Of a stretch of DNA of 64,000 nt, positions 1-64,000 are shown one piece after another. The stretch is taken from positions 1 to 64,000 of the forward strand of contig JAHIVC010000052.1 of NCBI GenBank assembly GCA_018816945.1, written 5' to 3'. Every line of letters begins with the position of its first letter. Within the stretch, counting starts at the first letter, position 1. The notes under the pieces are model-generated. The model saw nothing but the letters and a program-made list of their open reading frames with translations. It did no database searches and was not told the DNA's origin. The stretch comes from Bacteroidota bacterium (GTDB lineage: Bacteria > Bacteroidota > Bacteroidia > Bacteroidales > GCA-2711565). Position numbers and translations under genes: made by a program.

Positions 1-586
1 CAAAGGACTCCAATGCAAACAAATTAATATAATACCACCATAGTAATTCACTTTTAAATCCACTTTCTTTTTTTATCGGTAATTCTTCGTTAAAATATTT
101 AAGCACACCTTCTCTGAACCTTTTATAATCGTCCTTATGAAACTCACCACCATAATATGAGAACTTGTCCTTCAATGAATTTACACTATCAAGAGGATTT
201 CGAATGATATATATGAACTTACAATCGGGATCGTATTTTCTAAAAATTCCATATCGACCGTTCCCTCTAATAATTTTAATTAATTTGGCATTATCCTTCT
301 GTATTGGGTTAAAAATTTTGTGAAGAAACGAATCATCTATGTTTTCTGTATTTTTAATAAATAATGGAAGTGCCAAATGAGATGCGATTCCTTCATGACT
401 GATTGAGTCAGTATATTTAAAATTACCTTTCACATTTTCATAAAAATCATTAAATGAATTTATATCCCAAAGAAAAGGTTCATATACAAAATCAACTTCA
501 TTGTACTTATCGATAAGAATTTTTTGCAATAATGCATAGATTGCTGTAGTTCCTGAACGGGCTGATCCAATTATACAAACTTTCAT
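1..586 (-). CDS. Sulfotransferase family protein (partial, cut by left window edge)
   Basis: The reading frame is open to the window edge, so the C-terminus is missing; about 195 residues are present from ATG 586. The N-terminus has a GSARSGTT loop, matching the 5'-phosphosulfate-binding motif of PAPS-dependent sulfotransferases. IIRNPLDSVNS, about residues 134-144, matches the 3'-phosphate-binding motif. The family transfers sulfate from PAPS to hydroxyl groups of sugars or other acceptors. It sits 14 bp downstream of a polysaccharide ABC exporter ATPase on the same strand, so decoration of a surface glycan is a reasonable inference. The substrate cannot be read from the sequence. Confidence 0.8.
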   Translation of the reverse strand, partial: MKVCIIGSARSGTTAIYALLQKILIDKYNEVDFVYEPFLWDINSFNDFYENVKGNFKYTDSISHEGIASHLALPLFIKNTENIDDSFLHKIFNPIQKDNAKLIKIIRGNGRYGIFRKYDPDCKFIYIIRNPLDSVNSLKDKFSYYGGEFHKDDYKRFREGVLKYFNEELPIKKESGFKSELLWWYYINLFALESF

Positions 587-600
587 TTTGTAACAATAAT

Positions 601-1983
601 TTAGTAATTAACATTTATCATATCAATATTCATTTCAATAGCACAATCTGCGATTCCATATATTCCAACGGGCGATTCAACAATTTTAAAAACACTTGCA
701 TCTATTATTCGACCGTAAAAAATGAGTTTTTCGCCTACTGTTGAAGAAACACCGCAATTCAGGTAATAGGTTCCCAATAATAAATTCGCTATAAACTTCC
801 ATTTAATCGTAACCCTGTCAGTTTTGTTAAAATCCAATCTTGTTGCTAAAAGATCCAGATGATCAGGGATTGTAGCACCGACTAACATTTGCCCCTGCTC
901 AGTTTTTATTTGCATACCAAACGAAATGTCCTTTAAATTTTCTAAAAACAAAACATTATATTGATAAATGTAAGTCATTCCAGAAACTAAAGCATTGACT
1001 CTTCTTCCATCTAATGAAAAAATACCAATTAAAGAAAATTCCACCTTACTATCTATATATTCAACAGTGCTCTTAGGATTTAAACCATCAATAAAATAAT
1101 CTTTTAGAGGATAGTTCTTAACTGAATTTCTGGATAGTTCATAGTTAAATTTAAAATCATTTTTTAAATTCTCATTTACTTGTATATTATAATCAGTAAT
1201 ATCCTTCTGAATTTGCCTAACTAATAAGTCATGAGAAATTATTTTTGAGAAAATCATTTTTTGATAAATACTAGTGATCATTTTGGGAATCCCATTTGCC
1301 AAGACCTGACCTTTATCAATTAGAATCGCACGAGAACAAAGTAGGTTAACAGAACTAATTGAGTGACTGACATATAATATGGTTTTACCAGCTTTGAAGA
1401 ATGTTTCCATTTTAGCAAAGCATTTTCTTCTAAACAACTCATCCCCTACCGATAAGACTTCATCCAAGATAAGAATATCAGGGTCAATATTAACGGAGAC
1501 AGCAAATGCCAATCTAGCTTTCATTCCACTTGAGTATGTTTTCAGAGGTTGGTAAATAAAATCACCAATTTCAGCAAATTCAAGAATCTGATCAATTCGT
1601 TCTTCCATATCCTTTCGTGAAAACCCCATTAAGGAAGAATAAAAGAAAATGTTCTCGATTCCCGTAAATTCAGGATTAAAGCCCGAACCAAGCTCTAATA
1701 AAGGGACTATTTTACCTTGGGTAAATACTTGGCCATTTGAAGGTGTTAAGATGCCTGAAATTATTTTTAACAAAGTTGATTTCCCTGAACCATTCCGTCC
1801 AATGATGCCGAGAATTTCTCCTTTACGTACTTCCAAATTAATATTTTCAAGCGCGTAAAAATCCCTATGGAATACTTTTCTAAGTGGGTGTAATGATTCC
1901 TTTAATCTGTCGACTTTACTTTTATATAACTTATACCTTTTTGAGATATTTGATAACTGTATGACTACTTCCTTTTCATCCAT
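601..1983 (-). CDS. Polysaccharide ABC exporter, ATP-binding subunit (Wzt/TagH-like) with extended C-terminal domain
   Basis: 460 residues. Residues 1-245 form an ABC ATPase: Walker A GRNGSGKST at 62-70, signature SSGMK at 151-155, Walker B ILILDE at 170-175 and the switch histidine in VSHS near 207. The remaining ~210 residues are predicted beta-rich and lie where Wzt proteins carry a carbohydrate-binding domain that recognises the capped O-antigen. The product would power export of a lipid-linked polysaccharide across the inner membrane with the permease encoded immediately upstream (10-bp gap). Glycan specificity through the C-terminal domain is inferred from family knowledge. Confidence 0.88.
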   Translation of the reverse strand: MDEKEVVIQLSNISKRYKLYKSKVDRLKESLHPLRKVFHRDFYALENINLEVRKGEILGIIGRNGSGKSTLLKIISGILTPSNGQVFTQGKIVPLLELGSGFNPEFTGIENIFFYSSLMGFSRKDMEERIDQILEFAEIGDFIYQPLKTYSSGMKARLAFAVSVNIDPDILILDEVLSVGDELFRRKCFAKMETFFKAGKTILYVSHSISSVNLLCSRAILIDKGQVLANGIPKMITSIYQKMIFSKIISHDLLVRQIQKDITDYNIQVNENLKNDFKFNYELSRNSVKNYPLKDYFIDGLNPKSTVEYIDSKVEFSLIGIFSLDGRRVNALVSGMTYIYQYNVLFLENLKDISFGMQIKTEQGQMLVGATIPDHLDLLATRLDFNKTDRVTIKWKFIANLLLGTYYLNCGVSSTVGEKLIFYGRIIDASVFKIVESPVGIYGIADCAIEMNIDMINVNY

Positions 1984-1993
1984 TTAATTCTAT

Positions 1994-2812
1994 TTAGGTA
2001 ACATCGGCAAAATGAGGCCTTAATTTTTTAAAAACTAATATCCCAGCTATTAGAATAATAAATGTGAGAGTCCAGAAATATAAAGTCAAAACTGGATACT
2101 CCCAAAATCCAGTCTTAAATAAAAGGCTATCTCTGTAACCATTAACAATATAATACAATGGATTAAATTGCATTATAATGGCAATATCCTTAGGTAATTC
2201 TTTAATATTCCAGAAGATTGGTGTTAGGAAGAATAGAACCCTATTTATAATGCTAATAATATTCTTTATATCGGGAAAAAACAAATTGATTGAAGACGTA
2301 AGCCAAGCCAAACCAGTGATTAAAACGACGAAACAAAATATATAATATAAAAGTTGTATCCAAAATAATGAAGGCTGAATCTTATTTACCAGGAGTAATA
2401 ATATTGCAATAATTACAATTATGGCATGAAGCATTAAACTTGAAAGAATCTTAACAATAGGTAAAATAGCAATTCTGAAATTTACCTTTCTTATCAAAAA
2501 AGAATACTCTTTAATACTATTAACAACAGCCATTAAGGTTGTGCTAAATAATTCATAAGAAATATATCCGGTAATAAGATAGGTAATATAAGGTACCCCT
2601 AAGGTATTTATATGCCCGTATCTAAATCCAAAAACAAGGTATAATATGATTATAAATGCTAAAGGGTCAAATATTGACCATGCCAATCCAAATATATTTT
2701 TTATATATTTTGAAGAAAAATCACGTTTTGTCAACTCTAAAATAACATTTCTATTCTCCTTAAGCTGAGATAGAAAATCTATTCCTTCAACAAATAAGCG
2801 GCTTATATTCAT
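1994..2812 (-). CDS. Polysaccharide ABC exporter, permease subunit (ABC-2 type, Wzm/TagG-like)
   Basis: 272 residues with about six hydrophobic segments, the usual size and layout of ABC-2 permeases for O-antigen or teichoic acid export. The N-terminal LTKRDFSSKYIKNIFGLAW stretch resembles the amphipathic interface helix of Wzm/TagG proteins. It is followed 10 bp later by its ATPase partner, so the two should form the exporter. The upstream neighbours (DUF2304, GT2, TPR membrane protein) belong to the same strand and theme. Confidence 0.88.
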   Translation of the reverse strand: MNISRLFVEGIDFLSQLKENRNVILELTKRDFSSKYIKNIFGLAWSIFDPLAFIIILYLVFGFRYGHINTLGVPYITYLITGYISYELFSTTLMAVVNSIKEYSFLIRKVNFRIAILPIVKILSSLMLHAIIVIIAILLLLVNKIQPSLFWIQLLYYIFCFVVLITGLAWLTSSINLFFPDIKNIISIINRVLFFLTPIFWNIKELPKDIAIIMQFNPLYYIVNGYRDSLLFKTGFWEYPVLTLYFWTLTFIILIAGILVFKKLRPHFADVT

Positions 2813-2842
2813 TACACCTTATTATAATTATATAGTAAATTG

Positions 2843-3250
2843 TTACATTTCATTCTGTTCAGAATCCATTTCAGTAATATTCTCTATTTCTGCGCGCTTA
2901 AGTTTCTCTCTCAGTACATTCATCTCCTGCTTCATCAATCCAATGTCCTGGCCAATTGATTTAATCCAGAAAGATTGTTTAGAAATGATGAGGGAAAACT
3001 CAATCATAATGATAAATAGGGCCATTATTAAAATCATAAATAAGGCAGCCGGAGGATAGGCTATTCCTAAAATATCTGCCATCCATTCAAGTCCGTTACG
3101 CCATATAGAAAACAGAACAAACACACTTGTGAAAAACAACCAAAGAATGGAATATTCTTCCTTTAAACGATGTTGCCGGATTAAAATAATGATAAAGATT
3201 AAAAGTGAAACACTTCCTGCGATGGCAATTATTTGTATCCTGTTATCCAT
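2843..3250 (-). CDS. DUF2304 family small membrane protein
   Basis: 135 residues with three hydrophobic segments (about 6-24, 35-55, 66-92) followed by a charged, coiled-coil-prone tail (about 95-135). DUF2304 proteins commonly neighbour DPM1-like glycosyltransferases, as here: the GT2 gene is 11 bp upstream. They are thought to help present or flip polyprenyl-phosphate sugars, but the biochemical role is not established. Membrane location is seen in the sequence; the role is inferred from context. Confidence 0.75.
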   Translation of the reverse strand: MDNRIQIIAIAGSVSLLIFIIILIRQHRLKEEYSILWLFFTSVFVLFSIWRNGLEWMADILGIAYPPAALFMILIMALFIIMIEFSLIISKQSFWIKSIGQDIGLMKQEMNVLREKLKRAEIENITEMDSEQNEM

Positions 3251-3261
3251 GACACTCTAAT

Positions 3262-3978
3262 TTAATTTTTTAATTTTTTTGACCTTAAGGCCGCCATGGC
3301 CATTGATAATAAAACTTTAACGATATAATAGGGGCCCTTCCAGGTTGGGATTGAAGACACGCCGCCTTGCCGCTCACGCATTTGGGTAAATACCTCCTTC
3401 ATTCTAAACCCATTTTTACCTAGCAGGATAATAAGTTCAGGTTCCGGAAAATCAACCGGATAATGTGTCGCTAAAAATTCAATCGCTTTTCGATTATAAG
3501 CCCTAAAACCGGATGTTTGATCGGCAATCCGTTGTCTGACAAAGAAATAGCTAAAGAGCCTCAATACGTATATGCCAATCATTCTGAATGATTTGGGTTG
3601 ATAAGTTTGGGTTTTCTGTATAAACCTGGATCCAATCACACAATCTGCGTCTCCTGCCATGATGGGTTTAATTATTTTAATAATCTCCTCAATCATGTGC
3701 TGACCGTCACCATCAAATTGCAGAGCGATTGGATAATCGTGCTCTTTCGCGAATTTAAAACCGGTTTGCACACTTGCCCCGATTCCCATGTTATAAGGTA
3801 GATTAATCACAGATGCCAATTTTGTTTTTTCGGCAAGCTTTCCGGTTTCATCAGCAGAACCGTCATTTACAACCAACAAATCAAAGGTCGGATATTCCTG
3901 CTTAATGGCAGATATAACCTCCACAATGCTTGCGGCTTCATTAAATGCCGGAATGATCACCAAAACTTTTTCCATCAT
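3262..3978 (-). CDS. Glycosyltransferase family 2, dolichyl-phosphate-mannose-synthase-like
   Basis: 238 residues. The GT-A fold is marked by VIIPAFNEA near the N-terminus, VVNDGS, the metal-binding FDGDGQH near 108-114, and GSRF. The family transfers a sugar from a nucleotide donor to polyprenyl phosphate on the cytoplasmic face. The start is one of two adjacent ATG codons (3978 or 3975). Pairing with DUF2304 downstream and a TMTC-like membrane protein 2 bp upstream suggests a route that makes a lipid-linked sugar and then uses it outside the membrane. The sugar is unknown. Confidence 0.85.
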   Translation of the reverse strand: MMEKVLVIIPAFNEAASIVEVISAIKQEYPTFDLLVVNDGSADETGKLAEKTKLASVINLPYNMGIGASVQTGFKFAKEHDYPIALQFDGDGQHMIEEIIKIIKPIMAGDADCVIGSRFIQKTQTYQPKSFRMIGIYVLRLFSYFFVRQRIADQTSGFRAYNRKAIEFLATHYPVDFPEPELIILLGKNGFRMKEVFTQMRERQGGVSSIPTWKGPYYIVKVLLSMAMAALRSKKLKN

Positions 3979-3980
3979 TA

Positions 3981-6008
3981 TTATTTTTGAATTATTAACC
4001 TCTGCTTACAATTCTCCAATAAGGTTTCATCAATCTGAGCTCCATATTCCATTGCCTTCAAAAAATCACTGTATGCCTGTTCAAAATTATTTTGTTCAAG
4101 ATAACAAATTCCACGGAGTTTTAATACTTCTCCATCTTTTGCATTGAATTGCAATGAAGTGTTTAAATCTTTTATGGATAAATCAAACCGACGAATTGCA
4201 TAAAAAGCCTTTGCCCTGTTATTGTATGCATTGCTTAGTCTCGGTTCAATTTCAAGGGCTTTATTCAAATCAATGATTGCATCTTCATATTTCCCAAGGT
4301 TCAACATCACCTGACCACGATTATTTAAAGCAGCTGCAAAATTCGGATTTAGTTGAATGGCTTTATTTAAATCATTGAGTGCATTTTGGATTTCTCCTTT
4401 AAATAAATATGCATTTGCCCGATTAAACCAAGCTGACTCAAGTTCGGGTTTTAATTCAATAGCTTTTGAACAATCATCAATTGCAGCATCAAAATCTTTC
4501 ATTCGTAGTCTTGCAATACCTCTGGTATCGAATGCTTCAGCAAATTTATCATTGAGTGAAATTGACTGATTTAAATCCCTGATGGCGTCTTCTGTTCGGT
4601 TAAGAACCAGAAGTGCCTCTGCCCTATTGTAATAAACCTGATCGTTCTCAGGTTCTATTTTATTAGCGATATTAAACTGCTCAATGGCAGGCACCGGCTT
4701 AAACAAATGAAAATATGCAATGCCAAGATTTAAATGTGGTCGAGCTTTTGCAGGTGACTTTTGCACCACGTCGTACCATAATGCAAGTTTTGTTTTCCAT
4801 ACTGTATTTCGAACTAGTGTTAAACAGCCATATACCACTATAATTAAGGAGAAAACCATAATTAATTGGCCTTGCTTAATTTTTCTCAATAGCTCAATGA
4901 GCGCAAGCACCAGAATTATCGCAAATCCCATCATTGGCAAATACAAACGATGTTCAAATATTACATCCCTGATCGGAATGATACTCGATTCAACCATAAG
5001 CGTTATAAAAAACCAGGCAATTCCATATGAAATTAATGGGTGTTTGCGGTAGATCGTAAAAGCAGAAACCAGCAAACTGATGACAACAACGCCACTAATC
5101 AACTCATCTATCCCCCACAATGATTTGGAAATCACAAAATCATAATCCAAATTTTGTGAAATCGGCAGGACAAGTAACTGAACATATTTTACAATTACCC
5201 GAATTTGGGTAATAAAGTATTCGTATCGACTAATACTTTCTGTTTCTTTGGGAAGAAGTCCTCCAAGAATGACTACAAAAGATGAAATCAAAATAGCAAT
5301 AACTCCGGTAAGCAATAATTTATTAAACCGTTTTCCTTCATTATTTCTGATAAAAAAGAATTCGATCAATAAAAAAGCAATAGGTAAAGTAACTGCAATT
5401 TGTTTGGAAAGAACCGATGCGATCGCTGTAATAATCGTTAAAACATAAAAAGATACAAACTTAATATATAACTCCCCTTTCACCTGCGACAACCTTGCCT
5501 TTAAATAAAAAAAACTTGATGCAATATAAAAAAGCCCTGCCAGAGAAGTCATTCGTTGAATGATATAACTCACAGCCTGTGTTTGAATCGGATGGCACAA
5601 AAAAATCAATGCGATAAATAATGCAGTGAGTTTTTCTTTTCCTATGATTTTATTTGAATGGACTACCTTTTGAGAAAGTAATAAAAGTGTGAAGAAGTAG
5701 ACCAAAATACTTGTCAGAAGATGAACCATCAAATTAAAGACATGGTAGCCGAATACGTTTGTTCCATTTAATGATCTGTTTATAGCTAGCGTAAAATATG
5801 ACAAAGGGCGATCATTAATTCTGGTCCAACTTGAAAATTCTGAATACAGGGAAAGATCATTAAACTTATTTTGCTGAACAATATGCACGCCATCATCGAA
5901 CTGAAACTCTCCATAAAAACTATTGGAATAGATAATAGTTCCTAATACAATTATCAGAAGACATGAGAATAAATGAGTTCTATTTTTTAATAATTCCAAT
6001 TGGTGCAT
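3981..6008 (-). CDS. Multi-pass membrane protein with C-terminal TPR array (TMTC-like predicted glycosyltransferase)
   Basis: 675 residues. The first ~400 carry about ten hydrophobic segments. An acidic FQFDDGVH motif follows the first one, as in GT-C/TMTC O-mannosyltransferases, which take sugar from polyprenyl-phosphate donors on the periplasmic side. Residues ~410-655 form about seven 34-residue TPR units (repeated xxAxxDLNKAIxLxP pattern). TPRs bind peptides, so a protein acceptor is possible. The gene directly precedes a DPM1-like GT2 (2-bp gap) that could make the donor. A TAnnTTTG-type promoter element lies just upstream. Enzymatic function is inferred. Confidence 0.72.
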   Translation of the reverse strand: MHQLELLKNRTHLFSCLLIIVLGTIIYSNSFYGEFQFDDGVHIVQQNKFNDLSLYSEFSSWTRINDRPLSYFTLAINRSLNGTNVFGYHVFNLMVHLLTSILVYFFTLLLLSQKVVHSNKIIGKEKLTALFIALIFLCHPIQTQAVSYIIQRMTSLAGLFYIASSFFYLKARLSQVKGELYIKFVSFYVLTIITAIASVLSKQIAVTLPIAFLLIEFFFIRNNEGKRFNKLLLTGVIAILISSFVVILGGLLPKETESISRYEYFITQIRVIVKYVQLLVLPISQNLDYDFVISKSLWGIDELISGVVVISLLVSAFTIYRKHPLISYGIAWFFITLMVESSIIPIRDVIFEHRLYLPMMGFAIILVLALIELLRKIKQGQLIMVFSLIIVVYGCLTLVRNTVWKTKLALWYDVVQKSPAKARPHLNLGIAYFHLFKPVPAIEQFNIANKIEPENDQVYYNRAEALLVLNRTEDAIRDLNQSISLNDKFAEAFDTRGIARLRMKDFDAAIDDCSKAIELKPELESAWFNRANAYLFKGEIQNALNDLNKAIQLNPNFAAALNNRGQVMLNLGKYEDAIIDLNKALEIEPRLSNAYNNRAKAFYAIRRFDLSIKDLNTSLQFNAKDGEVLKLRGICYLEQNNFEQAYSDFLKAMEYGAQIDETLLENCKQRLIIQK

Positions 6009-6019
6009 ATTAGTTGCAA

Positions 6020-6027
6020 CAAATATA
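6020..6027 (-). promoter_or_regulatory. Candidate -7 element for the glycan gene run
   Basis: Read on the minus strand the sequence is TATATTTG, matching the Bacteroidota -7 consensus TAnnTTTG. It lies 12 bp upstream of ATG 6008, implying a very short leader. No clear -33 TTTG was found at the usual spacing. Confidence 0.4.
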
Positions 6028-6074
6028 ATATCTTTTAAAACATTAGATATACGTTGCGGATCATAATAAAAGAA

Positions 6075-6117
6075 GGAGGAAATATTCAGAGATAACTATC
6101 TGCTGAACATTTCCTCC
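6075..6117 (-). terminator. Rho-independent terminator after the alpha/beta hydrolase gene
   Basis: A 15-bp stem with one mismatch (arms 6075-6089 and 6103-6117, 13-nt loop) begins 23 bp past the hydrolase stop codon. On the minus strand it is followed by a T-rich run (TTCTTTTATT). It separates the two-component/hydrolase operon from the glycan genes downstream. Confidence 0.8.
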
Positions 6118-6139
6118 CAAGAGTGAAAACAAGCTATTC

Positions 6140-7231
6140 CTAATATTTATAGCCTGCTTTATGTAATTCTTTTAAGGTTTTAATAGGTTTTGGTGGATTT
6201 AAATATCCCGCAAGGAATTTATAAATTTTTACCCGTATTTCTTTTGCTGCTTTGGTATCAATGCGGTCGAACGAGTGGCCACCGGGCATATCTTTAAAAA
6301 TTTCATACTCAAACTTTTTACCATCGGCTTTCAACGATTTGATCAAATGTTCAACTTCTAAAACATTCACGTCTTCATCGTTGGTATTGGTATGGATTAA
6401 TAGCGGAGTTTTTAATTTTTCGGTATGCCAGGCTGGTGATCTGCGTCGATATTCCTCAACATTTTCATCAGCAGGTTTTCCAATATGATAATCTGCAGAA
6501 AATAAATCACGATAACCCTGATTTTTATAACCCATTCTTGCAATCAAGTCACTTACGGGTACCCCTGCAAAACCAACTTTATAGCTTTCAGGATGATCAT
6601 AAAGATTGAAAAGAGTGATCAAGCCACCATGGCTCCAACCAATTAACCCAACTCTGTCTTTATCCACAAATTCGTAATTTTCAACCATGTAGGCCCTACT
6701 TGCATCCACATCTTCTACCTCAAGCCCTCCGTAATCAATTTTTTCATAAAAGCCCTTGCCATAGCCGGTACTTCCTCGATAATCGGCAGCTACTACGATA
6801 TAGCCTTGAGATACCATCTCACGAATAATATGGGTGTAATAGGTTGTGACATTAGCATGAACTCCACCATGTGGAAAAACAAGTAAAGGGTACTTTTTAT
6901 TTACATCAATATCTTTAGGAATAAAAATGTACGCCCAAAATTTGGTAGGATTGCCTGCCCCCTGACCAGTTGGGTTTTTCTCATTAGCTGCAGGTGGCCC
7001 ATACATATATACTTTATCAACAAAGGCAACATCTCCCACTCTTTGAAACCAAAGCAAATCATCAATTGATTTTTCCATAACATCAAGACGATGATCAAGG
7101 TTTTTATTATCATTTTTCAAGGACTTAATGTCTTTGCTTAGTTGTTCCAGATTTTGTGCAGAAGCACCAAGACCAACAAATACAATTCCTGTTAGCAGAA
7201 ATAATTTGGTTAATTTAAATAACTTTTTCAT
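6140..7231 (-). CDS. Secreted alpha/beta hydrolase, S9 prolyl-oligopeptidase-like
   Basis: 363 residues. A signal peptide ends near ASA-Q at 24-26, then a short heptad-like segment (about 27-60) precedes the catalytic domain. The nucleophile elbow GWSHGG puts the serine at 200; Asp285 or Asp287 and His319 (GGHSFDR) complete a plausible triad. HGGVHAN near 121 would form the oxyanion region. Family members cleave short peptides or esters outside the cytoplasm. There is no N-terminal beta-propeller, which classical S9 peptidases have, so the substrate is uncertain. It lies 72 bp downstream of a response regulator on the same strand, suggesting co-transcription with the two-component system. Confidence 0.8.
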   Translation of the reverse strand: MKKLFKLTKLFLLTGIVFVGLGASAQNLEQLSKDIKSLKNDNKNLDHRLDVMEKSIDDLLWFQRVGDVAFVDKVYMYGPPAANEKNPTGQGAGNPTKFWAYIFIPKDIDVNKKYPLLVFPHGGVHANVTTYYTHIIREMVSQGYIVVAADYRGSTGYGKGFYEKIDYGGLEVEDVDASRAYMVENYEFVDKDRVGLIGWSHGGLITLFNLYDHPESYKVGFAGVPVSDLIARMGYKNQGYRDLFSADYHIGKPADENVEEYRRRSPAWHTEKLKTPLLIHTNTNDEDVNVLEVEHLIKSLKADGKKFEYEIFKDMPGGHSFDRIDTKAAKEIRVKIYKFLAGYLNPPKPIKTLKELHKAGYKY

Positions 7232-7303
7232 CGGATTGATTTTATAATTTTTTCGTCTACGAATTTAGAAAAAATGATTTAATTAATGGTATCTTGAATG
7301 GAA

Positions 7304-7984
7304 TTAATCGACAATCTTGAGGATATATCCTACTCGTCGGATGGTCTCTAAGTTAATTGACGGATCGCTTTGGAAATATTTTCTAAGTCGACTGATAAAA
7401 ACATCCATTGATCGCCCCAAAAAGTAGTCATTATTTCCCCAAAGATCAGAAAGAATATTTTCACGTTTTACGGTTTGATTAAGATGCTCGATCAAATATT
7501 TAAGAAGTTCGGCTTCACGCAATGTCAAACAATGAACCTGATCAGGACCCTTTAGTTTTAAGCTTCCGAAATTAAAGATAAACTTACCAACGCTAAACTC
7601 ATTTAATTCATTGGGACCAATTTTGGTTTTCCTGTTCAGTAGATTTTGAATACGTTGCACTAACTCTTCTATTTCAAAGGGTTTGCAAATATAATCGTCT
7701 GCAATTGCCAATCCTTTTAGCCGGTCTTCTTTCAAATTTCTGGCTGTCAGGAAAACAATCCACATATCCGGATTATCTTTTTTAATATCGGCAGCAAGCG
7801 AAAAACCATCCTTTTTTGGAAGCATGATGTCTAGAATACAAAGATCAGGTCTGCTGGTTTTATATTTATTCCAGCCATCCTCCCCATCTTCGGCAGTTAT
7901 CACTTCAAAATTCTGCATTTGTAAAAAAGAGGTCAACAAATTGCGAAAATCCCGTTCATCTTCGACTAATAGTAATCGACTCAT
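7304..7984 (-). CDS. OmpR-family response regulator
   Basis: 226 residues. The receiver domain (1-115) has the acidic pocket VEDE at 7-10, phosphoacceptor Asp52 in LDIMLP, and Lys101 in CKPFE. The C-terminal winged helix (about 130-226) has the LTLREAELLKYL start and RVGYIL end typical of Trans_reg_C. It follows the sensor kinase by 3 bp and therefore is its partner. RprY of Bacteroides is a likely relative by architecture. Such regulators bind tandem direct repeats, and a matching 11-bp repeat lies at 9496-9522. Confidence 0.92.
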   Translation of the reverse strand: MSRLLLVEDERDFRNLLTSFLQMQNFEVITAEDGEDGWNKYKTSRPDLCILDIMLPKKDGFSLAADIKKDNPDMWIVFLTARNLKEDRLKGLAIADDYICKPFEIEELVQRIQNLLNRKTKIGPNELNEFSVGKFIFNFGSLKLKGPDQVHCLTLREAELLKYLIEHLNQTVKRENILSDLWGNNDYFLGRSMDVFISRLRKYFQSDPSINLETIRRVGYILKIVD

Positions 7985-7987
7985 TTG

Positions 7988-9358
7988 TTATTTTTTTAAT
8001 TTGATAAAAAATGTAGTACCTATATTTAATTCACTTTCCAACCATAACTCTCCTCCATGTGCTTCAATGATACTTTTAACGTAAAACAAACCCAAACCCA
8101 ATCCTTTGGTATTATGCACGGATGAAGTATTAACCCTGTAAAATTTTTCGAAGATATGTTTCTGATCATTCGGATTGATCCCGATCCCATTATCCTTGAT
8201 TTTTAAAATCATTTCATCCGGATTAACAATTAAATCAATGATAAGATTTAATTCACCTCTTTTATACTTAACCGCGTTATCCAATAAATTATTTAAGGCT
8301 ATTGACAACTGAAATGCATCAGCGTAAATAAAAAATGCACTCCGTGGGATGAATGTTTTTATCTGTACTTCCTCATGCACCAACTTAAAACTATCAATTT
8401 TTTCATTTAAAAAATGGACAAAATCGATTTGTTTGAGTACAAGATTAATTTTTTGCTTCTCCCACATGCTGATATCCAGTATTTGATCAATGATTTGTGT
8501 TAGGTGTTTATTTTGACGGGAGATTATGTTCGAATACTCTTTAATCTTAAGCGGGTTCTTCACTATATCTTCGTTCGACAAACCTTGGTTAGCAAGTGAA
8601 ATTGTAGATAGCGGTGTTTTTAATTCATGCGTCATGTTATTGATAAAATCTGATTTTAAATCAGAAATCTTTTTCTGTTTCATTAAATTTCTGAGGGTAA
8701 AATAAAATACCAGACTGATGATCAAAATTGAAACCGTAATGAGGACAAGAACTCCTATCATTTCACTATATATTACCTGACGTTTTCTGGTAAAGTCAAC
8801 ATAAACATCAAAATTTACCGAGAAAAAACTTCGTTCGACCCGGAAATTATCCAGAAGCACGCCCTGAAGATTTTGATTGAGTACCCTTGAATTCACATCT
8901 CCAAGAATTAGGGTATCATTCCTGACTATTGGGAAATCATCAAAATCGTTAATGACTGTATAATCGTGAATAATAAATCCAGCCCGTAAATTTGGATCCA
9001 TATTCTGTTGATTTAATTTATAACTGATCCTATTACTGAAAGGTTCCGTAACTGTCATGATACTCATCACATTATCATAAAATGTCGCCTTCAGAGAATC
9101 TGATAATTTAGGATCATTAATATATCCAATTCCCTTAAAATAAAAACTGATTTTATCCATGTACCAATACATCGAATCAAGACCAAGTTCCGGCGAATAA
9201 TCATTAAGCTCATCCATAGCCTCTCGGATTACCTGATTATATCTTGTATCAAAATCATGCGATCTCACTTGATATACATTGATGATGGTATAAAATTGAA
9301 TCGATAAAAATACAATTAATGCAAACAAGGAAGCACTAACGATGATGTGTGGTTTCAT
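7988..9358 (-). CDS. Membrane sensor histidine kinase
   Basis: 456 residues from ATG 9358; a TTG two codons further upstream is also in frame but ATG is preferred. A transmembrane helix at about 7-27 and another at about 201-221 enclose a ~170-residue periplasmic sensor. Then come HisKA with His244 in NMTHELKTPL and HATPase_c with N box NNLLDNAVKY and G boxes DNGIGI and GLGLGL. It should autophosphorylate and pass phosphate to the adjacent regulator. The ligand is unknown; the sensor region shows no domain recognised by eye. Confidence 0.92.
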   Translation of the reverse strand: MKPHIIVSASLFALIVFLSIQFYTIINVYQVRSHDFDTRYNQVIREAMDELNDYSPELGLDSMYWYMDKISFYFKGIGYINDPKLSDSLKATFYDNVMSIMTVTEPFSNRISYKLNQQNMDPNLRAGFIIHDYTVINDFDDFPIVRNDTLILGDVNSRVLNQNLQGVLLDNFRVERSFFSVNFDVYVDFTRKRQVIYSEMIGVLVLITVSILIISLVFYFTLRNLMKQKKISDLKSDFINNMTHELKTPLSTISLANQGLSNEDIVKNPLKIKEYSNIISRQNKHLTQIIDQILDISMWEKQKINLVLKQIDFVHFLNEKIDSFKLVHEEVQIKTFIPRSAFFIYADAFQLSIALNNLLDNAVKYKRGELNLIIDLIVNPDEMILKIKDNGIGINPNDQKHIFEKFYRVNTSSVHNTKGLGLGLFYVKSIIEAHGGELWLESELNIGTTFFIKLKK

Positions 9359-9495
9359 TAACAATTACTTTATTAAAAACTGAATGCTAAACATCTGATT
9401 TATTAACGAATGAATCATTTTACAGAAATTATCATTTAGAACTCATTTGTTGAATTTTGAATAAAATTAATGCTTTTTCCCAATTTATAAACGCA

Positions 9496-9522
9496 TTAAC
9501 CAAACGTTAACCAAGCATTAAC
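9496..9522. promoter_or_regulatory. Three 11-bp phased TTAAC repeats, candidate response-regulator binding site
   Basis: TTAAC occurs at 9496, 9507 and 9518, exactly 11 bp apart; the first two extend to TTAACCAA. OmpR/PhoB-family regulators bind such one-helical-turn direct repeats. The site lies in the 232-bp divergent gap between the kinase gene and the secreted protein at 9591. Binding by the neighbouring regulator is inferred. Confidence 0.55.
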
Positions 9523-9590
9523 ATCATATCTTGAATTGAGTATTTAATTTTACATCATAAAAATATTTTAAATAATTAAATTTTATACAA

Positions 9591-10169
9591 ATGAAAACAC
9601 AGGCAACAATTATCCTAATTATCTGCTTATTCGTAGCCCCGGGCTTAGCAATGAGCCAATCAACCGGAACCAGCAAATCAAAAGAAGAACAAGAAATTGA
9701 GAAGTTCAAGGAAGCGAGAAAACATTTATATAATATGGACAGTATCATTGCTCCTTCAATGAGAACAGTAGGCAAGGCATTTTCAGGTACTACATGGTCT
9801 GCTTCTTCCGATAATTATTTTCAATTACTAGATAATACGAAAAACTCTACGCTATCCTTTCGTAAAGAATTTGATGAAAAAAAGAACATTGAACGATCAT
9901 ATGAAATGGAGTTCGATAAGGAACAGAAATCATTGGAAATCCGCATTTCAGCAGAAGCAAGAGAAGGCCGTATCAAAATCATGATTAACAAACCAAACGG
10001 CAAAGAATTTAAATCATTAGAAATTGATGGTGAAGAAAGCCTGAACTGGAACCAGACTATTAACGCCTATACCGATGAAAATAAAAAAGATTTTGCCGGA
10101 ACCTGGGTGGTGAAAGTATCTACCACGGCTGCCATAGGTTATTATAATGTAAAACTTACGGTGAGATAA
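9591..10169 (+). CDS. Secreted protein of unknown function
   Basis: 192 residues with a clear signal peptide (hydrophobic 5-20, cleavage near AMSQ). The mature part has a charged helical stretch (about 28-45), then a beta-rich C-terminal region ending in a repeated VKVSTTA...YNVKLTV pattern that resembles a small beta-sandwich. No family is recognised. It is divergent from the two-component operon and has the 11-bp phased repeats 69 bp upstream of its start, so it may be a target of that system. A hairpin terminator follows. Confidence 0.75.
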   Translation: MKTQATIILIICLFVAPGLAMSQSTGTSKSKEEQEIEKFKEARKHLYNMDSIIAPSMRTVGKAFSGTTWSASSDNYFQLLDNTKNSTLSFRKEFDEKKNIERSYEMEFDKEQKSLEIRISAEAREGRIKIMINKPNGKEFKSLEIDGEESLNWNQTINAYTDENKKDFAGTWVVKVSTTAAIGYYNVKLTVR

Positions 10170-10216
10170 GCCCTCATATAAACTTTTGTGCGAATTAGAG
10201 TGAAGTTCATTTTTAT

Positions 10217-10257
10217 AACAAACCCACCCTGCTTTAAAAGGTCAGAGTGGGTTTGTT
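10217..10257. terminator. Bidirectional terminator hairpin
   Basis: Arms 10217-10231 and 10243-10257 pair over 15 bp with one mismatch and an 11-nt loop. The hairpin lies between two convergent genes (9591-10169 and nrfA), so it can end transcription from both sides. Confidence 0.7.
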
Positions 10258-10281
10258 AATTTACCGATTTAGGTTACAATT

Positions 10282-11787
10282 CTACTTGTAACCTGCCTCT
10301 CTTTCTTTTGCTTTCCGATCCCACTCAGGCAATACAATTTTCTTAAACTCCTCTTTCTCCTGAATAAGTTTCTCCATTGGTAAACCAATAAATTTTTGAG
10401 CTTTGGTTTTTGTGGCAATATCAGGATAAGGAATTTCACTATTTATTCCATGATTGGCTAAAACACGTGCCAATAAAATCCTTGCTTCCTGCGCATTGTC
10501 GATCGCTTTGCCAACTACCCTTGAGGTTTCAAGTGGTGAGTGGAACGATCCACCATGACTGGCAGCAACATAATCCCAGAACCATTGAGCTGCCCTGATT
10601 TTTTGCAATACATCTTTCATTTCTACTTCGGTAGCCCCGGCATCCCACGCAGCCTTCGCTTCAACATGAGCACGAACGAGTTGAACTTCCGCCTGATCAC
10701 GAATTTCAATAACTTTCATCTGACGATCATAAACATTTTTAGCTAAGGTAGATTCACTTTCACGATGACATACCTGACACGATGCGGAGATGTTATCAAG
10801 TGGACTTACCATTTTATGATTCGTAAATTTTTGCCCGCCCTGGCTTTGATATGGCATGTGGCAATCAGCACAGCTTACTCCTCTTTCAGCATGAATTCCG
10901 GTTTGATAAACTTCATATCCGGGATGTTGTGCCTTTAGCATAGGCGCTTTACTTAAACTATGTGTCCAATCTGCAAATCCAATTTCGTTATAATAATCCA
11001 GCATATCTTCTGCTGTCTGGCCATTTTTCCATGGAAAGGTTAAATAAGGAACGCCTTCAACAGGAACTTTCTTGTTAAAATAATATTCAACATGGCACTG
11101 TGCACAAACCAATGAGCGCATTTCCTGATGGCTGGCCTGCCCGATGTCTTTACCCATCGCTTGAAATCCTTCAATTAAAGCTGGCCTGGTAATACGTAAA
11201 TCCATGGTTTCATTATCATGGCAGTCGGCACATCCAATTGAATTCACTATCTCTGCTCCTTTATCCTCCCATTGCCCTTTATAAAACTCAGCAATTCCAT
11301 TTTCTTTCATAAGTCTAGGAACATCCGGACTTTTACAAGTCCAGCATGTTGCGGGCATAGGTCCTTGAGCCGGTTTGATTGGCCCACCTGTTCGTAATGT
11401 ATTTCTGGTGTCTTCAATGGCATAAAAATGTCCACGGCCTTGTTTATAATCTGTCGAAAATCCATATCCTACCCAAAGTACAACCAACCTGGGATCAACT
11501 TCTAACATATCAATCACGGCATTCCCATTATATAAAGTACGGAAAGAGGTGTCGGATGTTTTCATGTAGGATTCATACTCCATAGGATAGTTTTTACCCC
11601 ATTCGCTATTTCGAGGCTCGAACTCACTTAACTTAACTCTTGGTTGATAAGCAAAAACTGCTTCAACTCTACGCTCAGTAATTGACGAGGCTAAAAGTCC
11701 CAGCAAGAAAACAACCACGATACTGGCCACAAATAAAACCCAATTAACCCAGGCCTTTCGATTTGAATTTTGATTAGCTCTTTTCAT
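10282..11787 (-). CDS. nrfA: Cytochrome c552 nitrite reductase, ammonia-forming
   Basis: 501 residues. It reduces nitrite to ammonium with six electrons in the periplasm. The catalytic haem motif CWTCK at 148-152 has the diagnostic lysine ligand. Four CxxCH motifs follow at 186, 228, 306 and 337, giving the expected five haems. Tyr235/236 after haem 3 and His299 (GIHAERG) fit the active-site Tyr and His of NrfA. An N-terminal hydrophobic segment (15-35) serves as export signal or membrane anchor. The electron donor NrfH is encoded 16 bp upstream in the same direction. Confidence 0.97.
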   Translation of the reverse strand: MKRANQNSNRKAWVNWVLFVASIVVVFLLGLLASSITERRVEAVFAYQPRVKLSEFEPRNSEWGKNYPMEYESYMKTSDTSFRTLYNGNAVIDMLEVDPRLVVLWVGYGFSTDYKQGRGHFYAIEDTRNTLRTGGPIKPAQGPMPATCWTCKSPDVPRLMKENGIAEFYKGQWEDKGAEIVNSIGCADCHDNETMDLRITRPALIEGFQAMGKDIGQASHQEMRSLVCAQCHVEYYFNKKVPVEGVPYLTFPWKNGQTAEDMLDYYNEIGFADWTHSLSKAPMLKAQHPGYEVYQTGIHAERGVSCADCHMPYQSQGGQKFTNHKMVSPLDNISASCQVCHRESESTLAKNVYDRQMKVIEIRDQAEVQLVRAHVEAKAAWDAGATEVEMKDVLQKIRAAQWFWDYVAASHGGSFHSPLETSRVVGKAIDNAQEARILLARVLANHGINSEIPYPDIATKTKAQKFIGLPMEKLIQEKEEFKKIVLPEWDRKAKEREAGYK

Positions 11788-11803
11788 TTCTATACTTATT
11801 ATA

Positions 11804-12388
11804 TTATTTCTTTTCCTGATCTGTTCTTAACCACTTAGGAACCGGACTTGATAAAACCGGAACTCTTGCATATGGAACGCTCGATAAACTGTTCACTCTG
11901 CCGTGTGGCACCTCCCGATGACAATCCCAGCATAATCTGTCCTTGAACTGATTATGAAACACTTCCGTTTGTACCAATAATTTTGATTCCGTAATTAACT
12001 CATGATGACATCGTACGCAATTATCCTGAACTACTTTTATTCCGGCCGATTTGATGAAGATGGTTTGTGGTTCCAAACGAGCAGTGAATATGGTGGCATG
12101 TCGAATTCCATCCTTCGCTTTAAAAAACCATTTATTTGCAGCATTGTTATGCGGAACATGACAATCGTTACAAACTGCTCTTTCGCGATGCGAGCTATGG
12201 CCCCATGTTGAATATTCAGGAGCCATGATATGACAATTAACACAAGTTGCGGGATCATCAGAAAGATAGGAAATGGCATTTGAAGTGTAAAAAGCATACA
12301 AGCTGATTCCAACAATTGATCCTGCAATTATCGCTGCTATCGTTTTCCAACCTTTTGGCGGAGTAAGAAATCTTAGTAATTCGAACAT
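11804..12388 (-). CDS. nrfH: Cytochrome c nitrite reductase small subunit (NapC/NirT-type quinol dehydrogenase)
   Basis: 194 residues. One N-terminal transmembrane helix (about 14-34) precedes four haem motifs: CVNCH 49-53, CNDCH 73-77, CVRCH 124-128 and CWDCH 153-157. The first continues CHIM, typical of NrfH where a methionine ligates haem 1. It oxidises menaquinol and passes electrons to NrfA. The gene pair nrfHA forms the second half of the nitrogen-oxide cluster and has its own candidate promoter. Confidence 0.95.
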   Translation of the reverse strand: MFELLRFLTPPKGWKTIAAIIAGSIVGISLYAFYTSNAISYLSDDPATCVNCHIMAPEYSTWGHSSHRERAVCNDCHVPHNNAANKWFFKAKDGIRHATIFTARLEPQTIFIKSAGIKVVQDNCVRCHHELITESKLLVQTEVFHNQFKDRLCWDCHREVPHGRVNSLSSVPYARVPVLSSPVPKWLRTDQEKK

Positions 12389-12453
12389 CGTGATCTCATT
12401 TGATATAAAAAAATCGCGCTAAATTTAGGTATTCCTGTACTTTTTTTCGTAAT

Positions 12454-12461
12454 CAAATTTA
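12454..12461 (-). promoter_or_regulatory. Candidate -7 element for nrfHA
   Basis: On the minus strand this reads TAAATTTG, a match to TAnnTTTG, 65 bp upstream of the nrfH ATG. It lies in the 147-bp gap after the PepSY gene, suggesting nrfHA can be transcribed on its own. No convincing -33 box was found. Confidence 0.4.
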
Positions 12462-12535
12462 CATAAAAATCACATTAAAAAACACCTCAATTTGACAATA
12501 TTTGGCAGATTAAGTCAATTTATATTGAATCCAAA

Positions 12536-14074
12536 TTACTTACGCTTTTTGCGCACATAAAGCTTGATCCAAACCACGACTCCACTTAAAATAGTCGTAA
12601 AAGCTAATAAACCAAGGATAGGTATAATAAGGATGTATAGATCACCAAAAATAAACTTGAAGAAGCGCCCGGTATGAACTTCCAGGGCAAAATTCCATAA
12701 AGACATTGGCGATTTTTGAAGCATTTGATATGACATTTCGGTAAATTTCACTCTTGAATTTAAAGGAATTATGCCTGCATTATAATCAATGTGGTATTCC
12801 GCTCCGTCATTTTTTTCAATGAAACCAGCCGCCATAAACTGCCCTATGGGTGGACCTGCCCTATCGATATTGAATTGGGTTGATTTCGAAATATAATCCT
12901 GCACAAATCCATGATCAGGTATCCAACGATAAAGCCCATAAAAAGAGCCTATCAAGTAATCACCAAGTCCAATTTTTTTAAAAACATTAATCCCCATAAT
13001 CGAAACGGGAGGTTGCACCGGAGCTAAAACAGGCGCTGATTTAAAGTGATCCTCTGAAAAATAAATTCCTTCGACCGTACCGATTAAAAAGCGATCCAAT
13101 TCTTCATCGTAAAGAATGTCGCGGAATCGATCAAACCAAGGATTTGGATTGTCAAGATTCGTATATTTTAACTTTGCTACACGCGAGTTGACGATGGCTA
13201 TAAGCATTGGCGGTCGTAAAAACATTCCGCTTATGGTAGTAATCATCAAGAGCACTGCGAGCCAGATTCCGATTTTATTATGCCATTTGATCGAAAATTT
13301 ATTAAACTGTTTAATTTTACTATTGTCCTTATCTTTGTTTTTTCGTCTGCGAATAATACCGGGAGAAAAATAATATACCAATCCTGTAATGGCCAAAACA
13401 ATAAAAACAATTGCCACCAGATCGACAATTAATTTCCCAATCTTACCATAAATCTCGCCACTATGGATTACCCATAAAGTTTTAAAAAGGCCTATTTTAT
13501 TGTCGTAACCAGAAGGTGCAAAAACTTTAATTTCCGAGAATTGATAATTACCCGGATTATCTATTGATGCTAAAATATGAGAGCGTGTCATCACATAAAC
13601 AGAGTCGTTGGCGAATGCCAGTCCAACTGTTTGTTCTTCATCAACGGGCAATTTTATTTTTTGCCACCCATCATTCTGATAAATGTACAAACCAAATAGA
13701 GTTGCCGCTAATAAACTCCCATTTTCGGTTTTTAATAACTTAAATATTTTTCGGTTATCAATCCCAGAACGGAAACCTTTATTGAAATCAGTAAAGCTTG
13801 AATAGGAAGAATCAGTGAGCCAAACACCAATATTGCCATAAACTAGCAAACTATCCGAGTTAATCTGGATCGATCCTTTTAGTGAAGCATTATTCCAATT
13901 CTTATACTGATATTCACCTGCCAGATATTTCCGGTTTACCTCAAAATTAGCAAAAGTTTGCCGATGATTTAAAACTATACCTGACAAACACCAGAAAAAC
14001 AAAAAGAAGGCAGCAATCAGTCCGGGCCATCTATGAAGCCACTTTAAAAATTTAAGGAAACGATTCTTCTTCAT
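12536..14074 (-). CDS. PepSY-associated transmembrane protein
   Basis: 512 residues with four hydrophobic helices (about 17-35, 213-235, 268-288, 480-502) and large extracytoplasmic loops. The start, LKWLHRWPGLIAAFFLFFWCLSGIVLNHR, is the classical PepSY_TM opening with conserved histidines. Further histidines occur in WVIHSGE, IKWHNKIG and LEVHTGR at helix borders, positions suited to b-type haem binding. Family members include ferric-siderophore and quinol-linked reductases. The loops contain beta-propeller-like repeats (LLAATLFGLYIY, LIGTVEGIYFS, LIGSFYGLYRW). Location between NO-related genes and nrfHA suggests an electron-transfer role, which is inferred. Confidence 0.75.
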   Translation of the reverse strand: MKKNRFLKFLKWLHRWPGLIAAFFLFFWCLSGIVLNHRQTFANFEVNRKYLAGEYQYKNWNNASLKGSIQINSDSLLVYGNIGVWLTDSSYSSFTDFNKGFRSGIDNRKIFKLLKTENGSLLAATLFGLYIYQNDGWQKIKLPVDEEQTVGLAFANDSVYVMTRSHILASIDNPGNYQFSEIKVFAPSGYDNKIGLFKTLWVIHSGEIYGKIGKLIVDLVAIVFIVLAITGLVYYFSPGIIRRRKNKDKDNSKIKQFNKFSIKWHNKIGIWLAVLLMITTISGMFLRPPMLIAIVNSRVAKLKYTNLDNPNPWFDRFRDILYDEELDRFLIGTVEGIYFSEDHFKSAPVLAPVQPPVSIMGINVFKKIGLGDYLIGSFYGLYRWIPDHGFVQDYISKSTQFNIDRAGPPIGQFMAAGFIEKNDGAEYHIDYNAGIIPLNSRVKFTEMSYQMLQKSPMSLWNFALEVHTGRFFKFIFGDLYILIIPILGLLAFTTILSGVVVWIKLYVRKKRK

Positions 14075-14098
14075 AAGCTTGATCCGGGCAAATAAGGT

Positions 14099-14632
14099 TT
14101 AGCCTTTAAAGAAATAAGTATAAAAAACGGGTCCCTCTTGCTTCGACCAGAATTGAAAACCCATGGCTTTTACCTTATCGATAAGTGGTGCGGGAAGAAA
14201 AGGCGTAATAAGTTCATAAATTTGTCCCTTTTCAATTTTATAAGCTCCTGCAACAACCTCTGGCAGCGGATGGCCACCATCGGCGATAATTTCGCGTGCA
14301 TCAAAAGTGTATTCAATTTTGTCGGTAGCAAACCAAGCTGGTGCAACCGTATTTTCGATATTTGTCGGGTGTGAATGATCCATATTTTCTTGTCCTACTT
14401 TGTTTCGTAAATTATTAATTAACTGATCTAATGCAATGCCTCCAACCAGAGCAGCTTGTTGTAAGCTGGTTACCCTAGCAATGGTTCTTCTAAAAATCGG
14501 ATTTTTCAGCTTTTTAAAAGTGGGAACCATCTCAATTAACACTTCCTCCAATTGTGGAAAATGATCAAGAAGTTCCCCTATATTTGTTTTAGGTATTATT
14601 TGTAAATTTGCGTTATTCATACAGCTACTCAT
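14099..14632 (-). CDS. DUF1858-DUF2249 domain protein
   Basis: 177 residues, apparently cytoplasmic. Residues ~12-75 fit DUF1858 (IGELLDHFPQLEEVL start and ALVGGIALDQLINNL end). Residues ~107-176 fit DUF2249, a small alpha/beta domain (FDAREIIADGGHPL...GFQFWSKQEG). Both domains are often found with hemerythrin, DUF438 and nitrogen-oxide metabolism genes. The start overlaps the end of the DUF438 gene by 8 bp, which implies translational coupling; ATG 14620 is an alternative start. Precise biochemistry is not known. Confidence 0.75.
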   Translation of the reverse strand: MSSCMNNANLQIIPKTNIGELLDHFPQLEEVLIEMVPTFKKLKNPIFRRTIARVTSLQQAALVGGIALDQLINNLRNKVGQENMDHSHPTNIENTVAPAWFATDKIEYTFDAREIIADGGHPLPEVVAGAYKIEKGQIYELITPFLPAPLIDKVKAMGFQFWSKQEGPVFYTYFFKG

Positions 14633-15866
14633 TTTTCGAATAAGATAAAAGTCTTTGGTCTCCTTCTAATTTTCTTTTTGCGGTTAAATCTTGAGACACT
14701 TCTAAGGTGCCTATAAAATTTCCGCTTTTATCATTCAATGCGATGTATTCGATGTGGATAAATTTACCCCCCATCTGAATCCAGAATGGAGCTTTGCTTT
14801 GTTTTCCCGAACTAAAATCTTTCAAAATTTCCTCGACAATCCCAACACTTGATGGCGGATGACAAAGTTTAACATCCCGATTTAAGATGGCCCGGTTTCG
14901 GTCGAAGATTCTTTCTTCCGATTGGGAAAAATATTTCACTTTTTCATTTTTATCCACAAAGGTCATATCAATAGGTAATGAATTTAAAATGGCTTCTAGT
15001 TCAGTTTTGGTAAAGCTTCCGCTTGATAATTGAATCATTTCTTTATCTTCGGAGGAAGCATTTGTTTTCTGAACCATTCCTTCAGGTTTCCATTCCTCTT
15101 TCGGATCGTAAAGGCAAAATCCGATTTCCAAAGTCTGTTCCTGAATTTCATACCACTCAATGTCTGTAAGTTTATCCATGGTCATCGGAAATAGGATTTC
15201 TTCTTCCTTCAAAGTCATATCCTCAACTGCGCTTAATGCCGGCGATAATACCATTTCAATTAACACCTTTACTTCATCAAGAGAAATGCCTTCTGTTATA
15301 TCAAGTGTTTCTAAGGCAGCTTTTAAAAAACCCCTGGTTTCATCATGTTTGCCCCACATTACTTTAGGCGGCCCGGTAATCCCATATTTTTCAAGATAAG
15401 GAAATAATAAATTTTCCTTACGTCGATAATGTTTATCAACATCCATCAATGCATTAAACAGTCCTTTTAATTTCATAAATTTTGATGGAATATGATCATC
15501 AGCAAGTCCATCAAACTCAGTAAAAACATTCCTGATTTGATTGATTACTTTTTTTAATTCCAGGTTTTCCTTAGTGAAAACATCAACCGGGTGACCTATA
15601 GGAATTTCTTTGGCACCACTCAAATCAATAGCTCCTTCCAGGGCTTGTGTATGCATATCACAAAATTTCAAGACCTCCTTTTCGTCAAGGACTCCTTCTG
15701 AAATGAGCTCCTGTTCAACTTCTACTACATCGCCATAAGGTACTTTTTTCATCAATTCGATTAAGCGTCCCCTTACTTCTTCCGGTGCTTCGCCCTCATG
15801 AAGTTGCAAAATCATGTGTTTGAGTAATTCTTTTCGTTTTTGCGAATTATTAATTAGTTCACTCAT
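14625..15866 (-). CDS. DUF438-hemerythrin-PAS protein, candidate NO/O2 sensor or scavenger
   Basis: 413 residues. DUF438 covers about 12-85. A hemerythrin-like four-helix domain covers about 92-235 with candidate di-iron ligands His92, His146, Glu151, His174 and the Glu cluster near 222. A PAS domain covers about 290-400 (LPIDMTFVDKNEKVKYFS). Proteins of this build are thought to bind or sense nitric oxide or oxygen. Coupled translation with the DUF1858-DUF2249 gene and proximity to nrfHA support a role in reactive nitrogen handling. There is no output kinase domain, so signalling, if any, is through a partner. Confidence 0.82.
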   Translation of the reverse strand: MSELINNSQKRKELLKHMILQLHEGEAPEEVRGRLIELMKKVPYGDVVEVEQELISEGVLDEKEVLKFCDMHTQALEGAIDLSGAKEIPIGHPVDVFTKENLELKKVINQIRNVFTEFDGLADDHIPSKFMKLKGLFNALMDVDKHYRRKENLLFPYLEKYGITGPPKVMWGKHDETRGFLKAALETLDITEGISLDEVKVLIEMVLSPALSAVEDMTLKEEEILFPMTMDKLTDIEWYEIQEQTLEIGFCLYDPKEEWKPEGMVQKTNASSEDKEMIQLSSGSFTKTELEAILNSLPIDMTFVDKNEKVKYFSQSEERIFDRNRAILNRDVKLCHPPSSVGIVEEILKDFSSGKQSKAPFWIQMGGKFIHIEYIALNDKSGNFIGTLEVSQDLTAKRKLEGDQRLLSYSKNE

Positions 15867-15924
15867 TGTTGTTATTTTTATAAAATCTTAATAAATACAG
15901 AAAAATAGGGCAAAAAAAGGGTGC

Positions 15925-16254
15925 TTAACCCTTGATCATTGTTAAAATCATTTTAAACTTTTCAACTGCTTTTAGCGAATGTGAGATATTGGCAGGCATA
16001 ATAATGGTTTCTCCCTTTGATACGATATGCGATTCGCCCCCAATTTTTATATCAACTTTTCCATCAATCACTTGTACCATTGCGTCAAACGGTGCAGTAT
16101 GTTCACTTAGTCCTTCATTTTTATCAAATGAAAATAAGGATACATTTCCGGCAGGATTTTTCAGCACATTTTTGCTGATGATAGAGCCACTTGAATAATC
16201 TACTTCTTCTTCAAATTTGAAGATATGTGCTTTTTTAAATTCGTTGGTTTCCAT
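15925..16254 (-). CDS. Cupin-domain protein
   Basis: 109 residues forming a single small cupin barrel. The turn before the end, IIMPANISHSLKAV, fits the second cupin motif with a histidine ligand, and LSEHTAPFDAMVQVIDGKV fits the first. It is the right size for RmlC-like stand-alone cupins often found in Rrf2- or NO-regulated clusters. The metal and substrate are unknown. It lies 58 bp upstream of the DUF438 gene on the same strand. Confidence 0.82.
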   Translation of the reverse strand: METNEFKKAHIFKFEEEVDYSSGSIISKNVLKNPAGNVSLFSFDKNEGLSEHTAPFDAMVQVIDGKVDIKIGGESHIVSKGETIIMPANISHSLKAVEKFKMILTMIKG

Positions 16255-16332
16255 AATATATTTTGTTTTACAAGTTTTTTTATTTAGTTATTTATTATCA
16301 GAATAAATTGATAATCAAAGCAACAGAGGGAA

Positions 16333-17232
16333 TCAGACCCATTGTTCGCTAAGTATTTCTCCCCTTATACTGACCACAGTTTGTTTAATCGGGATTTTTC
16401 GTGACGCTCCTTCCAATGCTTTTTTTGCCATGTGAATGAGTCCGCCACAGCATGGCACTTCCATTATCATTACCTGTAAAGTATTAATCATGGCGACATC
16501 AATCATTTGCCTAAGCTTATCAACATAGATATCCATCCCTTGATCCAGCTTTGGACAAGCAATTGCCAAGCCTTTGCCTTTTAGCACATCCCTATGAAAA
16601 TTACCCATTGAAAAAGCAACACAATCAGCAGCCAATAATACATCTGCATTTCTGAAGTAAGGGGCATTGGGATTAACCAAATGCATTTGCACCGGCCACT
16701 GCTGCAACGTTGATGGTTGTTTATCATTTGAACTCTGAGCCGCTGCGTTCATTTGTTTTTCGTCAACTTTAAAATCGCGCATTGCTGAACCCGGACAGCC
16801 ATGTCCATGTTCATGATGTTGTGTCACATTAATTTTGGGGTCCTCCTTTTTATGATCCTTCATAAGTATTTCATCTAAATCAAAATCTAATTCGCATTGA
16901 GCTGATATTAAATAATCGGTAGCTTGTTTTAAGTATCCGAATTCACCATGATCCTGTAAATGTGATAAATGGGCAATGACTGTATTTTTCCCTTTTTTTA
17001 TAATTTCTTTGATAACCTTTGTTTCATCGTAAGCCTCTGCTTCCCGCTCCTCAATCTCAATCGCTCCTACGGGACACTCACCAATACAAGCACCTAAACC
17101 ATCGCACATCAAATCGCTAACCAGCCTGGCCTTACCATCAATCATTTGTAAGGCACCTTCGGGGCAACCAGGGATGCATAATCCACACCCTGTGCATTTT
17201 TCTTCATCAATTTTTATGATTTCCCGTTTCAT
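16333..17232 (-). CDS. Ferredoxin-domain iron-sulfur protein
   Basis: 299 residues. The N-terminus has a 4Fe-4S motif with Cys13, 16, 19 and 23, and a second cluster region with Cys43, 49 and 53 (CDGLGACIGECP variant). The rest contains further Cys positions (CPGSAM, AADCVAFS, CPKLDQ, PCCGG), suggesting another metal centre. Members of this family occur widely in anaerobes without firm function. Its gene follows the Rrf2 regulator, with a candidate operator in between, so it is probably the first regulated gene of the cluster. Electron transfer to nitrogen-oxide reduction is an inference. Confidence 0.8.
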   Translation of the reverse strand: MKREIIKIDEEKCTGCGLCIPGCPEGALQMIDGKARLVSDLMCDGLGACIGECPVGAIEIEEREAEAYDETKVIKEIIKKGKNTVIAHLSHLQDHGEFGYLKQATDYLISAQCELDFDLDEILMKDHKKEDPKINVTQHHEHGHGCPGSAMRDFKVDEKQMNAAAQSSNDKQPSTLQQWPVQMHLVNPNAPYFRNADVLLAADCVAFSMGNFHRDVLKGKGLAIACPKLDQGMDIYVDKLRQMIDVAMINTLQVMIMEVPCCGGLIHMAKKALEGASRKIPIKQTVVSIRGEILSEQWV

Positions 17233-17284
17233 GATGTTGCTGTTTTTAATGATTTGACCCTAAAATATTGAACAAATTTTATTA

Positions 17285-17325
17285 ATTACGCTATTTAAGT
17301 ATTTGATTACGCTAATATACGTAAT
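17285..17325. promoter_or_regulatory. Candidate Rrf2-type operator
   Basis: A perfect inverted repeat ATTACG-N8-CGTAAT spans 17306-17325. In addition ATTACGCTA occurs twice, at 17285 and 17306, exactly 21 bp (two helical turns) apart. It lies 53-93 bp upstream of the ferredoxin-like gene and downstream of the Rrf2 gene. Binding by the Rrf2 protein is inferred from position. Confidence 0.5.
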
Positions 17326-17395
17326 TCTTTAAATTCAAAGAATAATTTATTCAGATATTTTATTCGGGTAATTGGATTCTAAATAAGGAAAAGGA

Positions 17396-17794
17396 TCACA
17401 AATACATCGCAAGTGTTTGCCCCTGAAGATAATCCCGATACTGAATTGTCATGTCGCGGGTAACACTATTTAGAATACACTTATCAAATGGACAGATTTG
17501 TTTTTCGATCGGGCACGCCAGAATCTCAATTTTTCCTTCAATGGCTTCGTAAATTTCAAGTAGTGTAATTTCATCAGGTTTTCTTTTCATCGTAAATCCA
17601 CCGGATGGACCCCGATGAGATTCAATAAATTTTTCTTTCACTAATCGCTGAAAGACTTTGGCAACATGATGCTTTGAACTTGATGTCATCTCAGAAATTT
17701 GTACAACATTTATCATCTTATCTGATTGTGCAACTAATATCATACCGTGTAAGGCTATGGATGCAGCTTCTGAAAGAGTTACAATTTTTGACAT
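17396..17794 (-). CDS. Rrf2-family transcriptional regulator (NsrR/IscR-like)
   Basis: 132 residues. A winged-helix domain (about 5-75) with the recognition region MTSSSKHHVAKVFQRL and wing RGPSGGFTM is typical of Rrf2. Three cysteines at 94, 101 and 106 (C-x6-C-x4-C) match the Fe-S ligand positions of NsrR and IscR. NsrR senses NO through its cluster. Being the first gene of a run with hemerythrin-type proteins and nitrite reductase supports an NO/nitrite-responsive repressor, though iron-sulfur or redox sensing remains possible. Confidence 0.9.
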   Translation of the reverse strand: MSKIVTLSEAASIALHGMILVAQSDKMINVVQISEMTSSSKHHVAKVFQRLVKEKFIESHRGPSGGFTMKRKPDEITLLEIYEAIEGKIEILACPIEKQICPFDKCILNSVTRDMTIQYRDYLQGQTLAMYL

Positions 17795-17918
17795 GTGCTA
17801 TTTAGTATAAGAAGTATTTAATTACCCAAATGTAAAAGCCTTTTCTTAAATAAAAAAATATTACTACAGAAATTTTAAAAAAATCAGCTATTTTTACCAA
17901 TTCAAAATAACACCTAAC

Positions 17919-19007
17919 ATGTTTATAGGAATATTGAAAGATACCATCATGATTACAGCTTTTGTGCTGGTTGTGATGTTGATTATCGAATATATAAATG
18001 TACGAACTCGAGGCAATTGGAGTAAACCGCTCCAACGCAGTGGATGGCTGCAAATATTAAGTGCTGCCTTTCTAGGAATAATACCCGGTTGTTTGGGTAC
18101 TTATACAGCAGTATCTCTTTATACACACAAAATATACGGGTTTGCCGCATTGGTTACGACCATGATTGCCACTTCAGGCGATGAAGCATTTCTAATGCTT
18201 GCAATTATGCCTGGATCTGCCTTGAAACTATTTGTAATCATTTTTGTGATCTCTGTTATCACAGGACTGATCATATTTCTCATTATGAAAAACAGGACCT
18301 TGATGCACATTCCTGAAAATCATCTAAAAATTCATTCTGAACAAGGTGATTGTATTTGCTTCGATCCCAAAATTATTGTTGATCAGATCAAAAACATCAG
18401 CTTTCAAAGGGCTATTATACTGGCTGGTCTATTGCTTTTTTTATTTGGGCTATTAATTGGGGTAATTGGCGAAGATCATCATTTCCTAATGCCAGGCAAT
18501 GGATCAGACCCACTTTTACCTGAAACAGAATCGCATGGCTTTGAGTGGAGCTGGGTAAGCGCAACATTTCTTTTCGTAACCATCATCGCTTTGTTTATCA
18601 TTTCTACGGTAAATGATCATTTTCTGAATGAGCATTTATGGGGCCACATTATTAAGAAGCATTTTTTAAAAATTTTCTTATGGACATTTGCAACATTGCT
18701 ATTAATACATTTTATAAACGATTTTATCGATGTGGAAAGTTGGATCAAAAATAATCTCTTCAGCATCCTAATCATCGCATTGCTTATCGGTATCATACCG
18801 CAATCTGGCCCACACATTGTATTTGTTTTGTTGTTCGTTGAAGGCACCATCCCATTTAGTATACTATTGGCTAATTCAATAGTCCAGGACGGGCATGGAG
18901 CAATCCCATTATTAGCCGAATCGAAAAAAAGTTTTATTGTTATGAAATTTGTGAATATCCTTGTAGGTCTATTGGTCGGGATTGCAGGTTTGACTTTTGG
19001 CTTTTAA
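17919..19007 (+). CDS. Predicted metal exporter, 10-TM ArsP_2/'putative manganese transporter' family
   Basis: 362 residues with about ten hydrophobic helices. The two halves share motifs: IIPGCLGTYTAVSL...SGDEAFLM in the first and IIPQSGPHIVFVL...DGHGAIPLL in the second, an internal duplication typical of this family. A His/Glu-rich loop (EDHHFLMPG to ESHGFEW, about 188-210) lies between them. Members are annotated as heavy-metal or manganese exporters without strong biochemical proof. It is divergent from the Rrf2 gene with a 124-bp shared promoter region, so it may belong to that regulon. Confidence 0.75.
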   Translation: MFIGILKDTIMITAFVLVVMLIIEYINVRTRGNWSKPLQRSGWLQILSAAFLGIIPGCLGTYTAVSLYTHKIYGFAALVTTMIATSGDEAFLMLAIMPGSALKLFVIIFVISVITGLIIFLIMKNRTLMHIPENHLKIHSEQGDCICFDPKIIVDQIKNISFQRAIILAGLLLFLFGLLIGVIGEDHHFLMPGNGSDPLLPETESHGFEWSWVSATFLFVTIIALFIISTVNDHFLNEHLWGHIIKKHFLKIFLWTFATLLLIHFINDFIDVESWIKNNLFSILIIALLIGIIPQSGPHIVFVLLFVEGTIPFSILLANSIVQDGHGAIPLLAESKKSFIVMKFVNILVGLLVGIAGLTFGF

Positions 19008-19039
19008 ACCTAAAACTTTTTTTTGAGAACTTTTCGGAC

Positions 19040-19047
19040 TATATTTG
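19040..19047 (+). promoter_or_regulatory. Candidate -7 element for the universal stress protein
   Basis: TATATTTG matches TAnnTTTG, 35 bp upstream of ATG 19083. The nearest upstream TTTG (19022-19025) is only 14 bp away, shorter than the usual 19-21, so the -33 element is uncertain. Confidence 0.4.
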
Positions 19048-19082
19048 CCTTATATAGATTGTCTTATTCAATATGACCTGTA

Positions 19083-19931
19083 ATGAAAATAATATTATTA
19101 GCAATTGATTTTTCAGAAGGGATTGAGAATTGTTGCAATTATGCCATTCGGGCAGCAGGAAGATTTGATGCCGAAATCATTCTATTTCACTCCTACTTTG
19201 ACAAATTCCTTGTTGCTGAAAGCAATTTTCCGACCGGAATTGAAACCGACACCCTTATTAATAGAAAAATCTTACAGGACATAAAAACGCAAGCAGAATC
19301 AGATTTAAAGAATATTGAAAATTGCATTGTTGAGGCCTATCCGAAAGCAAAAGTAAAGTCAGCCTTGAGTGGTGGCGATGCGGAGGATGAAATTATAAAG
19401 GCAGCGGAAGAATATAAGGCAGATTTAATCATGCTCGGATCAAGTGGCAAAGCGGCTAAGGGTATCTTTTCGGGCAGTATTTCAAGAAAAATAATTGAAA
19501 ACACACAGATTCCTGTCTTATCCATCCCTTTGAATTACACTTACAAACCAATAAACAATATCCTTTACCCTACCGAGTTTCTCCATGATGACACAAAAAT
19601 CATTAAGACTATTTTTGAACTTCTTTCCAATTTCGACATCAAAATGCATTGCATTCACCTGGTCCATCCGGAAAACTTCAAAGCTTCCGAATCAATAAAT
19701 TTACTTTGTGCGAATTTTAAAGCTGAAATTAAAAAAGAACTGATTTGCGTTGAAATGATTGCTTCATCCAATTTTCTTGAATCATTACAAAATTATGCTG
19801 AATTGCATCAAATTGATTTGATTGCTTTTGCAGCTCACAAAAGGGGTTTCTTAAAAGAATTGTTTACTCAAAAACTAACAAAAAGGGATTTATTCCAATT
19901 ACAGCTGCCCATGCTAACAATAAAGCAGTAG
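19083..19931 (+). CDS. Tandem universal stress protein
   Basis: 282 residues with two UspA folds (about 1-148 and 155-282). The first has the nucleotide-binding pattern G-x2-G-x9-G-S near GSSGKAAKGIFSGS (117-130). The second half lacks that glycine motif and is more diverged, ending PMLTIKQ. Tandem Usp proteins respond to growth arrest or metabolic stress in the cytoplasm. It stands alone, 75 bp after the metal-exporter gene. Confidence 0.88.
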   Translation: MKIILLAIDFSEGIENCCNYAIRAAGRFDAEIILFHSYFDKFLVAESNFPTGIETDTLINRKILQDIKTQAESDLKNIENCIVEAYPKAKVKSALSGGDAEDEIIKAAEEYKADLIMLGSSGKAAKGIFSGSISRKIIENTQIPVLSIPLNYTYKPINNILYPTEFLHDDTKIIKTIFELLSNFDIKMHCIHLVHPENFKASESINLLCANFKAEIKKELICVEMIASSNFLESLQNYAELHQIDLIAFAAHKRGFLKELFTQKLTKRDLFQLQLPMLTIKQ

Positions 19932-19959
19932 ACCATAAGTGTTAGTTTCGATATTTCAT

Positions 19960-19967
19960 TATCTTTG
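19960..19967 (+). promoter_or_regulatory. Candidate -7 element for the GT2 fusion gene
   Basis: TATCTTTG matches TAnnTTTG and lies 34 bp upstream of ATG 20002. No clear -33 TTTG at proper spacing. Confidence 0.38.
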
Positions 19968-20001
19968 ATCATCTGCAGTCAAACTCCAGAATCTAAAGTA
20001 C

Positions 20002-21960
20002 ATGAAACTTTCCATCGTTATTGTCAATTACAACGTCAAGCATTTTTTTAGGCAATGTCTAAATTCTGTAATATTGGCTGCTAAGACGCTTTCTTATGAA
20101 ATTATTTGTATTGATAATCATTCAGTAGATGGATCATCAGAAATGATTTCCAAGGATTTTCCGCAAATAAAATTAATTAAAAACGATATCAATCTTGGAT
20201 TTGGAAAAGCTTGCAATCAAGGAATTAAAATTGCTCAAGGTGAATACATTTTAATTTTAAATCCTGATACTGTATTGGAGAATGACAGCCTGACAAAACC
20301 AATCATATTTATGGATGCTCATCCTGAAGCCGGTAGTTTGGGAGTGAAAATGCTTGACGGGAATGGGAAATTTTTGCCTGAATCAAAAAGAGGTTTACCA
20401 ACCCCTGCGGCTGCATTTTATAAAATGTCGGGGTTATCTAAATTATTTTTTCCTTCCCGAATTTTTGGCAAATATTACCTCGACCAGCTCAATAAGGATG
20501 AGATTCAAAGTGTGCACGTTTTGACTGGTGCTTATATGTTAATTCGTAAATCCGTACTTGAAAAGACCGGATATTTTGATGAGCAATTTTTTATGTATGG
20601 AGAAGATGTTGATTTATCCCATCGGATTATTCAGGCAGGCTATAAAAATTATTATTTCCCTGAAACAAGAATTATTCATTATAAAGGAGAAAGCACAAAA
20701 AAAGAAAGCATCGAATATGTATATAGTTTTTACAGGGCCATGCTTATTTTTTCAAAAAAACATTTCTCAAAAAATAACACCAAAACTTTATCTATACTGA
20801 TCAGAATAGCTATAATTTCAAGCGCTGCATTCGCCTTAATAAAAAGAATGCTGAATGGATTCTTCCTGCCTATCCTCGATTTTATCATTTTTGGGTTGGG
20901 TATAATTTTCATAACAAAGATTTGGGAAACACTGATCATTTACCCCGAAGGTGGCTCCTACCCGTTTCTGTTCTACCAACTAATCATTCCAATTTACATT
21001 TTAATCTGGCTGGCAACCCTTTATTTTTCAGGCGGGTATGACAAACCATTTAAACCGAAGAAAATAGTTTGGGCAATCGTCATCGGAACCATTTTAATTT
21101 TACTGGGATATTCGTTACTCAATGAAACCTGGCGCTTTTCCAGATCAATCATTTTATTGGGAGCTTTATGGGGACTAACTTCGTTAACCAGCTTTCGCTT
21201 GATTTTAGGTCGATTGGGATTAATTCAATATGGACATGAACCGGCCAAAAGAATATTCATTATTGGAAAGATTGAGGAGGCCAATCGAATTACAAACATC
21301 CTTCTCCAAAGCGACATTAAACCTGAATTTCACGGATATGTTTCTCCTGATAACAAAACCATAAATGACAATAAATTTATTGGATCCATCACACAAATCG
21401 AAGATCTGGTTAAAGACTTCAATATTAATGAACTTATTTTTTGTTCAAAAGACATCAGCTATCAGCAAATCATTGATATCATAACAGCACTTCAATCCAA
21501 ACACCTTATTTGTAAAATTGCCCCCGAAAATAGTTTTTCAATCATTGGAAGCAAATCTATCTCAAGTACTGAAGATTTATATACCCAGAAAATCAATATT
21601 ATCAGCAATCCATCGAATATTCGGGCCAAAAGAAACTTCGATCTCATCGTTACATTTGTTTTGATTCTCTCAATTCCATACAGCCTTTTCATAATCCCGT
21701 CATTTTATGGTTTTATTAAAAATATTTTCAGGGTGTTGATCAATAAAATTTCTTGGGTAGGCTATCATCCTCAGGATAATTCCAGCCTAAAATTACCTGT
21801 CATAAAAAGGGGCGTTTTACACACAACGGATGGAATCAAAGAATTTATTGATAACCAAAAAGAGATCACGGCTTTAAACATTGATTACACACAAAATTAT
21901 CACTTTAAGAAGGATTTGCATATCGTCTATCAAGGATTTAAAAAGCTGGGAAGACAGTAA
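20002..21960 (+). CDS. GT2 glycosyltransferase fused to a degenerate polyprenyl-phosphate sugar-transferase module
   Basis: 652 residues in four parts. Residues 1-235 are a rhamnosyltransferase-like GT2 (VIVNYNV, IDNHSVDGS, LNPDT, FFMYGEDVDLSHR). About 260-400 hold four to five transmembrane helices. About 410-520 resemble the Rossmann-like domain between membrane and catalytic parts of WbaP/WcaJ enzymes (RIFIIGKIEEANRI). The end resembles a bacterial sugar transferase (AKRNFDLIV, SWVGYHP, DYTQNYHFKKDL) but the catalytic KFRSM-like segment is absent, so this part is probably not active. Surface glycan assembly is the likely pathway; the acceptor is unknown. Confidence 0.75.
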   Translation: MKLSIVIVNYNVKHFFRQCLNSVILAAKTLSYEIICIDNHSVDGSSEMISKDFPQIKLIKNDINLGFGKACNQGIKIAQGEYILILNPDTVLENDSLTKPIIFMDAHPEAGSLGVKMLDGNGKFLPESKRGLPTPAAAFYKMSGLSKLFFPSRIFGKYYLDQLNKDEIQSVHVLTGAYMLIRKSVLEKTGYFDEQFFMYGEDVDLSHRIIQAGYKNYYFPETRIIHYKGESTKKESIEYVYSFYRAMLIFSKKHFSKNNTKTLSILIRIAIISSAAFALIKRMLNGFFLPILDFIIFGLGIIFITKIWETLIIYPEGGSYPFLFYQLIIPIYILIWLATLYFSGGYDKPFKPKKIVWAIVIGTILILLGYSLLNETWRFSRSIILLGALWGLTSLTSFRLILGRLGLIQYGHEPAKRIFIIGKIEEANRITNILLQSDIKPEFHGYVSPDNKTINDNKFIGSITQIEDLVKDFNINELIFCSKDISYQQIIDIITALQSKHLICKIAPENSFSIIGSKSISSTEDLYTQKINIISNPSNIRAKRNFDLIVTFVLILSIPYSLFIIPSFYGFIKNIFRVLINKISWVGYHPQDNSSLKLPVIKRGVLHTTDGIKEFIDNQKEITALNIDYTQNYHFKKDLHIVYQGFKKLGRQ

Positions 21961-22002
21961 TTACAATTTTATTTAGAACTATTCCAGATTAAAAAAAATC
22001 AC

Positions 22003-22010
22003 TATCTTTG
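22003..22010 (+). promoter_or_regulatory. Candidate -7 element for the E2 gene
   Basis: TATCTTTG matches TAnnTTTG, 56 bp upstream of ATG 22067. The -33 box is not obvious. Confidence 0.4.
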
Positions 22011-22066
22011 CAAAAAGAAACAATGAATTAATACCTGATTAATTCTAATGAAATATATAATTAGCA

Positions 22067-23347
22067 ATGGCAAAATTTGATCTTATCATGCCCAAATTGG
22101 GTGAAAGTATTATAGAAGCGACCATTACCAAATGGTTAAAAGTTGAAGGTGATTTAGTAGAAGAAGATGACGCAATCCTTGAGATTGCAACCGATAAAGT
22201 TGACTCAGAAATACCCTCTCCTGTTGAAGGGAAAATTATCAAATTAATGTTTAAAGAAGGTGATATTGTTCCTGTTGGAGAAATTATTGCCCAAATTGAA
22301 ATGGACGGAGCGGCAAGTATTGATGCAGAAAAGAGTTCAGAACCAAAACCAAAAGATAAACTAATTGTTCCCCCTGTCAAAGTAGAATCAACAACCCCTG
22401 AAGTAGTTCAGGCAGAAACTCAATCAGAAAATGACTTTACAGCTTCCGACCGTTTTTATTCCCCGTTGGTCAAGAGTATTGCAAAAACCGAAGGAATTGG
22501 GATTCGTGAATTAAACACTATTCAAGGCAGCGGAAAAGATGGTCGTGTAACGAAAGAAGATATGCTCTCTTTCCTAAAAAACAGAAAAGCAAGTCCGGCA
22601 ACAAAAGTTGTTGAAGCACCTGCAGTTATAATGTCAGGAGGAGATCAGATTATTGAGATGGACCGCATGCGAAGATTAATTGCTGACCATATGGTGATGT
22701 CCAAACAGGTTTCACCGCACGTTACCTCTTTTATTGATGTTGATGTTACAACAATTGTTAATTGGAGAAATAAAGTAAAAGATATTTTACTGAAAAGAGA
22801 AGGTGAAAAAATTACATTTACCCCAATTTTTATTGATGCAGCAGCAAAAGCGATTAAAGATTATCCGGGTATCAATGCTTCTGTTGACGGTACAAAAATC
22901 ATCATCCGTAAAAATGTGAATATTGGCATGGCAGCGGCACTGCCAAATGGCAATCTGATTGTTCCCGTCATAAAACACGCAGATGAAAAGAATTTATTGG
23001 GGCTATCAAAAACCGTTAATGATTTAGCAAACCGTGCACGATCAAATAAGCTTTTACCTGATGAAATCCAAGGAGGTACATTTACAGTTACCAATTTCGG
23101 TAGTTTCGACAGTTTAACCGGAACCCCAATTATCAATCAGCCACAAGTGGCAATTCTAGGAATTGGTGCCATTCGCAAACAACCGGTTGTTATTGAATCA
23201 TCATTAGGTGACACCATCGGTATCAGGAGCATTATGATTTTCTCTCTGGCTTATGATCACAGAGTAGTGGATGGAGCTTTGGCAGGGATGTATTTAAAAA
23301 GGCTTAAAGAACTTTTGGAAAATTTTGATCCAAATTTGCCGATATAA
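22067..23347 (+). CDS. 2-oxo acid dehydrogenase E2 acyltransferase
   Basis: 426 residues. A lipoyl domain covers about 2-76 with the lipoylated Lys44 in ATDKVDSE. A peripheral-subunit-binding domain lies at about 128-165 (SPLVKSIAKTEGIG). The catalytic core follows, with His398 and Asp402 in DHRVVDG. It transfers an acyl group from lipoamide to CoA. No E1 or E3 gene is nearby. Whether it serves pyruvate, 2-oxoglutarate or branched-chain oxo acids cannot be decided from the sequence by eye. Confidence 0.93.
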   Translation: MAKFDLIMPKLGESIIEATITKWLKVEGDLVEEDDAILEIATDKVDSEIPSPVEGKIIKLMFKEGDIVPVGEIIAQIEMDGAASIDAEKSSEPKPKDKLIVPPVKVESTTPEVVQAETQSENDFTASDRFYSPLVKSIAKTEGIGIRELNTIQGSGKDGRVTKEDMLSFLKNRKASPATKVVEAPAVIMSGGDQIIEMDRMRRLIADHMVMSKQVSPHVTSFIDVDVTTIVNWRNKVKDILLKREGEKITFTPIFIDAAAKAIKDYPGINASVDGTKIIIRKNVNIGMAAALPNGNLIVPVIKHADEKNLLGLSKTVNDLANRARSNKLLPDEIQGGTFTVTNFGSFDSLTGTPIINQPQVAILGIGAIRKQPVVIESSLGDTIGIRSIMIFSLAYDHRVVDGALAGMYLKRLKELLENFDPNLPI

Positions 23348-23404
23348 GTCAGTTTATTCCCGGCGATTTTATTAAATTAGCCATTATTTAATAGCATTAA
23401 AATA

Positions 23405-24229
23405 ATGAAACTAAATCTTACGCGTCCTTTAGCCTTCTTTGACCTGGAGACCACCGGATTGAATATCACCAATGATCGAATTGTAGAAATCAGCATCCTG
23501 AAAGTAATGCCTGATGGAACTCAGAAAACCTTAACCAGATTGGTAAATCCAACCATCCCAATTCCTCAGGAGGTAACCGAAATACACGGGATTAAGGATG
23601 AAGATGTAAAAGATAAGCCCACATTCAAAGATATGGCAAATGAGCTGAATCAATTCTTGCACAATTGTGATTTGAGCGGGTATAATGCACTTAAATTTGA
23701 TATACCACTCTTGGTTGAAGAATTTTTCAGGGCCGAAGTAAATTTTGATCTAAAGCACCGCCGATTTATCGACGTACAGAATATTTTTCATAAAATGGAA
23801 CAACGCACGCTAAAAGCTGCCTATAAATTTTATTGCGGAAAAGATTTGATTGGTGCGCATGGTGCAGAAGCAGATACAAAAGCAACTTACGAAATTTTAG
23901 TAGCCCAACTAGAGAAATACCAAAATGCCGAATTCGAAGACAAGGATGGCAGCATTTCCGTTCCGGTTAAAAATGATATTCACACTTTGCATGAGTTTTC
24001 AAAACAAAAAAACAATGCCGATCTCGTAGGCCATTTGATATTTGATGAGCATAATATTGAGCTTTTTAATTTTGGCAAACATAAAGGCAAATCGGTTGAA
24101 GATATTTTTAAACAAGAACCGTCATATTACGATTGGATGATGAAGAGCGATTTTCCTTTATCAACAAAAAATGTCATAACGGCTATCAAACTCCGTGGGT
24201 TTAATCAAGGATCACTTAATTTTGGATAA
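23405..24229 (+). CDS. DEDDh 3'-5' exonuclease (PolC/DnaQ-like)
   Basis: 274 residues. The exonuclease domain (about 8-170) shows Asp13 and Glu15 in FDLETTGL, Asp99 in KFDIPLL, and His152/Asp157 in AHGAEADTKA. The C-terminus (about 225-270) has a FGKHKGKSVEDIF...YYDWMMKSDFP motif, as in the small DUF3820-like module attached to related nucleases. It should degrade single-stranded or mismatched 3' ends. It is probably a repair or accessory exonuclease rather than the replicative proofreader, because of its size and appended domain. Confidence 0.88.
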   Translation: MKLNLTRPLAFFDLETTGLNITNDRIVEISILKVMPDGTQKTLTRLVNPTIPIPQEVTEIHGIKDEDVKDKPTFKDMANELNQFLHNCDLSGYNALKFDIPLLVEEFFRAEVNFDLKHRRFIDVQNIFHKMEQRTLKAAYKFYCGKDLIGAHGAEADTKATYEILVAQLEKYQNAEFEDKDGSISVPVKNDIHTLHEFSKQKNNADLVGHLIFDEHNIELFNFGKHKGKSVEDIFKQEPSYYDWMMKSDFPLSTKNVITAIKLRGFNQGSLNFG

Positions 24230-24240
24230 ATTTTGTTCGG

Positions 24241-24852
24241 ATGAAAATTATATGCATTGGCAGAAACTATGTTGAGCATGCCAAAGAATTAAACAATCCT
24301 TTACCCACAAAACCCATCTTTTTTCTTAAACCAGAAAGCGCAATTATTTTGAAAAATCAGCCATTTTTTTATCCTGAGTTTTCAAAAGATATTCATTACG
24401 AAACTGAAATTGTTTTAAAAATTTGTAAAGTAGGGAAACACATCCTACCGGAATTTGCGCATACTTATTTTGATGAAATTGGAATTGGATTCGACCTTAC
24501 AGCCCGCGATCTTCAAAATGAATGCAAAGCGAAAGGAATTCCGTGGGAGATGGCAAAAGCATTCGATCAATCTGCACCACTTGGATTATTTAAACCTAAA
24601 TCAGTTTTTAAAAATATTAATGATATCGCTTTCTCCTTGAAGGTAAACAATGAAATCAGACAACAAGGAAACACAAAAGATTTGATTTTTTCATTTGATC
24701 ATTTAATTTCCTACGTCTCACAATTCATCACTTTAAAAATTGGGGATATGATTTTCACAGGTACCCCTGAAGGCGTTGGCCCTGTTCACATAGGCGATCA
24801 TTTAGAAGCATTTATTGAAGGTGAAAAATGTTTGGATCTGAAGGTAAAATAA
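24241..24852 (+). CDS. Fumarylacetoacetate hydrolase (FAH) family protein
   Basis: 203 residues, the short single-domain form. The opening KIICIGRNYVEHAKEL and the metal-binding HYETEIVL (Glu residues) fit the family, as does the closing FTGTPEGVGP. Members act as acylpyruvases, oxaloacetate decarboxylases or isomerases on 2-oxo acids with Mg2+. It follows the exonuclease gene by 11 bp, so they are probably co-transcribed. The substrate is not predictable. Confidence 0.9.
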   Translation: MKIICIGRNYVEHAKELNNPLPTKPIFFLKPESAIILKNQPFFYPEFSKDIHYETEIVLKICKVGKHILPEFAHTYFDEIGIGFDLTARDLQNECKAKGIPWEMAKAFDQSAPLGLFKPKSVFKNINDIAFSLKVNNEIRQQGNTKDLIFSFDHLISYVSQFITLKIGDMIFTGTPEGVGPVHIGDHLEAFIEGEKCLDLKVK

Positions 24853-24873
24853 TGCTGTTATGATCAAATGAAC

Positions 24874-24898
24874 TACCCCGCAGCAGAGCTGCGAGGTA
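24874..24898. repeat. Short hairpin repeat, copy 1
   Basis: Two 11-nt arms (24874-24884 and 24888-24898) pair with one mismatch around an AGA loop. The stem base CCCC/GAGG and the loop are shared with copy 2, but the inner stem is GCAGC/GCTGC here. Confidence 0.6.
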
Positions 24899-24978
24899 TC
24901 TGGAATATCGAATACAGTAGTCAGAAGTCAGAATTTTTTTTGAAGATATTTTAATCCCTCTTCTGAATTCTGGATTCT

Positions 24979-25003
24979 TACCCCAAAGCAGAGCTTTGAG
25001 GAA
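24979..25003. repeat. Short hairpin repeat, copy 2
   Basis: Arms 24979-24989 and 24993-25003 around an AGA loop. The inner stem is AAAGC/GCTTT, so both arms have changed together relative to copy 1. It lies 94 bp after copy 1 in the same 180-bp gap between convergent genes. Confidence 0.6.
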
Positions 25004-25032
25004 TTGTTTGATTAAATTTTTCGGAAATACCA

Positions 25033-25329
25033 TTAGTTAAATATAATCTCATCCAAAATATCAGCACCCGCCTCTTTATTTAATGCTTTTACCATCTTGG
25101 TTTTGGCATACGTCAGTTCATTTGTAATTGCAGCTGAATCCATCTTCACAAACAACTTTCTTTTTTTTAGCTTGATATCGACCGTATGATTGGCAATCAT
25201 TTTACCGACCACGCTTTCCCACGAATTAATCAACTTCACCTCGGTCATTTTATCTTCCAACTTGTAAGTTTTTAACAGCTCCTTGATGGCCTGGCCAATC
25301 GTCATTTCATTTGATCCCTTACTCATCAT
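25033..25329 (-). CDS. DUF721 (DciA-like) protein
   Basis: 98 residues. DUF721 proteins are small and related to DciA, the helicase loader of many bacteria lacking DnaC. The KH-like core is visible (INSWESVVGKMIANHT, LFVKMDSAAITNELTY). It overlaps the recF stop/start by one base, a common pairing in Bacteroidota. Several Met codons near the start (25329, 25326, 25305) leave the exact start open. Confidence 0.82.
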   Translation of the reverse strand: MMSKGSNEMTIGQAIKELLKTYKLEDKMTEVKLINSWESVVGKMIANHTVDIKLKKRKLFVKMDSAAITNELTYAKTKMVKALNKEAGADILDEIIFN

Positions 25330-26453
25330 TATTTTGAATTATTGTTCTCAATTTCTGAAATTACACCTGCTTTCACCAGAAATATTTTATGATCAATTTT
25401 ATTTTTCTGAAATAAACGTTCCACCCTAAATTGTTGGGTATCTGTTATGAAAACCTGCCCAAAATTATTTTTACTGACCAGATCAATCAATTGCTCAACC
25501 CTGTGTTCATCAAGCTTATCAAAAATATCGTCGAGCAAAAGTACCGGATTAAAACCTTTAATATTCTTGGTGTACTCAAACTGAGCAAGTTTAATGGCGA
25601 TTACAAAGGACTTTTGTTGCCCTTGCGATCCAAATTTTTTAATCGGATGATCTCCAATATTATACTGCAAATCATCTTTATGAACACCCTGTGTAGTAAA
25701 ACGCATCATACAATCTTTTTTAAACGAATCAATTAACAATTCGCCCAAATTATTTTCCGTTAATTGCGAATCATAAATGATGCTGACTTTTTCTCTCCCT
25801 TTCGTTATTACTTCAAAATACTTCTGGAAAATAGGGGAAAAATCATCCAGGAAATGCTTTCGTTTCTCATAGATCACCTCACCATGATTGATTAATTGAT
25901 TGTCCCAAATTTCAATCTGCGATCGATCAAACGATCTTAACTCACCCATTTTTTTTAGCAAAGCATTACGCTGTGCCAGTACTCTATTATAATTGAGTAA
26001 ATGATCTAAATAATTTCGGTCGAATTGCGAAATTACCCCATCAATATACTTCCGCCTGATTTCACTCCCATCATTGATTAAATCACGATCGTACGGAGAA
26101 ACCATTACGAGAGGATACATTCCAATATGGTCGGCAAGTCGCTCGTATTCTTTTTTGTTATGCTTAAATTGCTTTTTTGCACCACGTTTTTGAATGCAAC
26201 TTGTAACATCATCCTTGTTCCCATTTTTTGAGTAGTGGCCATGAATGGCAAAAAAAGGTGCTTCGTGCAAAATATTTTGCGTATCCATTGAATTAAAGTA
26301 ACTCTTGCAAAACGACAAATAATAAATTCCATCAAGCACATTTGTTTTTCCCGCTCCATTGTTCCCAACAAAGCAATTTATTTTTTCGGAAAAATTCAAT
26401 TCTGCCTGCTCGCAGTTTTTAAAATTTGTGAATATGAGTTTTTTCAGATACAT
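25329..26453 (-). CDS. recF: DNA replication and repair protein RecF
   Basis: 374 residues. An SMC-like ATPase with Walker A GNNGAGKT at 30-37, signature GSQGQQKS, and Walker B VLLLDDIFDKLD. RecF loads RecA at gaps with RecO and RecR. Length and motifs are normal for the family. It is 2 bp downstream of ispH and overlaps the DUF721 gene. Confidence 0.95.
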   Translation of the reverse strand: MYLKKLIFTNFKNCEQAELNFSEKINCFVGNNGAGKTNVLDGIYYLSFCKSYFNSMDTQNILHEAPFFAIHGHYSKNGNKDDVTSCIQKRGAKKQFKHNKKEYERLADHIGMYPLVMVSPYDRDLINDGSEIRRKYIDGVISQFDRNYLDHLLNYNRVLAQRNALLKKMGELRSFDRSQIEIWDNQLINHGEVIYEKRKHFLDDFSPIFQKYFEVITKGREKVSIIYDSQLTENNLGELLIDSFKKDCMMRFTTQGVHKDDLQYNIGDHPIKKFGSQGQQKSFVIAIKLAQFEYTKNIKGFNPVLLLDDIFDKLDEHRVEQLIDLVSKNNFGQVFITDTQQFRVERLFQKNKIDHKIFLVKAGVISEIENNNSK

Positions 26454-26455
26454 GT

Positions 26456-27328
26456 TTAAAACGTCTTAATTTTTTCAGCAACTTCATTCATCAACCATTG
26501 AGGTGTGGAAGTTGCCCCACTAACTCCTACCAAATCAACACCTTCAAACCACGCTTTTTGAATTTCAGTTTCATTTGCCACAAAATATGATCTGGTATTG
26601 TGTTCTTTGCAAATTCCAAATAAGAATTTAGCGTTCGAACTGTTTTGTCCTCCAACAAAGACAATTACATCATGATTCTTAGCAAAGAAAACTAATTTTT
26701 CTTCTCTTTTAGAAACCTGCTTACAAACTGAGTTCGTGGCCTCAAAAAAATACTTATCATTTCTTTGAGATTCATTTAATTTCGAATAAATTAAAAGTTT
26801 AATCTCCTCAAACTTACTCATGCTCATGGTAGTTTGCGAAAATAAACGGATGGGGCGCGTAAAATCGATTTTTCGAATATCTCCTTCATTTTCAAGGATA
26901 ATCACCTCTGCGCTTGACTGCCCCATTAAACCTAAAACTTCCGGATGCTTTGCTTTTCCAAAAATAACAATTTGTCCATTTTCCTTTTTGATTTCTTTGG
27001 CGGTCTTGCCCACTTTATTCTGCAAACGCTGAACAACTTTACAAGTAGCATCAATCAGTTCAATGTTTTTGTTTATTCCTAATTGATAAGTTTCGGGTGG
27101 TTCGCCATGAGCCCTGATCAATACTTTGACATTTCGAAGGCTTTTTAATTCATCATGACTAATAAATATAATCCCTTTCTCGGTCAACCTCGCAACTTCC
27201 TCCTGATTATGCACAATTTCGCCCAGACAGTACAATTGATCCTGACCTTTGATTTCCTTTTCCGCCATTTTAACGGCTTTTAACACACCTCCACAAAAGC
27301 CGGAATTAGGATCGACAAAAACCTGCAT
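26456..27328 (-). CDS. ispH: 4-hydroxy-3-methylbut-2-enyl diphosphate reductase
   Basis: 290 residues. It makes IPP and DMAPP in the last step of the MEP isoprenoid pathway. The Fe-S ligands Cys12, Cys96 and Cys202 are present, with His40, His74 and His128 placed as in IspH. Bacterial IspH is usually 300-320 residues, so this is slightly short but complete. Confidence 0.95.
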   Translation of the reverse strand: MQVFVDPNSGFCGGVLKAVKMAEKEIKGQDQLYCLGEIVHNQEEVARLTEKGIIFISHDELKSLRNVKVLIRAHGEPPETYQLGINKNIELIDATCKVVQRLQNKVGKTAKEIKKENGQIVIFGKAKHPEVLGLMGQSSAEVIILENEGDIRKIDFTRPIRLFSQTTMSMSKFEEIKLLIYSKLNESQRNDKYFFEATNSVCKQVSKREEKLVFFAKNHDVIVFVGGQNSSNAKFLFGICKEHNTRSYFVANETEIQKAWFEGVDLVGVSGATSTPQWLMNEVAEKIKTF

Positions 27329-27402
27329 AGAATATTTATTAGACTGTAAAAATATGAAATAAGCAATTGCTAATTCCGAATAATTTCAGGAAGTACGATC
27401 AA

Positions 27403-28485
27403 TTAGCGTTTAAATAATTCGGCTATATTCGTTGTGATGGTGAAATAATTTGGAGAACCGGCCAAATGATAGGCGGAACGGGCATAAGCCAATCTGAATC
27501 GGGAAATTTTAAATTCAAAGCCCCAGGAAAAACCAACGGTTGACATTTTAGTATCAATTCCTAATTCTTTTCTTCGTTTATAATTATATCCTAATCGTAA
27601 AATGAAGTTTTCTGATAGTAAGAGTTCGCCCCCAATCACGATATGACGAAATAATTGATCCCCAAACTTCAACGAAGCATCATTTGCATTTTCAGCATCA
27701 TTTAATAAAATATAATCACTATTCGTATCATATGGATTGTTGTAACTCACATTCCATTTATTCAGATGATTTACTAAAAGAGAATATCTGAACGGAAGAT
27801 GCTTTAACCTTTTTGAGAGTCCAAACTGAATTTCAAAAGGAAATCCTTCCTTGTTCCCGCTTGTGAATGATTTTACCTGCCATCCAACATTTTTAACAAT
27901 TAAAGATGAAGAAAAACCATTTTCGTTGTCAAAGAATGAGCCTGCGAAATCAATGGCTATGCCATGCGAATTATATCTCTCAAACGACGAATAAACATAT
28001 TTGAAATTAGAACCAATCGACCATTTTGGGGTAATTGCCTTGGCCCATCCGATTTGCATTGCCAATTCGGAAGCACCAAAACGGCCATTAATGATACCTG
28101 TGTTATCGGCGTAATCGAATTTGCCATAGTTTACAAACTGGATTGCCCCAACAAAGCTGCCATATTTTTCGAAAGAATGCGAATACGCCGCAAAGCCATA
28201 ATTGATATCAGAATAATAATCAACAATACTTAAGGAAAGATGATGGTTCATTGTTGAATTAATCAGGGATGGATTGTTAAGCGCAAGCGCAATATCACCG
28301 TCATTAATTGAGAGAAAATCACCACCCATCGATGCAACTCTGGCCGAACTAACTAAATTCAAAAAATCGAATGAAGTATTTCCACCAACTTGCGCAGTAA
28401 GTTTGTTAATAAATAGTCCACAAATGATCAAAAAAAAGATCAAAACGCGGGTTACTTTCCGAAATAATTTACCATTAATATTCAT
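27403..28485 (-). CDS. porQ: Type IX secretion system protein PorQ
   Basis: 360 residues from ATG 28485; a TTG at 28494 is in frame but lies nearly on the promoter element. After an N-terminal signal segment comes GGNTSFDFLNLVSSARVASMGG, characteristic of PorQ, then a beta-barrel pattern ending in a terminal phenylalanine-rich strand. PorQ is an outer-membrane protein that works with PorU/PorV/PorZ in attaching type IX cargo. Its presence supports assignment to Bacteroidota. Confidence 0.87.
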   Translation of the reverse strand: MNINGKLFRKVTRVLIFFLIICGLFINKLTAQVGGNTSFDFLNLVSSARVASMGGDFLSINDGDIALALNNPSLINSTMNHHLSLSIVDYYSDINYGFAAYSHSFEKYGSFVGAIQFVNYGKFDYADNTGIINGRFGASELAMQIGWAKAITPKWSIGSNFKYVYSSFERYNSHGIAIDFAGSFFDNENGFSSSLIVKNVGWQVKSFTSGNKEGFPFEIQFGLSKRLKHLPFRYSLLVNHLNKWNVSYNNPYDTNSDYILLNDAENANDASLKFGDQLFRHIVIGGELLLSENFILRLGYNYKRRKELGIDTKMSTVGFSWGFEFKISRFRLAYARSAYHLAGSPNYFTITTNIAELFKR

Positions 28486-28499
28486 AACAATCAATAACG

Positions 28500-28507
28500 C
28501 AAATCTA
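28500..28507 (-). promoter_or_regulatory. Candidate -7 element for porQ
   Basis: On the minus strand TAGATTTG, a match to TAnnTTTG, 14 bp upstream of ATG 28485. It favours the ATG over the TTG at 28494. Confidence 0.4.
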
Positions 28508-28614
28508 TTGAATTTAATTTTTAAAACTTGTTAAACTTATTATTAATATTTTTTGAAGGACCCCTGAATATAGAAATAAATGGTATTAAACCCAGAGCAA
28601 GTCCTAAACCCTTT

Positions 28615-28637
28615 CTTCCGGAGCAAGCTCCGGGGAA
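28615..28637. repeat. Short hairpin repeat, copy 3 (opposite orientation)
   Basis: CCGGAGC (28618-28624) pairs perfectly with GCTCCGG (28627-28633). Reverse-complemented, it has the CCCC base of copies 1 and 2 with a third inner stem, GGAGC/GCTCC, and a shorter loop. A second small hairpin, TCTGCC/GGCAGA (28656-28661 and 28677-28682), follows. The whole 28486-28765 gap holds no gene. Confidence 0.5.
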
Positions 28638-28765
28638 TTAAACCACGTCATCTCGTCTGCCGAAGCGGAACGCAAAGGCAGATAAAGAATCAAGTATAAT
28701 ACTTTTGGCATGATACAAAAAACACTAACTTTACCGATAGCAATCAGGTAAGTAATTTCTCAAGA

Positions 28766-30379
28766 ATGAAAGACATTCAAATTCTGGTAATTGAAAACAA
28801 CCCGGGGTTAAGCGAACAACTCGCGGCGATGCTTCCATCCAATAATCTTAGTTTTCATTACATCACAAATATTGATACAATTAATTTGAATTGTCTTCAG
28901 TACAAACCCAAAATCCTTATTTGGCTTCTAGAGAATCCTGACAAACACATTTTGGAGAAAGCTGAGGAGATAAAAAGAAAGTTCTGGTGTCAAAGCTTAT
29001 TCATTTTATTTGATCAAAATGACATCCAAAAAGTTATTGATTCGGCAAAAGGAATTGACTTTATTTTAACCTGGCCCATGATTCCGCAAATGCTTTTAGC
29101 TAACTTGGGATTGATGCTAGATAATGCGAATAACCTACCCGATTCGCAAAGACTCAAAGAAGCAGAACTTCAAAAATCGATTGAATTGGCTGAAAATGCG
29201 AATCAAGCTAAAAGCGAATTTTTGGCAAGTATGAGTCATGAAATCCGCACTCCAATGAATACGGTGATTGGGATGTTAAGCTTGGTGTCCGAAACAAAGC
29301 TGACAGAAGAACAGAAAGAATTCCTTGAGTTGGTTCAAACGGCATCCAATCATTTGCTATCTATCATAAACGACATTTTAGATTTATCAAAAATTGAAGC
29401 CGGCAAAGTACAGTTTGTTGATAAAGAATTTGAACTAAAAAGCAACACCAAAGAAGTTGTTGATTCTTTTAAAGCAAATGCCGATGCTAAAGGAATTACC
29501 TTAAATCTGAATTATGGCAATAAGGTTCCTGCAAGAGTTTTAGGCGACTCTATTCATTTTAAGCAAATATTATATAACCTCATCGGAAATGCTTTAAAAT
29601 TTACTCATAAAGGCAGTTGCACTATTAGTGTAACTCCCGAAAAAGGATATGATGAGATTATTATTAAAGACGGGAAATTCAAAATTCTTTTTTCGGTTAG
29701 TGATACCGGAATTGGAATAACCCAGGATAAACTTACCGACATCTTCGAATCATTTTCACAAGCACATTCAACTACCAAAAGAAGGTATGAAGGAACTGGC
29801 TTAGGACTAGCTATTTCTCAAAAATTAGTTCAAAAAATGGGGGGTGAAATCTGGGTTGAAAGTATCGAGGGCAAAGGCAGCACTTTTTACTTCACAATTC
29901 AATTTAAAGAATCCTCTTCCGCTTCTGTAATCAATGGTGATAATGAACAGGGAAAATTGCATTTAAACTTCCCTGTTTCAAGCAGTGAATCTTTGCATAT
30001 TCTGATTGCTGAAGACAATGAACTCAATCAAAAACTAATCATTCGACTTCTCAAGAGCAGAGGACACACTTGCGTTGTCACTGAAAATGGACTTGAAGCT
30101 ATTGAAACCTTGAAGAAATTTGATTTTGATGTAATCCTCATGGATATTCAAATGCCCGAAATGGATGGAATTCAGGCATCAAAGTTTATCAGGGCAGATA
30201 AATCAGGGCTTTTTAACCCTAAAATACCCATTGTTGCCGTAACAGCTTATGCATTCAATGAAGATCGTGAAAAATGCATGAAGGCCGGCATGAATGAATT
30301 TTTACCAAAGCCAATTGATAACACTAGATTAAACAGTATTCTCGAAGATTTGATGAAAAAGAAAAAAAAGGCTATTTGA
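28766..30379 (+). CDS. Hybrid histidine kinase with N-terminal pseudo-receiver
   Basis: 537 residues, soluble. Residues 1-120 look like a receiver fold, but the phosphoacceptor Asp position is occupied within LIWLLENP, so this domain is probably not phosphorylated. HisKA has His158 in [11 protein letters not shown]; HATPase_c has [15 protein letters not shown] and GTGLGLA. A true receiver at about 410-535 has Asp460 in [11 protein letters not shown]. Phosphate probably moves from His158 to Asp460 and on to a separate Hpt protein. The last 8 bp overlap the convergent DUF2807 gene. Confidence 0.9.
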
Positions 30380-31079
30380 TTTTTCTTACATTGCCTGAAC
30401 CGTTCACTTTCGTGTTAATGCTTGGATCACCTAAATAATTTACATTTCCGGAGCCACTGATACCCACGTCTAAATCATCAAGTGCATAAATATAGGTGCT
30501 GCCGGATCCTCCAATATGAACCTTTGCCCTTCCGGCTTTTAGTCTACTTGCCTTGATATCGCCTGATCCCCTAATCGAGGAGATGAAACGATCTGTTTCT
30601 CCAGTTAAAAACACACTTCCGGAACCATTAATTTCAGCTTCAACCCTTGTCGATTTAATCTCCAGTTCAATTGAACCTGAACCTGAAACGCCCAAGTACA
30701 AATCATCCATTATAAAAACATCTTCGCTTTCAACTTCTCCTGATCCGTCAATTTGGATTTCAGTAATTTCCGGCATTGAAATAAAAATCTCTAAACTTCT
30801 GCTATTCATTACACAGGCTTCATCATACTCTATTACTAAAGTCCTTCCTCTAAGCCTGGTTCTTAAAATATCCAGAATATTTTGCTGTCCTTTGATCTTA
30901 ATTTCAAAATTATCCGACTTTGTTATAAATACATTTGCAGAAGCTTCTAATTCAATGGCATCGAAATTTGAAACATTTCTGGTTTCACTAACTGTAGGCC
31001 CTTCACCTTCAATACAATCACAGGAGGTAAATAAAATAAGCCCAAGTATCAGAATAAGGAATCTTTTAATGTAATACAT
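30372..31079 (-). CDS. DUF2807 (head-GIN domain) lipoprotein
   Basis: 235 residues. The lipobox LFTSC places the lipidated Cys near 20, so it should be an outer-membrane or periplasmic lipoprotein. The remainder is a right-handed beta-helix-like array with the repeated (D/N)GSG or SGSG turn about every 18-20 residues, the DUF2807 signature. Function is unknown; adhesin-like or auto-transporter roles are suggested for the family without proof. It lies 21 bp downstream of the aconitase gene. Confidence 0.85.
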
Positions 31080-31100
31080 AATTATTGGATTAAATGAATA

Positions 31101-33365
31101 CTAACTCGATTGCTTGCGAATTAGGTTTAAGGCACTACCTGACTTAAACCACTCTATTTGACTCCAATTATAGGTATGGGTTACATTAAAGTTATCTTTA
31201 GTTCCATCTGAATGATGCAAAACTAAATTTAGTGCCCTTCCGGGAGTAAAATCGGTTAATCCGATTATGTCAAAAACATCATCTTCCCGCACTATATCAT
31301 AGTTATTCTTATTTTCAAACGTTAAGGCAAGCATTCCCTGTTTCTTCAGATTTGTTTCATGAATACGGGCAAAAGATTTCACCAATACAACCTTTACCCC
31401 TAAATTCCGGGGCTCCATGGCAGCATGTTCCCGGGATGATCCTTCTCCGTAATTTTCATCACCAATGATAATTGAGCCAAATCCGGCCGCCTTGTAGGTT
31501 CTTGCACTTTCCGGAACCGGTAAATAGTTTCCGCTCAGATCATTTTTAACTGCATTGGTCTTTCCATTGAAAGCATTTACTGCACCAATCAATAAATTAT
31601 TAGAAATATTATCCAAATGACCACGATACTTTAACCAAGGCCCCGCCATCGAAATATGATCGGTCGTACATTTCCCTTGTGCCTTTATTAATAATTTCAA
31701 ACCTATAAAATTTTTCCCGTTCCACTCATCGAACGGACTCAGTAATTGCAATCTATCCGATTTAGGATCAACGGCAATCTGAATATGACTTCCATCGGCA
31801 GAAGGAGCCTGATAGCCATTATCTTCAACGGCATAGCCTTTCGCAGGCATTTCAAATCCTTTAGGTTCATCTAGTTTTACCTTTTTCCCATCCTCATTCA
31901 CTAATTCATCGGTTAAGGGATTAAAGGTAAGATCTCCGGCAATAGCAAAAGCGGTTGTTAACTCCGGAGAAGCCACAAATCCATGTGTATTTGGGTTTCC
32001 GTCATTTCGTTTGGCAAAATTACGGTTGAACGAAGTCATGATGGAATTCCGTTCCTGTTTCTCGGCACCATGTCTGGCCCATTGACCAATACAAGGCCCA
32101 CATGCATTGGCAAGCACTACGCCCCCAATTTTCTTGAACACTTCTAAATAACCATCACGATCAACCGTGAACCTCACCAATTCAGAACCCGGTGTAACGG
32201 TATATTCAGCTTTAACTTTTAAATTTTTATCGATGGCTTGTTTTGCAATGGATGCCGCTCTGCTGATATCTTCATACGATGAATTTGTACAAGACCCGAT
32301 CAGTCCGACTTCAAGTTTCTGTGGCCAATTATTGTCTTTAACCGCTTGTGCAAATTTTGAAATTGGGGTAGCTAAATCCGGAGTAAAAGGTCCGTTAACA
32401 TGGGGTTCCAAAGTGCTGAGATCAATTTCGATCACTACGTCAAAATATTTTTCAGGATTTTGATAAACTTCCTGATCTCCTCTTAAATAATCGGCGATTT
32501 TATCAGCCAACAAAGCAATTTCTTTACGATCGGTTCCAATCAAATATTCTTTCATTTTTGAATCGTAACCGAATATAGATGTAGTTGCTCCAATTTCAGC
32601 ACCCATATTACAAATAGTTCCTTTACCTGTACATGAAAGTGAATCGGCCCCCGAGCCGAAATACTCCACAATGGCACCTGTTCCGCCTTTTACGGTCAGA
32701 ATTCCTGCCACCTTTAATATGACATCCTTAGCCGAGGTCCAACCACTGAGTTTCCCTGTGAGTTTAATTCCGATTAATTTTGGGAACTTCAGTTCCCACG
32801 ACATCCCTGCCATGACATCCACTGCATCTGCTCCACCAACACCAATGGCAATCATTCCTAAACCTCCGGCATTCACGGTATGTGAATCTGTCCCTATCAT
32901 CATTCCTCCGGGAAAAGCATAATTTTCAATCACTACCTGATGAATAATCCCTGCCCCGGGTTTCCAGAAACCAATTCCATATTTATCGGATACAGAACTC
33001 AAAAACCCATACACTTCGTTATTGGTGGTATATGCAATCTTTAAATCTTCTTTTGCGCCAAGTTTAGCCTGAATCAGATGATCGCAATGCACAGTAGAAG
33101 GAACAGCTACTTTTTTTCTGCCTGCCTTCATAAATTGCAACAATGCCATTTGAGCAGTTGCATCTTGCATTGCAACCCGATCAGGACGAAAATCAACATA
33201 CGATTCGCCTCTGATATATGGTTTTGTTGTAGACCCTTGGTCGAGGTGGGCATAAAGAATTTTTTCAGTTAAACTGAGTGGACGACCAACTATTTTACGA
33301 GCATGTTCAACTTTTTCAACAAAATTTGAATACACCAATTTTATCATTTCAAGATCAAAAGCCAT
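31101..33365 (-). CDS. Aconitate hydratase
   Basis: 754 residues, mitochondrial-type aconitase. It interconverts citrate and isocitrate in the TCA cycle. The 4Fe-4S ligands are seen in [10 protein letters not shown] and in ACGPCIGQ. The swivel domain has [15 protein letters not shown]. Length is normal for this type. A -7 like element is 63 bp upstream of the start. Confidence 0.96.
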
Positions 33366-33427
33366 GATGAGTTTATTAGTAAGAGTTTATTAAATAACAC
33401 AGTTTATGCCTTTAGCAAAGCACAGAG

Positions 33428-33435
33428 CAAAGATA
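33428..33435 (-). promoter_or_regulatory. Candidate -7 element for aconitase
   Basis: On the minus strand TATCTTTG, an exact fit to TAnnTTTG, in the 118-bp gap between nusB and the aconitase gene. Confidence 0.42.
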
Positions 33436-33483
33436 AGAAATTTAGCAGAATATTTTTATATCGAGGAACCTATATATTTACGA

Positions 33484-34443
33484 TTAATTCATCAGACCCC
33501 TACCCGTTTTACGAATGTCTTTACTTTCTTTTAAATCATTGATGAGTTTATCCAATATTCCGTTTACGAAGATGTTACTTTTTGGGGTGCTATATGATTT
33601 TGACAGTTCGATGTATTCGTTCAAAGTAACCTTCACCGGAACCGATTTGAATTCGGTCAATTCAGTTAAGGCCATTTTCAAAATGATGATATCCATTACC
33701 GCAATTCGATCATATTCCCAATTGACTGTTTTTTCGGTTATCAGTTTCTCTAATTTATCAGAATTAACAATCGTCTTCCGATACAGGGATTTCACAAAAT
33801 CCACATCTTCATTCTCTGCTTCGTTAGCCGTTTTATAGATTACCGGTAGCAAATGATAAGTATCACTTTCTTCGGTAAATGAATTTATGATTTTGATGAC
33901 AAGTGCCGTAACTGAATGATAATCATCGGACCAATAAATACTCAAATCTTCATAGAACTGTTTTAAAGACTCTGATTTTGCGATCACTTTCTTGATTAAA
34001 AGGATGATGAATTCTTTATCGCTATCATAAGACCTTTCGGGTTCGGCCATAAACTTTTCGTAGTATTTACTTTCTATGATTTCCTTATATATTCTTCGGA
34101 TCATTTCAGTTTGTTCAGCCCAGGAAATTTTATACTGGTCGTATTTTTTTTCATAAATCCGATTATTCCGAATTTGTTCAATCAGTTTATTATCGATGAA
34201 TTTGGTATTTGGATTTAGGTTTTCAGGGGTAGGGAAATGCTTATGCTTAGCTTCTTCAGTCCTCACTTTTGTGAAATCGACAAGTTCTATCATAAATGAT
34301 AATTGCCAAAAACAAAGCTCGTATATCTTTTCAATACTTATAAAAAGTTGCTTTTCACCGAAATCCATTCTGTCTGATTTTGATTGAAAGAATGCGTATA
34401 ACGCTTGAAGCACTTTAATCCTTAACTGCCTTCTACTTAGCAT
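33484..34443 (-). CDS. nusB: Transcription antitermination factor NusB (long Bacteroidota form)
   Basis: 319 residues, about twice the size of E. coli NusB. The NusB fold is at the C-terminus (about 170-305: FVKSLYRKTIVNS, WEYDRIAVMDIIILKMALTE, VPVKVTLNEYIELSKSYSTPKSNIFVNGILDK). The N-terminal half is an extra helical region common in this phylum. NusB with NusE binds boxA RNA and promotes rRNA antitermination. A -7-like TAACTTTG lies on the minus strand at 34487-34494. Confidence 0.92.
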   Translation of the reverse strand: MLSRRQLRIKVLQALYAFFQSKSDRMDFGEKQLFISIEKIYELCFWQLSFMIELVDFTKVRTEEAKHKHFPTPENLNPNTKFIDNKLIEQIRNNRIYEKKYDQYKISWAEQTEMIRRIYKEIIESKYYEKFMAEPERSYDSDKEFIILLIKKVIAKSESLKQFYEDLSIYWSDDYHSVTALVIKIINSFTEESDTYHLLPVIYKTANEAENEDVDFVKSLYRKTIVNSDKLEKLITEKTVNWEYDRIAVMDIIILKMALTELTEFKSVPVKVTLNEYIELSKSYSTPKSNIFVNGILDKLINDLKESKDIRKTGRGLMN

Positions 34444-34618
34444 ATAGATATGTAAATGAACTGTAAATAATTTTATTTAACGACGGCAAAGTTAATCTTT
34501 TTATTTCAAAACATCATTCAATAAACATGTCGGAATTATTGAAAAAATGATCAAATAATCCATTTAATTCTATTTTACGGCAATTAGTATATTTGCTTTC
34601 ATTTATAAATAATATTTT

Positions 34619-34626
34619 TATATTTG
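34619..34626 (+). promoter_or_regulatory. Candidate promoter for the PUR-domain gene
   Basis: TATATTTG matches the -7 element, 37 bp upstream of ATG 34664. A TTTG at 34592-34595 could be the -33 element at a slightly long 23-bp spacing. Confidence 0.5.
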
Positions 34627-34663
34627 CTAACAGATAGTCGAGAATAAATTATTTAAAGAAAAA

Positions 34664-35038
34664 ATGGAAGAGTCAGACAACAAGGAAAGAAGAGAGGAAG
34701 TATTTTCTAAAGCAATCAGAGCAGGAAAAAGAACTTATTTTTTCGACGTAAAAGCCACCCGTTCAGATGAGTATTACATCACGGTTACTGAAAGCAAAAA
34801 ACGCTTTAACAATGAACAGGGAAAATTCTTTTATGAGAAACACAAAATATTTCTGTACAAAGAAGATTTTGAGAAATTCACAAATGGATTAAGGGATGTG
34901 GTAAAATTTATTGAAACCGGTGAAATTCCTGTTGAAGATGAAGCTGAAGAACGCTCTAACCATAGGGATCAGGGTTCTGTTGAATTTGAAGATCTGATGT
35001 CCGAAACTGAGGACGAAGAAGTTGAATCTAAAAAATAA
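34664..35038 (+). CDS. PUR-alpha-like DNA/RNA-binding protein (DUF3276)
   Basis: 124 residues. A single PUR repeat (about 12-90; RTYFFDVKATRSDEYYITVTES) followed by an acidic tail rich in Glu and Asp. Bacteroidota encode such small PUR proteins that bind single-stranded nucleic acid. It stands alone, 179 bp upstream of parA, and is probably expressed from its own promoter. Confidence 0.9.
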   Translation: MEESDNKERREEVFSKAIRAGKRTYFFDVKATRSDEYYITVTESKKRFNNEQGKFFYEKHKIFLYKEDFEKFTNGLRDVVKFIETGEIPVEDEAEERSNHRDQGSVEFEDLMSETEDEEVESKK

Positions 35039-35165
35039 AACCTAAAATAATTCTTTTCCTAATTTACAAGGTCTTAATAGGTTCACTTACAAAGATTACT
35101 AACATTTTTTAATTTTCAGTTAATAACTTAAGTTGTTTACATTCCAGTAATGCGATCAAAAATTA

Positions 35166-35173
35166 TATTTTTG
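35166..35173 (+). promoter_or_regulatory. Candidate -7 element for parAB
   Basis: TATTTTTG matches TAnnTTTG, 44 bp upstream of ATG 35218. TTGTTTAC near 35133 could serve as the -33 region. Confidence 0.4.
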
Positions 35174-35217
35174 TAATCTGAGAAATTTTTCTTTTATGCA
35201 TTTACGCAATCAAATTT

Positions 35218-36033
35218 ATGGGTAAAGTAATCGCAATAACAAATCAAAAGGGCGGTGTAGGTAAAACCACCACCGCAATAAACTTAGGTGCGAGTTTTGC
35301 AGTTCTTGAATTCAGGACCCTAATCATTGATTCAGATCCACAAGCGAATGCAACTTCCGGGGTTGGTTTCGATCCTAAAAACATCAAAACCAGCATCTAT
35401 GAATGTATCATGGATGATATCGAACCGAAAAATATTATCCTGTCAACTCAAACACCGAACCTTGACATAATTCCAGCTCATATTGACTTGGTTGGAGCTG
35501 AGATTGAAATGATCAATCTTCCGAACAGGGAAAAAATGATGAAGAAGGTAACCGATAAAATTAAAGATGATTACGATTTTATCATTATTGATTGCTCTCC
35601 TTCACTTGGGTTATTAACAGTAAATGCACTCACCGCTGCCGATTCGGTTATTGTGCCGGTGCAGTGTGAATATTTTGCACTCGAAGGACTAGGAAAACTT
35701 TTAAATACCCTAAAAATAGTACAGTCACGACTTAACCCTAATTTAGATATTGAAGGCATCTTGCTAACCATGTTCGATAAACGACTTAGATTATCAAGAC
35801 AGGTGGTTGAGGAAGTGAAAACTCACTTTCAACAAATGGTATTCGATACGCTGATCAATAGAAATACCCGACTAAGTGAGGCCCCAAGTTTTGGAGAAAC
35901 CATAATCATGCATGATGCTGATAGTACCGGTGCCATTAATTACCTGAACCTTGCCCGTGAAATTCTTCAGAATAATGAAATGACCAAAGTAGATGAATCT
36001 GAAAAAAAAATAGATCTGGAGAATGAAACCTAA
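35218..36033 (+). CDS. parA: Chromosome partitioning ATPase ParA (Soj)
   Basis: 271 residues. Deviant Walker A KGGVGKTTT near 11-19, Walker A' DSDPQANAT near 40 and Walker B DYDFIIIDCSPSLG. ParA binds DNA in the ATP form and moves ParB-parS complexes. The end overlaps parB by 11 bp. No plasmid genes are nearby, so this is the chromosomal copy. Confidence 0.96.
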   Translation: MGKVIAITNQKGGVGKTTTAINLGASFAVLEFRTLIIDSDPQANATSGVGFDPKNIKTSIYECIMDDIEPKNIILSTQTPNLDIIPAHIDLVGAEIEMINLPNREKMMKKVTDKIKDDYDFIIIDCSPSLGLLTVNALTAADSVIVPVQCEYFALEGLGKLLNTLKIVQSRLNPNLDIEGILLTMFDKRLRLSRQVVEEVKTHFQQMVFDTLINRNTRLSEAPSFGETIIMHDADSTGAINYLNLAREILQNNEMTKVDESEKKIDLENET

Positions 36034-36907
36034 GAAAAAAGCATTGGGCAGAGGATTAGATGCTATACTTCAGAGCCCTGATACTGATATTACTTCTAAC
36101 GATATATCGGGCAATTATGTCGTTGGTGCCATTGCAATGATGGATGTTCGGATTATTGAAACAAATCCTTTTCAACCCCGCATCGAATTTGACGATTTAG
36201 CCATTGATGAACTCTCAAAATCCATTCAGGAACAAGGAATCATCCAACCTTTAACTGTTCGAAAACTTGGTTACGACCGTTACCAGCTTATTGCGGGCGA
36301 ACGCAGATACCGCGCTGCGAAAAGGGCCGGACTAACCCATGTACCTGCTTATATCCGTGTTGCCAATGATGAACAAATGCTGGAACTTGCCTTGGTTGAA
36401 AACATTCACCGGGAAGATCTAAATGCCATTGAAATTGCGATAAGTTATAACAGGCTGATTGAAGAATGCCAGCTTACTCAGGACCAACTGAGCGAAAAAG
36501 TCGGGAAAAACAGAACTACAATCTCAAACTACATCCGTTTATTAAAGCTGCCAGCTGAACTGCAGATTGCTTTAAAAGATGAACAAATCAGTATGGGTCA
36601 TGCACGAGCATTAATCAACATTGCCGACGATGAAACAAAATTACGCATCCTAAAAAGAATCATCGTGGAAAACTTATCCGTAAGGCAAGTTGAAGAAATG
36701 GTCAGAACCAATACATCAAGACCAAGAATTCAAGAAAAATCGACCGTTCAACTTCCTGAAGATTATTTACGGAATAAAGCACAATTAATCGAGCATTTCA
36801 ATACCAAGGTTGACATTAGGAGAAACAATAAAGGTCTTGGCAACATCGTTATTTCTTTCGATTCTGATGAAGAATTCATCAGAATCATAAATCTTATTAA
36901 ATCCTAA
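36023..36907 (+). CDS. parB: Chromosome partitioning protein ParB
   Basis: 294 residues. The N-terminal CTPase domain contains NPFQPR and GERRYRAAK; the helix-turn-helix is about 150-200 (QDQLSEKVGKNRTTISNYIRLL); the C-terminal dimer domain ends with a GLGNIVISFDSDEEF strand. It loads onto parS and spreads as a clamp. No canonical parS was seen in the window. Confidence 0.96.
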   Translation: MKPKKKALGRGLDAILQSPDTDITSNDISGNYVVGAIAMMDVRIIETNPFQPRIEFDDLAIDELSKSIQEQGIIQPLTVRKLGYDRYQLIAGERRYRAAKRAGLTHVPAYIRVANDEQMLELALVENIHREDLNAIEIAISYNRLIEECQLTQDQLSEKVGKNRTTISNYIRLLKLPAELQIALKDEQISMGHARALINIADDETKLRILKRIIVENLSVRQVEEMVRTNTSRPRIQEKSTVQLPEDYLRNKAQLIEHFNTKVDIRRNNKGLGNIVISFDSDEEFIRIINLIKS

Positions 36908-36939
36908 ATTAATTTATAATTTTGTGGATTTATTCTCAA

Positions 36940-37551
36940 ATGCACTTGCGAATGTTTCGAACTACTGTAAAGAATACGAAAATTATTTTTTTACTCGTTT
37001 TGTTTATCATTATCTCAAATATAAAGAGCCATTCACAATCGTTCGCAGATATTGATAATACCCAGAAAAAGCCTCATTCAGCGCATAAAGCTACAATTTA
37101 CTCTTTTATCTTGCCAGGTTTGGGACAAGCTTACAATAAAAAGTATTGGAAAGTGCCCGTTGTTTATGCAGGATTTGGTGTTATCGGATACATGATTAAT
37201 ATGAATAAAAAAGAATATAAGCTGTATAAAGCTGCTTACGAGTTTGTCCCTGCAGAAGGAGGTGATCAACCCTCACCAAACGAATATTATGATTTATACA
37301 ATAAAGATCAATTAAAACAAGGACGTGATTATTATAGGCGCAACATGGAATTGAGTTACATCCTTGCCGGGTTTTGGTATTTATTAAATGTTATTGACGC
37401 CAGTGTTGATGCCCATTTGTTTGAATTTCACGTTTCCCCGAACTTATCCTTAAGGTTTGATCCTTATTTATATAATCAGCCTGTGAATAACCAAACTATT
37501 CCGGGGCTAAGAATGCAAGTTAGCATCCCGGGTGTTTTTGGATTTAAGTAA
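36940..37551 (+). CDS. DUF5683 membrane protein
   Basis: About 203 residues from ATG 36940 (ATG 36952 is equally possible; a TTG at 36922 is less likely). A signal sequence or first helix (about 13-32) is followed by a region starting HKATIYSFILPGLGQAYNKKYWKVP, the DUF5683 signature, with one or two further hydrophobic segments. The gene lies regularly between parB and lepB in Bacteroidota. Function is unknown. Here dapB, often present between this gene and lepB, is absent. Confidence 0.82.
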   Translation: MHLRMFRTTVKNTKIIFLLVLFIIISNIKSHSQSFADIDNTQKKPHSAHKATIYSFILPGLGQAYNKKYWKVPVVYAGFGVIGYMINMNKKEYKLYKAAYEFVPAEGGDQPSPNEYYDLYNKDQLKQGRDYYRRNMELSYILAGFWYLLNVIDASVDAHLFEFHVSPNLSLRFDPYLYNQPVNNQTIPGLRMQVSIPGVFGFK

Positions 37552-37640
37552 AATTAAGGGTTCTATTCGCATTCTTAACATCTTTTAACTTCAGGTTCTT
37601 AAAACTTTTGTAATTTCGCTTTTCTCTAAACTCAAATATT

Positions 37641-39155
37641 ATGTTGCTATTACTCATTTTGATCCCCTTATCATTCACCATTCCCGCCATTTTCGCTTCT
37701 CAATTATTTGAAAAATCAGGCAGGCCGGGTTGGATAACCTTCGTCCCTTTTTACAATTTATATGTATGGCTGCAAATTGTAAAAAAGCCAATGTGGTGGT
37801 ACATTTTTCTATTAATTCCGTTCATCAATGTATTTGTTTTTATGTTGATGATTGTTGAATTACTAAAATGTTTTGGGCGAAACGGTTTATTGGAACACGG
37901 CTTTGGGGCAGTTTTTCCATTCCTATATTTACCTTATTTAGGATTTAAGGAACAATTTGTTTTTATTGATCCCGACAATAGAGAAGAAATAAAAAAGAGT
38001 TTTGTTCGCGAATGGGCTGATGCCATCATATTTGCCGTTATAGCTGCATCAATCATTCGTATTTTTATTTTTGAAGCCTATTCAATTCCGACTTCATCAA
38101 TGGAGAAAACATTATTAGTTGGTGATTTTCTTTTTGTGAGCAAAATAAGCTATGGGCCAAGAGCGCCAATGACCCCCATTGCATTTCCCTTTGTTCATCA
38201 TACGCTTCCACTAACAAAATCAACCAAATCATATATTGAAAGTGTTAAACTACCCTATTTTCGTTTTCCGGGTTTTACAAAAGTAAAAAGACATGACGCG
38301 GTTGTTTTTAATTTCCCCGATGGTGATACGCTTTCAGTAAAATGGCAAAGTAACATCAGTTATTATTCAATGGTTCGGGATTATGGCAGGGAAAGGGTGT
38401 GGAATGATAAAAATAATTTCGGAGAAATCATTAGTCGTCCTTTGGATAAAAGAGAAAACTTCATCAAACGATGCATGGGCATGCCAGGTGATGATCTTGA
38501 AATTATTGATCGTCAGGTATACATCAATGGAGTGGTGAATGAAAGCCCAGGGATTCGACAATTTAAATATAAAGTTACCACCAATGGCACTCGATTTAAC
38601 CCAAAAGTTTTAGAAAAGCTGGAAATTACTGAAGATATTGGCAGCGGAAATGTTGGTGAATATTATATTACCCTGACCGATAATGCAGTTAAAGAAATGA
38701 AAACTTTTTCAAATGTAATTTCGATAGAACCTTTACATGACGCTAAGGGAGTGAAGGATCCAAACATTTTTCCGCACGACGATTATCACAACTGGAATTT
38801 TGACAATTTTGGGCCAATTCGCATCCCTAAAAAAGGCGAAACCGTTCAAATCGACCTACAGAATATTTCTTTATACAAACGTATTATCCATGTTTTTGAA
38901 GAAAATAAGTTAGAAATCATAAACGGCAAAATTTTTATAAATGATGTAGAAAGCAATTCTTATACTTTCAAAATGGACTATTTCTGGTTGATGGGTGATA
39001 ATCGTCACAATTCAGCTGACTCAAGGGTTTGGGGGTTTGTACCGGAAAATCACATTGTTGGAAAAGCATCATTGGTTTGGTTTTCACTTGATCCAAACAA
39101 ACCTCTTTTTGGAGGAAAAATCAGATGGAATAAAATCATGAGAACAGTAAAATAA
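37641..39155 (+). CDS. lepB: Signal peptidase I, long form with extra N-terminal membrane region
   Basis: 504 residues. The first ~115 residues form three to four hydrophobic helices not found in E. coli LepB. A further helix (about 128-145) leads into the catalytic motif [10 protein letters not shown] with Ser153. The general base is Lys276 in [11 protein letters not shown]. The end has the conserved [15 protein letters not shown] box. It removes signal peptides from exported proteins. A large insertion between the Lys box and the final box is common for Bacteroidota. Confidence 0.95.
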
Positions 39156-39202
39156 TAATCGGAAAGCAAATTGAATTAATTACAAATCAAAAAATTGAAT
39201 CG

Positions 39203-39634
39203 ATGAAAGCAATCATAAAAACAGTAAACGGAGATATGGAAGTTAATTTTTTCGAAAAAGATGCTCCAAATACCGTGGCCAATTTCGTAAAATTATCAGA
39301 GAAAGGATTTTATAATGGTTTAACATTTCATAGGGTTATTCCTAATTTCGTAGTTCAGGGTGGCTGTCCGAACGGAACCGGAGCCGGTGGTCCAGGGTAT
39401 AATATCAATTGTGAATTGGATGGTGGAAATCAATATCACGACAGAGGGGTTCTTTCAATGGCCCATGCAGGAAGAAATACGGGAGGTTCTCAATTTTTCA
39501 TTTGCCATAGTCGCCAAAATACAGCTCATCTTGACAGAAACCATACTGTTTTTGGTAAAGTGGTAAAAGGGCTTGAGGTAATTGATCAAATTAAACAAGG
39601 TGATAAAATATTAGCGATTCAGATCGAAAAATAG
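39203..39634 (+). CDS. Peptidyl-prolyl cis-trans isomerase, cyclophilin type
   Basis: 143 residues without a signal peptide, so cytoplasmic. Catalytic and binding residues are seen in [13 protein letters not shown] and GSQFFICH, and in [12 protein letters not shown]. It speeds folding at proline bonds. The gene starts 47 bp after lepB and 34 bp before the DUF4412 gene on the same strand. Confidence 0.95.
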
Positions 39635-39668
39635 TCATCCATTCTTGATTATTCTAAATTCACAGTTT

Positions 39669-40349
39669 ATGAAAAAGATTTTCCAAACTTTATTGCTTTT
39701 CATACTGGCAATATCAGCTTCATTCACCGGTAATGCTCAAAAAGGTTTTGCAGGTCATATTTTATATCAAATTGATTACGATGGCCTGGGCGAAAATGCG
39801 GCCATGAAATCAATGCTGCCCAGTGAAATGAAATTCATTCTAAAAAACAACAAAAGCAGAAGCGAATTGAAAACAGGAATGGGTAATCAGATTACCATTT
39901 TTGATAGTGAATCGAAAACTATTGTGAATTTACTGAATATCATGGGGCAAAAAGTGGCCATCAAAAAATCTCTTGGTGAAATAGAACTTGAGCGTACAAA
40001 ATACAGCAATCTAAGGGTGTCGATTAGTGATGAAACAAAAAACATCGCAGGTTACAATTGTAAAAAAGCATTGATTGAAGTGAATGCTGAAGATTTTGGA
40101 GGACTGACCACTTTCACTGTTTTTTATACGGAAGAATTAGGAAATACTGGGATTAATTATAGCGACCCACTGTTTAACAAAATCAATGGGGTAATGCTCC
40201 AATATGAAGTCAGCACACGTGGGTTGCTAATGAAATTTTCTGCTTCTGAAGTAAAAACCGAAGATGTACCCGATAGTGCTTTCGCCATTCCAAGCGATTA
40301 TAAGGAAATGACACAAGATGAACTCAAAAAAATGTTTGGGAGCTTCTAA
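39669..40349 (+). CDS. DUF4412-like secreted protein
   Basis: 226 residues from ATG 39669; an upstream in-frame ATG at 39645 would put eight residues before the signal peptide and is disfavoured. The signal peptide ends near GNAQ. The mature part is beta-rich (GFAGHILYQIDYDG..., NIAGYNCKKALIEV, GLTTFTVFYTEEL), a pattern seen in DUF4412 proteins, which may bind lipid-like ligands in the LolA/LppX manner. Function is unknown. Confidence 0.75.
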   Translation: MKKIFQTLLLFILAISASFTGNAQKGFAGHILYQIDYDGLGENAAMKSMLPSEMKFILKNNKSRSELKTGMGNQITIFDSESKTIVNLLNIMGQKVAIKKSLGEIELERTKYSNLRVSISDETKNIAGYNCKKALIEVNAEDFGGLTTFTVFYTEELGNTGINYSDPLFNKINGVMLQYEVSTRGLLMKFSASEVKTEDVPDSAFAIPSDYKEMTQDELKKMFGSF

Positions 40350-40409
40350 TAATTTATTTCTGAAACATATACATTAAATACTTAGGCAATATTATCATTT
40401 AGATTTTAT

Positions 40410-40417
40410 TACCTTTG
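40410..40417 (+). promoter_or_regulatory. Candidate -7 element for ftsK
   Basis: TACCTTTG matches TAnnTTTG, 30 bp upstream of ATG 40448. It overlaps an in-frame TTG at 40415, which is therefore unlikely to be the start. Confidence 0.42.
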
Positions 40418-40447
40418 TTATTATTGTTATCTGAACATTCATACCAA

Positions 40448-42922
40448 ATGCCTAGAAGAGTCAACCAATTAAAAAGCAATTCTTTTAAGGAGAAACTAAC
40501 AGAAGCTCCTAAAGAAAAAGAAATAAAGATAAGAAGTGCCCGTACATTTCTTCCTTTTGCATTTTTAAAAAACGACAAATTCCATCGTGTTTTTGGCTTC
40601 TTTTTAATTTTGGCATCTATTTACCTTTTAATAGGTTTTGTTTCTTTTTTTTATACCGGCTGGACTGATTACGACAAAATTGCTTCAGCAACTTTTTTTA
40701 AACTGAACCAATATCCCGAAGTTCAAAATTGGACCGGTTATACGGGGGCCTATTTAGCCAAATTTTTTATCAACGATACACTTGGAATAGCTGCATTTAT
40801 ACTTGCTATAAATCTCTTTATTTACGGCTTTTATTTATTGTTTCGGCTAAAGATCATACCATTAGCAAAATTATTTTGGCATTCGCTCATTCTTATTTTA
40901 TGGATCCCCGTTACAATGGGAATCCTATTTATGAATACTGATTATTCGGTATTGGGAGGGGTTTTTGGGTATCAAGCTAATCTCATACTTATCGGTTTTA
41001 TTGGTGTCCCGGGCGTAATCATCGGTTTGATATTTATCTTGTTCGCATATGTTGTTATTTCTTTCAACTTTAATTTTAATCCATTCAAGAGCAAAGAAAA
41101 ACCGGATTCGGATGTATCGGAAGATGGCGAAAAAATCCCCTTTATTTATCCGAACGACAAGTATAATACTGTTGAATTTTCGGTAACTGAAGATGAAAAT
41201 TTTAGTAAGAAGAAAGTGGTTGGTGTGATATCGGACGATGAATCAAACAATAAGGACTTTGATGAATTTCCCGATCCTGATCTTGATATTGTCGATAATG
41301 AGATTCCACCTGGTATGAGAGAAGAAGATATTGAACTTACCATTGAAGAGCCGCTTAAAGAAAAGCAAGATTTCAGCAACGGAAAATTTGAACATTTTGG
41401 AATCGACACAGAATATGACCCTACCTTAGATTTGCCACATTATCAATTTCCGAAACTTGATTTGCTGGAAAATTATAACGACGATCAAATATCCGTTCAT
41501 AAAGACGAACTGGAAGAAAACAAAAACAGGATTGTCGAAACGTTGAATCACTATTCAATCAAAATTGACAAGATTAAAGCAACCATCGGCCCGGCTGTAA
41601 CCTTGTACGAAATTATTCCTGCACCGGGCGTTCGTATTTCAAAAATTAAAAATCTGGAAGATGATATCGCACTAAGCCTTGCTGCAATGGGAATCCGGAT
41701 TATTGCCCCGATACCCGGAAAAGGGACCATTGGAATTGAAGTTCCGAATAAAAACCCGGAAATCGTTTCCATGAAATCTTTATTGGCTTCCGAAAGATTC
41801 AGGAATACCACAATGGAACTTCCACTGGCTTTAGGGAAAACAATTGCCAACGAAAGTTTTATTGTCGACCTAACTAAAATGCCTCATATATTGATGGCAG
41901 GGGCGACCGGTCAGGGTAAATCGGTTGGGCTGAATGCCATTTTAGTATCCTTGCTTTACAAAAAGCACCCTTCCCAAATAAAGTTTATTCTTGTCGATCC
42001 AAAAAAAGTTGAACTTTCGCTTTTCTCAAAAATTGAAAGGCATTTTCTGGCCAAGTTACCCGATTCGGAAGAAGCCATAATTACTGATACCCGTCTTGTT
42101 GTAAGAACGCTGAATTCGTTAACCATTGAGATGGATAACCGTTATGAATTGCTCAAGGATGCGCAGGTCAGAAATATCAAAGAATATAACGCCAAGTTTA
42201 TTGCCAGAAAGTTAAACCCGGTTCATGGTCACCGCTATCTGCCTTATTTAATTTTGGTAGTTGATGAATTTGCCGATTTAATTATGACTGCCGGAAAAGA
42301 AATTGAAAACCCCCTTACTCGTTTGGCTCAATTATCAAGAGCCATTGGAATTCATCTTATCATCGCGACCCAACGGCCATCAGTCAATATTATTACCGGT
42401 ACCATTAAAGCCAACTTCCCGGCCCGTATTGCATATCGTGTAATTTCAAAAATCGATTCCCGCACCATTTTGGATACAGGCGGAGCAGATCAATTGATCG
42501 GACGTGGAGACATGCTTTTAGCTACCGGAAGTGATTTAACCCGTTTGCAATGTGCTTTTCTGGACACGGATGAAGTTGAAAAAATAACCGACTTTATAGG
42601 TTCACAGCGAGCATATGCAACACCTTATCTTCTGCCGGAGTATGCAGATGATAATGACATAAATGGTGGCACGGATATTGATCTTAGCGACCGGGATGAA
42701 TTGTTTGAAGATGCTGCATATATTATCGTGCAAACGCAACAAGGATCAACTTCATTATTACAACGAAAACTCAAATTGGGTTATAACAGGGCAGGAAGAA
42801 TTATTGACCAGCTTGAAGCTGCCGGGATAGTTGGCCCATTTGAGGGAAGTAAAGCAAGAGAGGTTAAAGTGGCCAATGAATTTGCTTTAGAACAATTTTT
42901 GAAAGACTTAAACAAGGAATAA
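40448..42922 (+). CDS. ftsK: DNA translocase FtsK/SpoIIIE
   Basis: 824 residues from ATG 40448. Four hydrophobic helices lie within the first ~215 residues. An acidic linker of ~130 residues follows, short compared with E. coli. The motor has Walker A GATGQGKS near residues 484-491 and Walker B ILVVDEFADL, with IHLIIATQRPSVNIITG. The C-terminal winged helix (gamma domain) covers about the last 70 residues. It pumps DNA at the septum and helps dimer resolution. Confidence 0.96.
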   Translation: MPRRVNQLKSNSFKEKLTEAPKEKEIKIRSARTFLPFAFLKNDKFHRVFGFFLILASIYLLIGFVSFFYTGWTDYDKIASATFFKLNQYPEVQNWTGYTGAYLAKFFINDTLGIAAFILAINLFIYGFYLLFRLKIIPLAKLFWHSLILILWIPVTMGILFMNTDYSVLGGVFGYQANLILIGFIGVPGVIIGLIFILFAYVVISFNFNFNPFKSKEKPDSDVSEDGEKIPFIYPNDKYNTVEFSVTEDENFSKKKVVGVISDDESNNKDFDEFPDPDLDIVDNEIPPGMREEDIELTIEEPLKEKQDFSNGKFEHFGIDTEYDPTLDLPHYQFPKLDLLENYNDDQISVHKDELEENKNRIVETLNHYSIKIDKIKATIGPAVTLYEIIPAPGVRISKIKNLEDDIALSLAAMGIRIIAPIPGKGTIGIEVPNKNPEIVSMKSLLASERFRNTTMELPLALGKTIANESFIVDLTKMPHILMAGATGQGKSVGLNAILVSLLYKKHPSQIKFILVDPKKVELSLFSKIERHFLAKLPDSEEAIITDTRLVVRTLNSLTIEMDNRYELLKDAQVRNIKEYNAKFIARKLNPVHGHRYLPYLILVVDEFADLIMTAGKEIENPLTRLAQLSRAIGIHLIIATQRPSVNIITGTIKANFPARIAYRVISKIDSRTILDTGGADQLIGRGDMLLATGSDLTRLQCAFLDTDEVEKITDFIGSQRAYATPYLLPEYADDNDINGGTDIDLSDRDELFEDAAYIIVQTQQGSTSLLQRKLKLGYNRAGRIIDQLEAAGIVGPFEGSKAREVKVANEFALEQFLKDLNKE

Positions 42923-42942
42923 ACAACTCAATTTAAAATCTA

Positions 42943-43581
42943 ATGAGAAAGACATTTTTATTTATAATTTCGTCAATAATAGCTATTGGGAGTTTTGCCC
43001 AAAAAGACAAAAAAGCTACTGAGATACTTGACCGTGTTATCGCCAAAACTGAATCTTACAAAACCATGGAAGTTGAATTTACACTTGCTATGGTCAATGT
43101 TGAGGCAGATATCCACGACAACAAGAATGGAGTTTTGCTTGTAATGGGTGATAAATACAAGCTTACATTATCTGAACAAATTGTTATTTCGGATGGCAAG
43201 ACCATGTGGACCCTTTTACTAGAAAACAAGGAAGTAATGATTAATGATGTTGAGGAAAATGAGGAATCAATTACTCCTACTAATTTATTAAATTCTTATA
43301 GCGACAATTATAAGTCAACATACTTAAAAGAAGATGTAATTAATGGGAAAAAGGTCGATTTAATTGAGCTGACTCCACTGAAAGGCAAAATTTATACAAA
43401 AATAGAAGTTGCCATTGAAAAGGGCATGGATCAGATATACAGTTTCTCAATGTTTGATAAAAACGGAAGTACCTATTCTTATACTATCAAAAAATACAAT
43501 TTGAATAAAAAAGTAGGTGAGTTTGAATTTGTATTTAATGAAGCAAAATATCCTAACTTTGAGATCGTTGACATGAGATAA
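42943..43581 (+). CDS. lolA: Outer membrane lipoprotein carrier protein LolA
   Basis: 212 residues with a signal peptide ending near GSFAQ. The half-barrel pattern (TMEVEFTLAMVN, GVLLVMGDKYKLTLSEQIVISDGKTMWTL) fits LolA-like periplasmic carriers that move lipoproteins to the outer membrane. It follows ftsK by 20 bp, a neighbour arrangement seen widely in bacteria. Confidence 0.88.
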   Translation: MRKTFLFIISSIIAIGSFAQKDKKATEILDRVIAKTESYKTMEVEFTLAMVNVEADIHDNKNGVLLVMGDKYKLTLSEQIVISDGKTMWTLLLENKEVMINDVEENEESITPTNLLNSYSDNYKSTYLKEDVINGKKVDLIELTPLKGKIYTKIEVAIEKGMDQIYSFSMFDKNGSTYSYTIKKYNLNKKVGEFEFVFNEAKYPNFEIVDMR

Positions 43582-43621
43582 TCTTATTTATTAATACTTA
43601 TTCAGCTTTAAAAATCACTTT

Positions 43622-43870
43622 ATGAATACCTCTGTCGACATCAGTTATTACCCGCTAAAAGAAGAGTTTATCCCTGCCATACTTGATTTTATTGATCGGC
43701 TGAATAAACATGAGAACATAAAGACCAAAACAAATGGGATGAGTACGCAGGTCTTTGGTGAGTATTTTGATGTGATGAATGCATTGACTGAAGAAATCCA
43801 TAAATCATTTGAAATACCTCATTCTGTTTTTATCCTTAAAATAGTTAATGCCAATCTGAGCACAAATTAA
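43622..43870 (+). CDS. Thiamine-binding-like small protein (YkoF/MTH1187, DUF77 family)
   Basis: 82 residues in one ferredoxin-like fold. The opening VDISYYPL, the middle KTKTNGMSTQVFGEYFDVM and the closing HSVFILKIVNANL fit the family, whose members bind thiamine or its pyrimidine part. The stop overlaps the start of the pnuC-like gene (TAATG), so they are translationally coupled. That links a vitamin-binding protein to a vitamin transporter; ligand identity is inferred. Confidence 0.78.
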   Translation: MNTSVDISYYPLKEEFIPAILDFIDRLNKHENIKTKTNGMSTQVFGEYFDVMNALTEEIHKSFEIPHSVFILKIVNANLSTN

Positions 43871-44490
43871 TGGATTCAGGAAATATCTTTGACGTTTTAT
43901 ACCAAAACATCCTTAATACAACTTTACTGGAAATCGTTGCAGTATTTTTTGGTTTGTTAAGTGTTTGGTACGCAAAAAAAGCCGACATCAAAGTTTATCC
44001 TACCGGAATTATCAGCGTTGTAATTTATTTTTATATCTGTATTGGAGTAAAACTTTACGCTGATATGGGAATCAATTTTGTATATTTTGTAATGAGTATT
44101 TATGGCTGGTATGCATGGACCAAAAAGGACAAAAAAGAAAAGATCCTACCCATCAGTTTTTGTACAAAAAAGGAATATTTTATCAATTTTATTATGTTCG
44201 TTTTCTTCCTGATAACGCTGATTTATATCCTGAAAAATTACACAGATAGCAATGTTCCCTATTGGGATTCGCTTACTACTGCCATATTTTTAGTTGGGAT
44301 GTGGTTGATGGCACGCAAGAAAGTTGAGAACTGGATACTTTGGATAATTGGAGATGTGATCTCAATTCCCCTGTATTTTTACAAAGGACTTGTACTCACC
44401 TCATTTCAGTTTTCAATGTTTTTAATCCTTGCGGTTTTAGGTTATATTGAATGGAAAAGAAAAATTAAGGAGGCACAGGAAATTGCTTAA
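43870..44490 (+). CDS. PnuC-family vitamin transporter
   Basis: 206 residues with about seven membrane helices. The family carries nicotinamide riboside (PnuC), thiamine (PnuT) or riboflavin (PnuX) by facilitated diffusion followed by trapping through phosphorylation. Aromatic motifs YGWYAWTKK and WILWIIGDVISIPLYFYKGL fit the family. The neighbour upstream suggests thiamine; the NadR-type kinase downstream suggests nicotinamide riboside. The substrate is therefore unresolved. Confidence 0.87.
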   Translation: MDSGNIFDVLYQNILNTTLLEIVAVFFGLLSVWYAKKADIKVYPTGIISVVIYFYICIGVKLYADMGINFVYFVMSIYGWYAWTKKDKKEKILPISFCTKKEYFINFIMFVFFLITLIYILKNYTDSNVPYWDSLTTAIFLVGMWLMARKKVENWILWIIGDVISIPLYFYKGLVLTSFQFSMFLILAVLGYIEWKRKIKEAQEIA

Positions 44491-44995
44491 ACGAATCGCT
44501 ATAACCGGACCGGAATCTACCGGGAAATCAAGGCTTTGTCAACAACTATCCGATTATTACAAAGATTTATGGGTTCCTGAATTTGCCCGTGAATACATTG
44601 ATAAAATCGGCAGACCTTATACCCAGGCAGATATCCTGATTATTGCTAAATCACAGGTTAATTTGGAAACTGAGACTGCAAAAAAGGCTCATCAATTTTT
44701 GTTTTGTGACACAGAATTGATTGTTACAAAAATTTGGAGCGAACATAAATACCAAAATTGTGATCCATGGATTTTAGATCAGATTAAAAAAAGCGATTAC
44801 CATTTATATTTACTCTGTGATATCGATTTGCCCTGGGAACAGGATCCACAGCGAGAACATCCTGATTTAAGGGAATACTTTTTCGACAAGTATCGGAAGG
44901 AATTAAAATTCCACCATTTCAGGTATAAAATCGTTTCAGGAATTGGAAAAGAGCGATTGGATAACGCCATTAAATTAATCAACAATTCCTTATAA
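44483..44995 (+). CDS. NadR-type nucleoside kinase (AAA/P-loop)
   Basis: About 170 residues from TTG 44483. AAGGAGG ends 9 bp before this TTG, an unusually good ribosome site for the phylum. A second TTG at 44447 is in frame but has no such site. Walker A is GPESTGKS near residues 8-15; the middle EFAREYIDKIGRPYTQADI and DIDLPWEQDPQREHP match the ribosylnicotinamide kinase domain of NadR. It should trap an imported nucleoside by phosphorylation. It has no adenylyltransferase domain. Confidence 0.85.
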   Translation: MLKRIAITGPESTGKSRLCQQLSDYYKDLWVPEFAREYIDKIGRPYTQADILIIAKSQVNLETETAKKAHQFLFCDTELIVTKIWSEHKYQNCDPWILDQIKKSDYHLYLLCDIDLPWEQDPQREHPDLREYFFDKYRKELKFHHFRYKIVSGIGKERLDNAIKLINNSL

Positions 44996-45036
44996 ATTAT
45001 TCTTATTTTTATTTGGCAATTCAACAAATAAAAAGG

Positions 45037-46233
45037 ATGCAGTTACAATCTGATTCAAAAAAAATTCACGTTTTATACTTACCCAAATGGTACCCGAATA
45101 AGTACGATTGCATGCCCGGTTTATTCATTAAACGACATGCGGAGTCAGTTACGAAACATTGCAATATTAGCGTACTTTATGTACATTCTGACGATCAAAT
45201 AAGAATAAACAAAACAGAAATTTCAATAACATTGGAAGATGAGATCCAAACCTGTAGAATTTATTTTCAAAAATCGCAGTTCCCAATGCCGGTTATTGCC
45301 CGCCTGATTAACTTGCTCAAATTCTTTTTTTACAATTTTAAAGGAATCAAACTCATATCACATTCTGATCGGAAACCTGATCTTATCCATGTAAATGTTT
45401 TAACCAGACTTGGTTTAATAGCATTGATTTATGGGTTTTTTACAAAAACCCCTTATGTCATTACCGAACACTGGACAAGATACTTACCTGAAGTAAATTC
45501 ATTTAAAGGGAGCTTCCGAAAGATGATCACCGGAATGGTTGTTAGAAATGCTAAAGCGGTGATGCCCGTTACAGAAAATCTCCAACAGGCGATGCAATCG
45601 CATGGGTTAAAAAATAAGAATTATCAGGTGATCCCAAATGTGGTTGATGTTGATCTTTTCATTCCCTGTTCAGATCAAAAAACCCATACAATTAAAAAGA
45701 TCGTTCATCTTTCATGTTTTACCGATGCACAAAAAAACATCAGTGGAGTTTTGAGGGTCATTAAAAAATTAAGTACCATCAGACAAGATTTTAAATTGCA
45801 TTTCATAGGTGAAGGGGAAGATTTTGATCGGATGAAACAAATTTCAGATGAATACAAACTAACGAATAATCTGGTTTTTTTTGAAGGAATGTTGCAAGGA
45901 AAAAAATTAGCAGATAATATCAGTTCTGCCGATTTGATGATTTTGTTCAGCCATTACGAAAACTTGCCCGTGGTTATTTTAGAAAGTTTTGCATGCGGGG
46001 TTCCGGTAATTTCAAGTCGGGTTGGAGGCATTCATGAGCATTTGAACAATAAAAGAGGTGCTTTGGTCGATGCCGGAAATGAAGATCAATTTTTAAAAAT
46101 ATTAAATCATACCTTGGATGAATTGGCATTCTTTAATAAAAATGAAATCAGGCAATACGCCATCGAACATTTCAGCAAGAAGGTAATTGGTAAAAAACTT
46201 TACGATATTTACACATCAATTTATAAAACTTAA
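45037..46233 (+). CDS. Glycosyltransferase family 4 (GT-B)
   Basis: 398 residues from ATG 45037. The start HVLYLPKWYPNKYDCMPGLFIKRHA is typical for capsule or LPS GT4 enzymes. The C-terminal half has the donor site SHYENLPVVILESFACGVPVISS (E-x7-E type) and NLVFFEGML. It retains the anomeric configuration of a nucleotide-sugar donor. It is followed 2 bp later by a flippase gene, so both likely serve one surface polysaccharide. Confidence 0.9.
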   Translation: MQLQSDSKKIHVLYLPKWYPNKYDCMPGLFIKRHAESVTKHCNISVLYVHSDDQIRINKTEISITLEDEIQTCRIYFQKSQFPMPVIARLINLLKFFFYNFKGIKLISHSDRKPDLIHVNVLTRLGLIALIYGFFTKTPYVITEHWTRYLPEVNSFKGSFRKMITGMVVRNAKAVMPVTENLQQAMQSHGLKNKNYQVIPNVVDVDLFIPCSDQKTHTIKKIVHLSCFTDAQKNISGVLRVIKKLSTIRQDFKLHFIGEGEDFDRMKQISDEYKLTNNLVFFEGMLQGKKLADNISSADLMILFSHYENLPVVILESFACGVPVISSRVGGIHEHLNNKRGALVDAGNEDQFLKILNHTLDELAFFNKNEIRQYAIEHFSKKVIGKKLYDIYTSIYKT

Positions 46234-46235
46234 GT

Positions 46236-47534
46236 TTGTTTCAAAAAATCATCAATACCTTAGGCACCCGAGTTTTTTCAGCAGTTTTAAATTTGCTGAT
46301 TGCAATTTTTATTTCCCAGCATCTTGGAGCCATTGGCAAAGGTCAGCAGGGACTGATCATTGCAACCATCACCTACATTCTTATCTTTTCGAATTTAGTT
46401 GGAGGAAGCACTTTGGTTTACTTATTGCCGCGATATGGGTATGCGCGTTTGCTTTTGCCTTCGTATATATGGTCAATATTAATGAGCCTGGCTTTTTATT
46501 TTATCCTGACCACAACCAGGATTATTGAAAACACATTGATTTTAAATATCTGCATCTTATCAATATTTATTTCATTTATCTCCATCCATTCGAACCTGCT
46601 CATTGGGCTCGAAAAAGTAAAAACTGCCAATCTCATCTGGTTTCTGCAACCGCTCATGATTATCGGATTCCTCCTTGCCTTCTTTCTGTTCGGGAATCAA
46701 GTTGGTATCGACACCTATTTTAATGCACTCTATTTCTCGCTTAGCATCTTGGTAATTCTAAGTTTTATACTATTACTTAAAGCAAAAAAAACACCTGTAA
46801 TATTTAAACTGCAATCTAATTTTAATATACTCTCAGAGATGTTCCGTTTGGGATTTCTTAATCAATTGGCACATATTTTTCAGATGTTAAGCTTTCGGAT
46901 GAGTTATTATTGGTTAGGTCAAGTCTATTCCGAAGCTGAAGTCGGGATCTATTCAAATGGAACTTCTCTTATCGAATCGGTTTGGCTATTGAGCAGAAGT
47001 ATCAGCATGGTTCAATATTCCAGAATAGTGAATATGAGCAACAAAAAAGAAGCTCAAAAACTCACCCTAAACTTAAGTAAATTGAGTTTTGTGATCAGTT
47101 TTGTCATATTACTGCCTATGATTTTTCTTCCCTCCTCTTTTTATGAATTTATATTTGGAGAAGGCTTCGGAGATGTACGATTGGTTATTCAATCACTGGC
47201 TCCGGGTGTTTTATTTCTCAATTTGAATATTATTATCAGTCACTATTTTTCGGGAACTGGCAAGTACCATTTTAATTCCATTGCATCTTTTGCAGGACTT
47301 TGTATTGCAATACCCTTATTTAGTTGGATGATTCCGGCATTTGGGATATTAGGAGCAGGATTTGCAAGTAGTATTTCCTACCTTGTTACAACCATGGTTA
47401 TTCTTTACTTCTATAAAAAAGAAGCAGAAATAAATATAAGCGATTTACGTTTAACACTTAATGACCTCTTGCAAGTGAAGAAGTTATACGAAAACACCTT
47501 TTTAACAAAAAAACTAAAAGATGATCAACATTAA
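46236..47534 (+). CDS. Polysaccharide flippase (Wzx/MOP superfamily)
   Basis: 432 residues with about 12 membrane helices. The start is TTG 46236, 2 bp after the GT4 stop; no ATG occurs in frame for a long distance, so coupling to the GT4 gene is likely. FISQHLGAIGKGQQGL near 29 fits the MATE/Wzx opening. It would flip lipid-linked oligosaccharide across the inner membrane. The end overlaps the GNAT gene by 14 bp. Confidence 0.85.
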   Translation: MFQKIINTLGTRVFSAVLNLLIAIFISQHLGAIGKGQQGLIIATITYILIFSNLVGGSTLVYLLPRYGYARLLLPSYIWSILMSLAFYFILTTTRIIENTLILNICILSIFISFISIHSNLLIGLEKVKTANLIWFLQPLMIIGFLLAFFLFGNQVGIDTYFNALYFSLSILVILSFILLLKAKKTPVIFKLQSNFNILSEMFRLGFLNQLAHIFQMLSFRMSYYWLGQVYSEAEVGIYSNGTSLIESVWLLSRSISMVQYSRIVNMSNKKEAQKLTLNLSKLSFVISFVILLPMIFLPSSFYEFIFGEGFGDVRLVIQSLAPGVLFLNLNIIISHYFSGTGKYHFNSIASFAGLCIAIPLFSWMIPAFGILGAGFASSISYLVTTMVILYFYKKEAEINISDLRLTLNDLLQVKKLYENTFLTKKLKDDQH

Positions 47535-48381
47535 ATCATTAAGTGCCACTTCTATTGAAAGCATACATCAGGCATTTGTTATAGCTTTTGCTGATTATGA
47601 AGAACCATTTGACATGACCGTCAAACAACTTCAGTACATGATTGAACGAAGAGGCTTTGTGCCTGAATTATCGTTTGGTGCTTTTGATGATGAAGAACTG
47701 ATTGGTTTTATCTTAAACGGCATTGGTTTATGGAACAATATACTTACCGCTTACGATACAGGTACCGGTATAGTTAAAGCATATCGAAAACAAGGAATTG
47801 CCACCCGCATTTTTAATGAATCGCTTCCGGTATTGAAGCAGCATGGGGTAAATCAATATTTACTAGAAGTGATCAAGACAAATACCAAGGCCTACGAATT
47901 ATACAAAAAGGCCGGGTTTGAGGTGCTCAGGGAATTTGATTATTTCGTATCCCCAATTGAATCGATTAATACTACCACTGAAGAGTTAATAACCGGATTC
48001 AGCATTAATGAGATTGATGAACCTCAATGGGATTTATTCAGTACTTTCCGTGATTTTACACCTTCATGGCAAAACTCATCTGATTCAATTCAACGCAAGC
48101 GATCGTTCTTTAAAATCCTGGGCATTTTCAATGAAAAAACCTTAGTTGGCTATGGAATCATCGAAACACACACTGGAGATATCCCACAATTTGCCATTGC
48201 CAAAAATTTCAGAAGAAAGGGATTGGGGACAGCACTTTTTAAAACATTTTGTAATACCACCGAGAGTGGCATTATAAAAATTATCAATACCGATTTCAAA
48301 GATAAAGGCACTAAAATTTTTATTGAAAGCCTTGGTTTTAAAGCCGGGTTTGGGCAGTATGAGATGTTGCATAAGTTTTAA
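47521..48381 (+). CDS. Tandem GNAT acetyltransferase
   Basis: 286 residues with two GNAT-like halves. The first (about 1-140) has YRKQGIATRIF, an acetyl-CoA-binding V-x-x-x-R/Q-x-x-G-x-G/A motif. The second (about 155-286) has IAKNFRRKGLGTALF. Acceptor is unknown. It overlaps the flippase gene and could modify a sugar precursor or a small molecule; this link is only positional. Confidence 0.85.
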   Translation: MINIKSLSATSIESIHQAFVIAFADYEEPFDMTVKQLQYMIERRGFVPELSFGAFDDEELIGFILNGIGLWNNILTAYDTGTGIVKAYRKQGIATRIFNESLPVLKQHGVNQYLLEVIKTNTKAYELYKKAGFEVLREFDYFVSPIESINTTTEELITGFSINEIDEPQWDLFSTFRDFTPSWQNSSDSIQRKRSFFKILGIFNEKTLVGYGIIETHTGDIPQFAIAKNFRRKGLGTALFKTFCNTTESGIIKIINTDFKDKGTKIFIESLGFKAGFGQYEMLHKF

Positions 48382-48414
48382 TAAGTCATTTTTTAACAAC
48401 TGGAGGATCAGATT

Positions 48415-48954
48415 ATGATTGATAATGCTAATACAGAAACATTGAATTTTGATGATGGTGAAAGGTTTTTACTTCGTCATATGGCACATGGCGATGCAAC
48501 CAAGGAACAAAAATTCGTACGTAAACTTTCAAATGAGTCTCGCTACCTGCGCTTTCATGGATCAATCAAAGAACTAAATAAGGAGGATCTGGAGAGGTTT
48601 ACAAATCCCAACCCGCTGAGCGAAGAAGCCCTGATTATGCTGTATAAAGGAGCATCATTGGAAGAAGAAATCGGCGTTGCACGATTCATCATTGATCCGG
48701 ATGACGAGGGCTGCGAATTTGCAATTGTAGTTGCTGATGAATGGCAAAATCTTGGCCTTGGGGCAAAACTGATGAATGCATTGATAAATCATGCTCAAGC
48801 TCGCGGGTTAAAACGAATTTATGGTTCTGTACTCAAAGATAACGCTGGTATGCTCCAGTTTATCAAAGGATTGGGATTTGAAGAAACCATCGACCCTGAT
48901 GATTCTTCGCTTATACTTGTTACAAAATATCTGAGGGATTCATCAGGATCGTAA
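48415..48954 (+). CDS. GNAT family acetyltransferase
   Basis: 179 residues, a single GNAT domain. The acetyl-CoA-binding motif VADEWQNLGLGAKLM is near 108-122. The opening region FLLRHMAHGDATKEQKFVRKLSNES resembles the GNAT domains linked to protein lysine acetyltransferases of the Pat type. A purine-rich TGGAGGA precedes ATG 48415 by about 9 bp. Substrate unknown. Confidence 0.88.
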   Translation: MIDNANTETLNFDDGERFLLRHMAHGDATKEQKFVRKLSNESRYLRFHGSIKELNKEDLERFTNPNPLSEEALIMLYKGASLEEEIGVARFIIDPDDEGCEFAIVVADEWQNLGLGAKLMNALINHAQARGLKRIYGSVLKDNAGMLQFIKGLGFEETIDPDDSSLILVTKYLRDSSGS

Positions 48955-49029
48955 TATTTTGTAAATGATCCGTAGGTTAGGTAAATTGACCTCCCCACAA
49001 TTGGAGAATATAACCATTTTATTAGTAGT

Positions 49030-49119
49030 GAAAAACTTTAAATTTAACTGCCTGGAGCATGGCTTCACACAACAAGTATTGCTTAAGTTTTGGATTTTGA
49101 AAAAGAAAGCGGTGCGAAG
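49030..49119. repeat. Direct repeat A, flanking the DUF5694 gene
   Basis: This 90-bp stretch aligns without gaps to 50221-50310 with about 74 identical bases by hand count. It contains CTTCACAC near its middle and GGTGCGAAG at its end, an imperfect inverted pair. The remaining gap 48955-49223 shows no gene. Confidence 0.65.
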
Positions 49120-49223
49120 TTTTAAAAAGTAAGGAAATAAAATTGTTAAAAGTATAGAAATATAACTGCGTGCTATTTAATACAAATCCCTAAATGCATA
49201 TACAAATACGAATAGATAATAAC

Positions 49224-50075
49224 TTACAAGTCAATTTTTATTTTCGCATTTTCTAAATAAGGTAAAGGTGTGACTAAATCAAATTCCTTTGAAACATCGA
49301 AGAGATAGTTTAACAAATTGATGTGCTCAGCTCCGATTATTAATAAAATTCTATCATCAGGATTAGAAGTTATTCTTTGAAGGTTCCTAAAAATTCTCAG
49401 GTTCCGGTTAAACCACCTGCCTGTTTCAAAATCAACTCCAATAAAATCACCGTTTTGTTCTTCATATTTAAAAGGAGTCAATAAATATACTGACAACCTG
49501 TCTTTAATATGCTGGGGATCATTTAATTCGATCAATTCATTAACAATGCTGTTCACTATTCCGGATGGTTTAGGCAGCTTATATACAGAATCGGGAGAAT
49601 TGAGATAATAATCCTCAAAATTAGCAGATCGGATACTATCGTCAAATAATGCTTCAAGGGTAGCATAATGTTTGCCCCAATCATTAACACAATAAATTTG
49701 AGGCAGGTTCAAATTTTTCCCAATCCGAAAAGCAAGTTGATAAATTTCATCTTTATCCAATGTAAGTCTATCCGACTTATACAATGAATATAATGAATCT
49801 ATTTGGTATTGTTTAGCTGGTAATGCTTCTATCGCAATCTTATTCGGTTTAAATTCCTCAATGGCTTTGCATATTTCAATTATTTCTGATTGATAAGGTT
49901 CATCAAGCACCGAGATTTGATCTTTTTTTTCTGTTTTTACAACATCCAAATTATGATAGGCAAAATGAAAAACGCCAAGTGTCATTATTTGTGCTTGCTT
50001 TGGAACATCATTCGATTGTCCGAATGAAGTAGGGATAATAAGCATACCGAAGAATAGGATAAACAATTTTTTCAT
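49224..50075 (-). CDS. DUF5694 secreted protein (TraB/PrgY-like fold suspected)
   Basis: 283 residues with a signal peptide ending near TSFGQ. The opening IMTLGVFHFAYHNLDV, the middle KPNKIAIEALPAKQ and the end LLIIGAEHINLLNYLF fit DUF5694, which resembles TraB-like proteins with conserved His and Glu residues. A metal-dependent hydrolase has been proposed for related folds, but function is unknown. It is flanked on both sides by the same ~90-bp repeat, which suggests gain or loss as a unit. Confidence 0.8.
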   Translation of the reverse strand: MKKLFILFFGMLIIPTSFGQSNDVPKQAQIMTLGVFHFAYHNLDVVKTEKKDQISVLDEPYQSEIIEICKAIEEFKPNKIAIEALPAKQYQIDSLYSLYKSDRLTLDKDEIYQLAFRIGKNLNLPQIYCVNDWGKHYATLEALFDDSIRSANFEDYYLNSPDSVYKLPKPSGIVNSIVNELIELNDPQHIKDRLSVYLLTPFKYEEQNGDFIGVDFETGRWFNRNLRIFRNLQRITSNPDDRILLIIGAEHINLLNYLFDVSKEFDLVTPLPYLENAKIKIDL

Positions 50076-50220
50076 GTTTTTAATATTAACTTAATTCACG
50101 GAGAAGACGAATCCCTTTTCAAAATATTACAACATAAATGGTTTCATGATGACTTTTGCAATAGAATAGAGCTAAAGCTACCAAGAGGATGATTTCATTT
50201 GATTAGAGCAGTGGAGCATT

Positions 50221-50350
50221 GAAAAGCTTTAAGTTTAATTGCCAAAAATATGGCTTCGTTCAACAGATGTTGCTTAAATTTTGGATTTTGAAAAACAAAG
50301 CGGTGCGAAGTTTAAAATTTATCTGCCAAAGACATGACTTCGCACAACAG
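50221..50350. repeat. Direct repeat B and a partial third unit
   Basis: 50221-50310 is the partner of repeat A. A partial third copy of the start of the unit follows at about 50312-50350. GTGCGAAGT (50303-50311) and ACTTCGCAC (50337-50345) form a perfect 9-bp stem. The rest of the 373-bp gap (50076-50448) has no gene that I can see. Confidence 0.65.
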
Positions 50351-50448
50351 TGGGTTTCGACAAATGCTAAACGGGAGTCTCGATTTGACAAGTTTTAGAT
50401 AATGTCGGCGTTATAGATAGCCCTTTTTATTCCAAGTCGATTTACAAC

Positions 50449-52344
50449 TTAAGCTTTTTCAGAAGCAAAGTTCGGTTCAACAGGTTTACGGAAATCATTT
50501 ACCCTGCCAGTAATTCTTCTCTCTGCAGGAAATGTGATATCGTGATAAATATTTACATAATAAGCCAGGCTTTCTTTTAAGCCTTTACGATGGACCAGAT
50601 GTTGAATTTTTCCCGTTTTATATAAACTATTCGTACATACTATTTCTGGATCTACCTCAAAACCGGCCCCAATAACTACCCTTGGGCCGGCAAATTCAAC
50701 CAGCGAACCTATTTCTCCGAACATCACATCACCTTGGGTAGCATAACTTGCGTAAGCACCACCTGTGGTCGGTCCGGTAATAACCGATAAAAATAAAACA
50801 CCGGCTTTTTTCAGATCCAAAATGGCCATGTTCATTTTTGCCATTTGAGCTAAGGACATGGGGCCCTCATTCATCCTTGCCCCACCCGATGCGCAAATTG
50901 AAACCATTGGATATTTATGTTTTACGGCAAAATCAACTGCACGCTTGAACTTTTCGCCAAAGGCCGCTCCGAAAGAACCACCAAAAAAAGTCAAATCAGA
51001 TATGATCAACACGATGGGTTTCCCATTGATCCTGGCAGTACCAGCCACAAGACCTTCTTTCGAAAATGTTTTGCCAATAGTTTTATCCAGTGAATTTTGA
51101 TAACTTCCAAAATAATAGCGCTCTTTCCCAATTAATTTATGAATGGTTAGATCACTTTCAATCTCCTCGAAAGTATCCTGATCACATATTTTATCTATCT
51201 GGTCCTCAACACTTAGATATTCTCCTTTTCCACATTTTGGACAGGCATAATAATTATCTACATATTGTTGATAGGGTACAAAACCGCATCCACCCTTAAC
51301 TTTAAAAAGATTTTTCTCTATATCCCATTCTTTGGTGCATTCAAAGAGTTCTGTTTCTTCGATCCCCTTTTTTTCCATGTGGGCCTTCATGAGCAATTGG
51401 GTGTAAAATTCTTCGCGCTCAATATCAATGGTATTTATTTTTTCATGAATACTTTTCAAGATTTTACGTTTGGTAAGCTTATCAATCGTATCTTCAAACA
51501 TTCCATAATTCAGCACCCGCTGTCGTCGTTCAATAAGCAATTTATCAACCAATTTGGGTTTAAGGACCTTCTCCCCCGTTTTTAATTCTACAACCCAGTC
51601 TTTTAGTGTTAAGGTAAGCGATTCTGTTATGGTGTCGATGGTAAATTCATAATTTTCGTGAGCACCATTTATGGGCTCAGGCAAAATACCATCTATCATT
51701 CCAATTTCCTTGATATGCTCAGCACCCGGCCTTAACATTTCAAGTGCATCAGGAACCGTGTCTTCAATATTTTCACCCGAGGTCAATCTACGATGAAAGA
51801 TAATACGACAGCAGCTCTCGGGTGCAATCACCGAGTACAAAGAATTCTCAAGCATATAACTCCGATCGGCTACTTGCAAAGCCAAAGCACCACCACTCCC
51901 ACCTTCACCTATCACATACGAAACAGTTGCTGTTTTCACACCGCAATAACGGCTGATGCAGTCGGAAATCAAAAAAGATTGTCCCCCTATTTCAGATTCC
52001 ATGGAAGTATCACCGCCAAAAGTATCAATAAAAGAAACGACCGGAATTTGATTTTTTTCAGCTAGGTCAAGCACATCCAATACATAGGCAAATCCCTTCG
52101 AAGTTATCATTCCTGTGGCTAAACTATCTTTACCTTGCCTTCTTTTTTCCTGACCAAGGATATAACATACAACTCCATCAACAGAACCTTTAGCAGCAAC
52201 TAAAGAAGGATCGGGCGAGTTAAAGTATTCTATATTGTCAAATACCCCTGCAATGACATCTGAACTTCTTATCCTGGAGGGATTTCGAGTAATATCATAT
52301 CGTTCTTTATAGTTACGCTTTAGTGGAAAACCGTCTTTTTTCAT
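50449..52344 (-). CDS. accA/accD: Fused acetyl-CoA carboxylase carboxyltransferase (AccA-AccD order)
   Basis: 631 residues. Residues ~30-230 match AccA (IGEGGSGGALALQVADRS near 145-162, SVIAPESC). A linker (about 235-345) leads to an AccD part: zinc-ribbon remnant with Cys353, Cys368 and Cys371, then FGGSFGAAFGEKF and CASGGARMNEGPMS near 484-497. The enzyme moves CO2 from carboxybiotin to acetyl-CoA to make malonyl-CoA. The first zinc cysteine seems missing (Lys350 region). Fusions known to me are mostly beta-alpha; alpha-beta order is less usual. No accB/accC nearby. Confidence 0.88.
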   Translation of the reverse strand: MKKDGFPLKRNYKERYDITRNPSRIRSSDVIAGVFDNIEYFNSPDPSLVAAKGSVDGVVCYILGQEKRRQGKDSLATGMITSKGFAYVLDVLDLAEKNQIPVVSFIDTFGGDTSMESEIGGQSFLISDCISRYCGVKTATVSYVIGEGGSGGALALQVADRSYMLENSLYSVIAPESCCRIIFHRRLTSGENIEDTVPDALEMLRPGAEHIKEIGMIDGILPEPINGAHENYEFTIDTITESLTLTLKDWVVELKTGEKVLKPKLVDKLLIERRQRVLNYGMFEDTIDKLTKRKILKSIHEKINTIDIEREEFYTQLLMKAHMEKKGIEETELFECTKEWDIEKNLFKVKGGCGFVPYQQYVDNYYACPKCGKGEYLSVEDQIDKICDQDTFEEIESDLTIHKLIGKERYYFGSYQNSLDKTIGKTFSKEGLVAGTARINGKPIVLIISDLTFFGGSFGAAFGEKFKRAVDFAVKHKYPMVSICASGGARMNEGPMSLAQMAKMNMAILDLKKAGVLFLSVITGPTTGGAYASYATQGDVMFGEIGSLVEFAGPRVVIGAGFEVDPEIVCTNSLYKTGKIQHLVHRKGLKESLAYYVNIYHDITFPAERRITGRVNDFRKPVEPNFASEKA

Positions 52345-52650
52345 AGCTTTGACAAATAAGGTTTATTTAATTGACCAGGTGCATTTAATATCATCTCAGG
52401 GCTGATATAACTTAAATATTTCACTATTATTATATTCTTTCCCTTGAAAAAAACGTGGCAAGTTAAAAAAATATCCCTTAATTCAAACCTTAATTCATAA
52501 ACACAACATGTTTTTGCCACCCAAATGAATTCTTGTCTAAAATAATTTTAACCTGTATTTTTTACAACATTTAGCTAATAATGTGATAAATACATTCGCT
52601 ACGAGGCCTAATTATTTTTATAAAACGGCCTTATTTTGACACATCATAAA

Positions 52651-52674
52651 TTATGAATGAGATAAAATTCATAA
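52651..52674. promoter_or_regulatory. Candidate operator upstream of the EamA transporter
   Basis: Perfect 8-bp inverted repeat with 8-bp spacer, about 57 bp upstream of the -7 element. The pattern fits a dimeric regulator site, but no regulator gene is adjacent. Confidence 0.35.
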
Positions 52675-52730
52675 TGAGTTATAAACAGCATCACATCATC
52701 TGCTACAACTTTTTGCAAATATAAGTTTGC

Positions 52731-52738
52731 TAACTTTG
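52731..52738 (+). promoter_or_regulatory. Candidate -7 element for the EamA gene
   Basis: TAACTTTG matches TAnnTTTG, 13 bp upstream of ATG 52752. TTTG at 52712-52715 is 15 bp further upstream, somewhat close for a -33 box. Confidence 0.45.
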
Positions 52739-52751
52739 CTAAAAATTTCAA

Positions 52752-53675
52752 ATGAACAAAAGCAATCAGTTTAAGGGTGTTATATGGGCATTGATTGGTG
52801 CAATTTCCATGTCAAATGTCTATATATTCAGTAAAGCTGCTTTAACTGAAATTCATTTAATCCAATTTGGGTTTTACTGGTTTGGTTTGGGTTTGCTCTG
52901 GAATTTGATTTATTCGGTAAAAACAAAGAAACTACAGCATATTAAAGGTTTTAGCCGTTCATCCTTTATTGCGATTGGGGTAATAGGCTTACTTGAATTA
53001 GTCTCTACCACTTTATTTTTCATAGCGATAAAATCAGCTGATAACCCTGCTGTAATTTCATTTCTGGCAGATACCAACCCATTGTTTGTTGCAATTCTGG
53101 GAGTCGTACTTTTAAAAGAACGATTTAATTTAATTGAATCATCGGGAATGGTGTTCATCATCTTGGGTGCACTAATTATCAGCTATAAAGGGGATACAGG
53201 ATTAAACAATCTGTTGATTCCAGGCTCACAATATATCTTACTATCTGTATCACTCTATGCCTTTGCAATCATTTATGCTAAAAGAAAAATTAAACTGATA
53301 CCCCCGGCTATCCTAAGCATTAACAGATCTTTGCTATTATTTATTTTTTCATTCATTCTCTTAATATCCTACGGATTTTCCATTAAAATTTCATGGATGG
53401 TATTCTTTAACTTACTGATTGGATCATTATTGGGGCCATTTTTAACCGGTCTGGCAAATTATTCCTCTCTTCAATATATTGAAGCATCCAAATCATCAAT
53501 CATCAGAAGCAGCCGAAGCTTGTTTGTGGTGATCGGAGCCTATCTCTATTTTGGCACCTTACCCCAATCGTATCAGCTTTTGGGAGGATTATTCACCTTA
53601 ACCGGAGTGATTATCATTTCACTGGGCAAATCATTTACAAAACATCCAAAAAAAACATTCAAGTTATCTTCCTGA
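52752..53675 (+). CDS. EamA/DMT family transporter
   Basis: 307 residues with ten hydrophobic helices in two EamA halves (about 6-140 and 150-292). The family exports amino acids, nucleosides or other metabolites. The motif NPLFVAILGVVLLKERFN at the end of the first half is typical. The substrate is not predictable. It stands alone before parE with a 104-bp gap. Confidence 0.9.
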   Translation: MNKSNQFKGVIWALIGAISMSNVYIFSKAALTEIHLIQFGFYWFGLGLLWNLIYSVKTKKLQHIKGFSRSSFIAIGVIGLLELVSTTLFFIAIKSADNPAVISFLADTNPLFVAILGVVLLKERFNLIESSGMVFIILGALIISYKGDTGLNNLLIPGSQYILLSVSLYAFAIIYAKRKIKLIPPAILSINRSLLLFIFSFILLISYGFSIKISWMVFFNLLIGSLLGPFLTGLANYSSLQYIEASKSSIIRSSRSLFVVIGAYLYFGTLPQSYQLLGGLFTLTGVIIISLGKSFTKHPKKTFKLSS

Positions 53676-53755
53676 TTATATTGTCACTGTAAGATATGAA
53701 CAGAACTTGTTTGAAAAATAAATGAAATTCACATCATAGTGATGAGTCAAATCTT

Positions 53756-53763
53756 TAATTTTG
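53756..53763 (+). promoter_or_regulatory. Candidate -7 element for parE
   Basis: TAATTTTG matches TAnnTTTG, 16 bp upstream of ATG 53780. Confidence 0.4.
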
Positions 53764-53779
53764 CCGCAAACTGGTAATA

Positions 53780-55639
53780 ATGTCAGAAAATTACACTGAA
53801 GATAGTATAAGATCGCTTGACTGGAAGGAGCATATCCGACTTAGACCAGGAATGTATATTGGGAAGCTTGGTGACGGTGCTTCGCAGGATGATGGGATTT
53901 ATGTTTTAATCAAAGAAATTATTGATAATGCCATTGATGAATTTGTAATGGGCAATGGCAGAAACATCGACGTTGATATCTCTGACAAAATGGTTAGCAT
54001 CCGTGATTACGGTCGCGGAATGCCACTCGGAAAAGTAATTGATTGCGTTTCGAAAATCAACACCGGTGCCAAATACGATTCTAAAGTTTTCAAAAAAGCT
54101 GTTGGATTGAATGGAGTAGGTTCAAAAGCAGTAAATGCCATGTCATCCTATTTCAAGGTCCAGTCAATTCGTGAAGGACACACTAAAATTGTAGAATACA
54201 AACGGGGTGAGCTCATGCTGGATGCCGAAATTGTTCCTTCAATTGAAAAAGATGGCACCTTAATTAATTTCATACCTGACGATCAGATTTTCGGCAATTT
54301 CCATTATATCATGGATTATGTTGAAAAACTGCTTTGGAATTATGTTTTTCTGAATAACGGCCTGACCATCAATTTTAATGGAGAAAAACTTATTGCAAAA
54401 AACGGAATTGTAGATTTACTTGAACGGAATATTAATGGAAACGGCCCCATCTTATATCCAATCATCCACATTACCGAAGATGATTTGGATTTTGCATTTA
54501 CACATAGCTCAAAGCAATACGGAGAAGAATATTACTCGTTTGTAAACGGACAGCATACAACGCAAGGAGGTACACATCAGGCAACATTTCGGGAAGCAAT
54601 CGTAAAAACCATTCGTGAGTTTTACAACAAAGATTTTGATACTTCTGATATTCATACCTCAATTCTGGCAGTTGTAAGTTTAAAAGTCCAGGAACCGGTT
54701 TTTGAGTCACAAACCAAAACAAAATTAGGTTCTCAGCATATTGAGCCCGAAGGTCAAACCATTCGCAATTACATCACAGATATTGTTAAACGAAATCTGG
54801 ATAACTTTTTACATAAGAACCCGGACACCGCCGAATCATTATTGCTTAAAATAATGCAAAACCAGAAGGAGCGAAAAGAGATAGCCGGGATTAAAAAACT
54901 GGCTAAAGAAAGTGTAAAGAAAGTCAGCCTTCATAATAAGAAGCTTAGAGATTGCCGCATTCATTATAATTCAAATCATGAAAACCGTTTAGATACCATC
55001 CTTTTTATAACCGAGGGTGATTCAGCTAGTGGATCAATTACAAAATCGAGAAATGTAAACACACAGGCGGTTTTTAGCTTAAAAGGGAAACCCTTGAATT
55101 GTTACGGCCTCAGTAAAAAAATAGTTTACGAGAATGATGAATTTAATTTGCTTCAGTCGGCACTCAACATTGAAGATGGCATAGAAAACCTGAGATACAA
55201 CAATGTGGTTATTGCTACCGATGCCGATGTGGACGGGATGCACATTCGATTATTGCTCTTAACGTTTTTTCTTCAATTCTATCCCGACCTCATCAAATCA
55301 GGACATGTATACATTTTGCAAACACCATTATTCAGGGTACGAAATAAAAAAACGACGAAGTATTGCTATTCGGAAGAAGAACGCCAAAAAGCAATCAGTA
55401 GCCTGGGTGTAAATCCTGAAATAACACGATTTAAAGGGTTAGGGGAAATTTCACCTGACGAATTCAAGCATTTTATCGGTTCAACAATGCGCTTAGATCC
55501 TGTACTGCTTACCAGAGATGCGAGCATATCGGATATTCTTTCGTTTTATATGGGGAAAAATACTCCAACGCGACAAAATTTCATCATCGATAACCTCAGA
55601 ATTGAGGAAGATTTTGTGGTAGAAGATAAAGTGGCTTAA
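53780..55639 (+). CDS. parE: DNA topoisomerase IV subunit B
   Basis: 619 residues. GHKL ATPase with [10 protein letters not shown] and [18 protein letters not shown] with [10 protein letters not shown] and [12 protein letters not shown]. Length and the absence of the large GyrB insert favour ParE over GyrB. It relaxes and decatenates DNA with ParC. parC usually follows in related genomes but the next gene here is a convergent metabolic gene, so parC must lie elsewhere. Confidence 0.88.
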
Positions 55640-55642
55640 TTA

Positions 55643-57166
55643 TCAAACTTTTTTAATTTCAATTTCCTTAAATGCTTTACCCAAATTTTCGATAATATCG
55701 CTTGCTATTAATGAGGTTTCGCCTGATTTCTTTGCTGCCTTATCACCGGCCAATCCATGCACATAAACCCCTATTAATGCAGCATGAACACCGGTGTAAC
55801 CTTGAGCCATTAAGCTTAAAATAATGCCTGTAAGCACATCCCCACTTCCAGCAGTTGCCATTCCCGGATTTCCGGTACAATTAAAAAAACAATCGCCCAA
55901 AGGAGTTACAATTTGTGTGTATGCCCCTTTTAAAACAACAACCAGATCGTGTTTAACGGCAAATTCCTTCGCTAACGCGACTCTTTCAAAATCATTCGTT
56001 GATTTACCAGCTAAGCGTTCAAATTCCTTTGGATGTGGTGTAATTACACAGCCTTTTGGCAAAAAAGCCAGCCAGGTTTTGTTTTCAGCAAGGATATTTA
56101 AAGCATCTGCATCAAATACCATTGGTACATGAGTGTTTTGAATAAGTACTTTTAAGGCATTGCGGGTTTGCTCCTCGGTTCCAATGCCGGGTCCTGCACC
56201 AATAGCTGAATAATTATTTAAATCAGGCACATTACTAAAAGAGTTTTCAAATCGGCCCAGGCTGATCATTGCTTCAGGAACTGCGGTTTGCAATACATCA
56301 TTTCCAACCTGGGGAATATGTGAAGTAAGTAACCCCACTCCGGAACGCAAACATGCCTTTGAAGCCAGTACTGCTGCACCCATTTTCCCCAGACTTCCCG
56401 CCACTAGCAGAGCATGACCGTAATTTCCTTTATGTGAAAACTTAGTTCTCTTTTTGTAAATTTTTCTGCAATCATTTTTCTTGATTAAATAATCCTTGAC
56501 CTTAACCTCATCAATATATTTTTCATTTAACCCGATGGATAGAATCTCCCATTTCCCAACAAACCTGTCATTTTCAGGCATAAAAAAAGCAAGTTTTGAA
56601 GATTGAAACGATAAAGTATAATCCGCCTGAATAATTGAAGCTTTCTCAATAACCGATGATCGATCTGCAAACAATCCGGAAGGAATATCGATGGCAATGG
56701 TTATACAAGCTAATTTATTAATCTCATTAATAAGCTCAGCTGCCAATCCACTAACAGGCTTTGATAATCCGGAACCAAATATTGCATCAATAATGATATG
56801 ATTTTCGGGGATATCAGGAAAATTGTCTAAAGATTTTAAGCTAATTATTTCACATTTTTGCTGTTGTACCAGTCGATCATGGTTTATTTTAAAATCAAGT
56901 GAATAATTTTCTGTAATCTCGGGAATAACAACCTTTACTTCAAAACCTTTTTCTGCTAACAATCGGGCAATTGCCAAACCATCACCTCCGTTATTGCCCG
57001 GCCCACAAAAAATATAAAAGGCATAAATCCGATCCATATATGCTTCCAGCCATTTCACACATTTCATTGAAGCTCTTTCCATCAGATCAATTGAAGCGAC
57101 AGGCTCATTTTTGATGGTATAAGCATCAGCCTCACGAATTTGTTCTACAGACAATACTTTTTTCAT
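55643..57166 (-). CDS. Bifunctional NAD(P)H-hydrate epimerase / ADP-dependent dehydratase
   Basis: 507 residues. The N-terminal YjeF epimerase domain (about 1-215) has GPGNNGGDGLAIARLL. The C-terminal ribokinase-like dehydratase (about 225-500) has GAGPGIG and GNPGMATAGSGDVLTGI. Together they repair hydrated NADH and NADPH. Length is typical for the fused form. Convergent with parE (3-bp gap). On the minus strand TAAATTTG at 57183-57190 could be its -7 element. Confidence 0.95.
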   Translation of the reverse strand: MKKVLSVEQIREADAYTIKNEPVASIDLMERASMKCVKWLEAYMDRIYAFYIFCGPGNNGGDGLAIARLLAEKGFEVKVVIPEITENYSLDFKINHDRLVQQQKCEIISLKSLDNFPDIPENHIIIDAIFGSGLSKPVSGLAAELINEINKLACITIAIDIPSGLFADRSSVIEKASIIQADYTLSFQSSKLAFFMPENDRFVGKWEILSIGLNEKYIDEVKVKDYLIKKNDCRKIYKKRTKFSHKGNYGHALLVAGSLGKMGAAVLASKACLRSGVGLLTSHIPQVGNDVLQTAVPEAMISLGRFENSFSNVPDLNNYSAIGAGPGIGTEEQTRNALKVLIQNTHVPMVFDADALNILAENKTWLAFLPKGCVITPHPKEFERLAGKSTNDFERVALAKEFAVKHDLVVVLKGAYTQIVTPLGDCFFNCTGNPGMATAGSGDVLTGIILSLMAQGYTGVHAALIGVYVHGLAGDKAAKKSGETSLIASDIIENLGKAFKEIEIKKV

Positions 57167-57289
57167 GATTCAGCGTTTTACACAAATTTACCAAAAATCC
57201 AACTAAATATCATGATCTGTTCAAGATAAGAATAATGGCATTAGCCTCATTATTTAGATTTAATCGTAGGTGCAGATTTATCTTTCAAC

Positions 57290-57297
57290 TATTTTTG
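57290..57297 (+). promoter_or_regulatory. Candidate -7 element for rlmD
   Basis: TATTTTTG matches TAnnTTTG, 14 bp upstream of ATG 57312. It lies inside the longer in-frame extension that begins at GTG 57270, which argues against that start. Confidence 0.42.
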
Positions 57298-57311
57298 CAA
57301 AAAAAATTAAG

Positions 57312-58751
57312 ATGCCCAGAAGAAATAACAAACAAAGTTTTCCAATTCTTAAAAATGTTGAAATTGTTGATGCAGGCTCCGAAGGAAAAGCCATTGCACG
57401 GGTTGAGAATCAGGTGATATTCGTTCCATTCGTGGTTCCGGGCGATATTGTTGACATTCAAATTACAAAAGCCAAAAAATCGTATAAGGAAGGAAAAGCA
57501 GTCCATTTTCATAAATATTCAACATTACGAATTGAACCGAAATGTTCGCATTTTGGCGTATGCGGTGGATGCAAATGGCAGAACTTATCGTACGAACAAC
57601 AGTTGATTTATAAACAAAAACAGGTTAAAGACTGTTTGGAAAGAATTGCCAAAGTAGAATTTCCTGAAATTTCACCCATTCTGGCAGCTGAGGATGTTTT
57701 TTATTATCGAAACAAACTTGAATATTCTTTCTCCGACCGAAAATGGTTAAGCGAATTTTCGAAAAATGAAGATCACAGCAAAACCAATTTCAATGGTGTT
57801 GGGTTTCATATTCCTGGCATATTCGATAAAATTGTAGATATTGAACATTGCTATTTGCAAGCAGAACCATCAAATAAAATTCGACTGGCTATTAAAGATT
57901 ATGCCTTCAAGCATCAACTATCCTTCTATAATGCCCGCCATTGGACCGGGTTTTTACGTAACCTGACCATAAGAACAAGCAATACGGGCGATTTAATGGT
58001 AATTTTGGTTGTTGGTCAAAGGGATGAAGAAAACATCAAAAATCTGATGAACTTCATCAAGGATGAATTTCCTGAGATTACCTCCCTTTTTTATGTCATC
58101 AATCAAAAACAAAATGACGATATTTCTGATCAGACCTTTGTACATTTTCATGGAAAACAGTTCAACACCGAGCAAATGACTTCTTTGCTTGCCCCACAAA
58201 CGCAGTTGAAATTCAAGGTAGGGCCCATTTCATTCTTTCAAACAAACTCAAAACAAGCCAACCATTTATATGATATTGCAGCCGAATTTGCGGGTTTTAA
58301 AGGTCACGAAACAGTGTATGATCTTTATACCGGAACGGGTAGTATTGCCATCTTCATTGCCGGTTCTGTAAAAAAAGTTATTGGGCTTGAATATGTTCCT
58401 TCCGCAATCGAAGATGCCAAAGTAAATGCAAGCCTTAATCAAATAAATAATGCTTCTTTTCATGCGGGCATTATTGAAAAGATTTTGACTGAAGATTTTG
58501 TAACTCAGAATGGAAGGCCTGAGATTATCATTACAGATCCACCCAGGGCAGGGATGCACCAAAAAGTGATTGATCAATTGAATATTATTCTGGCAGAAAA
58601 AATTGTGTACATCAGTTGCAATCCTGCGACACAGGCACGTGATCTTGCGCTATTAAATGATAATTACAGAGTTGTTAGGGTGCAACCGGTAGATATGTTC
58701 CCACATACGCATCATGTTGAAAATGTGGTTTTACTTGAAAAGCGGGTGTAA
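57312..58751 (+). CDS. rlmD: 23S rRNA (uracil-C5)-methyltransferase, RlmD/TrmA family
   Basis: 479 residues from ATG 57312. A TRAM-like beta-barrel (about 10-70) is followed by the Fe-S region CSHFGVCGGCKW and the SAM domain with YDLYTGTGSIAIF, DPPRAGMH and the catalytic Cys in YISCNPATQARDL. It should methylate U1939 or U747 of 23S rRNA; the exact site is uncertain since Bacteroidota carry one to three paralogs. The end overlaps the convergent aroK gene by 21 bp. Confidence 0.9.
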   Translation: MPRRNNKQSFPILKNVEIVDAGSEGKAIARVENQVIFVPFVVPGDIVDIQITKAKKSYKEGKAVHFHKYSTLRIEPKCSHFGVCGGCKWQNLSYEQQLIYKQKQVKDCLERIAKVEFPEISPILAAEDVFYYRNKLEYSFSDRKWLSEFSKNEDHSKTNFNGVGFHIPGIFDKIVDIEHCYLQAEPSNKIRLAIKDYAFKHQLSFYNARHWTGFLRNLTIRTSNTGDLMVILVVGQRDEENIKNLMNFIKDEFPEITSLFYVINQKQNDDISDQTFVHFHGKQFNTEQMTSLLAPQTQLKFKVGPISFFQTNSKQANHLYDIAAEFAGFKGHETVYDLYTGTGSIAIFIAGSVKKVIGLEYVPSAIEDAKVNASLNQINNASFHAGIIEKILTEDFVTQNGRPEIIITDPPRAGMHQKVIDQLNIILAEKIVYISCNPATQARDLALLNDNYRVVRVQPVDMFPHTHHVENVVLLEKRV

Positions 58752-59246
58752 TTTGATGGATTGAGCCAAGATTTCAATTTCACTGTTTTCACCATTCACA
58801 ATGATCTGGGCTTTTTTATAAAATACATCCCGCAATTTTAATTGCTCAGTTATAAATGTAGTCAGCTCATTCTCATTCATATCTTTAAGCAAAGGACGTA
58901 CGCGTTTTGCGTTCGTTAAACGATAGACCAACGCAGGAATACTCATTTGAAGATAAACAGTCAGTCCCATACCTTTCATCAGAGAAAGATTATTGTTAAA
59001 ACAAGGTGCACCTCCCCCTGTTGAAATTACAACATTATCTATTTGCTCAGTTTCCTTAATCAGATTTGATTCAATTTCCCTGAATGCCTGTTCATCATAT
59101 TTTACAAAGAAATCCGTAATCTTTAAATGATACTTTTCTTCAAAAATTTCGTCCAGATCAATAAATTGATAATCAAGCAAACGAGCAAGTTTTTTTCCGA
59201 CAGTGGTTTTACCACTTCCCATATAACCTATCAAGTAAATGCGCAT
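58731..59246 (-). CDS. aroK: Shikimate kinase
   Basis: 171 residues. P-loop GYMGSGKT at 8-15, the shikimate-binding DLDEIFE and GGGAPCF, and the lid region NAKRVRPLL. It phosphorylates shikimate in aromatic amino acid synthesis. Overlaps the 3' end of rlmD. No other aro genes nearby. Confidence 0.95.
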   Translation of the reverse strand: MRIYLIGYMGSGKTTVGKKLARLLDYQFIDLDEIFEEKYHLKITDFFVKYDEQAFREIESNLIKETEQIDNVVISTGGGAPCFNNNLSLMKGMGLTVYLQMSIPALVYRLTNAKRVRPLLKDMNENELTTFITEQLKLRDVFYKKAQIIVNGENSEIEILAQSIKLHPLFK

Positions 59247-59359
59247 AAATAATTCTTAATACGTAACGAAGTTATGAAAAACAGGAAATGTTGTTATGAG
59301 ATATCGGGTAATTTTCACAATTTTACTTAATTATAAAGCTAAAATAATTAAAGCATCTT

Positions 59360-60313
59360 TTATTTTCGAATCAAAACTGCTTGAACAGCTTTAATGATAT
59401 GTTCGGCATCCAGGCCATAGGCCGTTAACAATTCATCCGGTGTACCGCTTTGTCCGAACTGATCATTTACTGCAACCATTTCCATCGGAGTTGGTAATTT
59501 TCGAGCCAATAATTGGGCTATGCTATCACCCAATCCCCCGTTGCGCATATGCTCTTCAGCAGAAACAACGCATTTTGTTTTAGTCACTGATTTCAGGATT
59601 GCTTCTTCATCCAAAGGCTTGATGGTGTGGATATTGATAATCTCGGCATTAATACCCATTGCAGCAAGTTGATGACCCGCTTCAATGGCCTGCCACACCA
59701 AATGACCCGTAGCGAAAATACTTACATCAGCTCCTTCATTAATCATCAATGCTTTGCCAATCTCAAATTTTTGATCAGCCGCTGTAAAATTTGGAACACT
59801 GGGCCGTCCAAAACGTAAGTAAACCGGGCCCACATGATCTGCAATTGCTATTGTTGCCGCTTTGGTTTGGTTATAATCGCAAGGATTGATCACAGTTAAA
59901 TTAGGCAACATTTTCATCAATCCAATATCCTCAAGTATCTGATGAGTGGCACCATCTTCACCCAGGGTAACACCCGCATGCGATGCACAAATTTTCACAT
60001 TTTTGTTTGAATATGCAACCGCCTGTCTGATCTGATCATAAACCCTGCCCGTAGAAAAATTGGCAAAGGTACCAGTGAACGGAATTTTACCTCCGATGGC
60101 TAATCCGGCTGCTATGCCAATCATGTTTGCTTCTGCTATCCCGATTTGAAAAAAACGTTCCGGGAAATCTTTCACAAAAGCATCCATTTTTAAGGATCCG
60201 ATTAAGTCGGCACATAAAGCAACCACATTCTGATTGGTTTTACCTAGTTCGTGCAATCCGGCTCCAAAACCAGAGCGGGTATCTCTGTGATCTATTACTT
60301 TTATATCTTTCAT
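59360..60313 (-). CDS. Transketolase, C-terminal subunit
   Basis: 317 residues, holding the pyrimidine-binding and C-terminal domains (GIAEANMIGIAAGLA, THQILEDIGLMKMLPNL, EEHMRNGGLGDSIAQLL). It pairs with the N-terminal subunit encoded upstream on the same strand. Split transketolases are common in Bacteroidota and archaea. It moves two-carbon units in the pentose phosphate pathway. Confidence 0.93.
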   Translation of the reverse strand: MKDIKVIDHRDTRSGFGAGLHELGKTNQNVVALCADLIGSLKMDAFVKDFPERFFQIGIAEANMIGIAAGLAIGGKIPFTGTFANFSTGRVYDQIRQAVAYSNKNVKICASHAGVTLGEDGATHQILEDIGLMKMLPNLTVINPCDYNQTKAATIAIADHVGPVYLRFGRPSVPNFTAADQKFEIGKALMINEGADVSIFATGHLVWQAIEAGHQLAAMGINAEIINIHTIKPLDEEAILKSVTKTKCVVSAEEHMRNGGLGDSIAQLLARKLPTPMEMVAVNDQFGQSGTPDELLTAYGLDAEHIIKAVQAVLIRK

Positions 60314-60339
60314 TATTTAGGTATGCTAATTATGTTGAT

Positions 60340-60371
60340 GTGTTTGAGTATTTACGTGTTCGTGTGTTTAC
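60340..60371. repeat. 16-bp tandem repeat, two units
   Basis: 60340-60355 and 60356-60371 match at 13 of 16 positions in the 125-bp gap between the two transketolase genes. A low-complexity sequence of TTAACA-type words follows. No function is apparent. Confidence 0.4.
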
Positions 60372-60438
60372 GTGCTTAAGAATATAAAAGGTTGACTCTA
60401 ATAACATTAACTCTTTAACACCTTAACACATTTTCTTT

Positions 60439-61284
60439 CTAATAATCCCCCAATGTTTCTGTTAACTGCGAAAGTGCATTTTTTAATTGCTCATCATTTG
60501 GAGCATTTCCGTGCCATTTATGGGTCCCCATCATAAAATCCACACCCATCCCCATTTCTGTTTTCATTAAAACCATTACTGGTTTTCCCATTCCGATTTT
60601 GTCTTTAGCTTCTTTCATGGTTCTTAAAATAGCAATCATATCATGGCCATCCATTTCCAATACTGCCCAACCAAATGCCAACCATTTTGCTTTCAGATCA
60701 CCTAAGGATAATACGTCTTCGGTTGGGCCATCAATTTGTTTACCGTTTAAATCTACAACAGCGATCAGATTATCCACTTTTTTGGCAGCTGCATACATGG
60801 CTGCTTCCCAAACCTGTCCTTCTTCTAATTCGCCATCCCCCATCAATACATAAACCAGTTTATCGTCATTGTCCAATTCTTTGGCTTCAGCTATTCCAAT
60901 TGATACAGACAGTCCCTGACCCAATGAACCGGATGCAATCCTGATACCGGGTGTATTTTCAGCAACAGAAGGATGTCCTTGTAATCGTGTATGAAGTTTA
61001 CGAAATGTTCCCAATTCATTAATTTCGAAATACCCATTTCGAGCTAAAACACTATAAAAAACAGGTGAAATATGGCCATTTGATAAAATAAAAACATCTT
61101 CGTTTTTACCGTTCATTTTAAAATTCTTTGGATCATGATCCATGATTTTAAAATACAAGGCCGTGAGAAAATCGGCACAACCCAGCGAACCTCCCGGATG
61201 ACCTGATTTCGCACCATGAACCATCCTAACTATGTCCCTTCTTACCTGACTTGCAATCTGTTGTAAATTTTCGATATTTGACAT
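60439..61284 (-). CDS. Transketolase, N-terminal subunit
   Basis: 281 residues, the thiamine-diphosphate-binding half: HGAKSGHPGGSLGCADFL, GSLGQGLSVSIGIA, and GDGELEEGQVWEA with the Mg2+/ThDP-binding GDG-x-N-like motif. Its partner subunit lies 125 bp downstream. A -7 element and palindrome lie just upstream. Confidence 0.93.
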   Translation of the reverse strand: MSNIENLQQIASQVRRDIVRMVHGAKSGHPGGSLGCADFLTALYFKIMDHDPKNFKMNGKNEDVFILSNGHISPVFYSVLARNGYFEINELGTFRKLHTRLQGHPSVAENTPGIRIASGSLGQGLSVSIGIAEAKELDNDDKLVYVLMGDGELEEGQVWEAAMYAAAKKVDNLIAVVDLNGKQIDGPTEDVLSLGDLKAKWLAFGWAVLEMDGHDMIAILRTMKEAKDKIGMGKPVMVLMKTEMGMGVDFMMGTHKWHGNAPNDEQLKNALSQLTETLGDY

Positions 61285-61298
61285 AAATGATTTTTTTG

Positions 61299-61340
61299 CA
61301 AAAGTAAGTTTTTAAGTTTTAGAGACTAACAATTGTTAGT
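61299..61340 (-). promoter_or_regulatory. Candidate transketolase promoter with overlapping palindrome
   Basis: On the minus strand TACTTTTG (61299-61306) matches the -7 element, 15 bp before ATG 61284. A perfect 16-bp palindrome, ACTAACAATTGTTAGT (61325-61340), covers the position expected for the -33 element. A repressor site is a fair guess. Confidence 0.5.
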
Positions 61341-61457
61341 AAAATAGAATAAATATTAATTTAAGAAAGAATGCCTGATTTTGAAATTAATGTTCGCATT
61401 TCAATTTAATGTTTCAAAATTATTCCTATTTTTAAACTTTCTAAATAATTACTATTC

Positions 61458-64000
61458 ATGAGAAAGTTTTGCTTTTCGTTTTTCTTAATTATCACAATAA
61501 CAATTCCTTCTTTATCAAGGGTTTTAGCACAATCTAATTCGCTGAATTTGAAAGAAAAGCACTGGGTAGATTCGGTTTATAAGTCATTAAGTTTGGAACA
61601 AAAAATTGGACAACTCATTATCGTAAGGGCTAATGAGGCTGGGAAAGCTTATGATGGAAATATTGAAAAATACATTAAAGATTACAATATTGGCGGTGTT
61701 ACTTTTTTCAGGTTTGATGCTTTAAAGCAAATAGAACATACCAATCAATGGCAATCAATTGCTCAAACTCCTCTTTTTATTTCAATGGATGCCGAATGGG
61801 GTGTGGCTATGCGATTGAATGAGTTTATAAAATTTCCGTACCAAATGACTTTGGGAGCCATTCAAAACGACAGCCTGATCTATAAAATGGGTACAGAAGT
61901 TGCAAGACAATGCCGACGATTAGGAATTCAAATGAATTTCGCACCGGTAGTGGATATCAATATCAATCCCAACAATCCGGTAATAAATATGCGATCCTTT
62001 GGAGAAGACAAATATAACGTCACTCGAAAAGGCCTCATGTACATGAAAGGATTACAGGATAATGGAATTATAGCAACTGCCAAGCATTTCCCCGGCCATG
62101 GCGACACCGACACCGATTCTCATGCAAGTTTGCCCATTATCAATCAGAGCAGAGAACGTCTTGACAGCATTGAGTTGTACCCTTTTAAAGAACTTTTTAA
62201 AAACGACTTGGGCGGAATCATGATTGCACACCTCTACATTCCTGCCTATGAAAACGCAGAAAATACTGCTTCTACCCTATCTCATAATGTAGTAACCAAA
62301 CTGCTCAGGGATGAATTGGGATTTAAGGGATTAGTTGTAACTGATGCCCTGGATATGAGTGGTGTTACAAAATATTTCAAACCCGGTATCATTGAACAAA
62401 AAGCACTAGAAGCAGGAAACGACATTCTTTTACTCCCGAAGGAAGTGCCAACGGCCATGCGAATATTAAAAAAAGCTGTGGAAGATGGAGAGATTCCTGA
62501 AAGCCGTATTGAGGAAAGCTGCAAAAAAATATTGGCCTACAAATTCAAAGCGGGGTTGAATAATCCATATTCGATAAATCCGAATTATTTACTAGAAGAT
62601 ATTAATAACGCAGATGCAAACTACCTTAACCAAGAACTTTATGAAAGTGCACTGACTTTAGTAAAAAATATAGATTCCTTGCTTCCTTTAAAAAGGCTTG
62701 ATACTTTAAAAATTGCCAGCATCGGTATCGGAGTTGGTGCATCAACAAAATTTCAGGAACGGTTAAATAACTATGCTCCGATAAAACATTTTTACTTGAA
62801 CAAAGAGTCGAGCCTTGAAGAACAACAAGCCATTTTATCAGAACTTGAACAGTTCAATCTTGTGATTGTTGCCATCCAAAATACGGGCATTTACCCAGCT
62901 AATAAATTTGGCATAAGCCCTTCAACCTTCACGTTTGTAGATAGTTTATTAAAAAGTAAAAATATTATTCTGGATTTATTTTCAAATCCTTATGCGCTCT
63001 CTTTATTCAAGAATGATGACCGTTTCAAATCGATACTGGTATCTTATGAAGATAACGAGTTTACTTACGATTTATCGGCTCAACTAATTTTTGGTGGAGT
63101 TGCTGCCAAAGGTAAATTGCCGGTTACGGTGAGCCCATTTTTTTCGATAAACACAGGAATTGAGACTGTTGCAAATCGCATAAAATTTGGAAGACCGGAA
63201 GAATTAAATATAAATTATAATTATTTGAAAAAGGTTGATTCTATTGCCATGTTAGGGATTGCAAAGAAGGCTTATCCCGGTTGTCAAATAATCGCGTTAA
63301 AAGATGGAGTCGTATTTTACAATAAAGCTTTTGGCAATCAAACTTATTCTGGAACAATTCCTGTTAAACTGACAGACCTTTATGATATTGCCTCTATTAC
63401 CAAAATTGCAGCTACTACTATCTCTGTAATGAAGATGCAAGAAAACGGACAAATTGATATTGACCGAAAACTCTCAGAATATCTGCCTTATTTGAAAAAA
63501 TCAAATAAAGGAGATATTGTACTTCGCGATTTATTGACGCATCAAGCCCAATTTCAAGCTTGGATTCCCTATTTTCAGAGTACATTGACTGAAAATAAAT
63601 TGGACACTTCAGTTTATCATACTAGTATTTCCGAGCTTTATCCTATTCGCGTTGCAGAAAATATTTACATCAGGGATAATTATAAATATCATATCGTCGA
63701 CAGCATTTTGCTTTCCCCCTTAAGGGAAAAAAATGACTATAAATACAGTGACCTTGGATTTTATTTATTGGCGGCAGCTATCGAAAGCATCAATAATCAA
63801 CCCATGAATCAATATGTGGATGAGCATTTTTACAAGCCACTTGGATTATCAAATATTTCGTATTTACCAAGACGAAAATATGCTCTAAGCAGGATCATCC
63901 CAACCGAATTGGATACTATGTTCAGGCACCAATTGGTTCATGGGGACGTTCACGATCCGGGAGCTGCAATGCTTGGTGGTGTTTCCGGGCATGCCGGGTT
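61458..64000 (+). CDS. Glycoside hydrolase family 3 / beta-lactamase-like fusion (partial, cut by right window edge)
   Basis: 847 complete codons from ATG 61458, open at the window end. A signal peptide (about 1-25, ending RVLAQ) is followed by a GH3 domain with KHFPGHGDTDTDSH and the nucleophile Asp in VVTDALDMSG. A GH3 C-terminal-like region spans about 390-580. A serine beta-lactamase/esterase domain starts near 600, with SITK as the Ser-x-x-Lys motif and YSDLG at the second motif. NagZ-like release of N-acetylglucosamine from peptidoglycan is possible; the second domain could be an esterase or peptidase. Divergent from transketolase. Confidence 0.9.
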   Translation, partial: MRKFCFSFFLIITITIPSLSRVLAQSNSLNLKEKHWVDSVYKSLSLEQKIGQLIIVRANEAGKAYDGNIEKYIKDYNIGGVTFFRFDALKQIEHTNQWQSIAQTPLFISMDAEWGVAMRLNEFIKFPYQMTLGAIQNDSLIYKMGTEVARQCRRLGIQMNFAPVVDININPNNPVINMRSFGEDKYNVTRKGLMYMKGLQDNGIIATAKHFPGHGDTDTDSHASLPIINQSRERLDSIELYPFKELFKNDLGGIMIAHLYIPAYENAENTASTLSHNVVTKLLRDELGFKGLVVTDALDMSGVTKYFKPGIIEQKALEAGNDILLLPKEVPTAMRILKKAVEDGEIPESRIEESCKKILAYKFKAGLNNPYSINPNYLLEDINNADANYLNQELYESALTLVKNIDSLLPLKRLDTLKIASIGIGVGASTKFQERLNNYAPIKHFYLNKESSLEEQQAILSELEQFNLVIVAIQNTGIYPANKFGISPSTFTFVDSLLKSKNIILDLFSNPYALSLFKNDDRFKSILVSYEDNEFTYDLSAQLIFGGVAAKGKLPVTVSPFFSINTGIETVANRIKFGRPEELNINYNYLKKVDSIAMLGIAKKAYPGCQIIALKDGVVFYNKAFGNQTYSGTIPVKLTDLYDIASITKIAATTISVMKMQENGQIDIDRKLSEYLPYLKKSNKGDIVLRDLLTHQAQFQAWIPYFQSTLTENKLDTSVYHTSISELYPIRVAENIYIRDNYKYHIVDSILLSPLREKNDYKYSDLGFYLLAAAIESINNQPMNQYVDEHFYKPLGLSNISYLPRRKYALSRIIPTELDTMFRHQLVHGDVHDPGAAMLGGVSGHAG

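Follow-up and report, generated by a model that had tools for sequence, protein, structure and literature searches.

REP sequences are usually described as present in more than 100 copies (PMC2817692), and definitions of REP families also allow for 20-100 copies or fewer (PMC3733652). For TnpA-REP of E. coli, recognition, cleavage and recombination of single-stranded REP are described in vitro (PMC8266576). Two subclasses of the rayt genes (REP-associated tyrosine transposases) described in PMC6006769 come closest to the case presented here. Subclass 2.6 belongs mostly to Bacteroidetes. Its genes are characterized by the motifs NH[LIV]H, YIH[QN]NP and WQ. The structures on their flanks are atypical: they lack GT[AG]G, fold weakly, occur as further copies at other places of the genome and required manual inspection (PMC6006769). 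The REPs of subclass 2.4, also found in Bacteroidetes, have a 'double foot', GT[AG]G...C[TC]AC (PMC6006769).

Here, we analysed a 64-kb stretch of DNA from a Bacteroidota bacterium (hereafter the window, whose own numbering gives all window positions), in which two direct repeats flank a gene encoding a DUF5694 protein. These repeats are probably two worn, BIME-like clusters of a lineage-specific, REP-like palindrome, named P below, that would have been mobilized by a RAYT (HUH/Y1 transposase) of a Bacteroidota type, DUF5694 being a bystander. REP-like palindromes associated with RAYTs are a known kind of element; P itself was previously unrecognised. The comparison within the genus involves six genomes: the genome from which the window comes (G000), its nearest relative and the only close one among them (G001, 87% complete) and four other congeners (G002 to G005, 68-100% complete). 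Loci extracted from genomes are numbered with an L, and contigs are given as genome:contig.

Two 103-bp repeats made of palindromes flank a DUF5694 gene

The features of the locus are the following:

48415-48954, forward strand: GNAT acetyltransferase, left neighbour (Pfam); same neighbour in G001
49024-49126, forward strand: repeat copy 1, 103 bp, consisting of a worn P (P1), a spacer and the left half of a second P (P2); 82% identical to copy 2
49025-49074, forward strand: P1, the worn P of copy 1; match to sequence model R1 with E 2.7e-12, which is a match to a training sequence as P1 belongs to the model's own alignment
49105-49126, forward strand: P2, left half of a palindrome, GCGGTGCGAAGTTTT, without its right counterpart; not present at the same place in G001 (alignment)
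49224-50075, reverse strand: DUF5694 gene, 283 aa (ORF; PF18950, E 2.1e-48); orthologue 90% identical at the same locus in G001
50215-50317, forward strand: repeat copy 2, 103 bp, consisting of a worn P (P3, 50216-50265), a spacer and the start of P4 (repeat finding, model R1)
50300-50349, forward strand: P4, complete long palindrome with a perfect 9-bp stem
50449-52344, reverse strand: acetyl-CoA carboxylase carboxyltransferase (acc), right neighbour; ACCA and Carboxyl_trans matches in one protein

The initial annotation had reported direct repeats of 90 bp (49030-49119 and 50221-50310) that agree at 74 of 90 positions, and we obtained the same count (82%). Repeat finding indicates that they are longer than claimed, i.e. 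103 bp each, with 82% identity. The second copy, searched against its own genome, gave an E-value of 1.7e-22 and the repeat is therefore not due to chance. The 'partial third unit' that had been noticed directly after copy 2 exists and makes the perfect 9-bp stem that had been announced, GTGCGAAGT (50303-50311) facing ACTTCGCAC (50337-50345); however, it is not partial but a complete P, namely P4. When the window was shuffled 100 times with its dinucleotides preserved, no shuffle matched the stem pattern. The nested inverted repeats are also real and can be described more precisely as halves of one dispersed palindrome, copy 1 holding a worn P and half of another. As single-stranded DNA, the copies in the window fold unremarkably when compared with shuffles (z = -1.6 for P4 alone and -0.05 for copy 2 with P4), copy 1 being even worse than shuffles (z = +1.4).

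A single gene, on the reverse strand, lies between the copies, as had been stated. A Pfam scan of six ORFs, DUF5694 and the five neighbouring ones, detected no recombinase; one of these ORFs (46236-47534) matched nothing. An Rfam search of 48900-50600 gave no match either. The spacer of the 103-bp unit was found only at the DUF5694 locus. Both a local duplication and two insertions of one P-spacer-P unit fit with the doubling of the 103-bp unit. Four other genomes of the order contain short matches to copy 1 (19-25 nt, E 1e-4 to 0.008), which were set aside by eye since they hold no palindrome.

P is a dispersed palindrome located between genes

The stem of P is GTGCGAAGT...ACTTCGCAC, and P occurs in a long form, GTTGTGCGAAGTTTC.GAATTTATCTGCCATAGGCATGACTTCGCACAAC, and also in a short form, GTGCGAAGTTT..AAACTTCGCAC. 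A search of the genus with copy 2 and the third unit recovered both copies and the additional piece at the same locus in G001. Among the matches examined (the stronger ones and, of the weaker ones, L042 and L057), it also gave three strong matches at other places (G000:C99:235334, G001:C68:11759 and G001:C68:16275). All three correspond to the stretch in which copy 2 passes into the third unit, and their sequences reveal P as a free-standing palindrome.

P is a lineage-specific, dispersed and intergenic palindrome. The strict pattern GTGCRAAGTN{0,30}ACTTYGCAC identified six palindromes in G000, four in G001 and none in each of the other four congeners, and the reversed pattern, used as a control, gave no match. 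With a slightly stricter pattern, a single genome matched in a sample of 395 genomes of the class that leaves G001 aside: it is the genome studied here, the 394 others having no match. Four worn copies were seen in G000 besides the six strict ones, i.e. about ten copies in total. The sequence model of long P (R1), for which 150 of roughly 800-2300 candidates per genome were scored, recovered its nine source copies and only one further match below E 0.01; this match, at G004:C241 (E 9.6e-5), lies inside a 334-aa ORF and was set aside. None of the 15 sites tested overlaps an ATG-start ORF of at least 100 aa, and for one gene neighbouring P, a GTG-start reading begins inside the palindrome. Among the matches listed in our searches of the open literature, no title or beginning of an abstract deals with P or with the module exchange described below.

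P borders rayt genes

On contig C73 of G000 (144973-145674), two short strict P bracket a broken rayt gene. Both readable pieces of this gene match NF047646 (REP_Tyr_transpos) with E-values of 1.4e-11 and 2e-11, each piece being below the cut-off, as fragments; PF01797, a weak detector of rayt genes of this sort, detects it as well. For the two flanking P, folding is much stronger than in shuffles (z = -4.6 each). The order at this locus is P, GTAG...CTAC palindrome, rayt, GTAG...CTAC palindrome, P. Two further features of this genome are:

L071:4007-4021 and L071:4626-4640: inner GTAG...CTAC palindromes at the C73 rayt
L091:1459-2034 (G000:C6): intact second rayt-like gene, 191 aa (NF047646, 54.5 of 80 bits, below the cut-off)

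A scan of named genomes yielded ten loci with the strict palindrome, two of which (L114 and L117) are G001 itself (100% identical). The eight others were searched by tblastn with the two pieces of the C73 transposase, over 4-8 kb per locus, and two of them have a rayt. The rayt of Flavobacteriaceae SJ88 (L119) has a strict P at one flank; at the other flank is a two-copy 47-bp array of near-P, a variant of P rather than strict P. In Bacteroidales STD1_214 (L116), GTAGTTAAAAACTAC and a truncated P come after the 3' end of rayt; the same rayt 3'-end sequence occurs where the contig starts, with GTAGTTAAAAACTAC and then a full P after it. Since P brackets the C73 rayt and P or a close variant adjoins rayt in two other Bacteroidota MAGs, it is best read, from its sequence context, as a REP-like element of a Bacteroidota RAYT.

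Several observations weigh against this reading. The other six of the eight loci gave no rayt match within 4-8 kb, and two of the eight are from Omnitrophota. G002 and G003 have intact rayt genes yet no strict P. Furthermore, the intact C6 gene of G000 is not near P: no strict P was found on its contig. It differs from the C73 gene and was unmatched by the two C73 pieces. Besides C6, the remaining Y1 matches in G000 are two IS200-type transposases (NF033573), and both Y1 matches in G001 are also IS200-type. Neither G000 nor G001 (87% complete) yielded an intact rayt of the type that P brackets; therefore, the P family looks orphaned.

The array in SJ88 (L119:5179-5272), a tandem of two 47-bp copies of near-P and spacer at the 3' end of rayt, is BIME-like. 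The GTAG...CTAC palindrome adjoins P in separate genomes (L116:36-50 and L062:1552-1566, in addition to the two L071 sites listed above) and may represent a 'double foot' REP in its own right. On G003:C2 (L093, near 1100 and 1900), the intact rayt of a congener is flanked by a different, AAGGCAGAGCCTTAGCC-like palindromic sequence (by eye), which suggests that each rayt has its own repeat.

Comparison with known REP families

Judging from the agreement of motifs and the match to NF047646, the C73 rayt may belong to subclass 2.6 (Bertels group 5): its NHLH and YIHNNP fit NH[LIV]H and YIH[QN]NP, and P, which has no GT[AG]G foot, flanks rayt and has copies elsewhere in the genome (PMC6006769). 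There are also differences, namely a WKQ motif instead of WQ (PMC6006769) and a broken gene. Moreover, P folds strongly beside rayt, whereas the structures described for subclass 2.6 are weak (PMC6006769), a point against the involvement of a RAYT. Only about ten copies are present, and those next to DUF5694 belong to a compound 103-bp unit with a private spacer that ordinary REP spread leaves unaccounted for.

As judged from sequence, the C73 rayt may belong to subclass 2.4 instead. The GTAG...CTAC palindrome found on both sides of the broken rayt, between the gene and P, recalls the REPs of this subclass; however, the motif of the subclass is NH[IFV]H and not NHLH, and P is here a second, longer palindrome located outside (PMC6006769).

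As with proteobacterial GTAG REPs and REPINs, we observed intergenic hairpins, doublets, small clusters and a bracketed rayt (PMC3733652, PMC2817692). P differs from canonical GTAG REPs by its foot, which is GTT/AAC or variants with no GT[AG]G, the GTAG...CTAC palindrome being separate, and by its low copy number (six strict and four worn copies in G000). Both differences count against the RAYT explanation. A repeat that had been unrecognised is now tied to a named transposase class in Bacteroidota, where the flanks of subclass 2.6 needed to be found manually (PMC6006769).

DUF5694, a probable bystander between two P clusters

The initial annotation had seen in this locus the layout of a cassette. 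DUF5694 and its repeats could indeed form a cassette that is moved or lost by recombination between the 103-bp copies: the arrangement repeat-gene-repeat fits, the repeats do consist of sequences of the mobile-element type (RAYT-associated palindromes) and four of the six genomes of the genus lack a close DUF5694 orthologue, two of those being only 68-71% complete. Furthermore, as detailed below, a P-bounded module located between A and C in one genome is gone from there in the other, with one palindrome left. We nevertheless consider such a cassette unlikely. The 103-bp unit has no other place in its own genome at E <= 0.01. In G001, the gene, its orientation and its neighbours are the same (protein identity of 88% for GNAT, 90% for DUF5694 and 92% for acc), and worn copies of both repeats are kept, half P2 being missing from copy 1. 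Copy 2 of G001 ends after ...CGCACAATAGG and is followed by a CNNM/CBS gene, beyond which acc is the right neighbour as well.

Over a stretch of 51 nt, which is too short for close dating of the duplication, the two copies of the window agree at 38 positions and thus differ as much as orthologous copies do (39/51 and 40/51), which argues against a recent duplication; the other pairs agree at 42, 32 and 33 of 51. The simplest reading is that DUF5694 sat between P clusters before the species of G000 and G001 parted. In the more distant congeners, acc has other downstream neighbours (G002 and G005) or gives only partial matches, with at most 39% identity (G003 and G004). The initial annotation had suggested looking for strains in which the gene is absent and one repeat is left. 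This state was seen elsewhere (A-P-B-P-C versus A-P-C); at DUF5694, the genomes compared showed no informative empty site. It had also held that a repeat found only here, with the gene at the same locus in all relatives, would contradict the cassette. This is largely what we observed, the unit existing only here and the gene being in place in G001, the sole close relative. DUF5694 is probably just a bystander enclosed by P clusters, and the data do not support its being a mobile cassette.

P sites coincide with differences between the two closest genomes

Besides the end of copy 2, two regions that carry P differ between G000 and G001. The first is the clearest case. On G000:C9, the order of modules is A-P-B-P-C, and on G001:C170 it is X-P-B-P-A-P-C. 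Hence, the A-C junction holds two P and B in G000 versus a single P in G001, where B lies on the other side of A. The four predicted pairs of flanks agree at 38, 37, 33 and 31 of 40 nt, and their opposite sides at 18-24 of 40. The 16 unpredicted comparisons (of 20) gave 18-28 of 40 for a random maximum of 27 in 500 draws, which is just exceeded by one pair (28 of 40, left flanks of P1 and P2 of G001). Of the five module ends that can be compared, four switch at a palindrome, namely the two of B, the right one of A and the left one of C. This provides one case of a gene module that changed place and has both ends exactly at P palindromes. The fifth end, the left one of A, is off any palindrome, and this weighs against the RAYT explanation; in G000, homology starts 137 nt inside A, a module whose length also differs internally by about 0.1 kb between the two genomes. 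A mis-join in the G001 assembly may be the source of the module difference.

The module that changed place between the two species (L073:3283-3748 and L072:3597-4061, i.e. 0.42 kb bounded by P) measures 420 nt in G000 and 419 nt in G001 between palindromes. It contains a hydrophobic ORF of 97 aa and 88 aa, respectively, which appears membrane-like by eye.

The second region corresponds to the long P at G001:C68:11759, which is missing at the matching site of G000: the interval is 36 nt in G000 versus 370 nt in G001, P included. The GTAG palindrome beside it is kept in G000 with one change.

The orthologue (91%) of the CNNM/CBS gene that follows copy 2 in G001 sits elsewhere in G000. The neighbourhoods of this gene in three congeners (L032:7916-8980 in G001:C60, L107:7186-8250 in G000:C27 and L108:4830-5894 in G003:C68) have no neighbour ORF of at least 90 aa in common in the 10-17 kb stretches compared. 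CNNM/CBS was rejected as a P-borne cassette, as no P half-site was found over some 0.5 kb on each side of its copies in G000 and G003; the gene touches P only at its G001 position. P palindromes resemble break sites of gene rearrangement more than the termini of a mobile gene.

A bolder proposal would make P palindromes sites of module exchange. Single genes located between two palindromes would be excised and reinserted by a RAYT, or by a host factor that acts on hairpins, and one palindrome would stay behind; this would be an integron-like shuffling without integrase, with DUF5694 as one module. We regard this as quite unlikely. If RAYTs do cause module exchange, this would bear on roles of REP palindromes beyond sitting between genes.

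Possible origin and other roles of P

According to the explanation that we favor, i.e. worn clusters of a RAYT-associated palindrome, the RAYT would have cut and joined P as single-stranded hairpins, a chemistry suggested by the bracketing of rayt by P. In this way, P and P-spacer-P units would have been placed next to genes, among them DUF5694 on its two sides. The exchanges between G000 and G001 would reflect earlier activity of the RAYT or else palindromes that recombined or caused slippage of replication between them; candidate routes for module exchange are RAYT chemistry, RecA recombination over 23-30 bp and replication slippage at hairpins.

Alternatively, P could be only a transcription terminator or a hairpin of mRNA ends that is common in this lineage and has no mobile origin. 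Both clusters are located 3' of a gene, and P is palindromic and intergenic. However, no terminator-like site was found in 48900-50500, by a scan whose loop range of 3-8 would miss long P, and the restriction to a lineage, the bracketing of rayt and the tandem array beside another rayt are unexpected for terminators. This explanation is very unlikely, and termination may be a secondary role of P.

Integron attC sites have RYYYAAC...GTTRRRY boxes. It is hardly credible that P corresponds to an attC-like site, with the genes in between as cassettes of a cluster without integrase (CALIN): palindromic sites do lie at the junctions of small gene modules whose order changes, but the box pair was found at none of 13 sites (P extended by about 12 nt in both directions), P has GTT...AAC at its ends, the reverse of the attC order, and the hairpin is shorter and symmetric.

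The DUF5694 gene and its neighbours

As it stands, the DUF5694 locus as such is ordinary. No paper on DUF5694 was found among the open-access papers searched. A sequence search of the PDB gave three weak matches (best E 0.0051) that were taken as chance, and the single-sequence AlphaFold2 model of the protein, with a mean pLDDT of 32.8, is unusable. On the left side of the locus, two GNAT acetyltransferase genes are adjacent (47521-48381 and 48415-48954), and the first of them has two GNAT stretches (Pfam).
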